Shown here piece by piece: positions 1-64,000 of a stretch of DNA of 64,000 bases. How positions within the stretch are numbered: the first letter of the stretch is position 1; each line of letters begins with the position of its first letter. The notes under the pieces were generated by a model. It was not told the origin of the DNA. It was given only the letters and a program-made list of their open reading frames with translations, and searched no databases. The stretch is from Paraburkholderia sp. Tr-20389 (GTDB taxonomy: Bacteria > Pseudomonadota > Gammaproteobacteria > Burkholderiales > Burkholderiaceae), in NCBI RefSeq assembly GCF_017104565.1, contig NZ_JAAGPD010000022.1:1-64000 (forward strand). The letters run 5' to 3'. Made by a program: the position numbers and the translations under genes.

Positions 1-343
1 GCAGCGCGGCTTCGAAGGGCTTGCGGTCCATCACGAACAGCACCTGGCCTTCCTTGACCAGCGAGCCTTCGTCGTACAGGCGCCGTTCGAGAAAGCCGTC
101 GACGCGCGCGCGGATTTCCACTTCGCGCGAACTCTGCGTCTGCGCGGTGAACTCGAAGTCGACGGGGGTTTCCTTCTGCGCGACGGTGACCACCGTCACT
201 TCGACGGTGGGCCGTGGGGGTTCGGTGGGGGCTTTTTTACAGGCGGTGAGGGACAAGGCGGACACGAACACCGCCGCCACCGCAAAGCGTGATGCCAGCG
301 GCCGCGCGGCAAGTATCGACGGGTGTCGAAATGTCCATCCCAT
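1..343 (-). CDS. RND efflux periplasmic adaptor subunit, N-terminal part (runs off window)
   Basis: This is the first 114 codons of a membrane-fusion (HlyD/AcrA-type) adaptor, which links an inner-membrane RND pump to an outer-membrane channel. The translation begins MGWTFRHPSILAAR, has a hydrophobic signal segment and a lipobox ending SLTAC, so it should be a lipoprotein anchored on the periplasmic face. The first beta/lipoyl part follows (EVEIRARVDGFLERRLYDEG, then SLVKEGQVLFVMD), which is the signature of the family. The ATG at 343 is preceded by GGAG. A palindrome 132 bp upstream is shared with the neighbouring two-component genes, suggesting co-regulation (inference). The pump and channel genes would lie to the left, outside the window. 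Confidence 0.85.
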   Translation of the reverse strand, partial: MGWTFRHPSILAARPLASRFAVAAVFVSALSLTACKKAPTEPPRPTVEVTVVTVAQKETPVDFEFTAQTQSSREVEIRARVDGFLERRLYDEGSLVKEGQVLFVMDRKPFEAAL

Positions 344-474
344 GACAAATCTCCGCAACTCGAAACGATTGCGTCCGCCAGCGCTTGCACGGCGCGGCGG
401 ACTAACGGGTGGCGCGCCAGGCGAACTGGCGAGTCCAATGCAATCCAGTGTGGAATCGGGACAAGTCAAAGACA

Positions 475-492
475 ATTGGACCTTGGTCCAAT
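475..492. promoter_or_regulatory. Perfect 18-bp palindrome upstream of the efflux adaptor
   Basis: The sequence is attggacc-tt-ggtccaat, two perfect 8-base arms. It lies between the efflux adaptor start (343) and the end of the receiver gene (574). Its core GACCTTGGTC occurs again at 1052-1061, and as the reverse complement at 3330-3339, both near two-component genes. This is a plausible binding site of the FixJ-type regulator (inference). Confidence 0.6.
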
Positions 493-573
493 ACCCCGTT
501 TGGCGACGATGGTCTTGCGCATAAGCGCCTGCGCACCGGTGTCCAGGACCGTTCGCGCGTAAGGGCAACGCGC

Positions 574-960
574 TCATAGCGGCGCAGCGATGCCGAGCAC
601 GGCACACACTGTCCTGATGAACAGCACGTCGTTGAAGGGCTTGCGCAGATAGGCACGTGCGCCCGCCGCAAGCGCGGCTTCTCGCACGCCAGCGTCGTCG
701 TGGGCCGTGATGAAAATGACGGGCGCGCCGCTCCCCGCCAGCCGGCGCTGCACCTCGATGCCGTTCGAGCCTGGCATCTGCACGTCGAGGATCACGCAGT
801 CGGGACGATACGAAGGAGTGGCCGACAGCACGTCGAGAAACTCGTCGCCACTCGTGTACGTATCGGCTGCAATCCCGACTGAACGCAACAGACGCCTGAT
901 TGCCCTGCCCACCGACGCATCGTCGTCGACCACGACGACGAATGATTTGTCTGTGCCCAT
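574..960 (-). CDS. Single-domain response regulator (CheY/FixJ-N type receiver)
   Basis: A 128-residue protein made only of a receiver domain. The acidic pocket VDDDAS is at residues 11-16, the phosphoacceptor is D59 in VILDVQMPG, the switch Thr lies in FITAHDD, and the conserved Lys is K107 in YLRKPF. No DNA-binding domain follows, so it probably acts by protein contact or as a phosphate sink for the adjacent kinase. It lies 62 bp downstream of the FixJ-type regulator on the same strand; a copy of the shared palindrome sits about 90 bp before its ATG, inside the end of the upstream gene. Confidence 0.88.
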   Translation of the reverse strand: MGTDKSFVVVVDDDASVGRAIRRLLRSVGIAADTYTSGDEFLDVLSATPSYRPDCVILDVQMPGSNGIEVQRRLAGSGAPVIFITAHDDAGVREAALAAGARAYLRKPFNDVLFIRTVCAVLGIAAPL

Positions 961-1022
961 TCCGATTAGCCCATTGAGCCGCCACGTCCACGCGGACGAT
1001 GCGTGGGCGTCTCAGCAATAGA

Positions 1023-1745
1023 CTATGAGACTGCGGGCGTCGGTGGTATTGGACCTTGGTCTCGTATCCGCTGGGCTGCGGGCTGGCACGCGACAGCGGA
1101 TGCATCCGCGTGCGGCCCGACGGCACGGTGCGCGTTGCTCGCGACGGCCACCTTGTCGGCGATACGCACCAGTTCGGCAAGCGAGCCGACTTCCATCTTC
1201 TGCATCACGCGCGCGCGATGCGCCTTGACGGTTTTTTCGACGGTGCCCAGTTCGCACGCCACCTGCTTGTTCAGAAGACCGAGCACGATCAGATTCATCA
1301 CTTCGCGCTCGCGCACCGTCAGGCGTCCGACGCGGCTGCGCAACTCATCCAGTTCGTGCATCGACTTCGATACTTCGGCGGAGCGCACGAGCGCCTGATC
1401 GATGGCGCGCAGCAGGTCGTCGTCGCGCACCGGCTTCGTGAGGAAATCGGTCGCGCCGGCCTTGATTGCACCGACCGTCATTGCGATGTCGCCGTGTCCC
1501 GTCAGGAAGATGATGGGCAAACGGGCATCGAGTTCACGCTGCAGTTCGAGTCCGCTCAGATCCGGCAACTGCACGTCGAGCACCACGCACGCCGGCGTGC
1601 GCTCGACACACCAATGCGCGAGGAATTCACGTGCCGAACCATAGGCCTCGACCTCGTGCCCCGCCGATCTGACGAGCCGCGTGAGTGCGCGGCGCACCGA
1701 GGCGTCGTCGTCGACGACATAGACGAGCGCGGCAGACGGGTTCAT
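1023..1745 (-). CDS. FixJ/NarL-type two-component response regulator
   Basis: A 240-residue regulator with an N-terminal receiver (acidic residues in VDDDAS, phosphoacceptor D57 in VVLDVQLPD, K104 in FLTKPV) and a C-terminal LuxR-type helix-turn-helix at about residues 140-195 (LTVREREVMNLIVLGLLNK, then VEKTVKAHRARVMQKM). The start chosen is the ATG at 1745 (MNPSAALVYVVDDD), because the receiver begins immediately after it and it overlaps the kinase stop codon in an ATGA arrangement typical of translational coupling. It should be phosphorylated by the histidine kinase encoded just upstream. The closest architecture is FixJ/StyR/DctR-like; the target genes are not known from sequence alone. 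Confidence 0.9.
   Translation of the reverse strand: MNPSAALVYVVDDDASVRRALTRLVRSAGHEVEAYGSAREFLAHWCVERTPACVVLDVQLPDLSGLELQRELDARLPIIFLTGHGDIAMTVGAIKAGATDFLTKPVRDDDLLRAIDQALVRSAEVSKSMHELDELRSRVGRLTVREREVMNLIVLGLLNKQVACELGTVEKTVKAHRARVMQKMEVGSLAELVRIADKVAVASNAHRAVGPHADASAVACQPAAQRIRDQGPIPPTPAVS
1048..1062. promoter_or_regulatory. Second copy of the GACCTTGGTC motif
   Basis: attggaccttggtct repeats the left arm and core of the 475-492 palindrome. It lies within the last codons of the FixJ-type gene and about 88 bp upstream of the receiver gene start at 960, in position to act on that gene. Confidence 0.5.
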
Positions 1746-3082
1746 GACGCCGCCTGCGCAGCGCACGCGCTGCCCGCTTCGCGCGCTGCGGGCAGCGCGA
1801 CATAGAACGTCAAGCCCTGATCCGGGTTGTTCTCGGCCCACAGGCGACCGCCATGCATCTGCACGATCGAACGGCTGATCGACAGCCCGAGACCCAGGCC
1901 CTGCGGCTTCGACGTGACGAACGGCTTGAAGATGCATTCGAGCCTGTCGTGCGTCAGACCATGTCCGCGATCGCGCACGGCAATGCGTACCATGCCTTCA
2001 CGGTCGGGTTGCGCAAAGAGCGCCACCACGCGATCGCGCGAGCCGCATTCGCTTACGGCATCGAACGCGTTGAGCAGCAGATTGAGTAGCACCTGCTGCA
2101 GTTGCACCTTGTCGCCGCGCACGGGCGGCAGGCCGTCGTCGATCACCTGCGACACATGGATGCCGCGCGCGACGGCATCGCCATGCACGAGCAGCGCGAC
2201 GTCGCGCAACAAGCCGCCTGCATCCAGACTGACGAGTTGCTGCTGCTCGTCCTTCTTCACGAACGCGCGCATCCTGCGGATCACTTCGCTTGCGCGGCCG
2301 CTGTCGTCGACGATGTCCTTCAGGATGTCGCGCACTTCGGCGAGATCGCTCGGCTCCTGATCCATGAAGCGCTGCGCGGCCTGGCCGTTGCTGAGAATCG
2401 CCGTCAGCGGCTGGTTCAGTTCATGCGCGAGCGACGCGGCGAGTTCGCCCATCGTCGACACGCGCGTCAGATGCGCCAGTTCCCGACGATTGCGTTCGAG
2501 TTCAAAGCGCTCGGTCATATCGGTGATGAAGGCGACTGTCGCGATGCGCCCTTCGTAGCGGATCGCACTCGTCGCGATTTCGACGGGAAACTCACTGCCG
2601 TCGCGGCGCCGCGCGCGCAAGCTGTGTGTGCGTGTCGACACGGGACGGCCCGCGTGCTGCGACGTGCCGCCAGACGCACTGTTTTGCTGCGAAAGCGCGG
2701 GCGCGACCATGCCGACGCATGCACCAGCCAGCACGCCGCGGCGGTAGTCGAAGAGCCGTTCGGCTTGCGCATTGGCGAGAACGATCACGCCATGCTCGTC
2801 GAACACGACTGACGCGACAGGCAAGCATTCGAATACATCGGCCAGGTCATTCATCGTGCCTGGCTGCCGACGCGGAAAGCTGAAGAATCCGTTTGCGCTC
2901 TGCATCCTGCTCACGCGCGCAAGCGGATTCGTGATGCGCAACAGCATAGGCAATACGGATACGCCGTTGCGCATGGGCATAGAGCCTGCGGTGCGTTCGG
3001 GCGCGATGCGGCGCGGATGCAGCGACCACCAGACAGCGATTGCAGCCACCGCGACTGTCAGAGCAGAAATAGCGATGTGCAT
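1742..3082 (-). CDS. PAS-domain sensor histidine kinase (FixL/DctB-like)
   Basis: A 446-residue kinase. Residues 3-20 form one hydrophobic segment, then there is a PAS domain at about 78-190 (NDLADVFECLPVASVVFDEH; MTERFELERNRRELAHL linker). The dimerisation/phosphoacceptor helix carries H220 in SLAHELNQPL. The ATPase domain shows N338 (LLLNAFDAV), D371/G373/G375 (DRGHGL) and the G2 loop GLGLGLS at 395-401. It is the cognate kinase of the overlapping FixJ-type regulator. With a single N-terminal hydrophobic stretch and no periplasmic domain, the signal is probably sensed in the cytoplasm through PAS. No heme-binding His could be identified with confidence, so oxygen sensing is not claimed. Confidence 0.9.
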   Translation of the reverse strand: MHIAISALTVAVAAIAVWWSLHPRRIAPERTAGSMPMRNGVSVLPMLLRITNPLARVSRMQSANGFFSFPRRQPGTMNDLADVFECLPVASVVFDEHGVIVLANAQAERLFDYRRGVLAGACVGMVAPALSQQNSASGGTSQHAGRPVSTRTHSLRARRRDGSEFPVEIATSAIRYEGRIATVAFITDMTERFELERNRRELAHLTRVSTMGELAASLAHELNQPLTAILSNGQAAQRFMDQEPSDLAEVRDILKDIVDDSGRASEVIRRMRAFVKKDEQQQLVSLDAGGLLRDVALLVHGDAVARGIHVSQVIDDGLPPVRGDKVQLQQVLLNLLLNAFDAVSECGSRDRVVALFAQPDREGMVRIAVRDRGHGLTHDRLECIFKPFVTSKPQGLGLGLSISRSIVQMHGGRLWAENNPDQGLTFYVALPAAREAGSACAAQAAS

Positions 3083-3329
3083 GACTTACCGTTCCTCAAG
3101 ACGTTCGCACTCGAACTGTCGCGACCACGTGCGCACGCCTTCGTTGTTGTTAGCAACTCAACCGGGGGCGACGGCGCGGGAATGGGGCGCGCGACGCCTC
3201 TGCCATTACGCGTGAAACCGTGACAACGTCTTGTACTGATGCACTGGTTGGTCGCCGAGGTCAATGACTATGACGGAAAATGACCGATAAAGCGGAGACT
3301 GGCCAATCTTCATATGGACTGCGAAGTTC

Positions 3330-3339
3330 GACCAAGGTC
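3330..3339. promoter_or_regulatory. Third copy of the shared palindrome (GACCAAGGTC)
   Basis: A perfect 10-bp palindrome, the reverse complement of the core at 479-488 and 1052-1061. It lies about 250 bp upstream of the kinase gene start (3082) and also precedes the possible small plus-strand unit at 3400-3530. Confidence 0.5.
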
Positions 3340-3399
3340 TTTTTTATCAACAATTACTGGCGACTTTTTACTTGTTCGCACCATGCGAGGAGGAAAAAA

Positions 3400-3468
3400 G
3401 TGCAACTCCATCCTATGCACAAAGTAAGGCTTAGTAAAGCTTCAAGTCGACCGGCGACGAGAAACTGA
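3400..3468 (+). CDS. Possible 22-residue small ORF with strong ribosome site
   Basis: GTG at 3400 follows AGGAGG with a 6-base spacer, and the frame runs 22 codons to TGA (MQLHPMHKVRLSKASSRPAT plus two more residues). The frame is also open upstream to an ATG at 3280, which would give 62 residues, but that start has no ribosome site. The peptide is basic and resembles nothing I recognise. It could equally be part of a small RNA ending at the hairpin 3507-3530. Confidence 0.25.
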   Translation: MQLHPMHKVRLSKASSRPATRN

Positions 3469-3506
3469 TGGAGGCGTTCATGTCTGGTGAAGTACTGGTA
3501 TGAGAC

Positions 3507-3530
3507 AACGCTTGTTCACGTAAGCGTTTT
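3507..3530 (+). terminator. Terminator-like hairpin
   Basis: aacgctt / aagcgtt arms with an 8-base loop followed by tttt on the plus strand. No annotated plus-strand gene precedes it, so it supports a short transcript from the 3280-3500 region. Confidence 0.45.
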
Positions 3531-3622
3531 AATGACGGAGTTCGAGGCGAGACCCGAAACGATCGTTCGCTTGAATCTTGAATGATCGCCCCGGGCGTTT
3601 GGTGAGATGGTGAAGTGCTACC

Positions 3623-3853
3623 TCATGCGAAATCCGATGGCCCTTGTGATGGCACGCCTGGCGGCGGATCGTCGTCGCCTATCGGATCGTCTGGAGCTTT
3701 ATCGTCCGTTTTGGGTTTTTCCGGCAATGGCTGATCCAGGCCCGGTTCGACAGGCGTTGGGATAGCGTCGCCGATCGGTTTATTGAGCTCGTTCGGCGGG
3801 ATCTCAGCCGGATCTTTCGGTTGTGTGCTTTCCTCGCGATTGGGGTTCGTCAT
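3623..3853 (-). CDS. Small proline/aspartate-rich hypothetical protein
   Basis: A 76-residue protein starting MTNPNREESTQPKDPAEIPP; the ATG at 3853 was preferred to an upstream start because low-complexity conserved-looking sequence begins there. It is rich in Pro, Asp and Glu (PEKPKTDDKAPDDPIGDDDP), has no signal peptide or membrane segment and is probably disordered. I recognise no domain; short Pro-rich proteins like this are common in Burkholderiaceae but have no assigned role. Confidence 0.6.
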   Translation of the reverse strand: MTNPNREESTQPKDPAEIPPNELNKPIGDAIPTPVEPGLDQPLPEKPKTDDKAPDDPIGDDDPPPGVPSQGPSDFA

Positions 3854-4115
3854 CGTGACTCCAATTGTGGTTGGGCAGACGCAACGAGTCACGCAACGAC
3901 CGTACCAATGCATTTTGTGCAGCTGCGTTCAGCGACGCGCGGAATGCGCGCTGCGCCTCTATGACATGCGATGTGCGAACGAACATCCGCTCAGCGCTTG
4001 CGAGGATGAGGTAGAGGAAAAGCTGGAGCGTGGCACACACGCCTTGTAAATTGCGACACCGAGAGGGCTTGTGCCGAACGCGAGCGAATACCTGCGCGGG
4101 AAAAAGCAGCACAAA

Positions 4116-4144
4116 CGAAAACAGGCCCCGAAGGGCCTGTTTCG
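4116..4144 (-). terminator. Terminator of tRNA-Ser
   Basis: Hairpin with arms aacaggcc / ggcctgtt, directly after the 3' end of the minus-strand tRNA-Ser gene, followed on that strand by an interrupted T tract. Confidence 0.65.
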
Positions 4145-4152
4145 CTTGCATC

Positions 4153-4243
4153 TGGCGGAAAGGGTGGGATTCGAACCCACGATACGGTATAACCGTATAC
4201 CGGATTTCGAGTCCGGCGCATTCGACCTCTCTGCCACCTTTCC
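4153..4243 (-). tRNA. tRNA-Ser (anticodon CGA)
   Basis: On the minus strand the molecule opens GGAAAGGTGGCAGAGAGGTC and closes CCTTTCC-G-CCA, a 7-bp acceptor stem with encoded CCA. The anticodon loop CTCGAAA gives CGA (reads UCG). A long variable arm (about ATACGGTTATACCGTAT) identifies the class II serine type, and GGTTCGAATCC forms the T loop. It lies about 150 bp downstream of serS on the same strand order reversed (serS ends at 4395), so the charging enzyme and its substrate RNA are neighbours. Confidence 0.97.
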
Positions 4244-4394
4244 AGATTCTTTGACTTCCCACCAAGGTGGTCTTGTCGCGTCACACTAAGCGGGTCGTTG
4301 CTTGCGTGAGACGAAGATTATAGAACACCTGTTTTCGATTTCCAAGTCCTTTTTCGAAGAAACTTCAAAAGGACTTGGAAGGCCCGAAAGCCGA

Positions 4395-5786
<1,392 letters not shown>

Positions 5787-7097
5787 TCAGCTTTTCTTGC
5801 GGTTCTCGCTGCGCCATTGCGCATCGAGGTCGGCGAGGCGCGCGAGCTTCTCGCCGATCTTGCCTTCGAGCCCGCGCGGCGTCGGCTGATACCAGCGCGG
5901 CTCGCGCATGCCATCGGGCAGATAGGTTTCGCCTGCGGCGTACGCGTCCGGCTCGTCGTGCGCATAGCGATACTCGTGGCCGTAGCCGAGTTCCTTCATC
6001 AGCTTGGTCGGCGCGTTGCGCAGATGGATCGGCACCGCACGCGACTGGTCCTTGCCGACAAAACTGCGCGCCGCGTTGTACGCGTTGTAGCCCGCGTTCG
6101 ACTTCGGCGCGACGGCCAGATAGATCACCGCCTGCGCGAGCGCCAGCTCGCCTTCGGGCGTGCCGAGGCGCTCGTAGGTTTCGGCAGCGTCGAGCGCGAT
6201 GCGCGCGGCGCGCGGATCGGCGAGACCGATGTCTTCCCACGCCATGCGGACGAGACGCCGCGACAGGTAGCGCGCATCCGCGCCGCCGTCGAGCATCCGG
6301 CAGAACCAGTACAGCGCGCCGTCCGGGTTGCTGCCGCGCACCGACTTGTGGAGCGCGCTGATCTGGTCGTAGAACGCGTCGCCGCCTTTATCGAAGCGGC
6401 GCAGGTTTTCGGAGAGCGCGCTCGCGAGCAGCTCGCCGTCGATCTCCGTTTTCTTCTGCTGGGCCGCCGCGCGCGCAACGATCTCCATGTTGTTCAGCAG
6501 CTTGCGGCCGTCGCCGTCGGCGGAACCGATCAGCGCGTCGCGCGCTTCGTCCGTGAACGTGAGGCCGCCCAGTTCCTGCTGCGCGCGAGCCAGCAGTTCG
6601 CGCTGCTCGTCGGCATCGAGACTTCTGAGCACGTAGACGGCCGCGCGCGACAGCAACGCGCTGTTCACCTCGAACGACGGGTTTTCCGTCGTCGCGCCGA
6701 CGAACACGAACAGCCCCGACTCGACGTGCGGCAAGAATGCGTCTTGCTGGCTCTTGTTGAAGCGATGCACTTCGTCGACGAACACGAGCGTCTGGTGACC
6801 GTTCGCGCGATGGATCTGCGCGGTTTCGACGGCTTCGCGGATGTCCTTCACGCCCGACAGCACCGCCGACAGCGCGATGAACTGTGCATCGAACGCGTCG
6901 GCCATCAGGCGCGCGAGCGTGGTCTTGCCGACGCCCGGCGGGCCCCAGAGGATCATCGAATGCGCTTCGCCCGATTCGAACGCGACGCGCAGCGGCTTGT
7001 TCGGGCCGAGCAGGTGCTTCTGTCCGATCACTTCGTCGATGGTGCGTGGCCGCAGGCGCTCGGCGAGCGGGACATTGGCGCGGGTTTCTTCAAACAT
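5787..7097 (-). CDS. rarA: Replication-associated recombination protein A (AAA+ ATPase)
   Basis: A 436-residue AAA+ protein of the RarA/MgsA/WRNIP1 family, which acts at stalled replication forks. The sequence shows [17 protein letters not shown] at the N terminus, Walker [13 protein letters not shown], Walker [17 protein letters not shown], sensor 1 [11 protein letters not shown] and the RarA-specific C-terminal domain ([36 protein letters not shown]). The ATG at 7097 ([17 protein letters not shown]) fits the family N terminus better than a longer in-frame extension. It is followed by serS after a 93-bp gap. In related genomes rarA usually adjoins lolA; here about 5.6 kb of other genes separates them. 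Confidence 0.96.
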
Positions 7098-7393
7098 GGC
7101 GTTTTGGGGATAATCTCGGCTTTTCGGGTATAAACCGTCACGATGCACAGCATGCACCGCCTTGCACGCGACGGCCTGCCCCGGAACGGCATGCAACCGC
7201 GCCAAACCGTCATCCGGCGTGCGGCGGCACATGCAGAGTTGTGCATTATGACAGCCGCCGGGCGGCGAGGCCCGCGGCAGACGTCATAGGCGATATCTGA
7301 TGGTGCGGTCCGCAAGACGCGTACCGTGCGACATGGCAACAAGACGGCTGAAACGACAGCCGACACGACAACGACAGACAGGAAGCAGATTCG

Positions 7394-8710
7394 ATGGCTC
7401 AGGATCCAATCGCCGGCGAGACCGGTTCGACCTACGCGCCGCTCAAGCCGGTGTCGGATGCGCGCCGCGCGTTCAAGACGGGCGACGCATTCGCTCTATG
7501 GTTTTCTCTCGGCATCGGCCTGCTGGTCGCGCAGGCAGGTGCGCTGCTCGTGCCCGGCCTCTCGCTGCCGCACGCGCTGCTGGCGATTCTGATCGGCAGC
7601 GTGATCGGCGTCGTGCTGCTCGCGCTCGCGGGCGTGATCGGCACGGACACGGGGCTCGCGGCGATGTCGTCGCTGCGACCGACGCTCGGCGTGCGCGGCG
7701 CGTCGATTCCCGCCGTGCTGAACATGGTTCAACTGGTCGGCTGGGGCTCGTTCGAAGTGATCGTGATGCGCGATTCCGCCGATGCCCTGTCCAAACAGGC
7801 GTTCGGCTTCTCGGCCCCGCTCGTCTGGACGTTGATTTTCGGCGTGCTCGCGACGCTGCTCGCGATCAGCGGTCCGCTGTCGTTCGTGCGGCGCTTTCTG
7901 CGCACGTGGGGCATCTGGCTGCTGCTGGCGGGCGCCGCGTGGCTCACTTACAGCCTGCTCGTGCAGCATGATCTGGGCGCGCTGATGCGGCGTCCGGGCA
8001 ACGGCGAAATGTCGTTCGGCGGCGCGATCGATCTGGTCGTCGCGATGCCGCTGTCGTGGCTGCCGCTGATCGCCGACTACACGCGCTTCGGCCGGAAAGC
8101 GGGCGAGACGTTCCGCGGCACGATCCTCGGCTATGGCATTGCGAACATCTGGTTCTACTCACTCGGCGCGGTCTACGGACTGGCTGCGGGCGGCGGCGAC
8201 GCGCTGCTCACGACGGCGCTCGCACAGGCAGGTGGCGGCCTCGCGCTGCTGCTGGTGCTGATCGACGAAATCGACAACGCATTCGCCGACGTGCACTCGG
8301 CGGCGGTGTCGACTGGCACGTTCTGGACGCGTGCGAGCGTCCCGCTGCTGTCGGCCGCGTTCGGCGCGCTGTGCACGCTGATCGCGCTCGCCGTGCCGAT
8401 GGCGAAGTATCAGAACTTCCTGCTGCTGATCGGCTCGGTGTTCGCGCCGCTGTTCGGCGTCGTGCTGGTCGATCACTTCATCGTGCGCAAGCGCCGTATC
8501 GAAGTCGACGCGCTCGCCGATACGCAAGGCCGCTACGGCTACTCGGGCGGCTGGCACATGAGCGCGTTCATCGCGTGGGCGATCGGCATTGCGGCCTATC
8601 AGGCGATCAACCAGTGGCTGCCGAATCTCGGTGCGACGCTGCCGGCACTCGTGATCGGCGCGGTGTGCTATCTCGCGTTCGTGTCCGCGCGCAAGCAGGC
8701 GTACGCGTAA
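7394..8710 (+). CDS. NCS1-family permease (cytosine/hydroxymethylpyrimidine type)
   Basis: A 438-residue membrane protein with about 12 hydrophobic segments. The N terminus (SDARRAFKTGDAFALWFSLG) and the stretch SWLPLIADYTRFGRKAGETF mark it as a nucleobase:cation symporter-1 of the CodB/CytX group. It would import a nucleobase-like or guanidino/pyrimidine solute with a cation. No thiamine-pyrophosphate riboswitch (no CTGAGA element) is visible in the 160 bp upstream, which argues against the thiamine-linked CytX role. The nearest metabolic gene is the agmatinase-family hydrolase about 2 kb away, so a nitrogenous substrate is possible (inference). The ATG at 7394 follows AGGAAG. Confidence 0.85.
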   Translation: MAQDPIAGETGSTYAPLKPVSDARRAFKTGDAFALWFSLGIGLLVAQAGALLVPGLSLPHALLAILIGSVIGVVLLALAGVIGTDTGLAAMSSLRPTLGVRGASIPAVLNMVQLVGWGSFEVIVMRDSADALSKQAFGFSAPLVWTLIFGVLATLLAISGPLSFVRRFLRTWGIWLLLAGAAWLTYSLLVQHDLGALMRRPGNGEMSFGGAIDLVVAMPLSWLPLIADYTRFGRKAGETFRGTILGYGIANIWFYSLGAVYGLAAGGGDALLTTALAQAGGGLALLLVLIDEIDNAFADVHSAAVSTGTFWTRASVPLLSAAFGALCTLIALAVPMAKYQNFLLLIGSVFAPLFGVVLVDHFIVRKRRIEVDALADTQGRYGYSGGWHMSAFIAWAIGIAAYQAINQWLPNLGATLPALVIGAVCYLAFVSARKQAYA

Positions 8711-8729
8711 GCGCTGTTGTGCGAGACCT

Positions 8730-10358
8730 TCAGGCCGGCGTGCGTTCGTACGCCGGCCATTGTTCGAGCGCGATTCTCACTCGCTCGATCACCCCGTCCC
8801 AATCGCCTGGCTGCGTCTGACGGAACAGACGTGTGCGCGGATACCACGGCGTATCGTCGCGATCGTGCAGCCAGCGCCAGCAGCCGTCGTAGCGCGACAG
8901 AATCCACGTCGGCGTATTCAACGCACCCGCCAGATGGGCGATCGAGGTATCGACGGTAATCACGAGGTCGAGTTGCTCAATGATCGCGGCGGTGTCCGCG
9001 AACTCGTGGACGTCGTGCATCGGATCGAACGGGCGGAATTCCGGCGGCAGTGCGTCGATTTGCGGCTGCGTCAACGCGCCTTTTTGCAGACTGACAAACG
9101 TGATGCCCGGCACGCGCAGCAACGGAAGATATGCGCGCGCGTCGAGCGAGCGACGGCGGTCGACAGCGTTGATCGCCGGTTGATCGGGGCGCGGGTCGCC
9201 GGCCCAGACAAGGCCTACCCTGCGTTTGCCTTCGGGCAACCGCCCTTTCCATGTGGCCGCGTAAGCCGGCGGCACGCGCAAATAAGGCGTCACGCCCGGA
9301 ATGCTCGCGAGCGTCGTACCGAGCCGATGCGGCAGGCTCATCGTCAGGCACACATAGTCGTGATCCGGAATGCCGTGTTCGCCGTCGAGCGGTACGCATG
9401 CGTCGACGCCCTCGATAGTCTCGAACAGGCTCCGCAGCGCAGGCGAACACGCGACGCTCAGCTTCGCTAGACCCAGCGCCTTGAGCATCGGCAGATAGCG
9501 GCAGAATTGCAGACTGTCGCCGTGCCCCTGCTCCGGCCACACGAGCAACGATTTTCCCGTGAGCGGCTCACCGCGCCAGACCGGAAAATCGACAGGCGGC
9601 GGTGCAACCTTGCGCGCCGGCCATGTGGGATCGAAGCGTGTTTCGAACAGTGCCCATCCCTCTTCAAGACGCCCCACGTTGAGCAGCAGATGCGCGAGGT
9701 TGATCTTCACCTCGAAGTAGTCGGGCCGAAGCGCGAGCGTGTGCCGGTACGACGCTTCCGCTTCGACGAAACGATGCTGCATCTTGAGCACCACACCAAG
9801 ATTGAAATGCGCCTTGGCGTCGCGCGGATTGAAGGCAATAGCGCTTTTATACGCAGCCTCGGCTTCGGGCAAGCGCATCTGCTCCTGATACAGCACGCCA
9901 AGATTCACGTAGAAATCGCCGTCGTCGGGCTGAAGTTCGAGCGCACGCAGATAGGCGGATTCTGCCTCGTCCGAACGGCCGAGTTGCGCATGGAGCCGCC
10001 CGAGATTCACGTAAGCGCCTGCGTGCGTCGGCGAAATCGACAGTGCCTTGTGATAGCAGGCCTCGGCTTCCTCCAGACGGCCCGATTCTTTCAGCACGAC
10101 CCCCAGATTGTTATACGCGTCGCAGTAATCGGGCTTCAGCGCGATTGCGCGCCGCCAGTGGCTTTCCGCATCGTGCGGGCGATCCAGCGACAGGCAGCAC
10201 GCAGCCGCCAGGTTGAAAACCTGTGCATCCGCGATGTGCCCAGTCAGCAACGGTTCGAGCAATTCGAGCGCTGCATCGAAGCGTGAACTGCCATAAAGGG
10301 CGACTGCGGATGAAAAGCGATCGGCTGCGGCCTCGGGATTCTGCAAAGCGCCGTACAT
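8730..10358 (-). CDS. TPR-repeat protein with C-terminal GT-B glycosyltransferase-like domain
   Basis: A 542-residue protein. Residues about 10-240 consist of tandem tetratricopeptide repeats (AYNNLGVVLKESGRLEEAEA, AYVNLGRLHAQLGRSDEAES, FYVNLGVLYQEQMRLPEAEA, AHFNLGVVLKMQHRFVEAEA). The C-terminal half (LLVWPEQGHGDSLQFCRYLP, GLVWAGDP, DLVITVDTSIAHLAGALNTP) matches the GT9/GT41-like GT-B folds often attached to bacterial TPR arrays; the IxTVDTSIAHLAGAL motif is the donor-binding segment. No signal peptide is seen, so it is probably cytoplasmic and may modify proteins or cell-surface glycans. The acceptor is unknown. It points away from the agmatinase gene's terminator and is transcribed alone. 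Confidence 0.85.
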   Translation of the reverse strand: MYGALQNPEAAADRFSSAVALYGSSRFDAALELLEPLLTGHIADAQVFNLAAACCLSLDRPHDAESHWRRAIALKPDYCDAYNNLGVVLKESGRLEEAEACYHKALSISPTHAGAYVNLGRLHAQLGRSDEAESAYLRALELQPDDGDFYVNLGVLYQEQMRLPEAEAAYKSAIAFNPRDAKAHFNLGVVLKMQHRFVEAEASYRHTLALRPDYFEVKINLAHLLLNVGRLEEGWALFETRFDPTWPARKVAPPPVDFPVWRGEPLTGKSLLVWPEQGHGDSLQFCRYLPMLKALGLAKLSVACSPALRSLFETIEGVDACVPLDGEHGIPDHDYVCLTMSLPHRLGTTLASIPGVTPYLRVPPAYAATWKGRLPEGKRRVGLVWAGDPRPDQPAINAVDRRRSLDARAYLPLLRVPGITFVSLQKGALTQPQIDALPPEFRPFDPMHDVHEFADTAAIIEQLDLVITVDTSIAHLAGALNTPTWILSRYDGCWRWLHDRDDTPWYPRTRLFRQTQPGDWDGVIERVRIALEQWPAYERTPA

Positions 10359-10540
10359 GACTTGATCCTGCGGAAACGTATTAGGAAGGAGTGCCGGCGC
10401 GCTTTACGATTTATCCAGGAATTCTGGTCAACATCGCGCCGAGGCCTTTGTAGCGTACCGAGGCAAGCAGTCCGTCTCTAGCTCACTATTCTTAAAAATA
10501 CTGGCGCGGCGGCAATCTCGACCTTCGATGATGAGAAACA

Positions 10541-10572
10541 AAAACGCCCATAACGGACGTTATGGGCGTTTT
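10541..10572 (-). terminator. Terminator of the agmatinase-family gene
   Basis: Perfect 14-base arms aaaacgcccataac / gttatgggcgtttt with a 4-base loop, 60 bp past the stop codon at 10632. On the minus strand the stem ends in a run of T. Confidence 0.85.
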
Positions 10573-10631
10573 CCGAACGATTCTGCGAACCGTCCTTGCA
10601 GATGGCGCCACGCAGACGCCAGAGCGAAAAA

Positions 10632-11624
10632 TTACCGCGTCGACGGCCGATACTCGACGCCCGGCAGCACGCACAGCAACTCGAACGCGAGATTCGCTCC
10701 GAGCAGCGCCGTCGTGCCGAACGGATCGTACGGCGGCGCCACCTCCACCAGATCGCAACCGACGATATTCAGCCCGTGCGCGCCGCGGATGATTTCGAGC
10801 GCCTGCGGCACCGTCAGCCCGGCGATCTCCGGCGTGCCCGTACCCGGCGCGAAGGCCGGATCGATCCCGTCGATATCGAACGTGATGTAGACGGGGCCGT
10901 CGCCCATCTGCTCACGCACGCGCGACATCAGCGGCACCAGCGACTGGTTCCAGCACGCCTCCGCCTGCACGACCTGGAAACCCTGATCGCGGCACCAGTC
11001 GAAGTCTTCCGCCGCGTAACCCGTGCCGCGCAGACCGATCTGCACGACACGGTCGCAATCCAGCAGGCCTTCTTCGACTGCCCGGCGGAACGGCGTGCCG
11101 TGCGCGATCTTCTCGCCCATCATCGTGTCGTTGACGTCCGCGTGCGCGTCGACGTGAATCAGGCCGACCTTGCCGTATTTGCGGTGGATCGCGCGCAGGA
11201 TCGGCAGCGCGATCGTATGATCGCCGCCCAGCGTGATCGGCTTCGTGCCGTGTTGCAGGATTTCGTCGTAAGCCCGCTCAATGCGGCCGATCGAATCCAG
11301 GAGGTTGTACGGATTGATCGCAACATCGCCGATGTCGGCGACACGCAGCGAATCGAACGGTGCGGCGCGGGTTGCCATGTTGTACGGACGCAGCAGCACC
11401 GATTCCGCGCGAATCTGACGTGGGCCGAAGCGCGCACCCGTGCGGTTCGAAGTACCCAGATCGAACGGCACGCCGACGAAACAGGCATCGAGCCCCTCCG
11501 CCGAGCCGACGTTCGGCAGTCGCATCATGGTGGCGATCCCGCCCGAGCGCGGCATCGCGTTGCCCGACAACGGCTGCGGCCGTTCGGTCAGGTCCGGGGA
11601 AACGAAATTCGAGGAAGTATTCAT
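10632..11624 (-). CDS. speB: Agmatinase/guanidinobutyrase-type ureohydrolase
   Basis: A 330-residue Mn-dependent hydrolase of the arginase family, which cleaves urea from a guanidino compound. The metal ligands are visible: H136 in GGDHTIALP, the DAHAD cluster at 159-163 and D250/D252 in DIDGIDPAFAPGTGTPE. HGTPFRRAVEEGL (175-187) is typical of the agmatinase/guanidinobutyrase branch. The ATG at 11624 was chosen since homology begins there. A LysR-type regulator is divergently transcribed, as for guanidinobutyrase (gbuA/gbuR) and guanidinopropionase genes of Pseudomonas (known), so the true substrate may be 4-guanidinobutyrate rather than agmatine. The symbol speB is the family name only. Confidence 0.85.
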   Translation of the reverse strand: MNTSSNFVSPDLTERPQPLSGNAMPRSGGIATMMRLPNVGSAEGLDACFVGVPFDLGTSNRTGARFGPRQIRAESVLLRPYNMATRAAPFDSLRVADIGDVAINPYNLLDSIGRIERAYDEILQHGTKPITLGGDHTIALPILRAIHRKYGKVGLIHVDAHADVNDTMMGEKIAHGTPFRRAVEEGLLDCDRVVQIGLRGTGYAAEDFDWCRDQGFQVVQAEACWNQSLVPLMSRVREQMGDGPVYITFDIDGIDPAFAPGTGTPEIAGLTVPQALEIIRGAHGLNIVGCDLVEVAPPYDPFGTTALLGANLAFELLCVLPGVEYRPSTR

Positions 11625-11786
11625 CGTGGTTCGCCAATGAAAAGCACAGCGTCTTAAAAAAGCGTTGGATCCAGCCGCCGCAAAGCGCACGACGCCGGGG
11701 CATTTCTTATTTTTGTGCAGTTCCGGCGAAGATAAAATGCCGACAGAAAAAACTTCACATCGATTCGCACCGATGTATCCTGCCGT

Positions 11787-12701
11787 ATGTTCTCGCAACT
11801 GACCGATCTCGACCTGCGCCTGATCCGCGTGTTCCTTGCCATCGTGGACGCGGGCGGCGTTTCGCCTGCACAGGCTACCTTGAATGTAGGACAGTCGACC
11901 ATCAGCACGCAATTGTCGACGCTCGAAACGCGCCTGGGCTATCGGCTGTGCGAGCGCGGCCGCAGCGGCTTTAGCCTGACCGCGCGAGGCGAGCAGTTCG
12001 TCGAAGCGGCGCGCGCGCTGCTGTCCGCCGTCGATGCATTCGGCGTGCAGGCGCGAAACGTCGGACGAAAGCTGGTCGGCACGCTCGGAATCGGCATGAT
12101 CGGGCATACGCCGGTGTCGGAAAGTGCGCGTATCAGCGATGCAATCGCACGGTTTCGCGCCCGAGACGAATCCGTGCGATTCTCGATTCTGGTCCGCTCA
12201 CCCGGCGAACTCGAAGAATTGCTGCTGAGCGGACGGATTCAGATCGGCATCGGCTATTTCTGGCATCGCGTGCCTTCGCTTGAGTACACCGAGATTTTTT
12301 CCGAGGAACAGTTCGCGTATTGCGCGAAAGGGCATCCGCTGTTCGCTGAGGCAGGCAACGTCTCACCCGTCGACGCCGCGCAACATGAATGGGCGTGGCG
12401 CAGCTATCCGCTGCCCGAAGCCGAAGCATCGGCGACGCCGCACAACGTCACCGCCGTCGCCGACAACATGGAAGCCGTCGCGATGCTCGTGCTGTCGGGG
12501 CATCACCTCGGCTATCTGCCGGGGCACTTCGCCGCGCCGTATGTGAAGGAAGGTTTGCTCGCTGCGGTGAACCCGCAGCAGATGGGCTACCGCGTCGCGT
12601 TTCATATGGTCACGCGCACGCGGCAGCATCGGACGGAAATCGTCGACGCGTTTATCGACGATATGAAGGCCGCGCATCCGTCGCCAGGCCTTCAGTCGTG
12701 A
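11787..12701 (+). CDS. LysR-type transcriptional regulator, divergent from the ureohydrolase gene
   Basis: A 304-residue LTTR. The winged helix-turn-helix is at residues 8-66 (LDLRLIRVFLAIVDAGGVSP, TLNVGQSTISTQLSTLETRL, SGFSLTARGEQFVEAARALL), and the periplasmic-binding-like effector domain follows from about 92 (GTLGIGMIGHTPVSESARIS). It lies 162 bp from the divergently transcribed agmatinase-family gene, the classic arrangement for an LTTR controlling its neighbour and itself. The effector would then be the guanidino substrate or a product (inference). Confidence 0.92.
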   Translation: MFSQLTDLDLRLIRVFLAIVDAGGVSPAQATLNVGQSTISTQLSTLETRLGYRLCERGRSGFSLTARGEQFVEAARALLSAVDAFGVQARNVGRKLVGTLGIGMIGHTPVSESARISDAIARFRARDESVRFSILVRSPGELEELLLSGRIQIGIGYFWHRVPSLEYTEIFSEEQFAYCAKGHPLFAEAGNVSPVDAAQHEWAWRSYPLPEAEASATPHNVTAVADNMEAVAMLVLSGHHLGYLPGHFAAPYVKEGLLAAVNPQQMGYRVAFHMVTRTRQHRTEIVDAFIDDMKAAHPSPGLQS

Positions 12702-12708
12702 GAGGCGC

Positions 12709-13404
12709 TTAGCCGTTGATCACGTCGGCGCCCTTCGGCACCGTGAACTTGAACGCGTCGGCGGGCAGCGACGGGTTCTTCTGGATGTTCGAGAATTTAA
12801 GCAGCGTCACGTTGCCGAACACGTCGTGCAACTCCATTGCTTCGAGGTTGCCGTCCTTGAAGCCGATGCCGACGCGCTGAAACTGCGTGTCCTTCGATTT
12901 CGGAATCAGTTCGAGCCAGTCGATGCCTGCCTTCACGCCCGCGTCCTTCAGCGTGAAGTTCTTGTCGAGATCGTTGCTGCCGAACAGGATTGCGGCCGGG
13001 CTTGCGCCGAGCGCGCCGCCGAGCTTGCGCACCGTCACCTGGTTCAGATCCTTGTCATAGACGTAGAGCTTGTCGCCGTCGGCTTGCAGCAACTGTGCGT
13101 ACGGCTTCTCGTAAGCCCAGATGAACTTGCCCGGGCGCGCGAACGTGAACGAGCCGCTCGACACCTTGTTCTGCGACGCGTTTTGTGTAGACAGCACGCC
13201 GCTCGCCTGTTGCTGCGCGTTGCTCGGCGCGCGCACTTCCGTCTGCACGAACTCGCCGCGCGCGGAATGCACTTGCGAAACAAATTGCTTCAGTTGCTCG
13301 GTGCCGCTTGCGAATGCATGCGACGCGAGAAGCATCGTTGCGCCAAAAGCCAGCGCGCGCGTCAGATTGCCAAGACGGATCCTGGACCCAATGATTTGCA
13401 GCAT
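12709..13404 (-). CDS. lolA: Outer-membrane lipoprotein carrier protein LolA
   Basis: A 231-residue periplasmic chaperone that carries lipoproteins from LolCDE to LolB. It has a signal peptide ([19 protein letters not shown]) and the LolA fold signatures: [67 protein letters not shown]. The ATG at 13404 ([12 protein letters not shown]) has GGGAGA at proper spacing; a longer in-frame start lacks this. It begins 36 bp after the ftsK stop on the same strand, so the two are probably co-transcribed. Confidence 0.95.
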
Positions 13405-13440
13405 GTAGTTTTCTCCCTTGTGGCGTTCGAGCGGCAAGCG

Positions 13441-15756
13441 TCAATCCGTCTCGCGCGCCGGCACCAGAATTTCGCGGTTGCCGTTCGACGACATCGCCGA
13501 CACCAGCCCCGACTGCTCCATCTGTTCGAGCAGACGCGCAGCGCGGTTGTAGCCGATTCGCAGATGCCTCTGCACGAGCGAGATCGATGCGCGACGATTC
13601 TTGACGACGATTTCGACCGCCTGATCGTAGAGAGGGTCGGACTCGGTGCCGCCCGCTCCGGTTCCCGCGCCCTCGGCGGAACCTTCGTCGCCTTCGCCCG
13701 ACACGCCGCCTTCCAGCAGCCCTTCGATATAGTTCGGCTCGCCCTGCTCCTTAAGTTTGTCGACCACGCGATGCACTTCGTCGTCGGACACGAATGCGCC
13801 GTGCACGCGAACGGGGAGACCGGAGCCAGGCGGCAGATACAGCATATCGCCCATGCCGAGCAGCGATTCCGCGCCCTGCTGGTCGAGAATGGTGCGCGAG
13901 TCGATCTTGGACGACACCTGGAATGCCATCCGCGTCGGCACGTTGGCCTTGATGAGGCCGGTGATCACGTCGACGGACGGACGCTGAGTCGCGAGAATCA
14001 GATGGATGCCCGCCGCGCGCGCCTTCTGTGCGATTCGCGCGATCAGTTCTTCAACCTTCTTGCCGACCACCATCATCAGGTCAGCCAGTTCGTCGATCAC
14101 CACGACGATATTCGGAAGACGCGACAGCGGTTCAGGATCGTCCGGTGTCAGGCTGAACGGATTCGGAAGCTTCTCTTCGCGCTTCGCCGCTTCGTCGATC
14201 TTGTTGTTGAAGCCCGCGAGGTTACGCACGCCGAGCTTGCTCATCAGCTTGTAGCGGCGCTCCATTTCGGCGACGGTCCAGTTCAGCGCGTGACCGGCCT
14301 GGCGCATGTCCGTGACGACAGGACACAGCAGATGCGGAATGCCTTCGTAGACGCTCATTTCGAGCATCTTCGGATCGATCAGGATCATTCGCACCTGATC
14401 CGCGCTCGCCTTGTACAAGAGCGAGAGAATCATCGCGTTGATACCGACCGACTTGCCCGAACCCGTCGTGCCCGCGACCAGCAAGTGCGGCATCTTCGCG
14501 AGGTCCGCGCACACCGGCTTGCCGCCGATGTCCTTGCCGAGGCCCATCGTCAGCGGCGAACCGGCGTCGGCGTAGACGGCCGAGCCGAGAATCTCCGACA
14601 GCCGCACCGTTTGACGACGCTGGTTCGGCAGTTCGAGCGCCATGAAATTCTTGCCCGGAATCGTTTCGACGACGCGGATCGACGTCAGCGACAGCGAGCG
14701 CGCGAGGTCTTTCGCCAGATTCACGATCTGACTGCCCTTCACGCCGACTGCCGGTTCGATTTCGTAACGCGTAACGACGGGACCCGGATACGCCGCGACC
14801 ACGCTCACATCGACGCCGAAATCCTTCAGCTTCTTCTCAATGAGTCGCGAAGTGAATTCGAGCGTGTCGGCGGAAATGGTTTCCTGGGTGGCGGGCGCGG
14901 GATCGAGCAGCGAGATCGCGGGCAGCGTGGAATCGCCAGGCAGGCTTTCGAACAGCGGCACCTGACGTTCTTTCTCGACGCGCTCCGACTTCTCCGGCTT
15001 CGTCACGGGCGGGACGATCATCACCGGCTCGTGTTCCTCGATCTTCACGCGGCTCTGTTCGACCTTGCCTTCGCGCTTCACGGCGGCGGCTTCGCCGAGC
15101 TTGCGGTCACGGCCCGCTTCGCGGCGCAGCTTGGCGAGCGTCACGGCGTTGATGATCGAATCGCCGACCTTCTCGCACACGGAGAGCCACGAAAAACGGA
15201 AGTACAGCGACAAGCCGATGCCCAGCGCAATCAGCAGCGCCAGCGTGCCGCCCGTGAAACCCAGCGCGTGCGACACGCCCTTCGCGACCGCCTCGCCGAT
15301 CACGCCGCCCGGCGCGCGCGGCAACTGCACTTTCAGCGACCACATGCGCAGCGCCTCGATGCCGTCGCACGCGAGCAGCACCAGCACGAACGAGAACACG
15401 TCCGCGAGCCAGCTGTTGTCGCGCGGCGCGTCTTCGGCGGGTTCTTCCTGACGCGTGATGCGCTTGTAGTTCGCCGAGATGCGGCGCGCCAGCAGCACGA
15501 TCCACCACCAGGCGGACAGTCCGAAGAGCAGAAGGAGGATGTCGGAGGTCCAGGCGCCGACGCGGCCGGCCCAGTTCGAGATGTGATCGACGGCTGCCGC
15601 GTGCGTCCAGCTCGGGTCGCGGCGGCTGTAGCTGATCAGCGCCATCACAAGGAAAACGCCGAGCGCCACCTGGAGAATCCAGCGGATTTCGGTGAAGAGG
15701 CGCGACATGCGGTGAGGCAATGCCTGCGCGTTCGCGGAGTATGGAGCTTTTGCCAT
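13441..15756 (-). CDS. ftsK: DNA translocase FtsK (short form)
   Basis: A 771-residue septal DNA pump that moves chromosome ends to dif at division. The N terminus has about four membrane segments ([77 protein letters not shown]). A short linker leads to the RecA-like motor: Walker A in [13 protein letters not shown] and Walker B in [15 protein letters not shown]. The C-terminal gamma winged helix ([20 protein letters not shown]) reads KOPS sites. At 771 residues it is the compact form usual in Burkholderiales, lacking E. coli's long linker. Confidence 0.97.
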
Positions 15757-17209
<1,453 letters not shown>

Positions 17210-17339
17210 TTTCTGCTTTCCGTGGGCTTGGCTCGTTGGGTGTGTCTTAGGGCGTTTGTGTAAAACGAAGTCCACGGATCGGTAGAATAGCGGCATGCAG
17301 AACGCTTGCCGCGCTTGTTGAGATTCTCGATGTTCGTAA

Positions 17340-17370
17340 GGGCCGCGGCGTGATGCCGGCGGCCCTTTTT
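17340..17370 (+). terminator. Terminator-like hairpin between trxB and the Smr gene
   Basis: Arms gggccgc / gcggccc extended by ggc / gcc across a bulge, followed by ttttt. It lies 20 bp before the Smr ATG, so it ends either trxB transcription or a short upstream RNA beginning near a TAGAAT box at 17283-17288. Confidence 0.6.
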
Positions 17371-17389
17371 GTTTTCAGCTTCGATTGCC

Positions 17390-18190
17390 ATGCCCAAGAA
17401 TCTTCCCCATCCGAGCGAACCGAAACGGCCGCGTAATGCGGCTTCTAGTCCTGCTGATGCTGCGGGTTCTTCTTCCGTGGCGTCCGCGTCTTCGTCGAAG
17501 AAGCCTTTGGTGGAGACTGGCGCTGGGTTGGCCGGACTCGGTGGTTTGCGCGATGCGTTGAAAGGCGCGTCGCAACGCGTGCAGCGTGAGAAGGCTGCGG
17601 CGGCGCAAGCGTCGCGTGAAGCCGCAGCCGATGCCGATATGTTCCGCCGTGAAATCGGCGAAGTCGCGCCGCTGGGCGCGAAGCCTCGCGCATCGGTCAC
17701 GCGCACGCCGCCCGCGCCCGTTCCCCTTCAGACGAAACTCGACGAAGAAGCCGTGCTCCACGAAGCGATCTCCGATGAGTTCGATCCCGAAGTGCTGCTC
17801 GATACCGATGAGTCGCTTTCCTACTGTCGGCCCGGTGTGAGCCAGGAGATCGTTAAGAAGCTCCGACGCGGTGCGTGGATCGTGCAGGCGCAGCTTGATC
17901 TGCATGGGATGCGTCGTGAGGAAGCGCGCGAGGCTTTATCCGAGTTCATCCGCGAGGCGAGTAAGAAAGGTCTCCGCTGCCTGCGCGTGATTCATGGGAA
18001 AGGGCTGGGGTCGATCGGAAAAGAGCCGGTGCTGAAAGGCAAGGTCCGCGCGTGGCTCGTTCAGAAGGAAGAAGTCATCGCGTTTTCGCAGGCTCGTGCG
18101 CACGATGGCGGAGCCGGGGCTGTGCTGGTTTTGTTGCAGCCTGGATCGGTTGGTCCTGGGTCTTCGTCTTCTTCCTCTGGCAAAGTCTAA
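17390..18190 (+). CDS. Smr-domain endonuclease-like protein (SmrA/MutS2-C type)
   Basis: A 266-residue protein with a low-complexity basic N terminus (PKRPRNAASSPADAAG) and a C-terminal Smr domain at about residues 160-250: LDLHGMRREEAREALSEFI, then CLRVIHGKGLGS and the terminal strand AVLVLLQPG. The LDLHG and HGKG motifs are the conserved nucleic-acid-contacting elements. Smr proteins nick DNA or cleave stalled mRNA; which applies here cannot be told. The ATG at 17390 (MPKNLPHPSEPKRP) is preferred to one 21 bp upstream, since DUF2027-free stand-alone Smr proteins of this group start so. The next gene begins 15 bp downstream. Confidence 0.88.
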   Translation: MPKNLPHPSEPKRPRNAASSPADAAGSSSVASASSSKKPLVETGAGLAGLGGLRDALKGASQRVQREKAAAAQASREAAADADMFRREIGEVAPLGAKPRASVTRTPPAPVPLQTKLDEEAVLHEAISDEFDPEVLLDTDESLSYCRPGVSQEIVKKLRRGAWIVQAQLDLHGMRREEAREALSEFIREASKKGLRCLRVIHGKGLGSIGKEPVLKGKVRAWLVQKEEVIAFSQARAHDGGAGAVLVLLQPGSVGPGSSSSSSGKV

Positions 18191-18205
18191 GAAGGCTATC
18201 CAACG

Positions 18206-18826
18206 ATGCATCCTCGCCTCTCTCTCGCGCTCGTCATCATGGAAGCGCTGGCTATTCTTGCCTACGCGATCTCAGGATTTATCGAGGCTCGTACGAAACG
18301 GCTCGATGCTGTTGGGACTTTTCTTGTGGCGATGGCGACTGCTTTCGGCGGCGGGACGGTTCGAGATATTTTGCTCGATCGGAGGCCGTTCTATTGGGTC
18401 GAGCATCAGTGGTACGCGATTCTGATTTTCGTCCTGTCGTTTTTCGCGCCGTTTGTGTTGAAGGCTTATACGCGGGTTTTTAACGAGCGCGTGTTGCTGG
18501 TGGCGGATGCTGTTGGGCTGGGGCTGTTTAGCATCTCGGGGACTTCTTTAGCGCTCGATGCGCAGATGCCGTGGTTCGTGGCTTCAATGATGGGCGTCGC
18601 GACCGGCGTGTTCGGCGGGATTATTCGCGATGTGATCTGCAATGAGGTCCCGCTGATTCTGCGGGACTCTCGGCCGTATGCTACTTGTGCGCTTGTTGGA
18701 TGCTGGCTGTACCTGCTGCTCGATCACTTTAACTTCGATACCGTCTACAGCGTGCTGATTGCTACGGGGTTTATTCTTGTGGCGCGGCTGGTGACGTTTA
18801 AGTGGGATGTCAGGTTGCCGCATTAA
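18206..18826 (+). CDS. TRIC-type cation channel family membrane protein (UPF0126/YadS-like)
   Basis: A 206-residue protein with about seven membrane segments in two repeats. Each repeat carries the family's glycine/charged motif: FGGGTVRDILLDRRPFYWVE at about residues 47-66 and FGGIIRDVICNEVPLILRD in the second half. Bacterial members form trimeric potassium-type channels related to eukaryotic TRIC (known); some are annotated as glycine transporters in E. coli, so the solute is uncertain. It starts 15 bp after the Smr gene and is probably in one operon with it. Confidence 0.88.
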   Translation: MHPRLSLALVIMEALAILAYAISGFIEARTKRLDAVGTFLVAMATAFGGGTVRDILLDRRPFYWVEHQWYAILIFVLSFFAPFVLKAYTRVFNERVLLVADAVGLGLFSISGTSLALDAQMPWFVASMMGVATGVFGGIIRDVICNEVPLILRDSRPYATCALVGCWLYLLLDHFNFDTVYSVLIATGFILVARLVTFKWDVRLPH

Positions 18827-18868
18827 CGAGCCAACGAGGACGGTATCTCCATACGCCACGCCATCCAC

Positions 18869-20896
18869 TCATATCTCGGAATCGCATTCGAACGCTTCTG
18901 CCCCTGCTTCCGGTTCGTCGTCGGAAACCTCAAGTACATCTGGAATGAACTTTGCGTGCGTCAATCGAAGATAGTCTTTCGCGCTCTCAGCATCTGCTTC
19001 GTATGAAAGTTGCTGATTGATAAAGCGCAGTTTGGCGCGTGCATCATTTATCACGTCTGCCCAACTCCGCACCCAGACAGTAATGTTTTGGTCCGCATCG
19101 TCGTAAACTTGTCCTTTTGGGCGGTCGCGCTGATTCGCTTCCTTCTTCGCAAATGCGTCTAGGTCGTTCGAAACCGCCACAAAGGTCCACTTAGCCGGCA
19201 CATCCCGAAATCGCTCATCGTTGGACACAGCAATTGCATATTTTTTTACCTGAGTAATCACCTCGTCGTCTATCTTCTTCGACGGTCGCTTAAGCTCAAC
19301 AACAAGATACTCGTACTCACCCGTTCGAGGCTGTATGGCCTTGTGAAGCATGAGATCGATGCGCCCACGCTTGCCATTTCCCAAATCTACCGGCGCGTCC
19401 AGATTCAGCTCTTCTTCTCGATGTCCCAGTTTCGCGATGTGCTTTTGCAGAACCTCTTCAAGACGCTGCTCGCTTCCCGCGAGCGCATACTCTTCGTGAA
19501 ACAGCCATGACTCATTTTCCAGCATTTTGTGAAGTTGATCCCTCTCAAGAAGAGCCTCCTTGCTCTCCTTGTCAAAAATCAAGGTTTCAAGGCCATTCAA
19601 GAAGTCGAGTCGATTCGCGACGATCTTTGCTGAACTGATGATCGACGAGAGACTCGTCTTCTTCAAGAGAGCGGCGAGTTCATTCTGAGCTTCTTCCTTG
19701 AGTCCAAGTACTTCACTAATAATTACTTGGACAGAATCCGGATTTTGCCGAATTGCCTGCGCCAAAAGCTTAAAAGTGAACTTCTTCGACTTTGCATCAG
19801 CTTCTTCGAAGGAAGGAAGATAACTTTGAACGTTCACCGCCAAAATATCAAAAACCTGCCGCTCCGCAGCTTCGACCGGGCCAATGTCAGCCTTTTCGTC
19901 GTACGGGTAAATCTGCTCCTCTTTCCATTTAGCTACAACTTCACTCTGATTCTCGGCGAGGCGCCTTCTAAAATGATCCTTAGTCTTGCTCCTCGCAGCT
20001 CTCATTATCACTTGCACGTCAGGATGAATATCTGACAATACAAGCTCACCAGTCTTGTCCAGCTCGCGGAATAGGTCTGCCTTGACATAGACTGTAAAAT
20101 TGAATCCTGGCGCACGCACCTGTTGACCGACCGGCAGTTCGTGGAGGGTCACACCATTAGCATCACAAAGATGTAGCACACGCTCCGTCGACATTCTCCA
20201 CTCTACGATCGTGAGTGAGACCTGCACCCGCCTTCCGTCCGACAGTTGAACATCCCGTAGCCGATAATCGACTTTGTCCTGTTGAACATCTGCGGGGTTG
20301 ACGACATTACCATCGAACTCAAGACGAAGCTCGGGATACTCTGTCAAATATGCAGCAAAGATCTTTGCCAGTTCTACGAGTGCTGAGCCATCCTTGAACG
20401 ATCGGAAGTCGTGAGTAACGTTTTCAATCACGACCTCTGTCCCTGTTGACTGAGAGACATCAAGATCAATCGGGTCGCTAACGTCGAAATCGTCTATCGC
20501 GCTGGCATGACCAACGATATGGTATGTGCGGCGCCCTTCCCCTTCAGAATAGATGGTGTTCCATTCAATCCGTTCACCTAGCGAAAACGCCTTGAAACGC
20601 CCCTTGCCATTCTTTCCGTGCAGGGCGCGCCCGAATTGCTTGCCCTGCTGCTTCTTCCATGAATCGCCGAGGCCGCCGAACAAAGAGGTGATCCGATTAT
20701 GATTGATCCCATAGCCATCGTCCCGCACCCTTATGCAATCCAATCCACCCATCTCGTTATATTCGGGAATGATGCGCACACGAGACGCGCCAGCATCAAA
20801 ACCATTCCAGATAAGCTCGGATAGCGCCAGAATCGGCTTTGCTGAAACGAGTGATTGAATAAAATCACGCTTCGCGGTCACGTGTACTTTTGCCAT
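18869..20896 (-). CDS. GHKL ATPase fused to a Shedu-like PD-(D/E)XK nuclease domain; putative defence protein
   Basis: A 675-residue protein. The N terminus is an Hsp90/MutL/MORC-type ATPase: N-box ELIWNGFDA at 27-35 (E27, N31), G1 loop DDGYGI at 59-64, G2 loop GKNGKGRFKAF at 94-104. The middle (about 210-450) is helical and unassigned. The C terminus (about 455-620) resembles the Shedu/DUF4263 nuclease: ESWLF at 462-466, D514 in RIDLML, E534-L-K536 in VVELKRPSK and a following Q549 (ITQVKKY), giving a D-ExK active site. Shedu is an established anti-phage nuclease; ATP-gated DNA cleavage upon infection is my inference. The gene is visibly AT-richer than its neighbours and sits alone between chromosomal genes. 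The ATG at 20896 has GAGAGAG upstream. Confidence 0.8.
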   Translation of the reverse strand: MAKVHVTAKRDFIQSLVSAKPILALSELIWNGFDAGASRVRIIPEYNEMGGLDCIRVRDDGYGINHNRITSLFGGLGDSWKKQQGKQFGRALHGKNGKGRFKAFSLGERIEWNTIYSEGEGRRTYHIVGHASAIDDFDVSDPIDLDVSQSTGTEVVIENVTHDFRSFKDGSALVELAKIFAAYLTEYPELRLEFDGNVVNPADVQQDKVDYRLRDVQLSDGRRVQVSLTIVEWRMSTERVLHLCDANGVTLHELPVGQQVRAPGFNFTVYVKADLFRELDKTGELVLSDIHPDVQVIMRAARSKTKDHFRRRLAENQSEVVAKWKEEQIYPYDEKADIGPVEAAERQVFDILAVNVQSYLPSFEEADAKSKKFTFKLLAQAIRQNPDSVQVIISEVLGLKEEAQNELAALLKKTSLSSIISSAKIVANRLDFLNGLETLIFDKESKEALLERDQLHKMLENESWLFHEEYALAGSEQRLEEVLQKHIAKLGHREEELNLDAPVDLGNGKRGRIDLMLHKAIQPRTGEYEYLVVELKRPSKKIDDEVITQVKKYAIAVSNDERFRDVPAKWTFVAVSNDLDAFAKKEANQRDRPKGQVYDDADQNITVWVRSWADVINDARAKLRFINQQLSYEADAESAKDYLRLTHAKFIPDVLEVSDDEPEAGAEAFECDSEI

Positions 20897-21075
20897 GGGT
20901 CTCTCTCGGGCAAGCTTACTATGCGGAGGTTCCTGCAGTGCTACATCGCACCTTGCAAACTTTATCCGTATGATTATGACACGGTCCTGCCAAATCGCTG
21001 TTGCCAATGCAACGGTGTATCTGACTTAGATTCGATCAACTGCCAAGCGATACAATGATCATTCGGCATTCAATG

Positions 21076-21384
21076 CTAATCGCTAACACGGGCCAACTGC
21101 CGTTTCATCAATTGCCCGGCGAGAAGGCTTTGAAATACCTCCAAGTCGAATCGCGCGTTCGTTTCGGCTTCATTTGCCAATGCTTCCAGAGCAGACAGTA
21201 GTTTGACTCTATCTGACCTTCGCACGCGAGATGTTTCGATGGTCCGAATCAATACCGCACATTGCGCAAATTGCCGTACGTGCCGCTCTCCGGCGACTAC
21301 GGCCTCTTGTAACAGTGCTTCCAGCAAATGAATGCGCCTGTCCAGAAATGATGATTTTGCGGCGAAATTTGAAGATGAAGTCAT
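21076..21384 (-). CDS. Small helical protein, possibly of the phage Icd/Ash-like type
   Basis: A 102-residue protein starting MTSSSNFAAKSSFLDRRIHL, with predicted amphipathic helices (LLEALLQEAVVAGERHVRQF, LLSALEALANEAETNARFD). No catalytic motif, signal or membrane segment is seen. It starts at the end of a phage C4-like structured region on the same strand; in phage P1 and relatives such RNAs precede and control small inhibitor genes (known). A second frame (21209-21484) overlaps it, so which frame is translated is not settled. It lies 180 bp upstream of the GHKL/nuclease gene on the same strand and could be co-transcribed. Confidence 0.5.
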   Translation of the reverse strand: MTSSSNFAAKSSFLDRRIHLLEALLQEAVVAGERHVRQFAQCAVLIRTIETSRVRRSDRVKLLSALEALANEAETNARFDLEVFQSLLAGQLMKRQLARVSD

Positions 21385-21601
21385 GGTGCGATTTCCCTAA
21401 CAAAAAAACAAGACAATCGCCCGACACTCGCTTCCAAACGGGTGAGCGGGCACATGACAAGGTTGGAAGACCGGAATCGCACACCGGCGAGCCTTACGGC
21501 TCCCCTGCCACGGCCCGCCCGTAGACGTGCTGAGGCAACTGCATCGCCCGCTTGCGCGGGGTCAATGCAATGGTGCGATTAGCAGGCTTCCAAACCCGGC
21601 C
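21383..21601. repeat. Paired direct repeats flanking the C4-like region
   Basis: atggtgcgatt occurs at 21383-21393 and again near 21568-21578; gcttccaaac occurs near 21430-21439 and near 21585-21594. The two pairs enclose the structured core at 21438-21522. Such short repeats are expected where an antisense-type RNA pairs with its own leader, but could also mark an old duplication. Confidence 0.5.
21438..21522 (-). ncRNA. Phage C4-like structured RNA (probable)
   Basis: Read on the minus strand, an outer stem is formed by acgggcgggc with gcccgctcacccgt. Inside it are cgtggcaggg, the hairpin GAGCC-gtaa-GGCTC, the stem CCGG-tgtgcgatt-CCGG and the unpaired ccaacc. This order of elements matches the C4 antisense RNAs of P1/P4-type phages and prophages as I remember them. 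It directly precedes a small ORF on the same strand, as C4 RNAs do. The assignment rests on visual matching only. Confidence 0.5.
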
Positions 21602-21690
21602 ACCTTTGTTTAGGTAGCAATCCAAAGTATATGGCTACGCACCAACCGCCCTTTCGCCCGCACAAGCGAAACCTGGAGCCCAAAAACCAG

Positions 21691-21725
21691 AAAGCCCCGA
21701 GCGAATCTTATCCGCTCGGGGCCTT
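21691..21725 (-). terminator. Terminator of the sugar ABC operon
   Basis: Arms agccccgagcg / cgctcggggcc located 33 bp beyond the ATPase stop codon on the minus strand. The T tract is short. Confidence 0.7.
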
Positions 21726-21757
21726 CCTAAAACCAACTCAACAACAGTAATTAACCT

Positions 21758-22873
21758 TTAAGCAATCCGCTCTTCCGACTTCGGATCAAACAGAACTGCC
21801 TTAGAAACATCGAACATCAACGACATGTTCTGATCCGGTTGCGGGTTAGCGCCCGGGTGAACGCGGCTGACGATGCGCTTGCCATTCACCTGCGCGAACA
21901 CCAAAGTATCCGGACCCGTAGGCTCGATCACGTCGACCTTAACTTCGATCGGCTGAAGCTTGCCGTCTTCGACGTTGTGAGCATTACGCGTATCGGTGAT
22001 ACGTTCAGGACGCAGGCCAAGAATCACTTCCTTGCCGACATGCCCCTTCACGGCGCCATCGAACGGCAGATTCAGCACGCTACGTTTCACGCCAGTATCC
22101 AGCTCAAGCCCAACCCCAGAACCCTGCTCGACAACCTTACCTTGAATGAAGTTCATCGGCGGCGCACCGATAAACCCAGCCACGAACAGGTTCGAAGGCG
22201 AATCATAAATCTCTTGCGGCGCACCGAACTGCTGAACGATCCCGTCCTTCATGACGGCAATCCGATCGCCCAAAGTCATAGCCTCGATCTGATCGTGCGT
22301 CACATAAACGATCGTCGTGCCAAGACGCTGATGCAGCAGCTTGATCTCCGACCGCATCTCAATACGCAACTTGGCGTCGAGGTTCGACAAAGGCTCATCG
22401 AACAGGAACATCGCCGGATCACGCGCCAGAGCACGCCCCATCGCCACCCGCTGACGCTGACCGCCGGAAAGCTGACCCGGCTTGCGATCCAGCAGATGCT
22501 CGATCTGCAGCAGCTTCGACACGCGCGAAACGATCTGATCCTGCTCGCCCTTCGGCACCTTGCGAATGTTCAGGCCGAAAGAGATGTTGTCGCGCACCGT
22601 CATCGACGGATACAGCGCATACGACTGGAACACCATCGCGATATCGCGATCCTTCGGCGACAGGTCGTTGACCGTCTTGCCGCCGATCTGAATCTCGCCC
22701 TTCGTCACGGTCTCGAGACCGGCGATCATGTTGAGCAGCGTCGACTTACCGCAGCCCGAGCCGCCGACGAGAATCAGGAACTGACCGTCTTCGATGTCGA
22801 TGTTGACACCCTTCAGGACAGGCACCCCGTTCGGGTAGGTCTTGTACACGTCACGGATGGAAAGGCTTGCCAT
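21758..22873 (-). CDS. Sugar ABC transporter ATPase (MalK/UgpC/GtsD type)
   Basis: A 371-residue ATPase energising the adjacent importer. Walker A is GGSGCGKSTLLN (residues about 37-48), the Q loop FQSYALYPSMTVRDN, the signature LSGGQRQRVAMGRALARDP, Walker B MFLFDEPLSNLDAKLR and the switch His VTHDQIEAMTLGDR. The C-terminal TOBE/OB extension (from about 240) is characteristic of CUT1 sugar transporters, where it can bind regulatory proteins. It is the last gene of the four-gene minus-strand set, 118 bp after the second permease gene. Confidence 0.93.
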   Translation of the reverse strand: MASLSIRDVYKTYPNGVPVLKGVNIDIEDGQFLILVGGSGCGKSTLLNMIAGLETVTKGEIQIGGKTVNDLSPKDRDIAMVFQSYALYPSMTVRDNISFGLNIRKVPKGEQDQIVSRVSKLLQIEHLLDRKPGQLSGGQRQRVAMGRALARDPAMFLFDEPLSNLDAKLRIEMRSEIKLLHQRLGTTIVYVTHDQIEAMTLGDRIAVMKDGIVQQFGAPQEIYDSPSNLFVAGFIGAPPMNFIQGKVVEQGSGVGLELDTGVKRSVLNLPFDGAVKGHVGKEVILGLRPERITDTRNAHNVEDGKLQPIEVKVDVIEPTGPDTLVFAQVNGKRIVSRVHPGANPQPDQNMSLMFDVSKAVLFDPKSEERIA

Positions 22874-22991
22874 GCTGTGAATCCTCTAGTCTCTGTACTG
22901 CTGATGCGTCGCTAGCTGGCGACGCGAGCCGAATACCGTTCAAGCCGCCACCCGTTTCATCGAACGAAGCGGGCAGCACGCCAAAGAAAAA

Positions 22992-23849
22992 TTAGCCTTT
23001 CACCGCGCCCGCCGTCAGGCCGCGCACGAAGTAGCGGCCGGCGATCACGTAGACGAGCAGCGTCGGCAGTGCCGCGATGATCGCGCCCGCCATGTCGACG
23101 TTGTATTCCTTCACGCCCGTCGACGTATTCACGAGGTTGTTCAGCGCCACGGTGATCGGCATCGAATCGACACCGGAGAACACGATACCGAACAGGAAGT
23201 CATTCCAGATCTGCGTGAATTGCCAGATCAGGCACACCATGAAGATCGGCAGCGAGATCGGCATCATGATCTTCGTGAAGATCATGAAGAACCCTGCCCC
23301 GTCGATCCGCGCCGCCTTCACGAGTTCCGCCGGCACGCTCACGTAGAAGTTGCGGAAGAACATCGTCGTGAACGCGATACCGTAGACCACGTGCACCAGC
23401 ACCAGCCCGCCGATCGTGTTCGACAGGCCGAAGAAGCCTTGCAGACGCGCCATCGGCAGCAGGATTGCCTGGAACGGAATGAAGCAGCCGACCAGCAGCA
23501 TCGTGAACAGCGCGTCCGCGCCGCGGAAGCGCCAGTGCGTGAGCACATAACCGTTGAACGCGCCGATGATCGACGAGATCAGCACGGCGGGAATCACCAT
23601 CTTCACCGAGTTGAAGAAGAACGGCTGCATCCCGTCGCAACGCACGCCCGTACACGCCTCGCTCCACGCCTTCACCCACGGCGCGAACGTCCAGTGCGAC
23701 GGCGGCGTCAACAGGTTGCCCGTGCGCAACTGGTCAATGTCCTTGAACGACGTCGACAGCATCACGTACAGCGGGAACAGGAAGTACAGCGCAAACAGGA
23801 TCAGCGCCGCGTAGATGACAGCGCGGCTGATGTTCATCTTAGGCTGCAT
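22992..23849 (-). CDS. Sugar ABC transporter permease (MalG type)
   Basis: A 285-residue inner-membrane protein with six hydrophobic segments. The cytoplasmic coupling EAA loop is AELVKAARIDGAGFFMIFTK, followed by IMMPISLPIF. It pairs with the MalF-type permease encoded just upstream; the two genes overlap by 11 bp, which indicates translational coupling. Location, partner and neighbouring zwf-pgl-glk genes indicate uptake of glucose or a similar hexose, as in Pseudomonas gts (inference). Confidence 0.92.
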   Translation of the reverse strand: MQPKMNISRAVIYAALILFALYFLFPLYVMLSTSFKDIDQLRTGNLLTPPSHWTFAPWVKAWSEACTGVRCDGMQPFFFNSVKMVIPAVLISSIIGAFNGYVLTHWRFRGADALFTMLLVGCFIPFQAILLPMARLQGFFGLSNTIGGLVLVHVVYGIAFTTMFFRNFYVSVPAELVKAARIDGAGFFMIFTKIMMPISLPIFMVCLIWQFTQIWNDFLFGIVFSGVDSMPITVALNNLVNTSTGVKEYNVDMAGAIIAALPTLLVYVIAGRYFVRGLTAGAVKG

Positions 23850-24780
23850 TGCGCGTGCTCCTCGATTCCAGGTACATCAGCGGCACGAGCACGGCCACGA
23901 CGGTTGCGAGCATCATCATCGACGACGCAGCGCCGACGCCCAGTTGCCCGCGGTTGAACGAAAACGTGTACATGAACATCGCGGGCAGCGACGACGACGT
24001 GCCCGGACCGCCCGCCGTCAACGCGACGACGAGGTCGAAGGTCTTGATCGTGATGTGGCAGAGAATCAGCAGCACCGAGAAAAACACGGGGCGCATGCTC
24101 GGAATCACGATCTTGCGGTAGATGGTCGGCAGCGTCGCGCCGTCCACTTGCGCGGCCTTGAAGATTTCGCTGTCGACACCGCGCAAACCGGCGAGGAACA
24201 GCGCCATCACGAAGCCCGTCGACTGCCACACGGCCGCGATCACGACGCAGAAAATCGCCTTGTCGGGGTCGCCCAGCCAGCCGAACGAGAAACTCGTCCA
24301 GCCCCAGTCGTTCAGCACCTTCTGGAAGCCGAGATCGGGGTTCAGAATCCACTGCCACGCCGTGCCCGTCACGATGAACGACAGCGCCATCGGATACAGG
24401 AACACCGCGCGCAATGCGCCTTCATTGCGGATCTTCTGGTCGAGGAGGATCGCGAGAAACAGACCCAGGCCGACGCAGATCGCAATGAACGGAATGCCGA
24501 ACCAGCCGAGGTTCTTCGCCGACGTCCACCAGACGTCGTTATCGAACAGCTCGGCATAGCGTTCGAAACCGGCGAAGTCGTAACGTGGCATCAGTCGCGA
24601 CGTAGACAGCGACAGATAACCCGTGATGAGAATGAAACCGTAGACAAAGACAAGGCTGATCACGACGCTGGGAGACAACACCAGCTTCGGAATCCAGCGG
24701 TCGGCCATTGCCGCCATCGGCGACACGCGGCGTGCTGCGGACGCCGTGCCTTTTGCGTTTCCGCTAATAGAAGCAGTCAC
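23839..24780 (-). CDS. Sugar ABC transporter permease (MalF type)
   Basis: A 313-residue inner-membrane protein with six membrane segments after a short Ala/Thr-rich cytoplasmic tail. The EAA loop is SEIFKAAQVDGATLPTIYRK followed by IVIPSMRPVF. The start is GTG at 24780, with AGGAGT at 6-base spacing, reading MTASISGNAKG. Its 3' end overlaps the MalG-type gene. It forms the heteromeric membrane channel of the importer. Confidence 0.92.
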   Translation of the reverse strand: MTASISGNAKGTASAARRVSPMAAMADRWIPKLVLSPSVVISLVFVYGFILITGYLSLSTSRLMPRYDFAGFERYAELFDNDVWWTSAKNLGWFGIPFIAICVGLGLFLAILLDQKIRNEGALRAVFLYPMALSFIVTGTAWQWILNPDLGFQKVLNDWGWTSFSFGWLGDPDKAIFCVVIAAVWQSTGFVMALFLAGLRGVDSEIFKAAQVDGATLPTIYRKIVIPSMRPVFFSVLLILCHITIKTFDLVVALTAGGPGTSSSLPAMFMYTFSFNRGQLGVGAASSMMMLATVVAVLVPLMYLESRSTRNAA

Positions 24781-24932
24781 AACTCGACTCCTGGAACTGT
24801 ACCGTCAGGCATCAGGGAGACGCCGGAACGGCAGAGGCGCGGTGATGCATTGCACCATCGTCGTCCGGCGCGCATGAATCCATTAAAGGCGATGCGCGCC
24901 GGGCGTTCTGCTACAACTGTGCTACGACTGCT

Positions 24933-26180
24933 TTACTTCGTCTTCGCAGCCTTCGCGAGAGCGGCAACCGCGCTCTTGGAGTCCTGATTCGAGTTCATGA
25001 ACTTCGTCACGACGTCCGAGATTGCGCCTGCTGCTGCGTCCGGCTGAGCCATGCCGTGAGCCAGCGACGGCACATAGCCGCCCGACTTGATGGCCACCTG
25101 TTCATCAGCGTAGGACTTCTTCGCGCAGTCGTCGAATTTATCCATCGACACGCCGAGACGAACCGGAATCGAACCCTTGTACAGGCTGAACTGCTCTTGG
25201 AATTCGGGGCTCATGATCGTCTTCGCGAGCGCCAACTGGCCCGGCGTTGCCGCCTTTTGGCCCTTCTGCTGGAAGAACACGAACGAGTCGACGTTGAACG
25301 TGTACGACTTTTCCGTACCCGGAACGGCCGCGCAGATGTAGTCCGAGCCGGACTTCTTGTTCGCGTTCGCGAACTCGCCCTTCGCCCAGTCACCCATGAA
25401 CTGCATGCCGGCCTTGCCGTTGATGACCATCGCCGTCGCCAGGTTCCAGTCGCGACCCGTGCGGCCGCTGTCGAAGTAACCCTGGATCTTGCGGACCGTG
25501 TCGAACACGCCGAGCATCTTGTCCGACGTCAGCGTCTTCTGGTCGAGGTCGACCAGCGCCTTCTTGTAGAAATCCGCGCCTTGCGACAGCACGACGTCTT
25601 CCCACAGCGTCAGGTCTTGCCACGGCTGGCCGCCCATGGCGATCGGCTGGATGCCGGCTGCCTTCATCTTGTCGGCGACAGCGAAGAACTCAGGCCACGT
25701 CGTCGGGACCTTGCCGCCTGCCTTGTCGAGCGCCGCCTTGTTGATGTACAGCCAGTTGACGCGGTGCACCGAGAACGGCGCTGCGACGTAGTGGCCGTCC
25801 GCATGCATGATCTTGTCGATTTCGGGCGGCAGGTTCTTCTTCCAGTCGCCGGCGACGGAATCGATGTTCACCAGCACGCCTTGCGATGCCCAGTCCTGGA
25901 TCAGCGGGCCCTTGATCTGAGCCGCGGTCGGCGCGTTGCCCGAGATCACCTGGGTCTTCAGTGCCGTCATGGCCGCTGCACCCGCGCCGCCTGCCACCGC
26001 GAAGTCCTTCCACGTGTAACCCTGCTTCTGCAGGTCGTCCTTCAGCACGCCGACGGCCTTCGACTCGCCGCCCGACGTCCACCAGTGCAGCACTTCGACA
26101 GACTCGGCCGCCTGTGCCGTGGCGACGCCACACATCAGACCTGCGGCGCAAAGGGCGCCCATGATCGCACGGAATTTCAT
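24933..26180 (-). CDS. Sugar ABC transporter substrate-binding protein (glucose/mannose type)
   Basis: A 415-residue periplasmic binding protein with signal peptide (MKFRAIMGALCAAGLMCGVATAQAA cut after AQA). The mature start SVEVLHWWTSGGESKAVGVL and segments NWLYINKAALDKAG, GKAGMQFMGDWAKGEF fit the glucose-binding GtsA/CebE branch of family 1 binding proteins. It is first in the minus-strand operon, with a strong GGAGGAG ribosome site, and separated by 150 bp from the permease genes, as often seen where the binding protein is made in excess. Transcription probably starts in the region carrying the HexR-like operator. Confidence 0.92.
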   Translation of the reverse strand: MKFRAIMGALCAAGLMCGVATAQAAESVEVLHWWTSGGESKAVGVLKDDLQKQGYTWKDFAVAGGAGAAAMTALKTQVISGNAPTAAQIKGPLIQDWASQGVLVNIDSVAGDWKKNLPPEIDKIMHADGHYVAAPFSVHRVNWLYINKAALDKAGGKVPTTWPEFFAVADKMKAAGIQPIAMGGQPWQDLTLWEDVVLSQGADFYKKALVDLDQKTLTSDKMLGVFDTVRKIQGYFDSGRTGRDWNLATAMVINGKAGMQFMGDWAKGEFANANKKSGSDYICAAVPGTEKSYTFNVDSFVFFQQKGQKAATPGQLALAKTIMSPEFQEQFSLYKGSIPVRLGVSMDKFDDCAKKSYADEQVAIKSGGYVPSLAHGMAQPDAAAGAISDVVTKFMNSNQDSKSAVAALAKAAKTK

Positions 26181-26709
26181 TGCTTATCTCCTCCAGACAC
26201 CTGAACTAAAAACGAGTGGCCCCTGATGTCACCAGGGTGTGATGGTTGGTCAAACAGGCAATACGCTGGACGGTCGAGCGTCGGACAGGCACACGTTGAA
26301 TGGATGTGCCAGCGCGCCGAGGTTCGGCCGCATGACGCTCAAGAGATGAGTGATGTGCAGTGCAAGAACTGTCTCCTCTTTTGATTTTTGCCTGCTCCGC
26401 CTTCTGACTGCGGCGCGTTGCAGACTCGAGGTGTTCCACGCAGGTCGTTCGCTGGAAAACGCCCGCTTCCGCCATGCTGCGCCGCGCTCAAAGGCACTCT
26501 GGCGCATGCCGGTACGCGTTGTCCGTTAACATGCAGGGAAGCTACGTGCACCCGCGAAAACGCGCTAGTTCACAAGCCCCGCACGCTTTTTTCATCGAAT
26601 TCACGTTACCTCTTGATTTGGATTGTAGTTAAACTACAATTCAGTGTCAAAAAAAATTTTATCGGACTACGGGCGCCTTACAGGCCCATCGGATATCCCA
26701 CGGAGACGC
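26181..26709. other. 529-bp divergent control region between the glucose transporter and zwf
   Basis: No gene is recognised here. It separates two oppositely oriented sugar operons and holds the HexR-like palindrome at 26622-26640 in an AT-rich stretch (26590-26665) close to zwf. An in-frame extension of zwf reaching back to 26644 has no ribosome site. Confidence 0.6.
26622..26640. promoter_or_regulatory. HexR-like operator
   Basis: attgtagtt-a-aactacaat is a perfect 19-bp palindrome. It matches the published HexR consensus TGTARTTWWWYTACA, known to bind HexR upstream of zwf and central carbon genes in proteobacteria. It lies 70 bp upstream of the zwf start and could also serve the divergent transporter. 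A HexR domain is encoded three genes downstream. Confidence 0.88.
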
Positions 26710-28167
26710 ATGCAAACCGACTCTAGCTTCACCTTCGTTCTCTTCGGCGGAACTGGCGATCTGTCGATGCGCAAGATCCTCCCTGCACTGTATGAAGCAC
26801 ACCGTGCAGGCATGCTCGCGGCGAGCGGCAAGATCGTGGCGGTCGCGCGTCATGAGGAAGACCGTGACGGTTATTTGCGATGGGTCAATGAGCACGTGAA
26901 GGCGCACGTCGCGAAGAGCGGCGTCGACGAAAACGCGTGGGCGAGCTTTATCGATCGCATCGAGTATGTGAAGCTCGACCTCGGCAACGCGGAAGACTTC
27001 GTGAAGCTGCGCGATGCGGTGCAGGATCTGCCCGGTACGCGCGTGTTCTATCTGGCGACGGGTCCGTCGCTGTTCGTGCCGATCTGCCGCGCACTCGCGT
27101 CCGTCGGTCTGAACGAGAACGCGCGCATCGTGCTCGAAAAGCCGCTCGGCTACGACCTCCGTTCGTCGAATGCGATCAACGACGCCGTCGGCGAAATCTT
27201 CGCGGAAGAGCAGATCTACCGTATCGACCACTACCTCGGCAAAGAGCCCGTGCAGAACCTGCTGGCACTGCGCTTCGGCAATGCGCTGTTCGAGCCGCTG
27301 TGGCGCCGCGAGTGGGTCGAGAGCATCCAGATCACGATTGCGGAAGAGCTCGGCGTCGAAGCACGCGGCGACTTCTACGACAATACGGGCGCGCTGCGCG
27401 ACATGGTGCAGAACCATTTGCTGCAACTGCTCTCGATCGTCGCAATGGAACCGCCGCATTCGATGGATTCCGATTCCGTCCGCGATGAAAAGCTGCGCGT
27501 GCTGCGCGCGCTGAAGCCGATCGAACCGCGCGACATCAGCAGGGTCGCCGTGCGCGGCCAGTATCACGCGGGCGTCATTCGCGGCACGTCGGTGCCCGCG
27601 TATGCAACCGAGCCCGGCGTCAAGCAGGACAGCGCGACGGAAACGTTCGTCGCGCTGAAGGTCGAGATCGACAACTGGCGCTGGGCGGGCGTGCCGTTCT
27701 TCTTGCGTACGGGCAAACGTCTCGCCGATCGCATTGCGGAAATCGTCGTGAACTTCCGGCCGGTGCCGCATTCGGCACTGGGTGCGTCGGCGTTGCGCGC
27801 GGGCGCGAACCGGCTGGTGATCCGCCTGCAGCCGAACGAAACCATTCGCCTCTATTGCCTCGCGAAGAAGCCGGGCGAAGGGATGAACCTGTCGAGCGTG
27901 CACCTCGACCTCGCCTTCGACCAGTTCTTCAAGGAAGGCCAGATGGAGGCGTACCAGCGCCTGCTGCTCGACGTGATCAACGGTCGTCTCGCGCTCTTTG
28001 TGCGTCGCGACGAACAGGAAGCGGCGTGGAAGTGGGTCGAGCCGATCCTCAACGAATGGGCCGCGTCGGGCAAACCGAAGCCTTATGCGGCAGGCACGTG
28101 GGGCCCGGCTGCCGCGAGCGCGATGCTCGCGCAGCACGGCACCTGCTGGCTCGAAGAAGAAAACTGA
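26710..28167 (+). CDS. zwf: Glucose-6-phosphate 1-dehydrogenase
   Basis: A 485-residue cytoplasmic enzyme oxidising glucose-6-phosphate to 6-phosphogluconolactone with NADP+ (or NAD+), feeding the Entner-Doudoroff and pentose phosphate routes. The N-terminal nucleotide fold has FGGTGDLSMRKILPALY, and the substrate/catalytic signature RIDHYLGKEPVQN is intact (catalytic His in DHYLGKE). C-terminal motifs such as PFFLRTGKRL are present. The ATG at 26710 is preceded by GGAGA, and the protein then has the family's usual length. First gene of zwf-pgl-glk::hexR. Confidence 0.97.
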   Translation: MQTDSSFTFVLFGGTGDLSMRKILPALYEAHRAGMLAASGKIVAVARHEEDRDGYLRWVNEHVKAHVAKSGVDENAWASFIDRIEYVKLDLGNAEDFVKLRDAVQDLPGTRVFYLATGPSLFVPICRALASVGLNENARIVLEKPLGYDLRSSNAINDAVGEIFAEEQIYRIDHYLGKEPVQNLLALRFGNALFEPLWRREWVESIQITIAEELGVEARGDFYDNTGALRDMVQNHLLQLLSIVAMEPPHSMDSDSVRDEKLRVLRALKPIEPRDISRVAVRGQYHAGVIRGTSVPAYATEPGVKQDSATETFVALKVEIDNWRWAGVPFFLRTGKRLADRIAEIVVNFRPVPHSALGASALRAGANRLVIRLQPNETIRLYCLAKKPGEGMNLSSVHLDLAFDQFFKEGQMEAYQRLLLDVINGRLALFVRRDEQEAAWKWVEPILNEWAASGKPKPYAAGTWGPAAASAMLAQHGTCWLEEEN

Positions 28168-28308
28168 GGTAAGTGATTTTCCACGGCGCGTTTTGTTTTG
28201 ACCTGCGATGATCGACGTCTTTCGTGACTTTCAGGCAGCGCGCCGTATGCAGCACAGCATGATCAAGCAACACTTCAGATCAAACAAAGAAAGCAGCATG
28301 GAGGAGAA

Positions 28309-29016
28309 GTGATCGAGCTTCACGCTTTCGACGACCCGCGCGCCCAATCCGACGCGCTGGCGAAGGCGGTCGGCGACGCGTTACATGCGTCGCTCGCCGC
28401 CCGTGCGAGCGCGACCCGCGCCCGCCCGACGACGCTTGCCGTGTCCGGCGGCACGAGTCCGCGTCCGTTTCTGCAGACGCTATCCACGCAACCGTTCGAC
28501 TGGAAGCGCATTGCCGTGACGCTCGTCGACGACCGCTGGGTGCCCGAATCGGATGACGCCAGCAACGCCCGCCTCGCGCGCGAGACGCTGTTGCAGCATG
28601 CTGCGCGTGATGCCGCCTTCCTTCCGCTCGTCGATACGGCGCAATCGCTTGATGACTATGTCGCCGGATTGAACGGTGAAGTCGCAAGCGGTTCGCGTCA
28701 TCTGCCTGACGTCGCCGTGCTCGGCATGGGCGAAGACGGTCACACGGCCTCCATTTTCGCGGACGCGCCCGAATGGGAGCACGCCGTCTCGACGGCCGAA
28801 CCGTTCGTCGCCGTTCATCCCGGCGCCGCGCCGCATGCGCGCGTGAGCTGGTCGATGTCCGCCTTGAAGAAGATCGACCGGCTATTCCTGCTGATCGCCG
28901 GTCAGAAAAAGCTCGACGTGCTCAATGCCGCCGCAGCCGCCCCACAAAAAAATGCCATCTCGACGCTGGCGAACGACAAGGGAGTGAGACTCGATGTCTA
29001 CTGGTGTGCAAACTAA
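28309..29016 (+). CDS. pgl: 6-phosphogluconolactonase
   Basis: A 235-residue enzyme hydrolysing 6-phosphogluconolactone, the step after Zwf. Family motifs are [52 protein letters not shown] and [19 protein letters not shown]. The start is GTG at 28309 directly after GGAGGAGAA. Its 3' end overlaps the glk::hexR gene by 23 bp, so the two are translationally coupled. Confidence 0.95.
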
Positions 29017-30913
29017 GGCTGCCCCCGGCGCGGGCCAGCACGCCGACGGACCGAGGCTGCTCGCCGACATCGGCGGCACCAACGCGCGCTTCGCGCTCGA
29101 AACGGGTCCAGGCGAAATCACGCAGGTTCTGGTCTATCCGTGCGCTGACTATCCGGGCGTCGCAGATGTCATCAAGAAGTATCTGAAGGACACGAAGATC
29201 GGCCGCGTGAATCATGCGGCGATTGCGATCGCGAATCCTGTCGATGGCGATCAGGTCAGCATGACCAATCACGACTGGACGTTCTCGATCGAAGCAACGC
29301 GCCGCGCGCTCGGTTTCGATACGCTGCTCGTCGTCAACGACTTCACCGCGCTCGCGATGGCGTTGCCGGGCCTCACCGATTCGCAGCGCGTGCAGGTGGG
29401 CGGCGGCTCGCGCCGGCAGAACAGCGTGATCGGCCTGCTCGGTCCGGGCACTGGCATGGGCGTGTCGGGTCTGATTCCCGCCGACGACCGCTGGATCGCG
29501 CTCGGCAGCGAAGGCGGCCACGCGACCTTCGCGCCGATGGACGAACGCGAAGACCTGGTTCTGCAGTACGCGCGCAAGAAGTGGTCGCACGTGTCGTTCG
29601 AACGTGTGGCGGCCGGCCCCGGCATCGAAGTGATCTACCGCGCGCTCGCGGGCCGCGACAAGAAGCGCGTGCCGGCGACGATCGAGGTGTCGGAGATCGT
29701 CAAGAAGGGACTCGACGGAGATTCGCTCGCGGCTGAAACAATCGATGTGTTCTGCGGCATTCTCGGCACGTTCGCGGGCAATATCGCGGTGACGCTCGGC
29801 GCGCTGGGCGGCATCTATATCGGCGGCGGCGTCGTGCCGCGTCTGGGCGAAGTGTTTGCCCGCTCGTCGTTCCGTCAGCGCTTCGAGGCGAAGGGCCGTT
29901 TCGAGGCGTATCTGAAGAACGTGCCGACGTACGTGATCACGGCGGAGTATCCGGCGTTCCTGGGCGTGTCGGCGATTCTCGCTGAGCAGCTGTCGAATCG
30001 CGCGGGCGGCAGTTCGTCGGCGGTGTTCGAGCGTATTCGCCAGATGCGCGATGCGCTGACGCCTGCCGAGCGGCGCGTCGCGGATCTCGCGTTGAATCAT
30101 CCGCGTTCGATCATCAACGATCCGATCGTCGATATCGCGCGCAAGGCCGATGTGAGCCAGCCGACGGTGATCCGTTTCTGCCGTTCACTGGGCTGCCAGG
30201 GTCTTTCCGATTTCAAGCTGAAGCTGGCGACGGGTTTGACGGGCACGATTCCCGTGTCGCATAGCCAGGTGCATCTTGGCGATACGGCGACGGATTTCGG
30301 CGCGAAGGTGCTGGACAATACCGTCTCCGCAATCTTGCAACTGCGCGAGCATCTGAACTTCGAGCACGTCGAGTCGGCGATCGATTTGCTGAACGGCGCA
30401 CGACGTATCGAGTTCTATGGTCTCGGCAACTCGAACATCGTCGCGCAGGATGCGCACTACAAGTTCTTCCGCTTTGGCATTCCGACTATTGCGTATGGCG
30501 ATCTGTACATGCAGGCGGCGTCGGCAGCGTTGCTCGGCAAGGGCGATGTGATCGTTGCTGTTTCGAAATCCGGGCGCGCGCCGGAATTGCTGCGCGTGCT
30601 GGAAGTGGCGATGCAGGCGGGTGCGAAGGTGATCGCTATCACGTCGAGTAATACGCCGCTGGCTAAACGCGCGACGGTCGCGCTGGAGACCGATCACATC
30701 GAGATTCGCGAATCGCAGTTGTCGATGATTTCGCGGATTTTGCATCTGCTGATGATCGATATTCTGGCTGTCGGGGTTGCGATTCGGCGTGCTGCGCCGG
30801 CTTCTTCTGAAGTTAGCGCTGCTGTTACCAAAGCCCGTAAAGGTGCCGATGTTGATACGTCGGCCGTGCTTGACTGGCTTAGTCATGGGGCGGCTGCGTC
30901 GCCGAAGGATTAG
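28994..30913 (+). CDS. glk: Bifunctional glucokinase / HexR (RpiR-family) transcriptional regulator
   Basis: A 639-residue fusion. The N-terminal half (about 20-340) is a bacterial glucokinase: [15 protein letters not shown] (phosphate binding), [41 protein letters not shown]. The C-terminal half (about 345-620) is an RpiR-type regulator: [23 protein letters not shown] and a sugar-phosphate-binding SIS domain ([38 protein letters not shown]). The regulator half should bind 2-keto-3-deoxy-6-phosphogluconate and repress through the operator at 26622 (known for HexR, inferred here). The fusion is typical of Burkholderia. It makes one polypeptide both phosphorylate glucose and report on the pathway. 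Confidence 0.95.
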
Positions 30914-30923
30914 CGTTTTTTTT

Positions 30924-31705
30924 GTCTGCGACGCAGTCACCATTCTTGCCTGCGGCGCGGCGTTGCCAGTTTTTTTTCGCTGGCATCCGCGCTGTTTCTC
31001 TGGTTTGCTGGCGTTGCCCCTGTGCGGGGCGGCACCTACTTTTCTTTGCAGCGGCAAAGAAAAGTAGGCAAAAGAAAGCCGCTCACACCGCTAGCTTGTG
31101 TACTTGCCTGCGGGCCCCCTACGGGTCCCGCACTCCACACGGCAACACTTTGTTTTGCGCCCGTTGCCAGCGCCTCGAACAGGCGCATCACCCACTCCAG
31201 TCACTCGTACCTCAGCCAGCGGCAGCGACTCGTCTGCGCCGCCCAGGTGGCAAACGGTGTGTAGGTTGTCGCACCATACGCGTTGGCGTTCTTACGACAC
31301 CGATCCGCTTTTCAGTCCGGAGTGGTGCACCTCCAGCGCGACGGCCTACACACAGTTTGCCACCTGGGCGGCCGCGAACGCCTGGTAACGCGGCCCGTGA
31401 CGCGAGAGTGTGAAGTGGGTGATGCGTGAGTTAGCACGCTGGCAACGGGCGCAAATAAGCGCGTTGCCACGTGGAGCGTAAGAACTGGTGGGGGCCCGCA
31501 GGCAAGAACAAGGATTGGCGGTGTGAGCCCGCTTTCTTTGCTTACTTTCTTTGCGGCGGCAAAGAAAGTAAGTGCCGCCCCGCACAGGGGCAACGCCAGC
31601 AAACCAGAAGCAAAACGCGGATGCCAGCGAAACCGAAAGCGCGGAGCAAAACCCAAAAGGCAAAGCCCGCGCCGAGAAGGCAAGAATGGCGACTGCGTCG
31701 CAGAC
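30924..31705. repeat. Large imperfect inverted repeat filling an intergenic region
   Basis: The left arm starts gtctgcgacgcagtc at 30924; its reverse complement gactgcgtcgcagac ends at 31705. Matching continues inward with gaps: ctggtttgctggcg + ttgcccctgtgcgggg, ttgcctgcgggcccc, gcgcccgttgccagcg, catcacccact, and cgcccaggtggcaaac + gtgtgtagg, down to a loop around 31285-31322. Each arm also holds a local hairpin (tactttt..ttgc / gcaaag..aaaagta at about 31038-31068, and its partner at 31545-31572). Such elements are repeated in Burkholderia genomes. No gene is inside. It ends 18 bp past the MFS stop codon. Confidence 0.85.
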
Positions 31706-31722
31706 AACAACAGCACCAACAA

Positions 31723-32934
31723 CTACGACAAAGCCGGCCTCCCATGCCACCGCACGACCAAAAACCTTCCAACAAAACACAAAGACCCAGCAACAGCGAT
31801 GGTAACGCCCATGCCTTGCGGCGACCCATCATGCCAAAGCCCGACGGCGAACGAAGACAGCGCCCCTAACGCCAGCTGCACAGCACCAAAAACAGCCGCA
31901 GCCGCGCCAGCATTGCGCGGATACCGATGCATCAAATCCGTCGTGCAATTCGCCGACAGCACCCCCACCACACCGACTACGAAAAACAAACCGGCCACGA
32001 TCGACCACAAGCCGCCCCACCCAGTCAAACACATCAACGCGACGAACAGCGAAGCGACAAAGCTGATGGTCGCAGCGACGGAAATCACCGGCAACGGACC
32101 ACTGCGTCCAACCACTCGAGTGTTGATGAAATTGCCGAGCATGATGCCGACGATGTTCATCCCGAACAAAAAGCCATAGTGCTGCGCGGACACATGGAAG
32201 TACTCGATATAGACGAACGGCGTCGCCGTGATGTACGCGAACATCGACGCGAACGCCATGCCGCCGCACAGCATGTGCCCCCACGTGACAGGATCCTTCA
32301 GCAATGTGCCGTACGCGGCAAACGACTGAAACACCGCACCGTGCGCGCGCTTCTCCCGCGGCCAGGTCTCCGGCACTCGCATGAACGCAGTCACCGCGCA
32401 AATCGCGCCGAAAATCGTCAGCGCGATGAAGACAACGCGCCAGCCACCAAGCAATAGCAACTGCCCGCCAATCAAAGGCGCAAGCAACGGCCCGATCGAC
32501 GTGACGATGGCAAGCATCGACAGCACACGCGCTGCATCGGCAGGACCGTGCGCGTCGCGGGCAATCGCACGCGCCAGCACCGACGCCGCGCCTGCGCCCA
32601 GCGCCTGCACGAAGCGGAACGTGATGAGCGAACCGATCGTCGGCGACAACGAGCAGACGATCGTCGCGAGCGTGTACATCACAATGCCGCCGAGCAGCAC
32701 GGGACGCCGACCATACGCATCCGACATCGGCCCGTACAGCAACATGCCGATCGAGAAGCCGAGCATGAAGCTCGTCAGCGTGCTCTGCGCGGCGCCCGCG
32801 CTGACGCTGAATGCCTGCGTGATCGACGGCAGGCTGGGCAGGTACATATCGATCGAAATCGGCCCGCACGCGGCGAGCGCGCCGAGCAGCAGAATCAGCC
32901 GCGCGTCGGGCCGGGATCTGACGTCGTGAGACAT
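31723..32934 (-). CDS. Bcr/CflA-family multidrug exporter (MFS)
   Basis: A 403-residue proton-drug antiporter with 12 membrane segments. Diagnostic family sequences are GPISIDMYLPSLPSITQAF near the N terminus, GPMSDAYGRRPVLLGGIVMY (MFS motif A) and FRFVQALGAGAASVLARAIA. Members export bicyclomycin, chloramphenicol or sulfonamides (known); its own substrate is not evident. The ATG at 32934 (MSHDVRSRPDARL) was preferred to a TTG nine codons upstream. Its 3' end runs into the large inverted repeat, which may act as its terminator. Confidence 0.92.
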   Translation of the reverse strand: MSHDVRSRPDARLILLLGALAACGPISIDMYLPSLPSITQAFSVSAGAAQSTLTSFMLGFSIGMLLYGPMSDAYGRRPVLLGGIVMYTLATIVCSLSPTIGSLITFRFVQALGAGAASVLARAIARDAHGPADAARVLSMLAIVTSIGPLLAPLIGGQLLLLGGWRVVFIALTIFGAICAVTAFMRVPETWPREKRAHGAVFQSFAAYGTLLKDPVTWGHMLCGGMAFASMFAYITATPFVYIEYFHVSAQHYGFLFGMNIVGIMLGNFINTRVVGRSGPLPVISVAATISFVASLFVALMCLTGWGGLWSIVAGLFFVVGVVGVLSANCTTDLMHRYPRNAGAAAAVFGAVQLALGALSSFAVGLWHDGSPQGMGVTIAVAGSLCFVGRFLVVRWHGRPALS

Positions 32935-33127
32935 GGAATTCCAGTGAGAAGCAGCGCGCAAGGAACGGCCGATGCTGGACCCAGCGGACCGTGCGGCACT
33001 GCGGATACGGCCCCCGATTGTAACCGACGCCCCATCCCGCCCTCCCCACCAACCTTCATCGGCGGCCCTGATCCGGCTTATCGGTTAAGCTGACCGTCCA
33101 TCCTTTCGACGCCGACATCCGACCCAG

Positions 33128-33793
33128 ATGACCGCCTTTCTGCTGATCTGGAGCCCCAGGAAATGGCCATGGCCGGAACTGCCCGACGTGGCAAAACGCG
33201 TCGCGGCAGGCGAAGCCGTCACCGATGTCTGGGGCTGCGGCCACTCGCGCAGCATCCTGCCTGGCGATCGCGTGTTCGTTCATCGCGTGACGCTCGAACC
33301 CAAAGGCGTGTTCGCGTCGGGCTACGTGACGCGCGCGCCGTACGAAGTGCCTGACGCGACAAAGAAGCGCGGCTATCGGCTGTGCGTCGACTTCGTGTAC
33401 GACTATCTGGTCGATGCGCATCATGAAGTCGTGATTACCCGCGACGAACTGCGCAAGCATCCGTTCTCCGTGCAGACCTGGGACGCGCAGACCTCGGGCA
33501 TTTCGATCAAGCCGATGGCCGAAGGCGCGCTCGAGAAGCTGTGGATCGAACGAACCGGCAAGCGGGCGCGACCCGCTACCGCGCTCACGCCGCAGTGCGA
33601 CGCACCGGCGGCCTCGACGAAAGAGCAGGCGACGCAAGCGTGGAGCGCCGCGAACAAGGCCGCAGCCGGGAAACGCGCGGCGCGGGTCGCGATGTACTTC
33701 AGTGCACGCAAACGCCCGGACAGCACACCCGGCGGAGGCGAAGGCGGAGAAGGCGGCACCGGTAGTGATGGCAACCCCTCCGGCAACAGCTGA
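33128..33793 (+). CDS. EVE/PUA-like domain protein with Gly-rich tail
   Basis: A 221-residue protein. The N-terminal part (about 1-140) begins FLLIWSPRKWPWPELPDVAK and contains GCGHSRSILPGDRVFVHRVT, LEPKGVFASGYVTRAPYEV and RGYRLCVDFVYDYLVD, the layout of EVE-like PUA domains, which read modified bases and are often attached to restriction proteins. The rest is low complexity and ends in a glycine/serine tail (TPGGGEGGEGGTGSDGNPSG). No nuclease domain follows, so the role is open. The family assignment is from pattern only. Confidence 0.6.
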   Translation: MTAFLLIWSPRKWPWPELPDVAKRVAAGEAVTDVWGCGHSRSILPGDRVFVHRVTLEPKGVFASGYVTRAPYEVPDATKKRGYRLCVDFVYDYLVDAHHEVVITRDELRKHPFSVQTWDAQTSGISIKPMAEGALEKLWIERTGKRARPATALTPQCDAPAASTKEQATQAWSAANKAAAGKRAARVAMYFSARKRPDSTPGGGEGGEGGTGSDGNPSGNS

Positions 33794-34014
33794 ACGCAAC
33801 GGTCCGCGCGTGAGTCCGCGGCTAACCGCACCGCCCCGCTCGCGGCCGACTCGACCCGACTCCGGTACAATTTCGTGAGGTCATCCTGACGGTCGTGTGG
33901 CCGCTCTGCGTCAGTGCGCGAGCGTTCGGACCACACGCAAACCGCCCTTGTACTGCACTCGCGCAGGTCGCAGCCGTTCGACGCGCGAGCCCAACCCAAG
34001 CAGGTCCAACGCCC

Positions 34015-35295
34015 ATGCCCAGCAATCAAGAACTCTTCGACCGCGCCCAGAAAACCATTCCGGGCGGCGTGAACTCGCCCGTGCGCGCCTTCCGTTCCGT
34101 CGGCGGCACGCCGCGTTTCATCGAACGCGCACAAGGCGCGTACTTCTGGGATGCCGAGGGCAAGCGCTACATCGACTACATCGGTTCGTGGGGACCGATG
34201 ATCGTCGGCCACGTGCATCCCGAAGTGCTCGAAGCCGTGCAGCGCGTGCTGTCGAACGGCTTCTCGTTCGGCGCACCGACGGAAGCGGAGATCGAGATCG
34301 CCGAGGAAATCTGCAAGCTCGTGCCTTCGATGGAACAGGTGCGGATGGTGTCGAGCGGAACGGAAGCAACCATGAGCGCGCTGCGTCTCGCGCGCGGCTT
34401 CACGAACCGCAGCCGCATCGTCAAGTTCGAAGGCTGCTATCACGGCCACGCCGACAGCCTGCTCGTGAAGGCCGGCTCGGGCCTGCTGACTTTCGGCAAC
34501 CCGACTTCGGCGGGCGTACCCGTCGATATCGCGAAGCACACCACCGTGCTCGAATACAACAACGTTGCTGCGCTCGAAGAAGCGTTCAAGGCGTTCGGCA
34601 ATGAAATCGCGTCGGTGATCGTCGAGCCGGTGGCGGGCAATATGAATCTCGTGCGCGCGACGCCGGAATTCCTTGGCGCGCTGCGGCGCCTGTGTACCGA
34701 GTACGGCTCGGTGCTGATCTTCGACGAAGTGATGTGCGGATTCCGTGTCGCGCTAGGCGGCGCGCAGCAGTTGTATGGCATCACGCCGGACCTCACGTGT
34801 CTGGGCAAGGTGATCGGCGGCGGCATGCCGGCGGCCGCGTTCGGCGGACGGCGCGACATCATGGCCCATCTCGCGCCGCTCGGCGGCGTGTATCAGGCGG
34901 GCACGCTGTCGGGCAATCCGATCGCGGTCGCAGCCGGTCTGAAGACGCTGCAACTGATCCAGGCGCCGGGCTTCTACGATGCGCTGTCGCGTCAGACTAC
35001 CCGCCTCGTGCAAGGCCTGACGGAAGCGGCGCGCGAAGCGAAGATTCCGTTCGCGGCGGATTCCGTCGGCGGCATGTTCGGCCTGTACTTCTCGGAGTCG
35101 GTGCCGGGCAGCTTCGCCGAAATCTCGCGCTGCGACGTGCCGCGCTTCAACACGTTCTTCCACAAGATGCTCGATGCAGGCGTGTACTTCGCGCCGTCCG
35201 CGTACGAGGCAGGCTTCGTGTCGAGCGCGCACGACGACGCGATCGTCGACGCCACCATCGAAGCAGCGCGCGGCGCATTCAAGTCGCTCGCCTGA
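34015..35295 (+). CDS. hemL: Glutamate-1-semialdehyde 2,1-aminomutase
   Basis: A 426-residue PLP enzyme converting glutamate-1-semialdehyde to 5-aminolevulinate, the tetrapyrrole precursor (C5 pathway). It starts [20 protein letters not shown] and carries [41 protein letters not shown] and the PLP lysine in [17 protein letters not shown]. The ATG at 34015 gives the family's standard length; an upstream in-frame extension has no conserved sequence. The ribD gene follows after 39 bp. Confidence 0.97.
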
Positions 35296-35334
35296 TCCCC
35301 GTCGACGAAACACTGAACGGATAACCCGAACCCG

Positions 35335-36456
35335 ATGTTCTCGCAGACCGATTTCGTCCACATGGAGCGCGCGCTGGCCCTCGCCTGGCGCGGCCTGTAC
35401 ACCACCGACCCGAATCCGCGCGTCGGTTGCGTGCTGGTGAAGAACGGCGAGGTGATCGGCGAAGGCTTCACGCAGCCGGCCGGTCACGATCACGCGGAAA
35501 TCCAGGCGCTCAAGGACGCGCGCAAGCGCGGCCACGACCCGCAGGGTGCGACGGCGTACGTGACGCTGGAGCCGTGCAGCCATTTCGGCCGCACGCCGCC
35601 GTGCGCGAACGCGCTGATCGAAGCGAAGCTCGCACGCGTGGTCGCCGCGATGGAAGACCCGAACCCGCGCGTGTCGGGACGCGGTCTGTCGATGCTGCGC
35701 GAAGCGGGCATCGAAGTGCGCTGCGGCCTGCTCGAAAACGACGCGCGCGAACTGAACATCGGCTTCGTGTCGCGGATGACGCGCGGCCGGCCCTGGGTGC
35801 GGATGAAAGTGGCGGCCTCGCTGGATGGCCGTACGGGCCTGCCGTCGGGCGAAAGCCAGTGGATCACGAGCGAAGCGGCGCGCAATGACGGGCATGCGTG
35901 GCGCGCCCGCGCGTCGGCGATCCTGACGGGCATCGGCACAGTGAAAGAGGACAACCCGCGCATGACGGTGCGCGCCGTCGATACGCCGCGTCAGCCGCGT
36001 CGCGTGCTGATCGACAGCCAGCTCGAGGTTCCGCCCGAAGCGCAGATACTCGCAGGCGCGCCCACGCTGATCTTCTGCAGCACGCTCACGCCGCTGCTCG
36101 CGGAGCGCGCCGCCGTGCTGCACGATCGCGGCGCGGAGATCGTGCCGCTCGCGAACGAAAGCGGCAAAGTCGATTTGCCGCGCATGCTCGAAGAACTCGG
36201 CAAGCGCGAAGTCAACGAACTGCACGTCGAAGCGGGCTACAAGCTGAACGGGTCGCTCCTGCGCGAAGGCTGCGTCGACGAACTGCTCGTCTACCTCGCA
36301 CCGAGCCTGCTCGGCAACGACTCGATGAGCATGTTCAACCTCGCCGCGCCAGGCTCGCTGGACGCGCGCACGCAACTCGAATTTCATGCCGTGGACCGGA
36401 TCGGCAGCGACGTGCGGATTCTCGCGCGGCTGATGCCCAAGGTGCCCACGCATTGA
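35335..36456 (+). CDS. ribD: Bifunctional diaminohydroxyphosphoribosylaminopyrimidine deaminase / reductase
   Basis: A 373-residue enzyme for steps two and three of riboflavin synthesis. The N-terminal deaminase domain has the zinc site HAEIQALKDA and VTLEPCSHFGRTPPC (His, two Cys). The C-terminal NADPH-dependent reductase begins at about 150 (RPWVRMKVAASLDGRTGLPS) with ILTGIGTVKEDNPRMTVR. No FMN riboswitch consensus is visible upstream. It starts a plus-strand run ribD-ribE-ribBA-ribH-nusB. Confidence 0.96.
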   Translation: MFSQTDFVHMERALALAWRGLYTTDPNPRVGCVLVKNGEVIGEGFTQPAGHDHAEIQALKDARKRGHDPQGATAYVTLEPCSHFGRTPPCANALIEAKLARVVAAMEDPNPRVSGRGLSMLREAGIEVRCGLLENDARELNIGFVSRMTRGRPWVRMKVAASLDGRTGLPSGESQWITSEAARNDGHAWRARASAILTGIGTVKEDNPRMTVRAVDTPRQPRRVLIDSQLEVPPEAQILAGAPTLIFCSTLTPLLAERAAVLHDRGAEIVPLANESGKVDLPRMLEELGKREVNELHVEAGYKLNGSLLREGCVDELLVYLAPSLLGNDSMSMFNLAAPGSLDARTQLEFHAVDRIGSDVRILARLMPKVPTH

Positions 36457-36480
36457 CCGATAGATAAAGGACACGACACG

Positions 36481-37095
36481 ATGTTTACGGGAATCGTCGC
36501 GGCTGTCGGCCGCATTGCATCGATCACGCCGCTGGGCAACGAACCGGATTCGGGCGTCCGCCTTCATGTGGAAGCGGGCGGCCTCGACATGGACGACGTG
36601 CAACTGGGCGACAGCATCGCCATTCAGGGCGCGTGCATGACCGTGATCGAGAAGTCGGCGGCTTCGTTCGACGTCGACGTATCGCGCGAAAGCCTGAACC
36701 GCACGGTGGGCCTCGGCGAAACGCGCGAAGTCAACCTCGAAAAGGCGCTGCGCTCGCATGACCGGCTGGGCGGCCATATCGTCTCGGGCCACGTGGACGG
36801 CCTCGGCACGGTGACGCGTTTTGCGCGCGTGGGCGAGTCGCACGAATTGCGCGTGCTCGCGCCGCGCGACATCGGCAAGTATCTGGCGTACAAGGGCTCG
36901 GTTACCGTGAACGGCGTGAGCCTCACCGTGAACTCGGTGGAGGACCGCGACGACGGCTGCGAGTTTTCGATCAATCTGATTCCGCATACGGTTGAAGTCA
37001 CTACGCTCAAGGCTTTGAAGGAAGGCACGCAGGTCAATCTGGAGATCGACCTGATCGCGCGGTACGTCGAGCGGATGCTCAACGCACCGAAGTAG
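36481..37095 (+). CDS. ribE: Riboflavin synthase, alpha subunit
   Basis: A 204-residue enzyme that dismutates two 6,7-dimethyl-8-ribityllumazine molecules to riboflavin. Two similar lumazine-binding barrels are seen: residues 1-95 (MFTGIVAAVGRIASITPLG, GDSIAIQGACMTV) and 96-190 (GGHIVSGHVDGLGTVTRFA, KGSVTVNGVSLTVNSV). It lies 24 bp after ribD. Confidence 0.96.
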   Translation: MFTGIVAAVGRIASITPLGNEPDSGVRLHVEAGGLDMDDVQLGDSIAIQGACMTVIEKSAASFDVDVSRESLNRTVGLGETREVNLEKALRSHDRLGGHIVSGHVDGLGTVTRFARVGESHELRVLAPRDIGKYLAYKGSVTVNGVSLTVNSVEDRDDGCEFSINLIPHTVEVTTLKALKEGTQVNLEIDLIARYVERMLNAPK

Positions 37096-37124
37096 TCTCG
37101 CCTTCCTCTTTGCAGCCGAACATT

Positions 37125-37152
37125 CGTCCGAATGGCATATGCCGTTCGGACG
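37125..37152. promoter_or_regulatory. 28-bp near-perfect palindrome upstream of ribBA
   Basis: Two 14-base arms meet without a loop (cgtccgaatggcat / atgccgttcggacg) with a single G:T-type mismatch. It lies 30 bp after the ribE stop and about 58 bp before the ribBA start. The absence of a loop and T tract argues for an operator rather than a terminator. Confidence 0.45.
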
Positions 37153-37209
37153 GGCGACTTGGCGGGCGGCGTGGCGTAAAATACGCGCTTTCCCAAACTT
37201 CTCGCCAAC

Positions 37210-38346
37210 ATGACCCTCGCCTCCACCCTTGAAATCATCGCCGAGCTCAAAGCTGGCCGGATGGTGATTCTTGTCGACGAAGAAGACCGCGAAAACGAGG
37301 GTGACCTCGTCATCGCAGCGGAATTCATCACGCCGGAAGCGATCAACTTCATGGCGCGCTACGGCCGTGGTCTGATCTGCCTGACGCTCACGCAGGAACG
37401 CTGCCGGACGCTCAATCTGCCGCTGATGACGCACCGCAACGGCACGCAGTACGGCACGGCGTTCACGGTCAGCATCGAAGCAGCCGAAGGCGTCACCACG
37501 GGCATTTCGGCGGCGGACCGCGCGCATACCATCGCCACGGCGGTCGCGGCCAACGCGCGCGCCGAGGACATCGTCCAGCCGGGCCACGTGTTTCCGATCA
37601 TGGCGCAGCCGGGCGGCGTGCTGGTGCGAGCCGGCCACACGGAAGCCGGTTGCGATTTCACGGCCCTCGCGGGCCTGACACCCGCTGCCGTGATCTGCGA
37701 AATCATCAAGGACGACGGCACGATGGCGCGTCTGCCCGACCTGCTGACGTTCGCCGAGGAACACGGCCTGAAGATCGGCACGATCGCCGACCTGATCCAC
37801 TACCGCAGCCGCACGGAATCGATCGTCGAGCGCGTGTGCGAACGTACGATGCAGACCGTGCACGGTCCGTTCCGCGCCGTCATGTATCTCGACCAGCCGA
37901 GCGGCCAGCCACACATGGCGCTGGTGCGCGGCACGCCGACACCGGATCGCGAAACGATGGTGCGCGTGCATGAGCCGCTGTCGGTGCTGGATCTGCTGGA
38001 AGTCGGCACGTCCACGCACTCGTGGACGCTCGACGCCGCGATGAAAGAAATTGCCGCACGCGATCACGGCGTGATCGTGCTGCTGAACTGCGGCGACTCG
38101 AAGGAACACATGATCGACGTGTTCAAGGCATTCGACGAAAAGAGCCGGGCCGAGGTGCTCAAGCGCCGCCCGGTGGACTTCAAGACGTATGGCATCGGCG
38201 CGCAGATTCTGCGCGAACTCGGCGTCGGCAAGATGCAGGTGCTGTCGAACCCGCGCAAGCTGGGCAGCATGTCCGGCTATGGGCTCGAAGTGACCGGCTT
38301 CGTGCCGATGCCAGGCAGCGCGGCCGAGAAGCCGCAGAACTGCTGA
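37210..38346 (+). CDS. ribBA: 3,4-dihydroxy-2-butanone-4-phosphate synthase with degenerate GTP cyclohydrolase II domain
   Basis: A 378-residue protein. The N-terminal domain (1-205) is an intact DHBP synthase: VDEEDRENEGDLVIAAEFIT, RYGRGLICLTLTQERCRTL, DRAHTIATAV, RAGHTEAGCDFTALAG. The C-terminal part is homologous to RibA but lacks its zinc ligands: where RibA has SECLTGD and RCDCG this protein has HEPLSVLDLL and THSWTLD. Cyclohydrolase activity is therefore unlikely (inference), as known for RibBX-type hybrids. A separate ribA should exist elsewhere in the genome. Confidence 0.92.
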   Translation: MTLASTLEIIAELKAGRMVILVDEEDRENEGDLVIAAEFITPEAINFMARYGRGLICLTLTQERCRTLNLPLMTHRNGTQYGTAFTVSIEAAEGVTTGISAADRAHTIATAVAANARAEDIVQPGHVFPIMAQPGGVLVRAGHTEAGCDFTALAGLTPAAVICEIIKDDGTMARLPDLLTFAEEHGLKIGTIADLIHYRSRTESIVERVCERTMQTVHGPFRAVMYLDQPSGQPHMALVRGTPTPDRETMVRVHEPLSVLDLLEVGTSTHSWTLDAAMKEIAARDHGVIVLLNCGDSKEHMIDVFKAFDEKSRAEVLKRRPVDFKTYGIGAQILRELGVGKMQVLSNPRKLGSMSGYGLEVTGFVPMPGSAAEKPQNC

Positions 38347-38435
38347 ACGCATCAACTGCTTTCACGACCAGTTTTTGCTCAGTTGTCGCTTAGTTTCTGC
38401 TTGTCTGCGCTCAACCAACACTCTACGGATCTCAT

Positions 38436-38954
38436 ATGGAAATCGGACAATACCAACCGAATCTCGACGGCGACGGCCTGCGCATCGGCATCGTCCAATC
38501 GCGCTTTAACGAACCTGTTTGCAATGGCCTCGCGGACGCCTGCATCGAAGAACTCGAACGCCTCGGCGTGACGGGCGAAGACGTGCTGCTCGTCACCGTG
38601 CCGGGCGCGCTGGAAATCCCCCTCGCGCTGCAAAAGCTCGCCGAAAGCGGTCAGTTCGACGCGCTGATCGCGCTCGGCGCGGTCATTCGCGGCGAGACGT
38701 ATCACTTCGAACTCGTGTCGAACGAAAGCGGCTCGGGCATCTCGCGCATCGCGCTCGACTTCGGCATTCCCGTCGCGAATGCCGTGTTGACCACGGAAAA
38801 CGACGAGCAGGCCGTCGCACGCATGACCGAGAAGGGTCGTGATGCGGCCCGCACGGCCGTCGAAATGGCGAACCTCGCCGTCGCGCTGGAACAGCTGGAC
38901 GGCGACGAGGACGACGAAGGCGAAGACGAGGACGAAGAAGAGGAACGGGCATGA
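38436..38954 (+). CDS. ribH: 6,7-dimethyl-8-ribityllumazine synthase with acidic C-terminal tail
   Basis: A 172-residue enzyme condensing the RibD and RibB products to lumazine. Family motifs: [77 protein letters not shown]. After the fold's last helix (VALEQLDG, about 155) there is an extra, almost wholly acidic tail of 18 residues ([16 protein letters not shown]). The gene overlaps nusB by four bases (ATGA), a translational coupling. Confidence 0.95.
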
Positions 38955-39388
38955 AGAGCGCACGCCGACGCTCCCGCGAACTGGCCACGCAGGGGCTTTA
39001 TCAGTGGCTGCTGTCGGGTTCGCCGGCAGGTGAGATCGACGCGCAGTTGCGTGGCGCCCAAGGTTACGACAAGGCCGACCACGAACATCTGGACGCCATC
39101 CTGCACGGCGTGATCCGCGATTCGGAGGCACTGTCCACCGATCTCACGCCTTGCCTCGACCGCCCCATCGAGCAGTTGTCGCCCGTCGAGCGCGCGGTGC
39201 TGCTGGTGGCCGCGTACGAGCTGAAGAATCACGTCGACATTCCGTATCGAGTCGTGATCAACGAGGCGGTCGAACTGGCGAAGACCTTCGGCGGCGCGGA
39301 CGGCTACAAGTACGTGAACGGCGTGCTGGACAAGCTGTCGGCGAAGCTGCGCGTCGACGAGACGCAGGCCGCGGCCCGCAAGCAGTAA
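38951..39388 (+). CDS. nusB: Transcription antitermination factor NusB
   Basis: A 145-residue all-helical protein that pairs with NusE (S10) on boxA RNA to prevent termination in rRNA operons. Conserved parts: [58 protein letters not shown] and the C-terminal [15 protein letters not shown]. Its position after ribH is conserved across proteobacteria. Confidence 0.97.
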
Positions 39389-39513
39389 GCGTTCTCGACG
39401 AGCGTAGGCGCCTTCAACTGTTGGCGATGCAGGCGGGTCCGGCGTTACGCTGGCCCGCCTTTGTTGTTTGCGCGGCGATGACCGCGCGTTTTGCATTGAA
39501 CTGGATTGATCGA

Positions 39514-40707
39514 ATGAACAGCGTGACCGAACCCCTCGTGAAACTCGCCGCCCGCGTCGACGCCATCCAGCCGTTCTACGTAATGGAACTGGCGAAGGAA
39601 GCGGCGCTGCTGGAGCGCGCCGGGCGCGACATCATCCACATGGGAATCGGCGAACCCGACTTCACCGCGCCCGAACCCGTCATCGAGGCGGCGACGCGCG
39701 CGCTGCGCAGCGGCGTCACGCAGTACACGAGCGCGCTCGGTATTCACCCGCTGCGCGAGGCAATCGCCGGGCACTACAAACACGCGTACGGCCTCGATAT
39801 CGACCCGGCGCGCATCGTCGTGACGGCGGGTGCGTCGGCGGCGCTGCTGCTGGCTTGCGCGGCACTCGTCGATCGCGACGACGAAGTGCTGATGCCCGAC
39901 CCCAGCTATCCGTGCAACCGTCATTTCGTCGCTGCCGCCGAAGGCAAACCCGTGCTGGTCCCAAGCGGCCCGGCCGAGCGCTTCCAGCTGACGGCGAGCG
40001 ACGTCGAGCGTCTGTGGAACGCGAACACGCGCGGCGTGCTGCTCGCTTCGCCGTCCAATCCGACGGGCACGTCGATCGAGCCGGCCGAACTCAAGCGCAT
40101 CGTCGAAGCGGTCCGTGCGCGCGGGGGCTTCACGATCGTCGACGAAATCTACCAGGGTCTGAGCTATGACGCGCCGCCCGTGTCCGCGCTGTCGTTCGGC
40201 GAGGATGTGGTCACCGTCAACAGCTTTTCGAAGTACTTCAACATGACGGGCTGGCGTCTGGGCTGGCTCGTGGTGCCGCCCGCCCTCGTCGGCGCGTTCG
40301 AAAAGCTCGCGCAGAACCTGTTCATCTGCGCGTCGGCGCTCGCGCAGCATGCGGCGCTCGCCTGCTTCGAGCCGGATACCCTGTCGATCTACGAAGGCCG
40401 CCGGCTCGAATTCAAGCGCCGCCGCGATTTCATTGCGCCCGCGCTCGAATCGCTCGGCTTCTCGGTGCCCGTCATGCCGGACGGCGCGTTCTACGTCTAT
40501 GCGGACTGCCGCAGCGTCGCGCATCCGGCCGCCGGCGACAGTGCCGCGCTGACCCGGGCGATGCTGCACGATGCGGGCGTCGTGCTCGTGCCGGGCATGG
40601 ATTTCGGTTCGTATCAGCCGCGCGAGTACATTCGCCTCTCGTATGCGACGGCTTATTCGAAGCTGGAAGAGGCCGTCGAGCGCCTGCGCAAGCTGTTCGG
40701 CGGCTGA
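39514..40707 (+). CDS. PLP-dependent class I aminotransferase (aspartate/alanine type)
   Basis: A 397-residue fold-type I aminotransferase. IHMGIGEPDFTAPEPVIEAA marks the N-terminal substrate region, ASPSNPTGTSIEPAEL contains the conserved Asn, IVDEIYQGLSYD the PLP-binding Asp/Tyr, and NSFSKYFNMTGWRLGWLV the PLP lysine; the substrate carboxylate Arg is near YIRLSYA. Substrate could be aspartate, alanine or valine-pyruvate type; sequence does not decide. The ATG at 39514 was chosen because the family N terminus starts there. A strong bidirectional terminator follows. Confidence 0.92.
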   Translation: MNSVTEPLVKLAARVDAIQPFYVMELAKEAALLERAGRDIIHMGIGEPDFTAPEPVIEAATRALRSGVTQYTSALGIHPLREAIAGHYKHAYGLDIDPARIVVTAGASAALLLACAALVDRDDEVLMPDPSYPCNRHFVAAAEGKPVLVPSGPAERFQLTASDVERLWNANTRGVLLASPSNPTGTSIEPAELKRIVEAVRARGGFTIVDEIYQGLSYDAPPVSALSFGEDVVTVNSFSKYFNMTGWRLGWLVVPPALVGAFEKLAQNLFICASALAQHAALACFEPDTLSIYEGRRLEFKRRRDFIAPALESLGFSVPVMPDGAFYVYADCRSVAHPAAGDSAALTRAMLHDAGVVLVPGMDFGSYQPREYIRLSYATAYSKLEEAVERLRKLFGG

Positions 40708-40717
40708 GCGCAACCGG

Positions 40718-40765
40718 CCGACCAATGAAAAAGGGCACCGCGAGGTGCCCTTTTTCATTGGTCGG
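40718..40765. terminator. Perfect bidirectional terminator
   Basis: Twenty-two base-pair arms (core aagggcacc / ggtgccctt) with loop gcga; A and T tracts on both sides make it work in both directions. It separates the converging aminotransferase and transglycosylase genes. Confidence 0.93.
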
Positions 40766-40788
40766 AACAGCGAAGCCCGAATCCGCGT

Positions 40789-42003
40789 TCAGGCGCCCAG
40801 TTCAGGCTGCTGCGTCGGATGCTTTGCCGCGTTCGCGCTCGCGTCGTCCTGCTCCACACCCTTCACCGGCGTCGCCGCCGTCAGCGGATGCCCTTCCAGG
40901 GTCACCTGGACGCGCTTGTTCGCGCCATTCGAGGCCGCGGTGGACGTCGGCGTCGAAGCCTGCACCGTCGCCGGCGCCTGCGGAGAGTTGATCGGCACCT
41001 TTCGGCCACGCGCCACGTCACGCAGACGCGTGCGCTCGGCCATCACCTTCGCGCCGTAGCCGCCATCGTCCGGCGAGGTCGAACCGACGTACAGGCGCAG
41101 GCCACCCGGCAGCGAACCGCCGCGCGCGATGCAATCCTTCAGTACGATCGCGCCGACCTTGATGTTCGCCAGCGGCTCGAGCGCTGCGCTCTGACCGCCG
41201 AAGTAGCGGAATTTGTCCGAATGCACCGTCGACATGACCTGCATCAGGCCTTTCGCGCCGACGCCGCTTTCCGCGTACGGGTTGAAGCCCGACTCGATCG
41301 CCATCACGGCGAGCAGCAGCAGCGGGTCGAGGCCAACTTCACGGCCTGTGTCGAAAGCGGCTTTCACAAGCTCGCTGACGGGCTCCTGGGCAACGCGATA
41401 GCGCCGCGCGATAAAGGTGGCAACCAGATCCTGCTCGCGGGTGGAGACCAGCACGCGGTCATCGCGTGCATCGGGCGACACGCGTTGCGACGGGATCATC
41501 GACGCGATCGTGCCGACGCTCGGCAGCGTACGCGGATCAAGGCCGTTGAGGGCTGCGGAGGAAAGGCCCGTGCTGACGCCCGCGCCTGACGGAGCCGTGA
41601 AGCTGCTGTTGTCGCTGGCGACGTTGTAGCCGGCGTCAGCGGCGGCCGCCGCGGTGTTGGGCGTGTCGGCCGGTTTCGAAGAGCTGGAAGAGCCAGACGT
41701 GCTCGACAGCGTATCGTCCTGCGGCGCCGGGTTGCTGCGCTGTTGAGGCGCGAACGACGGCAGCGGATTGCCCTGCAGCAGACGTGCGGGACCAGCCTGC
41801 ACGGCGGCCGAAATGAAGGGCATCAGCCGCGTTGCCAGCGTCAGGCGCCAGCCGGGCATCAGCCAAAGCGTGAGCGCGAACAGGACAGCAGCTCCGCCGA
41901 CCATGCTGAAAAGATGATGACTCAAACGCGTCCCTTGACGCAGCGCGCCGCGCATGACCTGCGCGAGCCGCTCGTTGGGACGCCACGATAACCAGGCGTT
42001 CAT
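40789..42003 (-). CDS. Membrane-anchored lytic transglycosylase (SLT domain)
   Basis: A 404-residue protein. A cytoplasmic start is followed by one membrane segment at about 35-55 (FSMVGGAAVLFALTLWLMPG), then a long Ser/Ala/Pro linker. The catalytic SLT domain lies around 225-330: LAVMAIESGFNPYAESGVGA holds the catalytic Glu (IES), and KGLMQVMSTVH the second motif. It should cleave peptidoglycan from the periplasmic side while anchored in the inner membrane. The C-terminal 60 residues are low complexity. The ATG at 42003 has GGGAGATCTGA upstream. Confidence 0.9.
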   Translation of the reverse strand: MNAWLSWRPNERLAQVMRGALRQGTRLSHHLFSMVGGAAVLFALTLWLMPGWRLTLATRLMPFISAAVQAGPARLLQGNPLPSFAPQQRSNPAPQDDTLSSTSGSSSSSKPADTPNTAAAAADAGYNVASDNSSFTAPSGAGVSTGLSSAALNGLDPRTLPSVGTIASMIPSQRVSPDARDDRVLVSTREQDLVATFIARRYRVAQEPVSELVKAAFDTGREVGLDPLLLLAVMAIESGFNPYAESGVGAKGLMQVMSTVHSDKFRYFGGQSAALEPLANIKVGAIVLKDCIARGGSLPGGLRLYVGSTSPDDGGYGAKVMAERTRLRDVARGRKVPINSPQAPATVQASTPTSTAASNGANKRVQVTLEGHPLTAATPVKGVEQDDASANAAKHPTQQPELGA

Positions 42004-42596
42004 TCAGATCTCCCATGTTGCTGGCTCCGCGAACACCGTAAAAACGAACGGTTGGACTGCTGGTTCGCAAAAGCCAAGACGACGCGCGCTCTGGTTAAGG
42101 CGCTAACGACGTCGGGAAAACGGCAAAAAGTACCGTTGAGGAGCCAAAATCTCGAAAAGGGCCGCCTGCATGCCGAAAAGCACGCATTCGGTGGCTCCCA
42201 CGCGAAAAACCAGCGTCGAAGTGCGCTGGTGAAGACTACATATGACCGTCAATACCGTGCAGGGGCGGTAAGAGCGACGCGTTGCGTCTGAAGGACCGGG
42301 GGACGGTGGTAAAAACTATCAAATCCCTGCAACCGATGTGACCGGATTTTATCAGGGTTTTATAGATCGTCAACACTATAAACTGTCAAAACCATAACCA
42401 ATTGTAATAATGAACAGTGTTCAGGAGCGCCAGGCGCCCTGCATACGGGCGTTCCAGCCGATTGGCATTTTCCGTATTCAACGTGCGCTTCCTAACGCAG
42501 GTAAAATCGACAATCCATTCGGCGCGGTCGTTCGTCATCAGTTGGTCACCGCGCCGCCTGCATTCCTAGCTCCTGCATCGCAGCCAGAACAGACCG
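42004..42596. other. 593-bp intergenic region between the transglycosylase and ubiD genes
   Basis: No coding sequence is supported. Around 42310-42420 the sequence becomes markedly AT-rich (for example tttataga and ctataaactgtc), likely promoter DNA for one or both divergent genes. No riboswitch or repeat was recognised. Confidence 0.5.
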
Positions 42597-44174
42597 ATGA
42601 AATACAAAGACCTGCGTGACTTCGCGAGCCGCCTCGAATCGCTCGGTGAGTTGCGCCGCATCCCGCAACCGGTGTCGCCTGTCCTGGAAATGACGGAACT
42701 GTGCGACCGTGTGCTGCGCGCAGCCGGCCCGGCGCTGCTGTTCGAGTCGAAAGAAACACACGCGTTCCCGGTGCTCGGCAATCTGTTCGGCACGCCGCGG
42801 CGGGTCGCGCTCGGTATGGGCATCGATACGGCTACGCCAGGCGACGCCGGAGGCGATCAGGCCGCGCTCGAGTCGCTGCGCGACGTCGGGCGTCTGCTGT
42901 CCGCGCTGAAGGAGCCGGAGCCGCCCAAGGGCCTCAAAGACGCGGGCAAGCTGCTGTCGCTGGCGAAGGCGGTCTGGGACATGGCGCCGAAGACGGTGAG
43001 CGCCCCGCCCTGCCAGGAAATCGTCTGGGAAGGCAACGACGTCGATCTCGCAAAGCTGCCCATCCAGACCTGCTGGCCCGGCGACGCTGGTCCGCTGATC
43101 ACCTGGGGCCTCACGGTCACGCGTGGGCCGAACAAGACGCGGCAGAATCTGGGTATCTACCGGCAGCAGGTGATTGGACGCAACAAGGTCATCATGCGCT
43201 GGCTCGCGCATCGCGGCGGCGCGCTCGACTTCCGCGAGTTCGCGTTGAAGAACCCGGGCAAACCGTATCCCGTCGCAGTCGTTCTGGGCGCCGATCCGGC
43301 AACAATCCTCGGCGCCGTGACGCCCGTGCCCGACACGCTGTCCGAATACCAGTTCGCGGGCCTGCTGCGCGGCGGCCGCACGGAGCTCGCGAAGTGCATC
43401 ACGCCGGGCGTCGACACGCTGCAGGTGCCCGCGCGCGCGGAGATCGTGCTGGAAGGCTTCATTTACCCGCAGGAAGGCACGTTGGCGCCCGCGCCCGAAG
43501 GTGCGCCGCCGCGTCCGTCGAAAGGCGCGAGCGCAGCCTATGAGCACGCGCTCGAAGGTCCGTACGGCGACCACACCGGCTACTACAACGAGCAGGAATG
43601 GTTTCCCGTGTTCACGATCGAGCGCATCACGATGCGCCGCGACGCGATCTATCACTCCACCTACACGGGCAAACCGCCCGACGAGCCGGCCGTGCTGGGC
43701 GTCGCGCTGAATGAGGTATTCGTGCCGCTGCTGCAGAAGCAGTTCACCGAAATCACCGACTTTTATCTGCCGCCCGAAGGCTGCAGTTACCGGATGGCCA
43801 TCGTGCAGATGAAGAAGAGCTATCCCGGCCATGCGAAGCGCGTCATGTTCGGCGTGTGGAGCTTTCTGCGGCAGTTCATGTACACGAAGTTCATCGTCGT
43901 GGTCGACGAAGACGTGAACATCCGCGACTGGAAGGAAGTGATCTGGGCGATCACGACGCGTATCGACCCGTCGCGCGACACCGTGCTGGTCGATCGCACG
44001 CCCATCGACTATCTGGATTTTGCGTCGCCCGTTGCCGGACTCGGTTCGAAGATGGGACTCGACGCAACCAACAAATGGCCCGGCGAAACCGACCGCGAAT
44101 GGGGCCGGCCGATCGTGATGGATGACGCCGTCAAGGCACGCATCGACGGTCTGTGGAACGAACTCGGCCTGTAA
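42597..44174 (+). CDS. ubiD: 4-hydroxy-3-polyprenylbenzoate decarboxylase
   Basis: A 525-residue prenylated-FMN-dependent decarboxylase of ubiquinone synthesis. It starts [20 protein letters not shown] and shows [20 protein letters not shown], the metal/prFMN-binding [14 protein letters not shown] and the active-site EFSLxE-like region within [38 protein letters not shown] is conserved near the C terminus. A LysE-type gene begins 71 bp downstream. Confidence 0.95.
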
Positions 44175-44245
44175 GCCGAGGCGGGGTTGCAGGCGACGCA
44201 ACCGCCGCCCTCTCAACAATAACAATCATCAAAGCGGTCGAACGG

Positions 44246-44926
44246 ATGCATAGCTTGTCGATGTTGTCGGACGGTTTTTTTCTCTCGCTGTCGTTGTGCC
44301 TCGATATCGGCCTCGTCAACGTCGCGATCATTTCGCTGACGTTGTCGCACGGCTTCAAGCCCGGCTTCTGGCTCGGCCTCGGTTCCTGTTTCGGCGATCT
44401 GATTTACGCGGCGCTCGCGCTCGCGGGCATGGCCGCGCTGCTGCAGTTCGAGTCGGTGCGCTGGGTCGTGTGGATCGGCGGCGCGGCAATTCTGCTTTTT
44501 TTGACATGGAAGATGGCGCGCGAGGCGCTGTTTCCGGCATCGGCGCCACCCGTCGAAGGCGAAGCCGACGCGTCGACGCCGCATCTCGATCCGAAGCGCG
44601 GCTTCCTGCGCGGCGTACTGCTCGCGATCTCTTCACCTAGCGCCATCCTGTGGTTCGCGGCCGTCGGCGGCGCGCTGATCGCCAAGGCAGGCGCGACGTC
44701 GGCGACGACGGCGCCCGTGTTTCTAGGCGGCTTCTTCCTCGGTGGGCTGTGCTGGACGCTCTTCATCTGCGGACTGGCGAGCCACGGACGCAAGCGTGCG
44801 GGCACTGGACTGCTGCGCATCTGTCACGTGCTGTCGGCGCTGTTGTTCGCTTATTTCTCGTACAGCGTGATCGTCAACGGCTACCACGAACTGATCGTGC
44901 CGACGGCGCACGCTGCGGCTAGCTGA
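44246..44926 (+). CDS. LysE/RhtB-family amino acid exporter
   Basis: A 226-residue inner-membrane protein with about six hydrophobic segments. The N-terminal half (GFFLSLSLCLDIGLVNVAII, LTLSHGFKPGFWLGLGSCFG) has the LysE-type pattern, though the usual PGP motif is replaced by the CLDIGLVN stretch. SPSAILWFAAVGGALIAKAG is the second conserved half. The ATG at 44246 (MHSLSMLSDGFFLSL) is followed at once by the first membrane segment. Substrate unknown. Confidence 0.82.
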   Translation: MHSLSMLSDGFFLSLSLCLDIGLVNVAIISLTLSHGFKPGFWLGLGSCFGDLIYAALALAGMAALLQFESVRWVVWIGGAAILLFLTWKMAREALFPASAPPVEGEADASTPHLDPKRGFLRGVLLAISSPSAILWFAAVGGALIAKAGATSATTAPVFLGGFFLGGLCWTLFICGLASHGRKRAGTGLLRICHVLSALLFAYFSYSVIVNGYHELIVPTAHAAAS

Positions 44927-44960
44927 GCGACGGCGCAGCAGTTTCGTGGCGACACAATGC

Positions 44961-45002
44961 AAACGGCGCAATGCGGCATCGAGCCGGCATTGCGCCGTTT
45001 TT
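44961..45002 (+). terminator. Terminator of the LysE-type gene
   Basis: Fourteen-base arms aaacggcgcaatgc / gcattgcgccgttt followed by further T. It also faces the converging small secreted-protein gene at 45044. Confidence 0.85.
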
Positions 45003-45043
45003 CATTCGACTCGCGCAGCGCCAGGCGCTACGCAGCCGGAAAA

Positions 45044-45334
45044 TCAATAACGATAATACGGGCGGCCGTAATAGCCGTGATGGTAGTAAGGCCGGTGATA
45101 ACCGTAACCATAGTAACCACCGCCGACCACCACAGGCGCGACCACCACGGGCGGCGGCGGTGCGTAGACCACGGGAGGCGGCGCATAGTAAGCGGGCGGC
45201 GGCGCCGCGTAGACGGGATAGGCCGGCGCAACAGGGACACCGATCCCGATACCGACGGACACATGAGCCTGCGCTGCAGTGCTCAGTCCAACCCCGAGTG
45301 CGGCAGCAGCGATAAACGGAACGATCTTCTTCAC
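45044..45334 (-). CDS. Small secreted Pro/Tyr/Gly-rich protein
   Basis: A 96-residue protein with a clear signal peptide (KKIVPFIAAAALGVGLSTAAQA). The mature part is low complexity: VSVGIGIGVPVAPAYPVYAA, then repeated APPPxxYAPPP units and a tail of Gly/Tyr/His/Arg (GYYGYGYHRPYYHHGYYGRP). The start is GTG at 45334 with AGGAGA upstream; a longer frame would bury the signal peptide. Such proteins in Burkholderia have no known function; adhesion or envelope roles are guesses. Confidence 0.75.
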   Translation of the reverse strand: MKKIVPFIAAAALGVGLSTAAQAHVSVGIGIGVPVAPAYPVYAAPPPAYYAPPPVVYAPPPPVVVAPVVVGGGYYGYGYHRPYYHHGYYGRPYYRY

Positions 45335-45726
45335 TTGTATTTCTCCTGGCGGCTCGGCCTTTGTGACCGGTCGCATGACGGACATGCTGTGAGTTCAATG
45401 TATCGAAAAAGTCTGCATGCCGTTGTCTGCATTTGTTGCAAATTGCAATTGCGGGAAAGCGGTTCGTCAGCCAGCGCGATCTCACCATTAGTTAGATGAT
45501 GCAGATGGTGTCGAAAATCAAGGGTTTGCCCGCGCTTCCGACGTGGATCGGGCATCCTGACCGGCCTGGTCGGAAGCGCACGCGGCACGTCGGTAATCTT
45601 TATTTACAAATTCGCCTAATAGCCGTTGCGGACGCGCATCACACCGTCCCGCAAGCGATGCAGGCGCAAACGAAAAACGCCCGGCCGACTGGCCGGGCGT
45701 TTTGCATGATCCGATTCGAATGAGCG
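45335..45726. other. 392-bp intergenic region with a terminator
   Basis: Holds the promoter side of the secreted-protein gene and, at its right end, the terminator 45674-45703. A 75-codon frame at 45496-45723 has no ribosome site or recognisable composition and is not called. Confidence 0.5.
45674..45703 (-). terminator. Terminator of the 53-residue protein gene
   Basis: Arms aaaacgcccggcc / ggccgggcgtttt with loop gact, 24 bp past the stop codon at 45727 on the minus strand. Confidence 0.85.
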
Positions 45727-45888
45727 TCAACCGACTTTCACATACGTGAACTCGCGCGTGACATTGGGTGGCACATAGGCACCGCTAATCTTCACCCGAG
45801 GGGTAAGCCGCTTCTTCTGATCCCACCAGCGACGACGCTGAGAGTGCGTGAGGAACCGCAAGTGCTTTCGGTAAGCAAAGATGCTCAT
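45727..45888 (-). CDS. 53-residue basic hypothetical protein
   Basis: Starts MSIFAYRKHLRFLTHSQRRR and ends REFTYVKVG. The ATG at 45888 has a very good ribosome site (GGGAGG, 6-base spacing) and the gene is followed by its own terminator, so translation is credible although it is short. It is rich in Arg, Lys and aromatic residues (RRRWWDQKKRLTPRVKISGA), suggesting nucleic acid or membrane contact. I recognise no family. Confidence 0.65.
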   Translation of the reverse strand: MSIFAYRKHLRFLTHSQRRRWWDQKKRLTPRVKISGAYVPPNVTREFTYVKVG

Positions 45889-46155
45889 CGTAACCTCCCG
45901 AATCTGACTGCGAGACATAGAAAACCACGGTGACTGCCTATCCACTCCTACGGAAATCCTGAAAGCAGTATTCGCGCCTGCTCGCACGACTACCTGCTGT
46001 CGTGCGCCAGCGAGCGGTCCTGAAAGCATCAGTTGACCGCGAAATACGCGTCGGCGTGCGCCCAAACCACCTGCCGAAGCCGCCAGTTCGCGCCGCCAAT
46101 TTATTGGAGCGCGATACTCCAGCTTCCTTCTTCAGTCCCGTCGGGAGCAGGAACC

Positions 46156-47094
46156 ATGTCCCAGCCCTCCTTGCCGCGCCTGGGCTTCATCGGCGCGGGC
46201 CGGATTGCGCGCTGCCTTGCGCCCGGTTTCGCACGCGCCGGATATCCCGTCACGGCCATCGCGAGCCGCACGCCCGAATCGGCACGACGGCTCGCCAGTC
46301 AGATCGAATTCTGCGCCGCGTATGACGACCCTCAGCGGGCCGTCGAGTCGGCGGACATACTCTTTTTAACCGTCCCCGATGACAGCATCGGTACGACAGC
46401 GAACACACTCGCCTTTCCCGCCCGCGCAGCGCCCGGCAAGGAAGCCTGGGCCGTCGTGCATTGCAGCGGTGCGTCGCCCGTCGAACTGCTTGCCCCGGCT
46501 CGGGACCAGGGCGCGTCGATCGGCGGTTTTCATCCACTTTACCTGTTCAGCGGCGATTTGACAGATGTCGATCGAATCGCCGGCTGCTCGGTGACGATCG
46601 AGGCGGACGGCGCGCTCAAGGACGCGCTGGTGGCGCTCGCCGCCGCGCTGCACTGCCATCCGCTGTCGATTCCCGCCGACGGCCGCCTGCTGTATCACGC
46701 GGCAGCGCACTACGCGGCGGGATTCGCGTTATGCAGTCTGGCTGAAAACGTGGCCTTGTGGCGCGAACTCGGGTTCGACGAACATGACGCGTTGCGCGCC
46801 CTGCTGCCGATGATGACGCGCACGCTCGAAACAGCTCACGACCGCGGCCTCGCCAATGCGTTGGCGGGACCGGTTTCACGCGGCGACGTCGGCGTGGTGG
46901 AAAAGCAACTGTCGCTGCTGGAAGGACTGGGCGGCGATCACGGCGCGCTGTTCGGCCTGATGTCGCGCCGGGCGGTTGCACTCGCGCGCCAGCGTACGAC
47001 GCCGCCCGCCGCGATCGATGCGATCGCGGCAGTCGTCGAACAGTCGCTCAGCCGCACGCTCAAAGGCGCAGCGAAAGGTGCAAGCGTGGAGTAA
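46156..47094 (+). CDS. Rossmann-fold / DUF2520 oxidoreductase-like protein
   Basis: A 312-residue protein. The N terminus has a dinucleotide-binding fold (LGFIGAGRIARCLAPGFARA) resembling pyrroline-5-carboxylate reductase and 6-phosphogluconate dehydrogenase types. The middle has VVHCSGASPVELLAPARDQG and IGGFHPLYLFSG; the C-terminal helical DUF2520 domain follows (LLYHAAAHYAAGFALCSLAE, ALAGPVSRGDVGVVEKQLSL). The substrate of this family is not established to my knowledge. The ATG at 46156 has an AGGA-type site. Confidence 0.85.
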   Translation: MSQPSLPRLGFIGAGRIARCLAPGFARAGYPVTAIASRTPESARRLASQIEFCAAYDDPQRAVESADILFLTVPDDSIGTTANTLAFPARAAPGKEAWAVVHCSGASPVELLAPARDQGASIGGFHPLYLFSGDLTDVDRIAGCSVTIEADGALKDALVALAAALHCHPLSIPADGRLLYHAAAHYAAGFALCSLAENVALWRELGFDEHDALRALLPMMTRTLETAHDRGLANALAGPVSRGDVGVVEKQLSLLEGLGGDHGALFGLMSRRAVALARQRTTPPAAIDAIAAVVEQSLSRTLKGAAKGASVE

Positions 47095-47275
47095 GCCGTG
47101 ATAATGTGACGTCCGGCATGAGCGGGGCCATCATGACCACCGTCCGCGACGGGATGGGCGGCAAGGACAGAGTCCCGTCAGCACTGCCGGCCACCACGCG
47201 GGCAACGACACGCAGCGGGCGCATGAGATGCACGGCACCCGCCGGCGCTTCGTGACCAACCGACGAGAACGCACA

Positions 47276-47596
47276 ATGATCAAGGTCAGCATCCTCTATC
47301 CGTATCGAGAAGGCGGACGTTTCGACGTCGACTATTACTGCGGTACGCACATGCCGCTTGCCGCGAAACTGTTTGGCGCGGCGCTGAAGGGCTGGTCGGT
47401 CGACATCGGCATCAACGCCGGGCCGCCGGGCTCGCCGCCGCCGTTCGTCGCGGCGGGTCACTTTCTGTTCGACACGGTCGAGGCGTTTTACGAAGTCTTC
47501 AAACCCGCCAGCGACACATTGCTCGCCGACATTCCCAATTACACGGACGGCGGCAACGGCAAGATCCTGATCAGCGAAGTCAAGGTCGCCGTCTAG
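47276..47596 (+). CDS. EthD-family protein
   Basis: A 106-residue dimeric alpha/beta-barrel protein. IKVSILYPYREGGRFDVDYY and CGTHMPLAAKLFGAALKGW are characteristic, with FVAAGHFLFDTVEAFYEVFK and the final DIPNYTDGGNGKILISEVKV. EthD-like proteins are found in degradation pathways but most have no assigned reaction. It is preceded by no strong ribosome site and stands alone. Confidence 0.85.
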   Translation: MIKVSILYPYREGGRFDVDYYCGTHMPLAAKLFGAALKGWSVDIGINAGPPGSPPPFVAAGHFLFDTVEAFYEVFKPASDTLLADIPNYTDGGNGKILISEVKVAV

Positions 47597-47733
47597 TCCG
47601 GCGATCCGCGCGCAAGCGTGCTGTGGCGAACTGCGCAGTGTCTGTTCTGCGCGCCATAGTGTCAGCCGTCCGCCGGCCTCCCGGCGCCATGCGTCCCGCC
47701 CGCCGGGGCGTTTTCTGAAGGAAAGGATCCACG

Positions 47734-48297
47734 ATGTTCGGCGATATCGCCCGTTTTCTGCTCAATACCATCTTCACGCTGTTCGGCGCGGCGCTGCTGC
47801 TGCGCGCCTGGCTCCAGTTCATCCGCATGCAGCCGTACAACCCGGTGTCGAGCGCCGTCATGCAGGCGACCAACTGGCTCGTGCTGCCTCTGCGCAAGAT
47901 CATTCCGGGCACGCGCGGCATCGATTGGGCGAGTGTCGTCGCGGCGCTGCTCACATCGCTTGTCTACGTCGTGCTGATGGTCGCGATCGTCGGCGTCGAT
48001 CCGCTCGGGCTGATGCCGTCGCTGCTGATCGTCGCGCTGTTGACGGTCGTCAAATGGGCGCTGAACCTGCTGATCTGGCTGACGATCCTGATGGCGCTGC
48101 TGTCGTGGCTCAATCCGCGTTCGCCCGCCATGCCGATCCTGTATCAGCTGACGGCGCCGTTTCTCGACCCGCTGCGCAAGATCATGCCGCGCCTCGGCGG
48201 CATCGATCTGTCGCCGATCCTGCTGTTCGTGATCGTCCAGGTGCTGCTGATGGTCGTGACGCGCGCGGCCGTGTCGCTGACACTGTTCGGCATCTGA
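47734..48297 (+). CDS. YggT-family integral membrane protein
   Basis: A 187-residue protein with two YGGT repeats. The first spans about 1-90 (FLLNTIFTLFGAALLLRAWL, YNPVSSAVMQATNWLVLPLR) and the second about 95-185 (LLIWLTILMALLSWLNPRSP, LTAPFLDPLRKIMPRLGGID). Four membrane segments are expected. YggT proteins are linked with osmotic tolerance and cell division (SepF partner in Gram-positives), but their function here is unknown. GGAAAGGATCC precedes the ATG. Confidence 0.9.
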   Translation: MFGDIARFLLNTIFTLFGAALLLRAWLQFIRMQPYNPVSSAVMQATNWLVLPLRKIIPGTRGIDWASVVAALLTSLVYVVLMVAIVGVDPLGLMPSLLIVALLTVVKWALNLLIWLTILMALLSWLNPRSPAMPILYQLTAPFLDPLRKIMPRLGGIDLSPILLFVIVQVLLMVVTRAAVSLTLFGI

Positions 48298-48376
48298 CAC
48301 GGCTTGCGATGCCGGATGCCCGGCGCCTCCGGCGATTTGCCCAAAGCAGCCGAATCCGCGTAAAATGGCGCGCTCT

Positions 48377-48451
48377 GCGGGCGTCGTATAATGGTTATTA
48401 CCCTAGCTTCCCAAGCTAGAGACGTGGGTTCGATTCCCATCGCCCGCTCCA
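48377..48451 (+). tRNA. tRNA-Gly (anticodon CCC)
   Basis: The molecule opens GCGGGCGTCGTATAATGG and closes CGCCCGC-T-CCA with a 7-bp acceptor stem and encoded CCA. The anticodon stem ctagc..gctag encloses TTCCCAA, giving CCC (reads GGG). GGTTCGATTCC forms the T arm. Confidence 0.97.
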
Positions 48452-48518
48452 ATTTCAGCCGCTCCCTCCGCCGCGCAACGCACGGGCGGAGAAACCAGGC
48501 GGAAAATCCAGCGTGAGA

Positions 48519-48544
48519 GCCGCCTCCCTGAAGGCGGCTTTTTT
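48519..48544 (+). terminator. Terminator of tRNA-Gly
   Basis: Arms gccgcct / aggcggc followed by six T, 68 bp after the tRNA 3' end. Confidence 0.85.
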
Positions 48545-48657
48545 GTAGCGTGTTTCCTGTAGCGTGCTTCTGCGTACCACCGGCCGCGAACACCGAACGA
48601 CGCGCCTCACGCTCTGTCAATTCAGTGATTTCCGCCGCCACTCAAGTCTTCATCACG

Positions 48658-49461
48658 ATGATTCACGATCCGAACGAAGCCGGTCTGCCGCGCGACCTTT
48701 CCCAGCTTACGGGCAACGAAGCGCCGGACAGCGAACCACCTGAATCCGTCGAAACCGCCGACGTCGCAGCGCCGGAAAGCGCACTGCACCTGCGCCGCAT
48801 CCGCAGCTTCGTGACGCGCGCGGGCCGCGTATCGACGGGACAGCGTCGCGCGATGGACGAACTCGGCCCCCGTTTCGTCGTGCCCTATACGCCCGAGCAG
48901 CCGGATTGGGAAACCGTCTTTGGACGCCGCGCGCCGCGCATTCTGGAAATCGGCTTCGGCATGGGCGCGACGACGGCCGAGATCGCGTCGCATCGTCGCG
49001 ACGACGATTTTCTCGGCGTCGAAGTCCACGAGCCGGGCGTCGGCGCGCTGCTCAAGCTGATGGGCGAGCAGAATCTGTCGAACATCCGCATCATCCAGCA
49101 CGACGCCGTTGAAGTGCTCGAAAACATGATCGCGCCGGAGAGTCTGGACGGCGTGCATATCTTCTTCCCCGATCCGTGGCACAAGGCGCGTCATCACAAG
49201 CGCCGCCTGATCCAGCCGAAGTTCGTCGCGCTGCTGGTGTCGCGGATGAAGCCCGGCGCGTACATTCATTGCGCAACCGACTGGCAGAACTATGCGGAAC
49301 AGATGCTCGAAGTGCTCGGCGCGGAAACCGCGCTCGAGAACACCGCCGACGATTACGCGCCGCGTCCCGACTATCGTCCCGTGACGAAGTTCGAGAAGCG
49401 CGGTCTGCGCCTCGGGCACGGCGTGTGGGATCTGATCTACAAGCGTCGTCCGAACAGCTGA
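48658..49461 (+). CDS. trmB: tRNA (guanine-N7-)-methyltransferase
   Basis: A 267-residue SAM-dependent enzyme forming m7G46 in tRNA variable loops. The core begins after a variable, disordered head of about 60 residues: [23 protein letters not shown]-binding [19 protein letters not shown], catalytic/substrate [20 protein letters not shown] and the C-terminal [20 protein letters not shown]. The ATG at 48658 was chosen as the nearest to the conserved head, but no Shine-Dalgarno is visible, so the exact start is uncertain. It follows a tRNA gene. Confidence 0.95.
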
Positions 49462-49484
49462 CGCACGTTTGCTTCAACTGAAAC

Positions 49485-49521
49485 AAAAAAGGCCCGCGAT
49501 TTTCATACCGCGGGCCTTTTT
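49485..49521. terminator. Bidirectional terminator between trmB and uppP
   Basis: Arms ggcccgcg / cgcgggcc flanked by six A on the left and T on the right, serving both converging genes. Confidence 0.88.
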
Positions 49522-49560
49522 CACATTCGGAACGTCGAAACGGGCGAAACGGGCGAAACG

Positions 49561-50397
49561 TCAGTCCGCCCAGCTCAGGCCGCCGCTATAGCCGATCAGC
49601 AGAATCAGCAAGCCGAAGCCGATCCGATACCAGGCGAACGCGCTGAAATCGTGTGCGGCGATGTAGCGCAGCAGCCAGCGCACGCACGCGAACGCACTGA
49701 CGAACGCCGCCAGAAAGCCGATCGAGAAGAGCCCGAGCGCATCGGACGACAGTTCGTGCCAGCCCTTGTGCAGCTCGTAGACGGTCGCGCCGAAGATGAT
49801 GGGTATTGCGAGGAAGAACGAGAACTCGGTCGCAACGCGCCGGTCGAGCCCGAACAGCATGCCGCCGATGATCGTCGAGCCGGAGCGCGACATGCCCGGA
49901 ATCAGCGCGAAGCATTGCGCGAGACCGACCTTGAGCGCGTCGAGCGGACTCAGGTCGTCGATCGAATGGACGCGCGCGCGTACCTCGGGCCGGTTGCGTT
50001 GCCGGGCCTCGACCCAGAGGATCAGCACGCCGCCCACCACCAGCGCAAACGCGACGGGCACGGGCGAGAACAGCACCGCCTTGATCGATTTCTCGAGCAG
50101 CAAGCCCAGCACGATCGCCGGAATCGTCGCGATGATCACGTTCAGCGTGAAGCGCCGCGACTCGATGCGCGTCGCGAGCCCCGCCACGACGTCGATGATG
50201 CGCTGCCGGAATTCCCAGCACACGGCGAGAATCGCGCCGAGCTGGATCACGACGTCGAATGTCTTTTCCTGCGGAACGTCGAAATTCAGCAGACTGCCGG
50301 CCACGATCAGGTGACCCGTGCTCGACACCGGCAAAAATTCAGTCAAGCCTTCCACGACGCCGAGAATCAGCGCCTTCAACGTGATGATCCAGTCCAT
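49561..50397 (-). CDS. uppP: Undecaprenyl-diphosphatase
   Basis: A 278-residue integral membrane phosphatase that recycles the lipid carrier of peptidoglycan synthesis; overproduction gives bacitracin resistance in E. coli (BacA). The active-site motifs are [20 protein letters not shown] (residues about 14-33) and [20 protein letters not shown]. Around eight membrane segments are visible. Start [17 protein letters not shown] is the family standard. Confidence 0.96.
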
Positions 50398-50476
50398 CCG
50401 TGGCCTTTTCGCTTGGAGTTGGTGGGCGATGCGGCCGCGTCAGCAAGGTTGGCGCGGCCGCCCGGCCGCGCATGCG

Positions 50477-51070
50477 TCACTTTTCGACGATCTGCACGCG
50501 TATGCCGTTTGTAAGGACCGTGATTGTACCGGGTTCGTAATTCACTCCGGCAAATTGCAGCTGCTCGGGCTTGAACGTGTAGACGGGATAGTTGGTCAGC
50601 AGCTGGGTCGCGAGCACGGCGGCGGCCGCGTTGATCTGCTGCGTGTAGGCCTGCGCGTTGCCGTCGACGCTGACGTTCTCGACATTCGGCGCGCGCAGCA
50701 CGACCGAACGGCTTTGCGGATCGTATTCGAGCTGGCTCGACAGCGTGAACACGCCGTTCACCGGCTGCTGCAGGAACGGACTGGCGAGTCGCGCGTCGAG
50801 CCGCACCGAGACGCGGTTCGTATCGGGCAACAAGCCAACGACGGGATTGGCCAGCGCGACATCGAACACCTGCGACACCGTGCGCTGATACGGAAACTTG
50901 CGCTGGACCGCATCCTGAACCTGCTTTTGCGAAAACGTGTAGTGATCCGGAATAAACGGAAACGTCGACGTTGCGCACGCGACGAGCGGCGCCGTCACGC
51001 CTGCGGTAACACAGGCGGACAGCGCGGAAATCAGAAAGCGGCGCCGTGCGGGCGCAGCGGATTGGGTCAT
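50477..51070 (-). CDS. DUF1439-type lipoprotein (YceB-like)
   Basis: A 197-residue envelope protein. The N terminus RRRFLISALSACVTAGVT ends in the lipobox LVACA, with a twin-arginine-like RRRFL at its head. Body sequences FSQKQVQDAVQRKFPYQRTV, TNRVSVRLDARLA and GVNYEPGTITVLTNGIRVQI are the DUF1439 pattern. The ATG at 51070 was preferred to that at 51076 because AGGAGA then lies at the normal distance. Function of the family is unknown. Confidence 0.85.
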   Translation of the reverse strand: MTQSAAPARRRFLISALSACVTAGVTAPLVACATSTFPFIPDHYTFSQKQVQDAVQRKFPYQRTVSQVFDVALANPVVGLLPDTNRVSVRLDARLASPFLQQPVNGVFTLSSQLEYDPQSRSVVLRAPNVENVSVDGNAQAYTQQINAAAAVLATQLLTNYPVYTFKPEQLQFAGVNYEPGTITVLTNGIRVQIVEK

Positions 51071-51156
51071 GCACATTCTCCTGTGGCACGGCGGGCGCCG
51101 CGCCGGTATTGCTTTCGATGGGTTGTCGTTCGTGTTTCGGGGCAGACCGCCGGCGA

Positions 51157-51453
51157 TCACGGCCGCGTCTCGGCTTCGAGACGCGTGAGCCAGACCAGCG
51201 CTTCATCGCGCGAGCTGCCGCACATGTCCGCCTGCGGCTGTAGACCCGAACAACAGGCCGGACGTTCCGGCTGACCGAAGATCGCACAGCGCAGATCGTC
51301 GCCGAGTTGCACACAGCGCACGCCGGCTGGCTTGCCGTGCGGCATGCCGGGAATCGGACTGGAAATCGACGGCGCGATGCAGCACGCGCCGCATTTCGGC
51401 CGGCACGCATGATCCGCCGTAGCGGACGAAGTTTGAGACGGATGGAGAGACAC
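51157..51453 (-). CDS. YkgJ-family cysteine-cluster protein
   Basis: A 98-residue protein with eight cysteines in the pattern [54 protein letters not shown], which should bind zinc or an Fe-S cluster. GTG at 51453 ([20 protein letters not shown]) was chosen since AGGAAG lies 7 bases before it and the conserved part follows; the frame remains open upstream. The function of this family is not established. It is divergent from hemN and shares the region carrying the FNR/Anr box. Confidence 0.82.
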
Positions 51454-51515
51454 GACACACTTCCTGGTACAGGAACACACGAGCACATCAAACGGCGGTG
51501 CAATCCGTCGAAACC

Positions 51516-51529
51516 TTGATGTTGATCAA
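51516..51529. promoter_or_regulatory. FNR/Anr-type box
   Basis: TTGAT-gttg-ATCAA is a perfect match to the FNR/Anr consensus TTGATnnnnATCAA. It lies 184 bp before the hemN start and 63 bp before the cysteine-cluster gene start. Anaerobic activation of hemN by FNR-type regulators is known in other bacteria. Confidence 0.8.
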
Positions 51530-51712
51530 CCGACATTGTGCCATCTAGCGCGTTGCGACCTTTTTACCCAATGTCTCGCGTGCGCGCGCCCTTACACTCG
51601 TTCGAGCTCAACCCACGCTCGCACGGCGACATTCCACTTCAGCCGGGCATCAGAACGAGTCGCATCCGAAGCGGCTTGCGCATCGTCAGGCGGGCGTCTG
51701 GAGACCGATCCG

Positions 51713-53125
51713 ATGAACACCGCTCCTTCCGCCCCATCCTTCCCTTCCGCGGATTCGCTTTTCCGCCCCGACCTGCTCGCTAAGTACAGCGCGAATGGTC
51801 CGCGCTATACGTCGTACCCGACAGCGCTCCAGTTCCGCGACGACTTCTCGCCCGACCACTACCGCCACGCCGCCGCCGACCAAGGCGCAGCCGAGACCGA
51901 TCTCTCCCTGTACTTTCACATTCCGTTTTGCGACACCGTCTGCTTCTATTGCGGTTGCAACAAGGTGGTGACGAAGAACCGCGCGCGCTCGACGCCGTAT
52001 CTCCAACGCCTCAAGCGCGAAATCGCACTGCAGGCCGAACTCTTCGATACGGCGCGCCCCGTGTCGCAACTACATTGGGGTGGCGGCACGCCGACTTTTC
52101 TGTCGCATGACGAAATGACAGAGCTGATGGCAGCGACGCGCGAGCATTTTCTGCTGCGCAGCGATACGGAAGGCGAATTCTCGATCGAAGTCGATCCGCG
52201 CGAGGCGCCGCCGAAAACCATCGTGCATTTGCGCAACCTCGGCTTCAACCGCTTGAGCCTTGGCGTGCAGGACTTCGATCCCGTCGTGCAGCGCGCGATC
52301 AACCGCATCCAGCCGCTCGAAATGACAGCGGGCGTGATGCGCGCCGCGCGCGCAACGGGCTTTCATTCGATCGGCGTCGACCTGATCTACGGTCTGCCGT
52401 ATCAGACGGTGAGCAGCTTCAGCAAGACGCTCGATACGATGCTCGAACTCGCGCCCGACCGCCTTTCCGTGTTCGGCTACGCGCACATGCCGCAACTCTT
52501 CAAGATGCAGCGGCAGATGGACGCGTCCACGCTGCCCTCGCCCGCCGAGCGGCTCGCGATCCTGCAACGGGTCGTCGAGCGGCTGACGGATGCGGGCTAT
52601 GTCTACATCGGCATGGATCACTTCGCGCTGCCAACCGACGAACTCGCACGCGCCCAGGCGCAGCGCACGCTGCATCGCAACTTCCAGGGCTACAGTACGC
52701 GCGCCGAGTGCGATCTGATCGGCTTTGGCGCGTCGTCGATCGGTAAGGTCGGCGACGTGTATGCGCAGAACGCGAAAGACCTGACGGGCTATGCGGCCGC
52801 CATCGACAAGGGCGAACTGGCGATCACGCGCGGCGTTCGCCTGACCGCCGACGACCGGCTGCGGCGTGACATCATCACCCAGCTGATGTGCAACCTGGAG
52901 TTGCGCTTCGACGAATTCGAGGCTGTGTACGGCATCCGCTTCCAGGACGCGTTCGCGCCGGAACTGGAGCGCCTCCGCGCATTCGAGGACGACGGGCTCG
53001 TGAAGATCGGCACCAGGCGGCTCGACGTGCAGGTGGCCGGGCGGATGCTCGTGCGCAATATCGCATTGGTGTTCGACCGCTACTTGGGGCAGCAGTCGAT
53101 GCAGCGCTTTTCCCGGACCGTATAG
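51713..53125 (+). CDS. hemN: Oxygen-independent coproporphyrinogen III oxidase (radical SAM)
   Basis: A 470-residue enzyme decarboxylating coproporphyrinogen III without oxygen. The radical-SAM cluster motif is in FHIPFCDTVCFYCGCNKVVT (CxxxCxxC, followed by a fourth Cys as in HemN). Substrate-binding head NGPRYTSYPTALQF and LSLGVQDFDPVVQRAINRIQ are present, and the HemN C-terminal domain is complete (LMCNLELRFDEFEAVYGIRF). The ATG at 51713 follows GGAGA. True HemN rather than HemW is supported by the N-terminal YTSYPTA motif. Confidence 0.96.
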   Translation: MNTAPSAPSFPSADSLFRPDLLAKYSANGPRYTSYPTALQFRDDFSPDHYRHAAADQGAAETDLSLYFHIPFCDTVCFYCGCNKVVTKNRARSTPYLQRLKREIALQAELFDTARPVSQLHWGGGTPTFLSHDEMTELMAATREHFLLRSDTEGEFSIEVDPREAPPKTIVHLRNLGFNRLSLGVQDFDPVVQRAINRIQPLEMTAGVMRAARATGFHSIGVDLIYGLPYQTVSSFSKTLDTMLELAPDRLSVFGYAHMPQLFKMQRQMDASTLPSPAERLAILQRVVERLTDAGYVYIGMDHFALPTDELARAQAQRTLHRNFQGYSTRAECDLIGFGASSIGKVGDVYAQNAKDLTGYAAAIDKGELAITRGVRLTADDRLRRDIITQLMCNLELRFDEFEAVYGIRFQDAFAPELERLRAFEDDGLVKIGTRRLDVQVAGRMLVRNIALVFDRYLGQQSMQRFSRTV

Positions 53126-53236
53126 CGGTAGCAGCGAACGCGGCGAAAGGGTTCGGCTTGCCCGCGAGCGGGTTTTCGGCCATAATCTCCGTCTTCGCCC
53201 GGCGTCAAGCTGGCGCGAAGTCAGTCTGCAAGACAT

Positions 53237-53321
53237 GCCCAGGTGGTGAAACAGGTAGACGCAGGGGACTCAAAATCCCCCGCCGCAAGGCGTGCCGGTT
53301 CGAGTCCGGCCCTGGGCACCA
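53237..53321 (+). tRNA. tRNA-Leu (anticodon CAA)
   Basis: Opens GCCCAGGTGGTGAAACAGGT and closes CCTGGGC-A-CCA with encoded CCA. The anticodon loop CTCAAAA gives CAA (reads UUG). The variable arm (about cgccgcaaggcg) makes it a class II leucine tRNA. Confidence 0.97.
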
Positions 53322-53439
53322 GAATTCAGCTTCACCGCAGCGTCACCAACCGAACCCGCGTTCATCCATCGGATGCCGCGGGTTTTGTGTTTTCTGGCCG
53401 AAGCCAAATGGCACCCGGCGAATGCGAGCACACACTACA

Positions 53440-53479
53440 AAAAAACAAAAGCCGGATCGACTCACGGCCAATCCGGCTT
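53440..53479 (-). terminator. Terminator of the amino acid permease gene
   Basis: Arms aagccggat / atccggctt; on the minus strand the stem is followed by TTGTTTTTTTG. It is 33 bp past the permease stop codon. Confidence 0.8.
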
Positions 53480-53512
53480 CGCTGCATCAAACGGATCGGA
53501 TCTACACGAGAC

Positions 53513-54910
53513 TCAACGCCCGCCCGCCGCCGCCAACTGATGCGCAGCCGCGCGCCGGCGCTTCACCACATAGCCGATCCACATCACGAAGAGCCATACA
53601 GGCACCAGCAGCACCGACACGTTGAGTCCTGGCGTCAGCGCAAGAATCACGAGAATCAGCGCCATGAACGCCAGACAAATCCAGTTCCCGAGCGGGAACC
53701 ACAGCGACTTGAAGACAAGCTTCTCGCCCTGGGCAAGCATCGCGCGACGCGACTTCAGATGCGTCAGGCTGATCAACGACCAGTTCAGCACCAGCGCAGC
53801 GACGACGAGCGCCATCAGCACGTCGAGCGCCTTCGCGGGGATCAGGTAATTGATGATCACGCAAGCGAACGTCGCGACCGCCGACAGACCGATCGCCATA
53901 TACGGCACACCGCGTCGATCCACCTTCAGCAGCGCGCGCGGCGCATTGCCCTGCTCCGCGAGACCGTAGAGCATGCGGCTATTCGCATAGACACCGCTGT
54001 TGTACACCGAGAGAGCCGCAGTCAACACGACGACGTTAAGAACATTCGCCGTCAGCCCTGCGCCGATCTGCGAAAAGATCATCACGAACGGGCTGCCGCC
54101 CTCCGCGACCTGATTCCACGGATACAGCGACAACAGCACGATCAGCGAGCAGATGTAGAAAATCAGGATCCGGTAGATCACCTGGTTCACGGCCTTCGGA
54201 ATGCTCTTCTGCGGATCGTCGGCTTCGGCAGCCGTGATACCGATCAGCTCCAGCCCGCCGAACGAGAACATGATCACGGCGAGCATCATGAATAGACCGT
54301 TGACGCCATGCGGAAAGAAGCCGCCATGGCTCCACAGGTTCGAGATCGACGCCTGCGGACCGCCGTGGCCGCTCAGCAGCAGGTAGCCGCCGAACAGGAT
54401 CATGCCGATCACGGCCACGACCTTGATGATCGCGAACCAGAACTCGGTCTCGCCGTACGCCTTCACGTTCGCGAGGTTGATCGCGTTGATCGCGACGAAG
54501 CACACGAGCGCCGACAGCCAAGCCGGCACGTCCGGCCACCAGAAGTGCACATAGGTGCCGACAGCCGTCAGTTCGGCCATGCTCACGAGCACGTACAGCA
54601 CCCAGTAGTTCCAGCCCGACAGAAAGCCCGGGAAATCGCCCCAGTACTTGTACGCGAAGTGGCTGAACGAACCCGCGACGGGCTCCTGTGCCACCATTTC
54701 GCCGAGCTGCCGCATGATCAGAAATGCGATGAAGCCGCCGATCGCGTAGCCGAGAATCATCGACGGTCCCGCCGCCTTCAATACCCCCGCGGATCCAAGA
54801 AAGAGGCCCGTGCCGATCGCGCCGCCCAGCGCGATCAGCTGGATATGGCGGTTCTTCAGCCCACGCTTCAGGCCGTCATGCTGCTGTCCGTTGTTCCCTG
54901 CGTTACTCAA
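53513..54910 (-). CDS. APC-family amino acid permease (AroP/ProY/GABA-type)
   Basis: A 465-residue inner-membrane symporter with 12 membrane segments. LKRGLKNRHIQLIALGGAIG at the N terminus and GTGLFLGSAGVLKAAGPSM carry the APC substrate-binding GxG motif. FMMLAVIMFSFGGLELIGIT and the later GVPYMAIGLSAVATFACVII also fit. The start is TTG at 54910 with GGAGTGAG upstream, since the frame is closed just before it. Substrate could be aromatic amino acid, proline or GABA; not decided. Confidence 0.88.
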   Translation of the reverse strand: MSNAGNNGQQHDGLKRGLKNRHIQLIALGGAIGTGLFLGSAGVLKAAGPSMILGYAIGGFIAFLIMRQLGEMVAQEPVAGSFSHFAYKYWGDFPGFLSGWNYWVLYVLVSMAELTAVGTYVHFWWPDVPAWLSALVCFVAINAINLANVKAYGETEFWFAIIKVVAVIGMILFGGYLLLSGHGGPQASISNLWSHGGFFPHGVNGLFMMLAVIMFSFGGLELIGITAAEADDPQKSIPKAVNQVIYRILIFYICSLIVLLSLYPWNQVAEGGSPFVMIFSQIGAGLTANVLNVVVLTAALSVYNSGVYANSRMLYGLAEQGNAPRALLKVDRRGVPYMAIGLSAVATFACVIINYLIPAKALDVLMALVVAALVLNWSLISLTHLKSRRAMLAQGEKLVFKSLWFPLGNWICLAFMALILVILALTPGLNVSVLLVPVWLFVMWIGYVVKRRRAAAHQLAAAGGR

Positions 54911-55213
54911 GATGTCTCACTCCACTTCACTGCATTGCACTCAACCGAAGACGCGCCGCGCAGCGAGTATCCGCGCGGAAAAACCCTAAATTGTACCCTT
55001 CGGCAGCGCGCTCGCCTGCGGTGCTTGCCAGGACGTGGCTCAGGCGGCGTCCGTGCCGCCGCACCCGACGCATCAGTCGAAGCAGGCGCAACGGAATCCC
55101 ACGCACCCGCCAAATCGTCGCGCAACGTGTCCGAAAACTGCGTGTGATTGCGGTTGTCACCCTGGCTTGCGTTCGGTATGTTCGCAGAATCCCGTCCAGC
55201 CGATGGAGTCGCC
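54911..55213. other. 303-bp divergent intergenic region
   Basis: Separates the permease and the alpha/beta hydrolase genes. An in-frame extension of the hydrolase back to 55148 lacks a ribosome site. I see no further feature. Confidence 0.4.
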
Positions 55214-56125
55214 ATGTCGCCGAAACATCTGCTCTATGCCGTTCTCCTTGGCGCTTGCGTCGCCACAACCGGCGTCCTCGCCCAGACGGGTCAGCCCGCG
55301 GCGCAGCCCGAGCCATCGGCGGCCGATACACCGCCCGCGCCCTCCGCCGCCGAACCCGCGCCTCCTCCCGCTGCAGCACCGGCTCCCGCGCCTCGCCCCG
55401 CCGCGGCTTCCACGCCGCCGGGCGGTCCCGTGCAGAACATCGTGCTGGTGCACGGCGCGTTCGTCGACGGATCGAGCTGGAACGGCGTGATCGCCCGCTT
55501 GCAGAAGAAGGGCTATCGCGTCGCGTCGGTGCAGATCCCGCTGACATCGCTCGCCGACGACATCGCCGCCACCCGACGCGTGCTCGCCCAGTTGTCCGGT
55601 CCGACCGTGCTGGTCGGGCATTCGTGGGGCGGCTTCGTGATCACGGAGGCGGGGTCGGGCGCGGACGCATCGAAGGTCGTCGGCCTCGTCTATGTGGCCG
55701 CGATCGCGCCGGACGTCGGCGAATCGTCGGTTGATATTCTCAAGCGCGGCCCGCAGATGCCCGCCGGCTCGGGGATGACGAAGGACAGCTCCGGCTTTAT
55801 CTGGTTCGATCCCGCCAGATATCACAACGACATCGCCGCCGACGTCCCCGAGAACCTGACCCGCGTGCTCGTCGCCGCGCAGCAACCGATCGCGGCCAAA
55901 TCGTTCGAAGAGCGCGCGACGCAGGCCGCGTGGCGCTACAAGCCGTCGTGGTACATCGTGACGACGCGCGATCGCGCCGTGTCGCCGGAAATCCAGCGCT
56001 GGATGGCGCATCGGATCGGCGCGACCATCGTCGAGACGCCGTCTAGCCATCTGATGCCCGTCGCCCACGCAGGCGCGACGGCGGATGCGATCGACCGGGC
56101 GGCGAAGGAATTCGGCAAGGAGTGA
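55214..56125 (+). CDS. Exported alpha/beta hydrolase
   Basis: A 303-residue protein with a signal peptide (LLYAVLLGACVATTGVLAQT) and a Pro/Ala-rich linker of about 50 residues. The hydrolase starts at about 70 (NIVLVHGAFVDGSSWNGVIA). The nucleophile Ser is in VLVGHSWGGFVITEAG, the acidic residue probably in TTRDRAVSPE and the catalytic His in SSHLMPVAHAGA. It resembles the EstC/salicylate-esterase-like branch. It should act in the periplasm on an ester. The ATG at 55214 has GGAG upstream. Confidence 0.88.
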   Translation: MSPKHLLYAVLLGACVATTGVLAQTGQPAAQPEPSAADTPPAPSAAEPAPPPAAAPAPAPRPAAASTPPGGPVQNIVLVHGAFVDGSSWNGVIARLQKKGYRVASVQIPLTSLADDIAATRRVLAQLSGPTVLVGHSWGGFVITEAGSGADASKVVGLVYVAAIAPDVGESSVDILKRGPQMPAGSGMTKDSSGFIWFDPARYHNDIAADVPENLTRVLVAAQQPIAAKSFEERATQAAWRYKPSWYIVTTRDRAVSPEIQRWMAHRIGATIVETPSSHLMPVAHAGATADAIDRAAKEFGKE

Positions 56126-56147
56126 GGGCTGCGCGGTGCGTAAGGCA

Positions 56148-57416
56148 TCATGAGGACGGCACCGCGCCGCCATCTGGAATCCGCGCGAGCCGCGCCGCCG
56201 GCGACATCACGATGATCCACGCCTGCGCGGCAAAGCCGAGCGCGGCCACGACCAGACAAGCGTCCATGCCGTAGCGTGCGCTGATTGCAGCGCCCAGCAG
56301 CGCGCCCACTGGCCGCGCGCCGTAAGTCGCCGTGCTGTTGAGCGCCGACACGCGGCCCATCATGCCCACGGGCGTGATCGCCTGACGCAGCGTCGTCGAG
56401 CCGACCGTCCACAGGATCGGCCCCGCGCCGAGCAGAAAGAAGCTCGCCGCTGCCAGCCAGAACGACGGCACGGCAAGCGTCGCGACCATCATCAGCGAAG
56501 CGCCGAGACCGCAAAACGGCCCGACGATCAGCGTGCGCCCGAACGTCACCCGCCGCGCGACGGAAGGCGCGGCCAGCGCGCCGCACACCATGCCGATGCC
56601 GTACGCGCCGAGCGTCGCGCCGACGGCCGACGCGCCCAGTCCCAGCCGATGCACCGCATAAGGCACATACACCGCCTGCAGCGTGAAGAAACCGAGATTG
56701 AAAAACACGGCGGTCGCGAGCATGGGACGCAGCAACGCATCGCCGAATACGAAGCGCGCGCCGTCGCGCAGTTCGAGCATGAAGTGCCGGGCGGGCGCGG
56801 AAGCGCGCTGCGGCTCGTGCAAGCCCGCCAACAGCGCCGCCGCCAGCGCCGACAGCGTCGCCGCGCAGCCATACGCCCACCCCGCGCCGATCCAGCCGAC
56901 CAGCAGTCCGCCCAGCGCCGGCCCCGCCGAATACGCGACGCTGCGTGCAAGTTCGATGCGCCCGTTGGCAACGGAAAGCGCATCGCGCGCGACGAGAGCG
57001 GGCACGAGCGCAGGCGCGGCGACGCTGTACGCCACTGTGCCCGTCGCGCCGAAAAAGCCGAGCACGGCGAGCAGCGGCAGCGTCAACGCGTGCGACAGCA
57101 CGAGCAGCAGCACAGTCGCCATCGCCAGCGCGCGCACGCCCTCCGACACAGCCATCAGCGCGCGGCGCGAACGGCGGTCGGCGTAGACGCCGAGGGGAAT
57201 CGACAGCAGCAGGAACGGCAAGGTCTGCGCCGTCTGCAACAGCCCGGTATCGCGAGCGCTGGCGCCCAGCGTGAACACGGCGACGAGCGGCGCGGCGGCA
57301 AGACTGATCTGCTCAGCCGACTGTGCGATCAGGTTCGACCACGCAAGCCGCTGAAACGCCGCGGGCAACGCCGCGCGAGCACGAGGGAAAAGACAGTGAG
57401 GGAAAGAAAAGCGCAT
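56148..57416 (-). CDS. MFS transporter (enterobactin-exporter/MFS_3-like)
   Basis: A 422-residue protein with 12 membrane segments. The start FQRLAWSNLIAQSAEQISLA and LLLSIPLGVYADRRSRRALM (motif A variant) fit the MFS_3 group, as do LFFGAxG-type later segments (GPILWTVGSTTLRQAITPVG, MGRVSALNSTATYGARPVGA). It is likely an exporter of a drug or small metabolite. GGAGG stands 6 bases before the ATG at 57416. Confidence 0.88.
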   Translation of the reverse strand: MRFSFPHCLFPRARAALPAAFQRLAWSNLIAQSAEQISLAAAPLVAVFTLGASARDTGLLQTAQTLPFLLLSIPLGVYADRRSRRALMAVSEGVRALAMATVLLLVLSHALTLPLLAVLGFFGATGTVAYSVAAPALVPALVARDALSVANGRIELARSVAYSAGPALGGLLVGWIGAGWAYGCAATLSALAAALLAGLHEPQRASAPARHFMLELRDGARFVFGDALLRPMLATAVFFNLGFFTLQAVYVPYAVHRLGLGASAVGATLGAYGIGMVCGALAAPSVARRVTFGRTLIVGPFCGLGASLMMVATLAVPSFWLAAASFFLLGAGPILWTVGSTTLRQAITPVGMMGRVSALNSTATYGARPVGALLGAAISARYGMDACLVVAALGFAAQAWIIVMSPAARLARIPDGGAVPSS

Positions 57417-57539
57417 CGGCGGCCTCCGTAACGCGATGACGAAAATGCCATCGTCACGGTTACGGTCGGCCGTTGCGCTCCGCTTCTTGCTCTGTGATTC
57501 CGTCAGACGACAAGGTGCGGCCGGCGCGCGCCACGGGCC

Positions 57540-58973
57540 TCAAGGCGCGTACGACGACGCCATGCCGCTTTCCAGCCCGTGGTCGAGCGTCGTGCGAATC
57601 AGCGCGAGGCCGCGCGCGAGTGCATCGAGCGAGGCCGCGCCGCTCATGCAGATGCGGATCGCGTGCGGTGCGGCATTGCGGCCGATTACGAAGCTATCCG
57701 CCGTCTTCACGAGCACGCCTTCCTGACGCAGCGCCGCCGCGAATTCCGCCGCGCGCCACGGCTCGGGCAGCGGCAGCCACAGATGCGAACTGGTCGGTGC
57801 CTGCCGGTACGCGACGCCGTCGAGCGCGTCGTTCGCGACCGCATGCTCGGCGTCGATGCGCGCGCGCTGCAGCGCATTGAGCCGGTCCATCTCGCCGCTC
57901 TCGATCCAGCGCGACACGATCTCGGCCATCAGCGGCGCCGTCATCCAGCAGTCGCTGCGGATCACGGCGGCGATCTTCGAGCACCACGCGCTCGGCGCCT
58001 GCAGATAGCCGACCCGCAGCCCCGGCGCGACCGACTTCGACAGGCCCGCGATCAGAAACGCCTGCTCGGGCATGCGCACCGCGAGAGGCTCGGGCGGCGT
58101 TTCCAAAAGCATCGCCGGCACGATGTCCTCGATCAGCAGCACGCCATGCCGCTGCAGAATGTCCGCGACGGCGTCCCGCCGTTCGGCCGGCATGGTCGCC
58201 GTGGTCGGATTGTGGATGGTCGGCACGCAAAAGATCGCGCGCGGATGCAGCGACTTGCACGCGAGTTCGAGCGCGGCGGGCACGAGCCCGTCCTGGTCGA
58301 TCTCCACGCCGACCAGATGCAGGCGCAGTTGCCGCGCGAGCGCGATGATGCCCGGATAGCTGACCACTTCGGCGAGCACGGTGTCGCCCGGACGCGTGAC
58401 GGCGCGCAGCACCGACGCGAGCGCATGCTGCGCGCCCTGCGTGACGAGCACGCGCGACGCGCTCGCCGGGCTGCCCGCGCGGCCGAGCCATGCAGCGCCT
58501 GCAAGGCGATGGCGCATCGAGCCGGCCTCGGGCGCGTATTGCAGCAATTCGGCCGCGAGGCGCTGGTCGGTGGCGATCTCCGCGAGCGTCGTGCAAAGAG
58601 CCGCCGCTTCTTCCGTCGACTGCGGCACGTTCTGGCCGAGGTCGATCAGCGGCGGCGCGCTGGCCGCGCCGGGGCGCAGCATCGTCGCGTAGCCGCTGGC
58701 CGCTGACGGCAATTCGCGCGAGCGCGCCTGCGCGACATAGGTGCCGTCGCCGACGCGCGCGTTCGCAAGCCCCTGGCGCTCGAGTTCGGCATAGGCGCGG
58801 CTGATCGTGCCCGTCGTCACCCGCAATTCCGTTGCGAGCGAACGGTGCGGCGGCAGCTTCTCGCCGGCAGGCAGTTGTCCGTTGAGGATGGCCTGCGCGA
58901 ACGCGCGTGCAATGACCTGATATTTCGGTTCGCTGCCCGCCTCGATTCTCGGCAGCCAGGCATTCATCGCCAT
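57540..58973 (-). CDS. MocR-type regulator (GntR HTH fused to aminotransferase-like domain)
   Basis: A 477-residue protein. Residues about 10-80 are a GntR winged helix (KYQVIARAFAQAILNGQLPA, GEKLPPHRSLATELRVTTGT, ISRAYAELERQGLANARVGD). The rest is a fold-type I PLP domain (VLVTQGAQHALASVLRAVTR, CVPTIHNPTTATMPAERRDA, ISDRGLSKSVAPGLRVGYL-like segment with the PLP lysine in GLSKSVAPGLRVG). MocR proteins use PLP or its adducts as signals. It is divergent from the enolase-superfamily/ABC cassette 266 bp away and very probably controls it. ATG at 58973; a second ATG two codons later is possible. Confidence 0.9.
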   Translation of the reverse strand: MAMNAWLPRIEAGSEPKYQVIARAFAQAILNGQLPAGEKLPPHRSLATELRVTTGTISRAYAELERQGLANARVGDGTYVAQARSRELPSAASGYATMLRPGAASAPPLIDLGQNVPQSTEEAAALCTTLAEIATDQRLAAELLQYAPEAGSMRHRLAGAAWLGRAGSPASASRVLVTQGAQHALASVLRAVTRPGDTVLAEVVSYPGIIALARQLRLHLVGVEIDQDGLVPAALELACKSLHPRAIFCVPTIHNPTTATMPAERRDAVADILQRHGVLLIEDIVPAMLLETPPEPLAVRMPEQAFLIAGLSKSVAPGLRVGYLQAPSAWCSKIAAVIRSDCWMTAPLMAEIVSRWIESGEMDRLNALQRARIDAEHAVANDALDGVAYRQAPTSSHLWLPLPEPWRAAEFAAALRQEGVLVKTADSFVIGRNAAPHAIRICMSGAASLDALARGLALIRTTLDHGLESGMASSYAP

Positions 58974-59239
58974 GATGCGACGGTCTCCGGAGGTTTGTTG
59001 AGTTGTGTCATTCGGATGATACGCACTGCATATCCCAGAATTGGATGCAGTCATTTACTTTTATTGAAGCGATTGAGTTGCCTGCTTCAGCTTCATAGCA
59101 TGGCGTCATTCTTATCCCATCCGCTATGCATCGCTCGTGAATTGAATGCGGCACCGCATCAATCGATCGACGACGCAGCGGCATGGGACCCAGGCAAGGC
59201 GCTCAGGCGCCGACGCCGGTCAACAGGAGGAGACGCCTG

Positions 59240-60424
59240 ATGGATCGTGAAGCAAGCCAGGCCGCGAATCAGATTGCGCACAGCGCACAAGCGGCCCGGA
59301 TCACCCGGATCGAGATAACGCACCATCAGCTGGTGCTCGATCCGCCCTTCCCCGCTTCCTGGGATAGCCAGCCGCGCCGCAAATTTCCCGCGACGATCGT
59401 GCGCGTACACGATGACGCGGGCCGCGTCGGCTTCGGCTCCGGCGACGCGATGTACGGCTTCGCGGACTACCAGCATCTGTTCATCGGCACCGATCCCCTC
59501 GACCTTGCGCGCCACAGCGCCGTGCTCGACAACATCGGTTTTCACGCGGGCCGTCCGTGGCCGCTCGATATCGCGCTGTGGGATCTCGCCGGAAAGATTC
59601 GCGGCGAGCCGTGCTGGCAAATGGCAGGTGGCCGCAGCAAGCGGATTCGCGCGTACGCGTCGAGCGGCGTGCACCGCCGCCCCGACGAGATGGCGCGCAT
59701 GGCGCTGCATGTCGCAGATCGTGGCTTTCCCGCGCTCAAGATCCGCTTCGGGCGTCCGCAACTGAAGGACGATTTCGCCGTGCTTGCCGCCGTGCGCGAA
59801 GCCGCCGGCGACCGGCTCGAATTGATGGTCGACTGCAATCAGGGCTGGCGCATGCCGTGGGATACGGCCGCGCCGTGGACTTTCGACGAAGCGCTCGGCG
59901 TCGCGCGCGAGCTTGAAAAGCACCGCGTCTACTGGATGGAAGAGCCGCTGCATCGCGGCGATTACGACGGCATGGCGCGGCTGCGCCAGGCCGCGTCGCC
60001 GCAGTTGCGCATCGCGGGCGGCGAAATGACGCGCGAGCGCTACGAGTTCGACCAGCTGCTCGCACGCAATTGCCTCGACGTGTATCAGCCGGACGTCGCG
60101 TGCTCGCTCGGCATGGAAGGCCTGCGCAAGCTCGCGCAAGCCGTCGAGGCGCACGGCAAGGTCTTCACGCCGCACACGTGGGGCAACGGCATCGGGCTCG
60201 CCGCGAACCTGCATCTGACGGCGGGCGCCGCGAGCGCGCCGTTCATCGAATTTCCGTACGACCCGCCCGAATGGTCGATCGAACGCCGCGACTTCATGCT
60301 GAAGAACCCGATCGATATCGACAGCGACGGCTGGATCACGTTGCCGGACGCGCCGGGCCTCGGCCTCGCTATCGATGAGGACATCCTCGCCGCGACGCTC
60401 AGTTCCAGCAGCACCTACGGTTAA
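59240..60424 (+). CDS. Enolase-superfamily enzyme of the mandelate racemase subgroup
   Basis: A 394-residue enzyme. The capping domain spans about 20-135. The barrel shows K167-I-R169 (ALKIRFGR) on strand two, metal ligands D198 (VDCNQGW), E234 (WMEEPLH) and E262 (IAGGE), and an Asp-His pair D285 (YQPD) and H312 (FTPHTWGNG). These are the MR-subgroup catalytic residues, used to abstract the alpha-proton of a carboxylate for racemisation or dehydration. The substrate is unknown. The gene precedes a betaine-type ABC transporter and starts after AGGAGG, so it may act on an imported compound. Confidence 0.88.
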
Positions 60425-60488
60425 GGCAAGACCTGCAAGGCGCCCTGCGATGGCGCCTATGCATCCAATCACAATCGGAGACAAAACC

Positions 60489-61526
60489 ATGCAGATCAGA
60501 TCCCTGATGCGCGCCGCCACGGTCGCGCTCGCCGCCGGCGCCTTATGGCCAGCCGCCGCTCACGCCGGCAGCTGGTGCTCGGCCGGCAAGCCCGTGCGGT
60601 TCGCGGGCGTCACGTGGGAAAGCGGCGCGTTCACGTCGGAAGTCCTGCGCTTCATCACCGAAAAAGGCTACGGCTGCAAGACGGACACGGTGCCGGGCAA
60701 CACGGCCGCGACGGAAACGGCGCTGTCGCGCGACGATCTGCAGGTCTGGTCCGAACAGTGGACGGGCCGCTCGGAAATCATCGCGAAGGCGGTCTCCGAC
60801 GGTCACGTGAAGTTGCTCGGCGACACGCTGCCGGGCGGCACGAACGAAGGCTGGTTCGTGCCCGAGTACGTCGTGAAGGGCGATGCAAAGCGCAACATCA
60901 AGCCCGTCGCGCCGAACCTGGTGTCGGTGACCGATCTGCCGAAATACAAGAACGTCTTCGAAGACGACGAAGAGCCCGGCAAGGGCCGCTTCCTGAACTG
61001 CCCGTCGGGCTGGGACTGCGAGCGCGTGAACCGGCGCCTCCTGAAGACGCTCAACCTCGACGATTCGTACACCGACTTCCGCCCCGGCACGGGCGCGGCG
61101 CTCGATGCCGCGATCGAATCGGCTTATGCGCGCGGCAAGCCGATCCTCTTCTACTACTGGGAACCCGCTGCGCTGATGGCGAAGTACAAGTTCGTCCAGC
61201 TGAAGATGCCGCCGTTCAACCAGAAGTGCTGGGACACGCTGCGCGCGGACAACAGCGCATCGCAGTGCGCGTCGTCGTATCTCGTGTCGCATCTGAAGGT
61301 CGGCGTGTCGACGCCGTTCTATCAGGCCGAGCCGCAACTGATGGACACCTACTCGAAGATCAGCTTTCCGATGGACTTCCTGAACAAGACCATCCTCGAC
61401 ATGACGACCAAGAAGATCGACGGTCAGACGATGGCAAAGCAGTTCCTGCGCGAACATCCGGAAATGTGGAAGGCGTGGGTGCCGACTGACGTCGCGCAAA
61501 AGGTTCAAGCTGCGCTGGCAGGCTGA
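60489..61526 (+). CDS. Glycine-betaine/proline-type ABC transporter substrate-binding protein
   Basis: A 345-residue periplasmic protein with signal peptide (LMRAATVALAAGALWPAAAHA). The OpuAC-type binding fold starts GKPVRFAGVTWESGAFTSEV and shows EQWTGRSEIIAKAVSDGHVK, LLGDTLPGGTNEGWFVPEYV, FYYWEPAALMAKYKFVQL. Aromatic residues W and Y in these segments could form the cation cage for a quaternary amine. It contains an unusual number of Cys (for example FLNCPSGWDCERV, FNQKCWDTL), suggesting disulfides. First gene of the transporter, 64 bp after the enolase-superfamily gene. Confidence 0.9.
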   Translation: MQIRSLMRAATVALAAGALWPAAAHAGSWCSAGKPVRFAGVTWESGAFTSEVLRFITEKGYGCKTDTVPGNTAATETALSRDDLQVWSEQWTGRSEIIAKAVSDGHVKLLGDTLPGGTNEGWFVPEYVVKGDAKRNIKPVAPNLVSVTDLPKYKNVFEDDEEPGKGRFLNCPSGWDCERVNRRLLKTLNLDDSYTDFRPGTGAALDAAIESAYARGKPILFYYWEPAALMAKYKFVQLKMPPFNQKCWDTLRADNSASQCASSYLVSHLKVGVSTPFYQAEPQLMDTYSKISFPMDFLNKTILDMTTKKIDGQTMAKQFLREHPEMWKAWVPTDVAQKVQAALAG

Positions 61527-61567
61527 GATCGGCAGTAACGCGTCATGACGCACCGGAGGGTTTCAAC

Positions 61568-62557
61568 ATGAATTCAATCTTCCTGCATCTGTCGATCGCC
61601 GACTGGGTGAACGACCATGTGCAATCGTTCGTCGCCGCTTACGGCGACAGCTTCCACGACTTCAGCACCGCCCTGCTGCGCTACGTGCTGGTGCCGCTCG
61701 AAGGCGCGCTGCGCGCGACGCCGCCCTGGGCGATCCTGATCGCAGTCGGGCTGCTCACGCTGAACGCGACGCGGCGCATCGGCATCGCCGGTTTCTTCGT
61801 GCTGCTGCTGTATGTGATCGGCTGCTTCGGGCTGTGGGACAAGCTGATGCAGACGCTCGCGCTGATGCTCGTCGCAACCGTGCTGTCCGTCGTGCTCGGC
61901 GTGCCGCTCGGCATCTGGGCGTCGCGCAGCCCGTGGATGCGGCGCGTGCTGCTGCCCGTGCTCGACATCATGCAGACGCTGCCGAGCTTCGTGTATCTGA
62001 TCCCCGTGCTGATGCTGTTCGGCCTCGGCAAGGTGCCCGCGATCCTCGCGACGATCATCTACGCGCTGCCGCCGCTGATCCGCCTGACCGATCTCGGCAT
62101 TCGCCACGTCGACGCCGACGTCGTCGAAGCGGCGCGCGCGTTCGGCACGACGCGCTGGCAGTTGCTCGTCAACGTGCAGTTGCCGCTCGCGCGGCCGAGC
62201 ATCATGGCGGGCATCAACCAGACGACGATGATGGCGCTGTCGATGGTCGTGATCGCGTCGATGATCGGCTCGCGCGGACTCGGCGAAGACGTGCTCGCCG
62301 GCATCCAGACGCTCGACATCGGCAAGGGTATGCAGGCGGGCATTGCGATCGTGATTCTCGCGATCGTCATCGACCGGATCAGCCAGGGCTACGGGCAGGA
62401 TCGCCGCACGCGACGCCTCGTCGCGCAACGCCGCAAGGCGAAGGCAGCATCGCGCATTCCCTATCGCAATGCAGGCACGGCGCGCGACGAAGAGCCGGCG
62501 GCAGCAGGCACCGGAAACGCAACGCAGAGCGGCCTCGAAACCCGCACGGCGGACTGA
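61568..62557 (+). CDS. Betaine-type ABC transporter permease (ProW-like)
   Basis: A 329-residue membrane protein. [40 protein letters not shown] and the EAA-type coupling loop [20 protein letters not shown] are the ProW/OpuAB pattern. An unusual C-terminal Arg/Lys-rich cytoplasmic tail of about 50 residues follows the last membrane segment. GGAGGGTTTCAAC precedes the ATG at 61568. Confidence 0.92.
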
Positions 62558-62571
62558 CGGAGGGCATGGAC

Positions 62572-63393
62572 ATGTCATCGATCGAAGTCAAGAACGTGTA
62601 CAAGCTGTTCGGCCCGGAGGCCGGCCACCGCCGCGTGCTCGACCTGCTGAAGAGCGGCAGAAGCAAGGCCGAAGTGCTCGCCCAGACGGGCTGCAACGTC
62701 GGCCTGAACAACGTGAGCCTGCACATCGGCTCGGGCGAAATCTACGTGATCATGGGCCTGTCGGGCTCGGGCAAGTCGACGCTCGTGCGTCACTTCAACC
62801 GGCTGATCGAGCCGACGGCGGGCGAGATCGTCATCGACGGCTCGGACGTCATCAAGCTCGACGCGCATGGTCTGCGCGAGTTGCGCCGCTACAAGGTGAG
62901 CATGGTATTCCAGAACTTCGGACTGCTGCCGCATCAGACCGTGCTCGACAACACCGCGTATGCGCTGCGCACGCGCGGCGAAGGCAAGGCCGAAGCCAAC
63001 GAGAAAGCACGCACCTGGCTCGGCAAGGTCGGGCTCGACGGCTATGGCGATCACTATCCCGACGAACTCTCGGGCGGCATGCGTCAGCGCGTCGGCCTTG
63101 CCCGCGCGCTCGCCGCCGACACCGACGTGCTGCTGATGGACGAAGCGTTCTCCGCGCTCGATCCATTGATCCGCACGGAAATGCAGGACCAGCTGCTGCA
63201 GCTGCAGGCGACGCTCAACAAGACCATCGTGTTCATCACGCACGATCTGGACGAGGCGCTGCGCATCGGCAACCGCATTGCGATCCTGCGCGACGGCACG
63301 CTGGTCCAGGAAGGCACGCCGGACGAAATTCTCACGAAGCCCGCCGACGATTACGTCGCGCGTTTCGTCGAGCGGCGCTCCGGCGCGCACTGA
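62572..63393 (+). CDS. Betaine-type ABC transporter ATPase (ProV-like)
   Basis: A 273-residue ATPase. [20 protein letters not shown] is the ProV/OpuAA N terminus. Walker A is [12 protein letters not shown], the signature [20 protein letters not shown], Walker [17 protein letters not shown] and the His switch [15 protein letters not shown]. The CBS domains of osmoregulated ProV are absent (the protein ends after VERRSGAH), so it is not expected to respond to osmotic strength directly and a catabolic uptake role is favoured (inference). ATG at 62572 is favoured over 62566 by its spacing from GGAGG. Confidence 0.92.
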
Positions 63394-63436
63394 GCCTGGG
63401 CGGACAGGTCCGCGCGGCAGGTAAAATGCAGGCGAT

Positions 63437-63474
63437 GAAGGCGTTCTTCGGAGTATCGGAGAACGCCTTCAACG
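63437..63474 (+). terminator. Terminator of the ABC cassette
   Basis: Arms gaaggcgttcttcg / cggagaacgccttc with a short loop, followed by aacgtttt. One wobble pair is present and the T tract is short. Confidence 0.6.
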
Positions 63475-63513
63475 TTTTGATGCCGCTTGCTTGCGGCTTG
63501 CCTTCCGCTCCCA

Positions 63514-64000
63514 ATGAATCTCGAAAGCGTTCTCTTCTCTCAAGGCTTCGGATCGCGCCGCCAGTGCCGCGCGATGATCGCGGACGGCCGCGTGTCGATC
63601 GACGGCGCAACCTTCAACGACGCCGACACCGATGTCGATACGAAGGCGCTGGTGTTCGAAGTCGACGGCACGGCCTGGCCGTATCACGAGCGTGCATATG
63701 TGCTGCTCAACAAGCCTGCCGGCTATGAATGCTCGCGCGATCCGCAGCATCATCTGAGCGTCTTCAACCTGCTGCCGGCGCAGTTCGCGACGCGCGGCAT
63801 CCAGTGCGTCGGCCGACTCGATCAGGATACGACGGGCCTGCTGCTCCTTTCCGACGACGGCCAGTTCGTCCACGCGTACACCTCGCCGAAGCGCAAGGTG
63901 CCGAAGCTTTACGTGGCGACGACCCGCCATCCGCTCGACGACGCGCAACTCGCCGCGTTGCGCGAAGGCGTGCTGCTGCATGGCGAACCCAAGCCGATTG
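63514..64000 (+). CDS. RsuA-type 16S rRNA pseudouridine synthase (partial, runs off window)
   Basis: The first 162 codons of a pseudouridine synthase. An S4-like RNA-binding start (NLESVLFSQGFGSRRQCRAM, IADGRVSIDGATFNDADTDV) precedes the catalytic domain with LLNKPAGYECSRDPQH and the catalytic Asp in VGRLDQDTTGLLLLSDDG. It modifies ribosomal RNA, most likely U516 of 16S rRNA if RsuA proper. The frame is still open at the window end. Confidence 0.92.
   Translation, partial: MNLESVLFSQGFGSRRQCRAMIADGRVSIDGATFNDADTDVDTKALVFEVDGTAWPYHERAYVLLNKPAGYECSRDPQHHLSVFNLLPAQFATRGIQCVGRLDQDTTGLLLLSDDGQFVHAYTSPKRKVPKLYVATTRHPLDDAQLAALREGVLLHGEPKPI

What the first reader, a model, noticed from the sequence alone, without database searches (positions are those of the whole stretch)
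18869..20896. GHKL ATPase fused to a Shedu-like nuclease: candidate single-gene defence system
Seen: N-terminal GHKL motifs (ELIWNGFDA 27-35, DDGYGI 59-64, GKNGKGRF 94-101) and, at the C terminus, ESWLF 462-466, RIDLML with D514 and VVELKRP with E534/K536, a D-ExK active site like DUF4263 (Shedu). The roughly 250-residue middle part is unassigned. Known: Shedu is an anti-phage nuclease family and GHKL ATPases act as ATP-driven clamps. Inference: an Hsp90/MORC-like clamp gates or loads the nuclease on invader DNA. The gene is AT-richer than its surroundings and stands alone between chromosomal genes. I know of no named system with this exact pair of domains, but cannot search.
Basis: partly seen in the sequence, partly recalled or inferred. 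Interest (0 to 1): 0.88.

Follow-up and report, generated by a model that had tools for sequence, protein, structure and literature searches.

The report
ATPase-fused nuclease, likely phage defence
This is a probably horizontally acquired bacterial gene that joins an ATP-driven clamp domain to a predicted DNA-cutting domain; a published relative of the same architecture protects bacteria against phages, so it is a new member of a known kind rather than a new system.

Summary
The GHKL ATPase is confirmed (Pfam HATPase_c_3, 5e-12). A C-terminal PD-(D/E)XK nuclease is very probable: E451, D514, E534, K536 are invariant in 101 of 101 aligned rows. The architecture is not new: predicted in 2008 as "paraMORC3" (PMC2292703) and shown in 2025 to be anti-phage as VcSduA, a GHKL-Shedu protein in which E27A or K557A abolishes protection (PMC12137116). 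Membership of Shedu proper is indirect: Pfam SduA_C (DUF4263) and PADLOC do not detect this protein, and classical SduA matches it only weakly, but it matches GHKL proteins that carry SduA_C (hhalign 99.8%). Its nearest relatives come from several phyla, not its own genus; it fills a 2.9-kb AT-rich insert at a variable site. Homologues occur on prophages and plasmids and beside restriction genes. No structure could be computed.

The parts
18869..20896 (-). Gene for a 675-aa GHKL ATPase - PD-(D/E)XK nuclease (paraMORC3 / VcSduA-like)
   Evidence: Open frame; 100 aligned full-length homologues
20525..20827 (-). GHKL ATPase core, residues 24-124; motif I glutamate E27 at 20816-20818
   Evidence: Pfam HATPase_c_3 5.4e-12; motif residues invariant 101 of 101
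19577..20299 (-). Middle part, residues 200-440: rest of the presumed S5 domain and a probably helical clamp; no Pfam family
   Evidence: No Pfam hit there up to E 10; conserved across the family; domain naming is inference from paraMORC3 and VcSduA
18947..19579 (-). C-terminal nuclease domain, residues 440-650; E451, D514, E534, K536
   Evidence: HSDR_N_2 2.8e-5, just under its cut-off; invariant residues; hhalign of this part with GHKL-SduA_C proteins 97.7%, E 1.7e-12
21076..21384 (-). 102-aa ORF between the C4 RNA and the gene; no relatives found
   Evidence: no PHROG; tblastn against the loci then held found only itself below E 0.19
21438..21526 (-). C4 antisense RNA (Rfam RF01695), as in prophage and satellite immunity
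   Evidence: 56.8 bits against a gathering score of 45; second of three copies classes in its genome, 3 in 9.0 Mb; folds with a 9-nt recognition loop
21386..21393 (-). Box complementary to the C4 recognition loop, directly before the start codon of the 102-aa ORF
21573..21580 (-). Second copy of the same box, upstream of the C4 RNA
18825..21758 (.). AT-rich insert between the TRIC-like gene (18206-18826) and the sugar ABC transporter ATPase gene (21758-22873)
   Evidence: The two flanks are 155 bases apart in one relative (L232) and about 0.75-1.3 kb with other contents in three more; G+C 0.507

Best explanation
The gene encodes a stand-alone anti-phage nuclease of the GHKL-fused kind (paraMORC3; same architecture as VcSduA, Shedu type I-D). 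Shown here: a GHKL ATPase domain with its motifs, a distant full-length relationship to GHKL-SduA_C proteins, invariant nuclease residues, mobility, and a foreign insert. Inferred: the protein works as a homodimer; ATP binding closes the GHKL gate; the middle region encloses double-stranded DNA as a clamp; this places the C-terminal PD-(D/E)XK domain to cut invading DNA, perhaps sensed by free ends as in other type I Shedu proteins, so that phage DNA is restricted while the host survives.
For: GHKL domain; invariant E27/N31/D59/G61/G63/G97/G99 and E451-D514-E534xK536 in 101 of 101 rows. hhalign with GHKL-SduA_C proteins: whole length 99.8%, E 2.5e-27, nuclease part alone 97.7%, E 1.7e-12. Published relative of the same architecture: VcSduA protects against T1-like phages in E. 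coli and X29 in V. cholerae; E27A (same residue number as here) and K557A abolish it; cultures survive at all tested MOIs. Homologues in 46 plasmid records, 2 phage records and 63 viral loci. Near neighbours of 38 homologues match 361 different PADLOC models against 127 for distant ORFs of the same loci. The tree puts it in an 11-row clade from several phyla, apart from the versions in its own genus.
Against: Not itself detected by Pfam SduA_C or PADLOC; match to classical SduA only 11-12%. No invariant Lys/Arg stands out in the presumed S5 part (best R239, 86 of 101), so the usual ATPase 'finger' was not found. No structure model. The neighbour comparison counts models, not ORFs, and ORFs were picked by my own heuristic. 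No phage data exist for this branch.
Confidence: 0.75

Rival explanations
1. It is a Type II-like restriction enzyme of the BbrUII/HgiDII sort (GHKL ATPase with sequence-specific cleavage) that has lost or never had its methyltransferase, or works with an unlinked one.
For: Best NCBIfam hit is BbrUII/HgiDII restriction enzyme, E 2.7e-16, residues 25-206 for the best stretch. One plasmid homologue overlaps a type ISP restriction-modification gene; others have type I methyltransferases nearby. Iyer et al. place paraMORCs in restriction-modification operons.
Against: 59 bits against a cut-off of 550; the match is mostly the shared GHKL part. In the window no methyltransferase was seen among the flanking ORFs (read by eye). 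A sequence-specific cutter without its methylase would endanger the host.
Confidence: 0.12
2. It is a DNA-repair or recombination factor of the MutL/MORC type, not a defence gene.
For: The GHKL part resembles MutL, topoisomerase VI B and MORC in solved structures; MutL profiles in NCBIfam hit residues 21-70.
Against: All MutL models are far below cut-off. Distribution is patchy: 4 of 145 genomes of the genus have a full-length close (group A) version, the window's included. Location on prophages and plasmids and the published anti-phage activity of the same architecture.
Confidence: 0.06
3. It is cargo of a P4-like satellite or prophage that serves the element (excluding rivals), kept under control of a C4 immunity RNA; defence of the host is a by-product.
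For: C4 RNA 5' of the gene on the same strand with its target box at the next start codon. In the genus, ORFs after C4 include DUF3987 (3 of 59), DnaG-type zinc ribbon (2) and AlpA (1), as in satellites. In two Pasteurella phages and two related viral contigs the gene is followed by an sRNA-Xcc1 and, in the one tested strongly, an antirepressor.
Against: A C4 was found near only 4 of 71 phage, plasmid and viral loci and 2 of 80 genome loci, and in none of these six upstream on the same strand. No integrase or other phage gene was seen in the insert. This is compatible with, not opposed to, the main explanation.
Confidence: 0.2

Closest known systems
VcSduA (Vibrio cholerae Shedu, type I-D; Adams et al. 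2025, PMC12137116)
   Same: N-terminal GHKL ATPase with motif I glutamate E27, middle clamp, C-terminal PD-(D/E)XK nuclease, single gene (section 12 read)
   Different: Its C-terminus is called DUF4263 by the authors; this protein has no Pfam SduA_C hit. E-to-K spacing 530 there, 509 here. Sequence not available for direct comparison; no phage data here
paraMORC3 family (Iyer et al. 2008, PMC2292703; parts 1 and 2 of 4 read)
   Same: GHKL plus S5 plus a C-terminal RE-fold domain with E-D-ExK; a subset is stand-alone in proteobacteria, as here
   Different: No defining sequence model was at hand; the S5 domain was not confirmed here
GHKL-SduA_C proteins of rhizobial and Caballeronia plasmids (L286, L287, L288, L291)
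   Same: Homologous over most of the length, hhalign 99.8%, E 2.5e-27
   Different: About 590-640 aa by my start choice; carry a detectable SduA_C domain (27.8 bits in L286, below cut-off in L287 and L291)
BbrUII/HgiDII restriction enzymes (NCBIfam NF050001)
   Same: GHKL-type N-terminal region aligns (residues 25-206)
   Different: 59 bits against a 550-bit cut-off
Classical Shedu SduA (Pfam PF14082)
   Same: PD-(D/E)XK motif order; weak profile similarity
   Different: hhalign 11-12%, E 0.0025-0.0028; no GHKL domain in those used

Membership tests
paraMORC3 | N-terminal GHKL domain with conserved ATP-binding motifs | tested here: met
   HATPase_c_3 5.4e-12; motif residues invariant in 101 of 101 rows
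paraMORC3 | S5 domain after the GHKL domain | tested here: inconclusive
   No S5 family hit; no invariant Lys/Arg between residues 101 and 339; structure prediction failed
paraMORC3 | C-terminal RE-fold domain with E-D-ExK | tested here: met
   E451, D514, E534, K536 invariant in 101 of 101; HSDR_N_2 in 24 of 24 members of A1 at E up to 1. Motif level only, no structure
paraMORC3 | Stand-alone gene or in a restriction-modification neighbourhood | tested here: met
   No RM gene seen around the window gene (by eye); RM neighbours in several homologues
Shedu (DUF4263 / SduA_C) | DUF4263 domain detectable by its own model | tested here: not met
   No PF14082 hit up to E 10; none in 24 and 11 homologues up to E 1; no PADLOC Shedu model up to E 10
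Shedu (DUF4263 / SduA_C) | Nuclease domain homologous to SduA_C by profile comparison | tested here: inconclusive
   Strong with GHKL-SduA_C proteins (97.7%, E 1.7e-12; 99.8% whole length), weak with classical SduA (12%, E 0.0025)
VcSduA (Shedu type I-D) | GHKL plus PD-(D/E)XK in one protein | tested here: met
VcSduA (Shedu type I-D) | Sequence homology to VcSduA itself | not testable with these tools
   VcSduA's sequence was in no collection I reached
VcSduA (Shedu type I-D) | Anti-phage activity that needs both active sites | not testable with these tools
   Needs an experiment
BbrUII/HgiDII restriction enzyme | NCBIfam NF050001 cut-off of 550 bits | tested here: not met
   59.3 bits
MutL | NCBIfam MutL model cut-off (180-756 bits) | tested here: not met
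   At most 28.3 bits
C4 antisense RNA (RF01695) | Rfam gathering score and loop complementary to the start of the next ORF | tested here: met
   56.8 against 45 bits; 8-nt box at 21386-21393 before the ATG at 21384. Regulation itself not tested

The most novel reading that the evidence does not exclude
The defence nuclease is gated by a phage-satellite immunity RNA: the C4 antisense RNA keeps the 102-aa ORF untranslated and, by polarity, keeps the downstream nuclease low, until an incoming satellite or phage with matching boxes titrates C4 and releases the operon. A borrowed immunity switch would then serve as the sensor of a defence gene.
Probability: 0.1. Interest if true: 0.7.

Novelty: new member of a known kind. 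Interest (0 to 1): 0.36.

Why it matters
It documents a widespread branch of GHKL-fused defence nucleases that the Pfam SduA_C model and the 2023 PADLOC models miss, and gives an alignment with invariant residues for testing. Two offshoots are directly testable: whether shortened relatives without the ATPase still restrict phages (is the ATPase a brake, a loader, or neither?), and whether a C4 immunity RNA can control a defence gene.

Tried and rejected
No fold search was therefore run, and no statement here rests on a model.

A fixed C4-gene association: rejected. Model R1 found C4 in 4 of 71 phage, plasmid and viral loci and 2 of 80 genome loci, none upstream on the same strand; Rfam itself found C4 in 1 of 9 and 0 of 9. 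C4 is common in the genus (102 of 145 genomes), so C4 here marks a prophage or satellite origin rather than a family trait. A search of the papers for 'C4 antisense RNA' with 'defence system' gave none (the spelling 'defense' was not tried).

The 102-aa ORF as a conserved partner: no PHROG and no relative below E 0.19 in the loci held; wider databases were not searched with it.

Direct Shedu membership by classical SduA profiles: weak. Solved structures: the profile of the nuclease part matched no chain up to E 10; the whole profile matched only GHKL proteins convincingly. A search of 274 genomes with the GHKL-SduA_C fragment L285 at E 1e-10 found nothing, nor did phages or viral contigs.

Full report
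OBSERVATION. The coordinates hold an open frame on the minus strand, 20896 to 18869, 675 aa. Pfam gives HATPase_c_3 at 5.4e-12 (residues 24-124, above its cut-off), HSDR_N_2 at 2.8e-5 (24.6 bits, just under its cut-off of 25) and a weak PDDEXK_9. PADLOC shows only a weak Cas4 hit, E 0.036; NCBIfam's best is BbrUII/HgiDII restriction enzyme, 59 bits against a 550-bit cut-off.

FAMILY. In the genus, 17 of 145 genomes match at E 1e-3. Of these, 4 hold a full-length close version (the window's included), 4 a divergent full-length version, 1 a shortened one and 1 a broken one in two pieces; the other 7 are short weak matches. The class search rang in 132 of 369, mostly through short matches at residues 17-70 that look like MutL; 5 genomes besides the window's own have a full-length close version. 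The phylum search rang in 12 of 398 and the family search in 17 of 249 at E 1e-8. An alignment of 101 rows (window plus 100 homologues) shows 18 invariant columns, among them E27, N31, D59, G61, G63, K81, G97, G99, R100, E451, D514, E534 and K536. Those are the GHKL motifs and an E-D-ExK nuclease site.

SHEDU OR NOT. No SduA_C (PF14082) hit was seen in the window protein up to E 10, nor up to E 1 in 24 close homologues or 11 divergent ones. Profile comparison with nine SduA_C proteins from the same genus is weak, 11-12%. A frameshifted locus, L285, passes the SduA_C cut-off and matches this family at 97.7%. Its intact relatives on plasmids are GHKL-nuclease proteins: SduA_C reaches 27.8 bits in L286, 19.6 in L287 and 21.5 in L291 against a cut-off of 27, and is not seen in the more distant L289. 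The family profile matches four of these at 99.8%, E 2.5e-27 over 548 columns, and the nuclease part alone at 97.7%, E 1.7e-12. So the protein is a distant relative of GHKL-SduA_C proteins, but does not meet the DUF4263 model itself.

PRIOR ART. Iyer, Abhiman and Aravind 2008 (PMC2292703, parts 1-2 of 4 read) defined paraMORC3: GHKL, S5, and a C-terminal RE-fold domain with E-D-ExK, with a stand-alone subset in proteobacteria and bacteroidetes. Adams et al. 2025 (PMC12137116, abstract, section 12 and passages) showed that VcSduA, GHKL plus DUF4263, protects against T1-like phages in E. coli and against X29 in V. cholerae, that E27A and K557A abolish activity, and that cultures stay protected at all tested MOIs; they cite paraMORC3 and class it as Shedu type I-D. 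A review (PMC12904381, passages) states that another type I Shedu, EcSduA, binds DNA ends through an N-terminal clamp and nicks at a fixed distance; PMC12409362 section 15 repeats the VcSduA account. The Gu et al. Shedu classification was not held.

ORIGIN. In relatives of the genus the TRIC-like gene and the transporter gene that flank the insert are close: 155 bases apart in L232, about 0.75-1.3 kb apart in L229, L230 and L234, where other genes (read by eye; one LysR-like) fill the gap; in the other 6 of 10 loci the transporter side was not seen in the stretch held. The window has 2.9 kb there at G+C 0.507, against 0.634 outside. In a quick tree of 86 rows the window protein pairs with a Rhodoferax MAG (67% identity, support 99) inside an 11-row clade (support 98) with Nitrospirota, Cloacimonadota, Lentisphaerota, Omnitrophota and a viral contig; the versions of its own genus lie in another clade. 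Several of these neighbours are metagenome bins, so single phylum labels may be wrong; 19 forks were open. Horizontal transfer is well supported, its source is not.

NEIGHBOURHOODS. Named examples: a Psychrobacter plasmid copy beside DRT2, a cytosine methylase and a LlaMI-type enzyme; a Phaeobacter copy overlapping a type ISP restriction enzyme; a Sinorhizobium copy near an integrase and VapC; Pasteurella phages with the gene among tail genes and antirepressor-like genes. Against: copies in an Alisedimentitalea transfer region and in a Salmonella record have no annotated defence neighbour, and L077 has no annotation. A rough test: for 38 of the 80 genome loci (full-length match and at least 9 kb on each side), 150 of 152 nearest ORFs matched 361 PADLOC models at E 1e-10, 145 of 146 distant ORFs of the same loci 127; the most frequent model was type I methyltransferase, 6 of 150 near and 1 of 145 far at most per model. 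The three left-out ORFs were dropped for size limits. This counts models, not ORFs, and my ORF picks are heuristic.

THE C4 RNA. Rfam finds a C4 antisense RNA at 21438-21526, minus strand, 56.8 bits. The genome has three in 9.0 Mb, so one lying within 0.6 kb upstream of this gene on the same strand is unlikely to be chance (my estimate). It folds with a 9-nt loop whose complement, AATCGCAC, stands at 21386-21393, just before the start codon of the 102-aa ORF, and again at 21573-21580. In 32 C4 loci (the best-scoring of the genus and the window) 24 have a match of 8 or more bases at +25 to +44, so the arrangement is the usual one. ORFs after C4 in 31 of those loci (59 of 78 picked ORFs scanned) include replication primase/helicase types and AlpA, as in P4-like satellites (that likeness is recalled). 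The association is not general: 6 of 151 other loci have a C4 nearby and none has it upstream on the same strand. A terminator-like hairpin at 21689-21727 separates the transporter gene from the insert; no sigma-70-like promoter was seen on the minus strand, though the scan finds no more than shuffles do.

SHORTENED FORMS. Five genomes of a sister genus (label g275) hold a version without the GHKL part: 403, 398 and 353 aa in three, at least 367 aa at a contig end in one, and two pieces in one. Another, in the window's genus, keeps the first 40-odd residues fused directly to the middle part, 412 aa. All five kept as proteins retain the VVELKRP site. Two of the g275 loci share a YceH-like neighbour (by eye), so the short form may be inherited. 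Viral loci L110, L111, L116 and L133 have similar short ORFs. Whether they act is unknown.

MECHANISM. Best supported: a dimeric ATP-gated clamp that loads or licenses a DNA nuclease on invading DNA, restricting the phage without killing the host. The domains and residues are shown; dimerisation, clamp, DNA-end sensing and direct restriction are inferred from VcSduA and Shedu. Weak points: no structure, no clear S5 lysine or arginine, and no direct comparison with VcSduA, whose E-to-K spacing (530) falls just outside the range in 101 rows (498-528).

VERDICT. Observation confirmed; interpretation partly supported; a new member of a known kind. The genome's genus is not named; one locus of the sister label g277 is nearly identical to a Burkholderia ubonensis locus in the tree, so the window's genus is another one of that family (inference).

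Noticed in passing
21438-21526, 21386-21393, 21573-21580 (minus strand): C4 antisense RNA with its two target boxes, one at the start of the 102-aa ORF upstream of the gene; a prophage or P4-like satellite trace.
   Followed up: yes
L005, L062, L063, L051, L064 (proteins P0002-P0006); regions L221-L225: GHKL-less relatives of 353-412 aa that keep the middle part and the VVELKRP nuclease site; one has an internal deletion that leaves the first 40-odd residues.
   Followed up: partly
L070 10146-10229, L075 10145-10230, L087 10140-10223, L088 10134-10219: An sRNA-Xcc1 follows the homologue in two Pasteurella phages and two viral contigs; an antirepressor-like or regulator gene comes next in the two phages.
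   Followed up: partly
18825-21758 and relatives L229, L230, L232, L234: The spot between the TRIC-like gene and the sugar transporter gene is variable: nearly empty in one relative, other genes in three.
   Followed up: partly
L074 3055-9968: On a Phaeobacter plasmid the homologue overlaps a type ISP restriction-modification gene by a few bases, which suggests one operon.
   Followed up: no
42203-42407 (plus strand): Rfam Bp1_738, a Burkholderia sRNA of unknown role, 184 bits.
   Followed up: no
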